Shown here: piece by piece, positions 1 to 5,026 of the stretch
Position numbering within the stretch: the first letter of the stretch is position 1
Layout: each line of letters begins with the position of its first letter
NCBI GenBank assembly: GCA_900548485.1
Contig: URKL01000153.1
Span: forward strand, 1-5,026
Reading direction: 5' to 3'
Source: an uncultured Succinatimonas sp.
GTDB taxonomy: Bacteria > Pseudomonadota > Gammaproteobacteria > Enterobacterales > Succinivibrionaceae
Length of the DNA: 5,026 nt
Made by a program: the position numbers and the translations under genes
Notes under the pieces: model-generated
Database searches by the model: none
What the model was told of the DNA's origin: nothing
Seen by the model: only the letters and a program-made list of their open reading frames with translations

Positions 1-54
1 GAATTTTACCAGCTAATTAAGTCTATGTATGGCACACTTTTCTACAAAATTTGA
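1..54 (+). CDS. Possible 3' end of a plus-strand gene entering from the left
   Basis: Frame 1 of the plus strand is open from the first base to a TGA at 52-54, giving 17 residues that end in GTLFYKI. The other two plus frames hit stops within the first 20 bases. The stop codon sits directly against a rho-independent terminator whose U-tract faces the plus strand, which is what the end of a plus-strand gene would look like. The piece is too short to identify a family. It could equally be non-coding sequence that happens to be open. Confidence 0.33.
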   Translation, partial: EFYQLIKSMYGTLFYKI

Positions 55-90
55 GAAAATAGCAACGGCTTCATACCGTTGCTATTTTTT
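54..90 (+). terminator. Rho-independent terminator, probably bidirectional
   Basis: The arms AAATAGCAACGG (57-68) and CCGTTGCTATTT (76-87) form a perfect 12-bp stem around a 7-nt loop (69-75). Three further outer pairs, one of them a G-U wobble, extend the stem to 54-90. On the plus strand the 3' arm ends in a run of six T, so a plus-strand transcript from the left would stop here. On the minus strand the stem is followed by ATTTTCTC, a weaker U-tract that could end the apt-dnaX transcript 37 nt after the tau stop codon. The arrangement fits two convergent transcription units sharing one terminator. Confidence 0.88.
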
Positions 91-126
91 GAATTTAAAA
101 AAATCAAAAATATACAAGCTTCTTGC

Positions 127-2013
127 CTATTGATTTTCCTTTACTACCATGGGTAATTGCTTATGTAAGGATAATTGCACTGTTCTTAAATCTTCCCCCA
201 TATGCTCAATAAAAGTTCTGATAGCGTTATTTTCTATTAACTCTTCACGAGCATCAGCAACTGCCTTTTTTAAGGCTACACGCGCTAAAAACTCTGGACA
301 TTGTTCAGGCACGCCCTCAATAGAAGTAATATTTATCTCAATATCTTGATGTTTTAATTTAGAAAAAGACTCTTTTATTTTATTTAAGAAATTTTGAGAC
401 TGACTTACAAATCTGCAATCTGAACTTATATATAAATTCCACACATGAGGATTATTAGCATCAATTTCACGTCTGCTGTAAATTAAACAACCATACTCTA
501 AACTATTAAAGTTGGCTGCACAGATATCCTGAAGCCACTTATCTGTCTTTAAAACCTCATCATAAAGATCGTCGCTCTGTAATTCCTTATCTAAACTTAG
601 GTTGTCTTCTAAATATTGTTCTACCTCAAAGCTAGTTTTGGCTGTAGGCTTTCCATCAACAAGTTTATTGTTGTTAATATTATCGGATGAAAAATCAATA
701 TTTATAAGATCTGAACCTTTTACAATCTCATTTTCGTCTTCATCTTCACTATTAAAGACAATATCATTTTCATAAATTTCTACAGGAACATTTTCAAAGC
801 TTTCAGAGATCTCGTCTTGTGCAGTGTTTAAATCATTTGTATTTAAAGGTTCTTTTATATCTCGTGTAATATTTTCTATATGATTTGCTTGGCAATTAGA
901 TAAAACATCATTTAAAGCTTTTTGTAAATCTTCAGAGAACTTTTGCGGATTATTATTTTGATGCCTTATATATGATTTTTCTGTTTTGCTTAAACATTGA
1001 GATAAAACCTTAGATAAGGAAGGCAAACCGTCATTAAAATAAGCCTTTAATGGCTCTGAACCTTCACTTTCAACAAATAAAACCTCGCAACCACTTTTAT
1101 CTAAAGATAAAGATCTTGGTAAAGAATTAGCTGTATTTGTATTTTCAATAAAGTTAGTTTCAGATAAACGCTGTTGCAATTGCGAAAGCGTAAGTGAATC
1201 TACATCATCTTGCTCAAAAGTTACAGCATCTGTACTTTGTGAGGTAGATTCTTCTTTAAACTCTGCTTTAAAATTAGCCTTAGTAGTAATTTCACGATTC
1301 TCTTTAGGGCTATCATCATTCACAGAAGCTCTAATAGCTGAAGTTAAATTTGAAAGCTCTAGATCTGACAAAGTATTATTTGAGACAGGTTGCGTTGATT
1401 CTTGTTTGCTATCTTGACGCATCATCTCTGAAGCAATTTTGATAAAATTGTCTAAATCAGATGAATTACTGCTGTCTCTTTCACGCTTAGATCTAATCAA
1501 AGCCGTTACTGCATCATGTACGTGTTTAATATAAGCTTTAACCTCATAAAGCTCAGAGAGCATATTAGGGCCTAAGGCAATAGGTTTATTGGCCATAATT
1601 TGCTTAAACGCCTCTGTAGTTTCTAATTTTAAAGGCGTTTTAGTACTAGCAACACTTAAAGTTTTAGGATTTAAAATCTGCTCTAATTGCAAAGCATATT
1701 TTGCATTTTGCTCATTATGAACAGATTTATTATCTTGCGCAGTTACATTTTTTAAAGAATCACTAAAGACGTCTAAAGCAGACATTTCCTGTGATCGCCA
1801 TTGACTTGCAGGTATTGCCTTAACCTTAGATATATTTTCTTGTGGTTCTACACTAGGTTTTACAATAGTACTAACACTTTCAGGTTCAATCTCAACAATG
1901 TTAGAAGCTATTTTAAAAGACAAGCTTGGTTTTAACTCTATTGCTAAACGCGCTCTTAAAGCACTGTATTCACAAAAGAGTTCTAAAGAATACTCACTCT
2001 CACCTAGCCAAGC
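127..2013 (-). CDS. dnaX: DnaX tau-specific part (linker and domain V), read in the -1 frame
   Basis: This frame continues dnaX after a -1 shift at the A-run. It is open from 2058 to the TAG at 129-127 and has no ATG or GTG before residue 47 of the stretch that starts at a TTG (1923), so it does not look like an independent gene. Joined to 371 zero-frame codons it adds 628 residues, giving a tau of about 999 against 643 in E. coli. Residues of about 372-858 are a low-complexity linker rich in Ser, Asn, Asp, Glu and Thr, with an acidic patch SEDEDENE. Residues of about 860-985 match E. coli tau domain V: DKWLQDI resembles DRWAELV, and ADAREELIENNAIRTFIEHM resembles AQARESIIADNNIQTLRRFF. In the family this domain binds the alpha polymerase subunit and couples the two replicase cores; the region before it contacts DnaB helicase. 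I could not place the DnaB-binding domain with confidence. The conserved C-terminus shows the frame is, or recently was, translated. Confidence 0.85.
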   Translation of the reverse strand, partial: AWLGESEYSLELFCEYSALRARLAIELKPSLSFKIASNIVEIEPESVSTIVKPSVEPQENISKVKAIPASQWRSQEMSALDVFSDSLKNVTAQDNKSVHNEQNAKYALQLEQILNPKTLSVASTKTPLKLETTEAFKQIMANKPIALGPNMLSELYEVKAYIKHVHDAVTALIRSKRERDSSNSSDLDNFIKIASEMMRQDSKQESTQPVSNNTLSDLELSNLTSAIRASVNDDSPKENREITTKANFKAEFKEESTSQSTDAVTFEQDDVDSLTLSQLQQRLSETNFIENTNTANSLPRSLSLDKSGCEVLFVESEGSEPLKAYFNDGLPSLSKVLSQCLSKTEKSYIRHQNNNPQKFSEDLQKALNDVLSNCQANHIENITRDIKEPLNTNDLNTAQDEISESFENVPVEIYENDIVFNSEDEDENEIVKGSDLINIDFSSDNINNNKLVDGKPTAKTSFEVEQYLEDNLSLDKELQSDDLYDEVLKTDKWLQDICAANFNSLEYGCLIYSRREIDANNPHVWNLYISSDCRFVSQSQNFLNKIKESFSKLKHQDIEINITSIEGVPEQCPEFLARVALKKAVADAREELIENNAIRTFIEHMGEDLRTVQLSLHKQLPMVVKENQ

Positions 2014-2015
2014 TT
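1922..2015 (-). repeat. Nested inverted repeats just downstream of the dnaX slippery site
   Basis: In the minus-strand RNA, AAGCUUGG (2015-2008) is complementary to CCAAGCUU (1929-1922), an 8-bp pairing across a 78-nt loop. Inside that loop GUAUUC (1993-1988) pairs with GAAUAC (1971-1966), a 6-bp stem with a 16-nt loop that begins about 20 nt after the slippery heptamer. The outer 5' arm overlaps the last slippery codon, so it would be melted by a ribosome sitting there. The inner hairpin is short and AU-rich. The repeats are plain in the sequence, but a role in frameshifting is only a possibility. Confidence 0.35.
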
Positions 2016-3125
2016 TTTTTTTTGGGGTGTAAAAGCCAAAAGGCGTAGTACCATCATTTCAAAAACGCTAGCACTATCAAAAGCAACAGTATTCTCTTCT
2101 ACTGCTTGTAAAGAAATCTGATAATAAAGTTGTAAACTCTCAGGAGCAAATACAGATGCGTATTTCTCTAATAATTCTAGAGGGAATGAAAAAATTGCTA
2201 ATTTTCCCTGATTTACCAACTGATAGAGAGCTAAGTCATGGAAACAAGAGACAATTTCATCTAATAAATTTTTATAATTAGGGCAAGTTTTACGTACATT
2301 TTCTAAAAATGCCCCTAAATCAGCATCTGAATTAGGTCTTAAGATCTCTAAGAGATTAACTATCAGCCCATCTCCTGCTGTACCGAGCATCTCAATAACA
2401 CGATCCCGTAAAAGAGATCCTGAACCTAAGGCAATAGCTTGATCGCATAAAGATAAAGCATCACGCATACTACCTTTAGCGGCTCTTGCTATGAAAGTTG
2501 CGGCTTCTTCTTCGCAAGGGATCCCCTCTTGACCACAAATTTTTTCAATCTGCTCTTTTATCTCATCAATAGACAAAGCTTTAAGCTGGAATTGTAAACA
2601 GCGAGATAAAACAGTAACTGGAATCTTATGCGGATCGGTAGTAGCTAAGATAAACTTTACATATGACGGAGGTTCTTCTAAAGTTTTCAACAAGGCGTTA
2701 AAGCTACTTGTTGAAAGCATATGCACCTCGTCAATAATGTAAATCTTATAACGGCCTGCAATTGGTGGATATTGAGTGTTTTCTAGTAATTGACGTGTAT
2801 CTTCAACCTTAGTTTGCGAAGCCGCATCAATTTCAATTACATCAGGGAAGGAGCCTGTAATAATCGCTTTACAATTATCACAGAGATTACCATCATCATG
2901 AGGATGCGAACTAATTCCGTCCTTGCACTCAAGACATTTGGCAATAATACGAGCAATAGTAGTTTTACCAATACCACGGGTACCGGTTAATAAATAAGCA
3001 TGATGAATACGCTCTGAGTCAATAGTATTGCGCAAAGCTGCAATTACATGTTTTTGTCCAACCACCTCATCAAAGGTCTGTGGACGATATTTTCTAGCTA
3101 GTGCTTGATACTCTGTGATTGCCAT
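2004..3125 (-). CDS. dnaX: DNA polymerase III clamp-loader subunit DnaX (gamma-like zero-frame product)
   Basis: This is the AAA+ ATPase of the clamp-loader complex, which opens the beta sliding clamp and places it on primed DNA. Visible in order: the N-terminal ARKYRPQTFDEVVGQ; Walker A GTRGIGKTT (48-56); a zinc module with Cys64, Cys67, Cys82 and Cys85; Walker B IIDEVHML (130-137); sensor 1 ATTDP (161-165); the SRC arginine finger (Arg175); and sensor 2 GSMRDALSL (218-226). Domain III runs to LLAFTP (362-367). The zero frame then reads QKKKLG and stops at TAG (2006-2004), so it encodes domains I-III only, 373 residues, slightly shorter than E. coli gamma (431). The ATG at 3125 lies 6 nt after the apt stop, with GGA as the only Shine-Dalgarno-like bases, 12 nt away, so translation is probably coupled to apt. 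Full-length tau requires leaving this frame at the A-run (2014-2023). The family assignment is certain; whether the early stop is real or a homopolymer error is not. Confidence 0.97.
   Translation of the reverse strand: MAITEYQALARKYRPQTFDEVVGQKHVIAALRNTIDSERIHHAYLLTGTRGIGKTTIARIIAKCLECKDGISSHPHDDGNLCDNCKAIITGSFPDVIEIDAASQTKVEDTRQLLENTQYPPIAGRYKIYIIDEVHMLSTSSFNALLKTLEEPPSYVKFILATTDPHKIPVTVLSRCLQFQLKALSIDEIKEQIEKICGQEGIPCEEEAATFIARAAKGSMRDALSLCDQAIALGSGSLLRDRVIEMLGTAGDGLIVNLLEILRPNSDADLGAFLENVRKTCPNYKNLLDEIVSCFHDLALYQLVNQGKLAIFSFPLELLEKYASVFAPESLQLYYQISLQAVEENTVAFDSASVFEMMVLRLLAFTPQKKKLG
2013..2023 (-). promoter_or_regulatory. dnaX slippery site: ten A then G, containing A-AAA-AAG
   Basis: On the minus strand ten A residues (2023-2014) are followed by G (2013). 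In the dnaX zero frame they read CAA AAA AAA AAG, so the heptamer A-AAA-AAG (2019-2013) is in the phase needed for tandem tRNA slippage by -1, and it is the same heptamer used in E. coli dnaX. A -1 slip moves the ribosome from the frame that stops at 2004 into the open frame ending at 127. A run of this length can also cause RNA polymerase slippage, as described for the A9 run of Thermus dnaX. No clear Shine-Dalgarno-like stimulator lies just upstream. Possible stimulatory pairing downstream is listed separately. Confidence 0.75.
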
Positions 3126-3131
3126 AAAAAA

Positions 3132-3704
3132 CTAATGTCCAGGTAACTTAAAAAGAGATAAAGGTTTAATGCCCCACTTTTGCTCAATACGCTTGGCACC
3201 GCCTAATTCCATAAGTTCAATGATAAAAGCGATATCAACAATCTTTGCACCTAAGCGCTCGACTAAACAAGCCATAGCTTCAATAGTACCACCTGTAGCT
3301 AAGAGATCGTCAACTAATAAAACCCGCTCATTGCGCTTGAGAGAATCCTCATGGATCTGTAGCTTATTGACACCATACTCAAGCTCATAGGACTCTTCAA
3401 TGGTATGTCTTGGCAATTTGCCAGGCTTTCTCACCATCACAAAGCCGGCCTTTAATTTAGAAGCTAAAGCCGCACCAAAAACAAAACCTCTAGCTTCAGC
3501 GGCAACGACCTTATCTATCTGCGCATCTTTATAAATTGCATAGAGAAGATCTATGGTTATAGCAAAGGCCTGACCATTTTCGCATAATGAGGTAATATCA
3601 CGAAACATAATGCCAGGCTTTGGATAATCAGGGATGCTTTTAATTGTGGACTTTAAAAATTCAATTTTTTCAGAATAATTTGGAATTTTAGTAATGTCGA
3701 ACAT
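3132..3704 (-). CDS. apt: Adenine phosphoribosyltransferase
   Basis: This cytoplasmic purine-salvage enzyme converts adenine and PRPP to AMP and pyrophosphate. With the start used here it is 190 residues, against 183 in E. coli, and it aligns along its whole length. Key blocks are YPKPGIMFRD (27-36), EARGF (70-74), VRKPGKLPR (91-99) and the PRPP-binding loop VLLVDDLLATGGT (128-140), ending in LPGH. I chose the ATG at 3704 because AAGTGGA (3718-3712) lies 7 nt upstream as a Shine-Dalgarno-like sequence. A GTG at 3716 would add four residues (194 in all) but has no ribosome binding site at proper spacing. It is the first gene of an apt-dnaX operon, the order also found in enterobacteria, and its stop is 6 nt before the dnaX ATG. 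A consensus -10 element lies upstream at 3778-3783. No odd residues were noticed. Confidence 0.97.
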   Translation of the reverse strand: MFDITKIPNYSEKIEFLKSTIKSIPDYPKPGIMFRDITSLCENGQAFAITIDLLYAIYKDAQIDKVVAAEARGFVFGAALASKLKAGFVMVRKPGKLPRHTIEESYELEYGVNKLQIHEDSLKRNERVLLVDDLLATGGTIEAMACLVERLGAKIVDIAFIIELMELGGAKRIEQKWGIKPLSLFKLPGH

Positions 3705-3761
3705 GCAGAAATCCACTTATATTAGAAATCTTTTAGATCAAAAACAAAGATAAAATATGTA

Positions 3762-3792
3762 ATGACAAACATCGTGTATTATAGCCTATATC
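3762..3792 (+). promoter_or_regulatory. Weak candidate promoter for the HAD phosphatase gene
   Basis: ATGACA (3762-3767) matches five of six bases of the -35 consensus, and TATATC (3787-3792) matches four of six of the -10 consensus, but the spacer is 19 nt. It overlaps the -10 element of the divergent apt promoter, so the two could compete. Other AT-rich hexamers in 3793-3825 are about as good, so the assignment is tentative. Confidence 0.22.
3778..3783 (-). promoter_or_regulatory. -10 element of the likely apt-dnaX promoter
   Basis: The minus strand reads GGCTATAATACACG here, a perfect TATAAT hexamer. Transcription would start near 3771-3772, leaving a leader of about 67 nt before the apt ATG at 3704. 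Hexamers at 16-18 nt spacing upstream (3800-3807) match TTGACA poorly, so the promoter may rely on the -10 element or on an activator. Confidence 0.5.
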
Positions 3793-3812
3793 TACATTAT
3801 TAGTGATGCTTA

Positions 3813-3851
3813 AGATTTTTAAATATCACAAAAATCTAAAAATTTTTTTAG
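3813..3851 (+). repeat. Overlapping AT-rich palindromes ahead of the HAD gene start
   Basis: AGATTTTT (3813-3820) and AAAAATCT (3830-3837) form an 8-bp inverted repeat with a 9-nt loop. A second palindrome, CTAAAAATTTTTTTAG (3836-3851), shares two bases with the first, has 7-bp arms, and ends 3 nt before the ATG at 3855. The two hairpins cannot both form fully. They could affect ribosome access or bind a regulator, or may simply reflect A/T tracts. Confidence 0.35.
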
Positions 3852-3854
3852 CTT

Positions 3855-4562
3855 ATGAATTTTGGAATATTTTTTGATTTAGATGGCACTTTAGCCGACA
3901 CCGCCTTAGATCTTTGTTATGCATGTAACCATACACTAGAAAAATGGCATTTGGAAAGTGTAAGTTATGAAGAGATCTGCCAAAGTGTAAGCCTTGGTAT
4001 AAAGGCTATGCTCTCTTTACGAATAGGAGATAATTTACTCTCGCAATACCCTCGTGATAGCCTAATGCGACAAGAGTTTTTAAACTTCTATAATGATAAT
4101 ATCTGTACTAAAACTAAAAGTTTTCCCTATGCTTTAGTTTTATTAAAAAAACTAAAAAAATCAGGATTTAAAATTGCTGTTGTAACTGGCAAATACCACC
4201 ATCTTGCAATAAATCTTTTAGATAAATTAGAGCTCCTACCTTTTATTGATTTAGTTGTAGGCTCTGATGAATGTAAAAAAGCTAAACCTGCCCCAGATTC
4301 TTTATTATTAGCTTTAAATAAATTAGATATTAAAGCGCAAAATTGTATATATATTGGTGATCATGAAAATGACATTAAAGCTGCGGATAACTGCAAGATG
4401 AGTTCTATTGCCGCAGCTTGGGGTTATGGTATTTACGATTGTGGGGAGCCTAAACTTTGGCATGCAACCTATGTTGCAAACGATCTTTCAGAGGTTTTAG
4501 ATTTAGTTTGCCATCATTTTCACGGTAAATGCACGCAAAAGAGTTCTAACTTCTTGTTATAA
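3855..4562 (+). CDS. HAD-family phosphatase, phosphoglycolate / MurNAc-6-phosphate phosphatase type
   Basis: This is a soluble haloacid-dehalogenase phosphatase of 235 residues with all four catalytic motifs: I, FDLDGT (nucleophile Asp8, acid/base Asp10); II, VVTGK (Thr111); III, KAKPAP (Lys144); IV, GDHEND (Asp169, Asp173). The helical cap between motifs I and II is about 90 residues, as in subfamily IA. E. coli Gph (2-phosphoglycolate to glycolate) is one model. MupP (N-acetylmuramate-6-phosphate phosphatase of peptidoglycan recycling) is another: RQEFLNFY in the cap and LWHATYV near the C-terminus resemble MupP as I recall it. Sequence alone does not settle the substrate, so I give no symbol. 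The ATG at 3855 is the only start that keeps motif I, yet it has no Shine-Dalgarno sequence; the leader is AT-only palindrome. It is divergent from apt, and the porin gene follows after 33 nt. The tail after residue 218 (CHHFHGKC) matches nothing I know. Confidence 0.9.
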   Translation: MNFGIFFDLDGTLADTALDLCYACNHTLEKWHLESVSYEEICQSVSLGIKAMLSLRIGDNLLSQYPRDSLMRQEFLNFYNDNICTKTKSFPYALVLLKKLKKSGFKIAVVTGKYHHLAINLLDKLELLPFIDLVVGSDECKKAKPAPDSLLLALNKLDIKAQNCIYIGDHENDIKAADNCKMSSIAAAWGYGIYDCGEPKLWHATYVANDLSEVLDLVCHHFHGKCTQKSSNFLL

Positions 4563-4563
4563 T
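4555..4563 (+). promoter_or_regulatory. Extended -10 promoter for the porin gene
   Basis: TGTTATAAT is a perfect TATAAT (4558-4563) with the TGn extension, and it spans the stop codon of the HAD gene. No good -35 hexamer lies 16-18 nt upstream, which extended -10 promoters tolerate. The start point would be near 4570, giving a leader of about 25 nt before the ATG at 4596. No terminator separates the two genes, so read-through from the HAD gene is also possible. Confidence 0.5.
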
Positions 4564-4595
4564 AAAAACAAATTTCCAACTAATGCATTAAAAAA

Positions 4596-5024
4596 ATGAA
4601 AAAAAGCTTAATCGCTGTGGCTTTACTTGCCACTATAGGTAGCACTAATGCCGCCACCATCTATGATAAAGATGGCACTACTTTAGATATTTTCGGCAAT
4701 ATTGAGGTTGGTTATCGCAATGCCAATGCCGCTAAGTATGATAAAGTTTCATCATATAACAGCAGTGACAGCACTATTATGAACACTGCCAAAATAGGCA
4801 TTTCAGGTCGCAGTCAAATTAACGAGAATCTCTATGCTATAGGTATGGCTCAATGGGACGTTGCCTCAGGAGATTCTTTTGACGATTTAAAAGCTCGTCA
4901 TCAATTTATCGGTATTGATGCTCAAAATTATGGCACGCTATTGTTTGGTCGCGGTGATAATGCTTTTTATACACTATACAACTGTCGCGATGGCTGTCGC
5001 ATACAAGAATTGCATCCCTATTGA
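4596..5024 (+). CDS. Outer-membrane porin (OmpF/OmpC-type), 5' part with early stop at window end
   Basis: The product is the beginning of a general diffusion porin, a trimeric outer-membrane beta-barrel. Residues 1-19 are a Sec signal peptide: KK, a hydrophobic core LIAVALLATIG, and cleavage after STNA. The mature start ATIYDKDGTTLDIFGNIEVGY follows the E. coli OmpF pattern AEIYNKDGNKVDLYG. Alternating strands continue: NTAKIGISGRSQINENLYAIGMAQW resembles the second and third barrel strands, and YGTLLFGRGDNAFY resembles the FGRNYG segment leading to loop L3. After about residue 126 the match ends (CRDGCRIQ) and a TGA follows at 5022-5024, giving 142 residues against the usual 330-380. The other two frames stay open to the window edge, so an indel, an insertion junction or an end-of-sequence error are all possible. 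The ATG at 4596 lacks a Shine-Dalgarno sequence (leader GCATTAAAAAA). The extended -10 element upstream suggests its own transcription. Confidence 0.85.
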   Translation: MKKSLIAVALLATIGSTNAATIYDKDGTTLDIFGNIEVGYRNANAAKYDKVSSYNSSDSTIMNTAKIGISGRSQINENLYAIGMAQWDVASGDSFDDLKARHQFIGIDAQNYGTLLFGRGDNAFYTLYNCRDGCRIQELHPY

Positions 5025-5026
5025 GT

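Follow-up and report, generated by a model that had tools for sequence, protein, structure and literature searches.

A dnaX gene of an uncultured Succinatimonas with tau in the -1 frame, probable slippage on its A10 run, and differing dnaX polarity among relatives

The window analyzed here is the whole stretch of 5,026 nucleotides from an uncultured Succinatimonas sp. Its minus strand carries dnaX, which encodes gamma, the short clamp-loader protein, and tau, the long form that holds the replication machinery together; the features of the gene and its upstream neighbor are collected in Table 1. Divergent from apt-dnaX, on the plus strand, are a HAD-family phosphatase gene (3855-4562) and, at 4596-5026, the beginning of a porin gene; the nearest models for the phosphatase, those of phosphoglycolate phosphatase, match it below the cut-off.

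Table 1. Features of the dnaX locus in the window.
Feature	Position	Strand	Basis or remark
dnaX zero-frame ORF, gamma form (domains I-III)	2004..3125	-	373 aa; Pfam, NCBIfam
A10 run, proposed slippage site	2014..2023	-	sequence
A_AAA_AAG, possible ribosomal shift site, zero-frame phase	2013..2019	-	sequence
TAG, zero-frame stop, gamma end	2004..2006	-	sequence
TGA, +1-frame stop	2000..2002	-	sequence
tau extension, -1 frame	130..2013	-	628 codons after shift, stop 127-129
tau domain V, approximate, alpha-binding by homology	142..657	-	profile alignment, -1 frame end
apt (adenine phosphoribosyltransferase), upstream neighbor	3132..3716	-	domain match; order as E. coli apt-dnaX

The zero frame of dnaX begins with an ATG at 3125 and its 3' end reads TTT ACA CCC CAA AAA AAA AAG CTT GGC TAG, with exactly ten A followed by G (T10 on the plus strand). 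DnaX domains I-III were recognized in this ORF by both Pfam and NCBIfam. Between 2058 and its stop the -1 frame is uninterrupted, and a shift at the A-run adds 628 codons, so that tau would reach about 999 residues. Reading in the +1 frame is closed by the TGA, which combines with the zero-frame stop as TAGGTGA, a string that is found in 21 of the 42 reversed genes described below. An earlier note on this DNA had described a zero frame ending at 2004 directly after domain III, a -1 frame open from 2058 to 127 and, at the junction, A10-G with A-AAA-AAG in the correct phase, and all three are confirmed. It had also named 11 or 8 A's as lengths that would place tau in the standard frame; the run counts ten in the window, as assembled sequence and not raw reads.

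The nature of the -1 frame was addressed by homology and by its mode of evolution. Pfam and NCBIfam matched no family in the -1 ORF of the window; the Pfam model of tau domain V in particular has no match there, and for P0121-P0129, in-frame proteins of the family, it is missing from the precomputed domains too. Profile alignment gives a clearer result. The C-termini of reversed genes align with those of basal, standard-polarity members of the family (hhalign 99%, E 2.4e-18) and with E. coli tau domain V (hhalign 92%, E 6.5e-7), both being one-against-one E-values, and the tail of the window itself aligns with in-frame tau proteins, the best E within a set of seven being 2e-35. In eight pairs of close relatives the dN/dS of the tau frame is 0.16-0.33, compared with 0.00-0.07 in domains I-III of those same pairs; a ninth pair was saturated. 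Judged from these ratios, the -1 frame is evolving as coding sequence under purifying selection. The proposal that it carries tau domain V is thus supported by the alignments to in-frame and E. coli tau, and the wider one, that the plain frame gives gamma and the -1 shift gives tau, by conservation, purifying selection and domain V homology together.

Relatives were reached in steps, from a sample of the class to a genome with apt-dnaX, then to its order, where 28 of 394 genomes had strong matches, and from there to the family of one of these. The family set comprises 56 genomes, of which 52 have a dnaX match at E<=1e-60, one per genome; among the other four, three are without a dnaX match even at 1e-10 and one has a weak partial match only. 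The closest named relatives among the database matches listed are Succinivibrio, Anaerobiospirillum, Ruminobacter and 'Succinivibrionaceae bacterium', and from these names on database proteins we infer that the group is the Succinivibrionaceae. The layout of the window, which we call reversed, recurs in 41 of the 52 family genomes with readable dnaX, which together with the window makes 42 genes, and in the relatives as a whole tau is not uniformly in the plain frame. The zero frame of the 42 genes ends 1-14 codons past the A-run and the -1 frame is 484-1262 codons long if complete, or at least 246 where the end of a contig or locus cuts it. The protein database gives the same picture: of the 86 best relatives with 205-653 aa, 81 end at most about 13 residues from the lysine run. 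Among its best 120 matches, an in-frame query (G770, which admits about 670-2130 aa) found nine clusters with an identity of 59% or more, and seven of these (P0121-P0127) have an intact in-frame junction.

The run itself is A10 in 35 of the 42 reversed genes, A9 in four, and A11, A13 and A7 in one each, so that 41 of the 42 have A9 or longer at the junction. The A7 belongs to G779 (L159), where the run reads TCA AAA AAA TCC. The protein end SKKSIG of P0017, a cluster of 32 member sequences, matches G779, and the A7 is therefore probably not an error of one assembly.

One possible option is that gamma and the C-terminal part of tau are two separate proteins and that the second has its own start. 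In the window a TTG lies 30 codons into the -1 frame and would open a 598-aa ORF. Yet, 40 of the 42 reversed genes are without an ATG or GTG preceded by a Shine-Dalgarno (SD)-like motif within 40 codons, 13 of the 42 are without any ATG, GTG or TTG within 60 codons, and such a start would leave the A-run without a role. Based on this survey independent initiation of tau was rejected, and we regard it as highly improbable.

Outside the family the search brought a second case. A class-wide sample of 369 genomes gave no match above 55% identity among the matches listed, and a scan of genome contigs found only distant dnaX genes, with an identity of at most 54% over a segment. Among the short frames checked in the class-sample matches listed, G363 (L206 1504-3116), which lies outside the first family, is the only true reversed dnaX; the short open frames of G311, G083, G131 and G050 merely run off their contigs, and G305 has an in-frame TAG well ahead of the junction, near a contig end. 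The best 120 database relatives of G363 (0.55-1.75 times its length) are 106 short proteins with a similar end and 14 long ones. The family of G363 has 41 genomes with 36 matches and 30 loci (L211-L240); 29 junctions are readable, one locus ends before the junction, and the six matching genomes without a locus stand outside the junction count. All 29 junctions have exactly A9, and 13 of them are reversed and 16 standard. In the tree a single switch parts the reversed from the standard genes (support 100/98). At most of these junctions the A9 is followed by GCCTG or a close variant, and the difference lies in how the run is phased to the reading frame.

The mechanism that best fits these data is slippage on the A10. 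In it the window holds one dnaX gene, the plain frame of which encodes only the 373-residue gamma while the -1 frame holds the extension to tau, and RNA polymerase is the probable agent, with transcriptional slippage acting alone or leading; we hold this explanation as a whole to be probable. While transcribing the run, RNA polymerase would insert extra A's or leave some out. Messages with 10 (or 13, or 7) A's would be read to the TAG and give gamma, those with one A more or two fewer would be read into tau, and those in the third frame would stop at the TGA and yield a gamma-like product. Ribosomes that shift by -1 at A_AAA_AAG may add to this.

Several observations on the run bear on this. 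Outside the junction 46 dnaX genes of the family, 155,538 nt in all, contain no A9 or longer and only two A8, and Baranov (2005) describes selection against A/T runs that sets in at nine in a large share of genomes. At the junction the run, nearly always of nine or more, is kept in both polarities. In all 42 reversed genes the run is opened by a codon that ends in A and does not encode Lys, where 14.9 would be expected from the usage of each gene itself, and the same holds in 29 of 29 genes of the G363 family against 11.2 expected; in the Ruminobacter-like branch this codon is TTA, the own-gene usage of which is 0.00-0.09 in six of seven genes. These codon and per-gene counts take no account of the kinship among the genes. 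Within the second family, run length stays constant while its phase changes, which counts toward transcriptional slippage.

Against RNA polymerase slippage stands the A7 of G779, a length that is poor for it, and also the fact that A_AAA_AAG or A_AAA_AAA is available for a ribosomal shift. The other hypothesis is therefore that the mRNA is faithful and that a programmed -1 ribosomal frameshift at one of these heptamers makes tau. The window and most Succinivibrio-like relatives have A_AAA_AAG correctly phased, G779 retains only the seven A's, and Chlorobium has a reversed dnaX for which E. coli-like signals are described (Atkins 2016). However, no SD-like motif was found in the 22 nt upstream of the run in any of 46 family genes, a motif that is found in E. 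coli, and no consistent structure was seen downstream of the run (mean fold z -0.21, with 3 of 42 reversed genes below -2), although this test is of low power, as the E. coli dnaX control itself reaches a z of only -0.70. In addition, the runs exceed what the heptamer needs, and the A9 of the second family is constant though its phase to the frame changes. We consider the ribosomal shift a possible but rather unlikely source of tau by itself. What the earlier note had said of the A-AAA-AAG and its phase holds, but the evidence leans to RNA polymerase slippage over a ribosomal shift.

The gene can be set beside known dnaX genes. In Thermus thermophilus gamma and tau come from one gene with an A9 run and stops close behind it (PMC1088944). 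The window has a run of at least nine A's, as in the Thermus type, and the Thermus gene reads tau in the plain frame and gamma by slippage, which in the window is reversed (PMC1088944). In the two frames of the window that do not give tau, the TAG and the TGA follow the run. A nearby +1-frame stop would be expected under transcriptional slippage, but across these AT-rich dnaX genes its distance is what chance would give (mean null p 0.46, against 0.21 for the zero frame and 0.14 jointly), which counts against that mechanism, and TAGGTGA as a mark of slippage by itself has no statistical support. In E. coli dnaX tau is also read plain, with an SD-like element upstream and a stem-loop downstream of the shift site (PMC5009743, PMC3711429). 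The window shares with it the in-phase A_AAA_AAG, domains I-III and the upstream apt, and differs from it in the reversed polarity and in lacking the SD-like motif.

Reversed recoding as such was an accurate description of the layout, but its kind had already been described. Antonov et al. (2013, NAR 41:6514; PMC3711429) report, in 12 genera, 17 dnaX genes that need recoding to make tau, with A10 in nine of the 17 and 7-10 A's in 12 of them; they propose transcriptional realignment and name Chlorobium and Chloroherpeton. As in these two-ORF genes, the zero frame of the window stops directly past the site with tau in the -1 frame, a poly-A run lies at the junction (A10 in the window and 7-13 in the 42 reversed genes), and the frame transition is conserved with tau as the downstream frame. 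What differs is the polarity flips that seem to have occurred here within a family and, judged from proteins, within a species, of which the relevant passages of Antonov et al. contain none. None of the stems Succini, Ruminobacter, Anaerobiospirillum and Aeromonad, taken from names in the family or its order, occurs in their main text (PMC3711429). A different case is the frameshifted dnaX of Blochmannia vafer and floridanus, for which transcriptional slippage on a poly-A tract was proposed to be needed for full-length tau (PMC3017870); in those reduced genomes of endosymbionts, unlike in the window, the indel falls within the part unique to tau, past the gamma site (PMC3017870). Among papers matching dnaX with slippage, polarity or family names, the titles of which were partly surveyed, we found no description of dnaX recoding in the Succinivibrionaceae. 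Reversed dnaX is thus known as a kind, and what is new, as far as these searches go, is its occurrence across the family, the differences in polarity inside the family and the second lineage.

The polarity differences take several forms. In four of the 52 genomes the plain frame runs through the same junction into tau, with A8 in G785, A12 in G770 and A10 in G762/G714. The -1 frame of these genes stops 0-2 codons past the run, so that slippage would yield gamma there. In the tree of domains I-III they fall in three places inside reversed clades; G785 pairs with a reversed neighbor at a support of 98/75, the other two pairings having 100/97 and 100/99, and in G785 only the junction is readable, since its tau is interrupted by an N gap. 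The plain frame of G762 and G714 closes again after the A10, at 487-489 aa. About 170-320 nt past that stop a frame of 1071+ or 1144+ codons continues (G762, L186 2966-3284; G714, L187 2893-3065), and this second break may be an insertion, a second recoding or decay.

Tau is in the plain frame also in seven basal genomes of the family. An A10 near codon 450 in G668 and G784 (L196, L197) and an A9 near codon 487 in G741 and G570 (L200, L202) are followed by a -1 stop 0-2 codons on, a Thermus-like layout in which the site lies 80-120 codons further on than in the reversed genes; the slippage site thus seems to have changed its place in addition to flipping. One more of the seven has an A8 at codon 916, and in the last two, one of which is cut by a contig end, no run reaching 8 was found. 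The parts read of three of the 52 genomes (G782, G783, and G418) are without an A9 run, which counts against transcriptional slippage. Both layouts are found among lineages of one family, which seem to have flipped between them.

The closest comparison comes from P0121-P0123, which read EKKKDWIGEE in frame at the junction and are at least 99.7% identical over domains I-III to the reversed G658 (L157); the tau of P0121 is 98% identical to that of G658. One species appears to carry both polarities, possibly as a run-length polymorphism, with the proviso that these entries are proteins alone, which would look alike for a true allele and for an assembly error. From this, polarity may be labile. 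The same entries can be read in favor of an assembly or sequencing error, with a true run of 11 A's, or of a decaying gene that has lost tau, because tau is in frame in them while the genome of the same species is reversed. That the layout recurs in 41 of 52 species-level genomes, and among the database clusters in 81 of the best 86, does not fit such an error or decay, nor does the purifying selection on the tau frame. Among the explanations weighed here we find error or decay the least probable, with hardly any weight.

A view that ties polymerase slippage to these differences is that polarity is evolutionarily free. With slippage on a run of some 9-13 A's, either allele would yield both gamma and tau. 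Single-base indels that bring tau into the plain frame, or take it out, would for that reason be tolerated, and such tolerance would explain the polarity differences within the family. Lineages, and even strains, would flip by single-base indels, and most Succinivibrionaceae and part of the second family would then depend on slippage for a protein expected to be essential. We lean toward this view, if only slightly.

The Succinivibrionaceae are a family of the animal gut and the rumen. If the above is true, most of its members make a replication subunit expected to be essential only by way of decoding 'errors'. The polarity differences then constitute a natural experiment that asks whether selection acts on the tau:gamma ratio or on the mere presence of both forms, and they offer a comparative route to separate polymerase slippage from ribosomal frameshifting. 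Gene callers, for their part, would store the short form only; several database entries of 365-374 aa are labelled 'subunit gamma/tau'.
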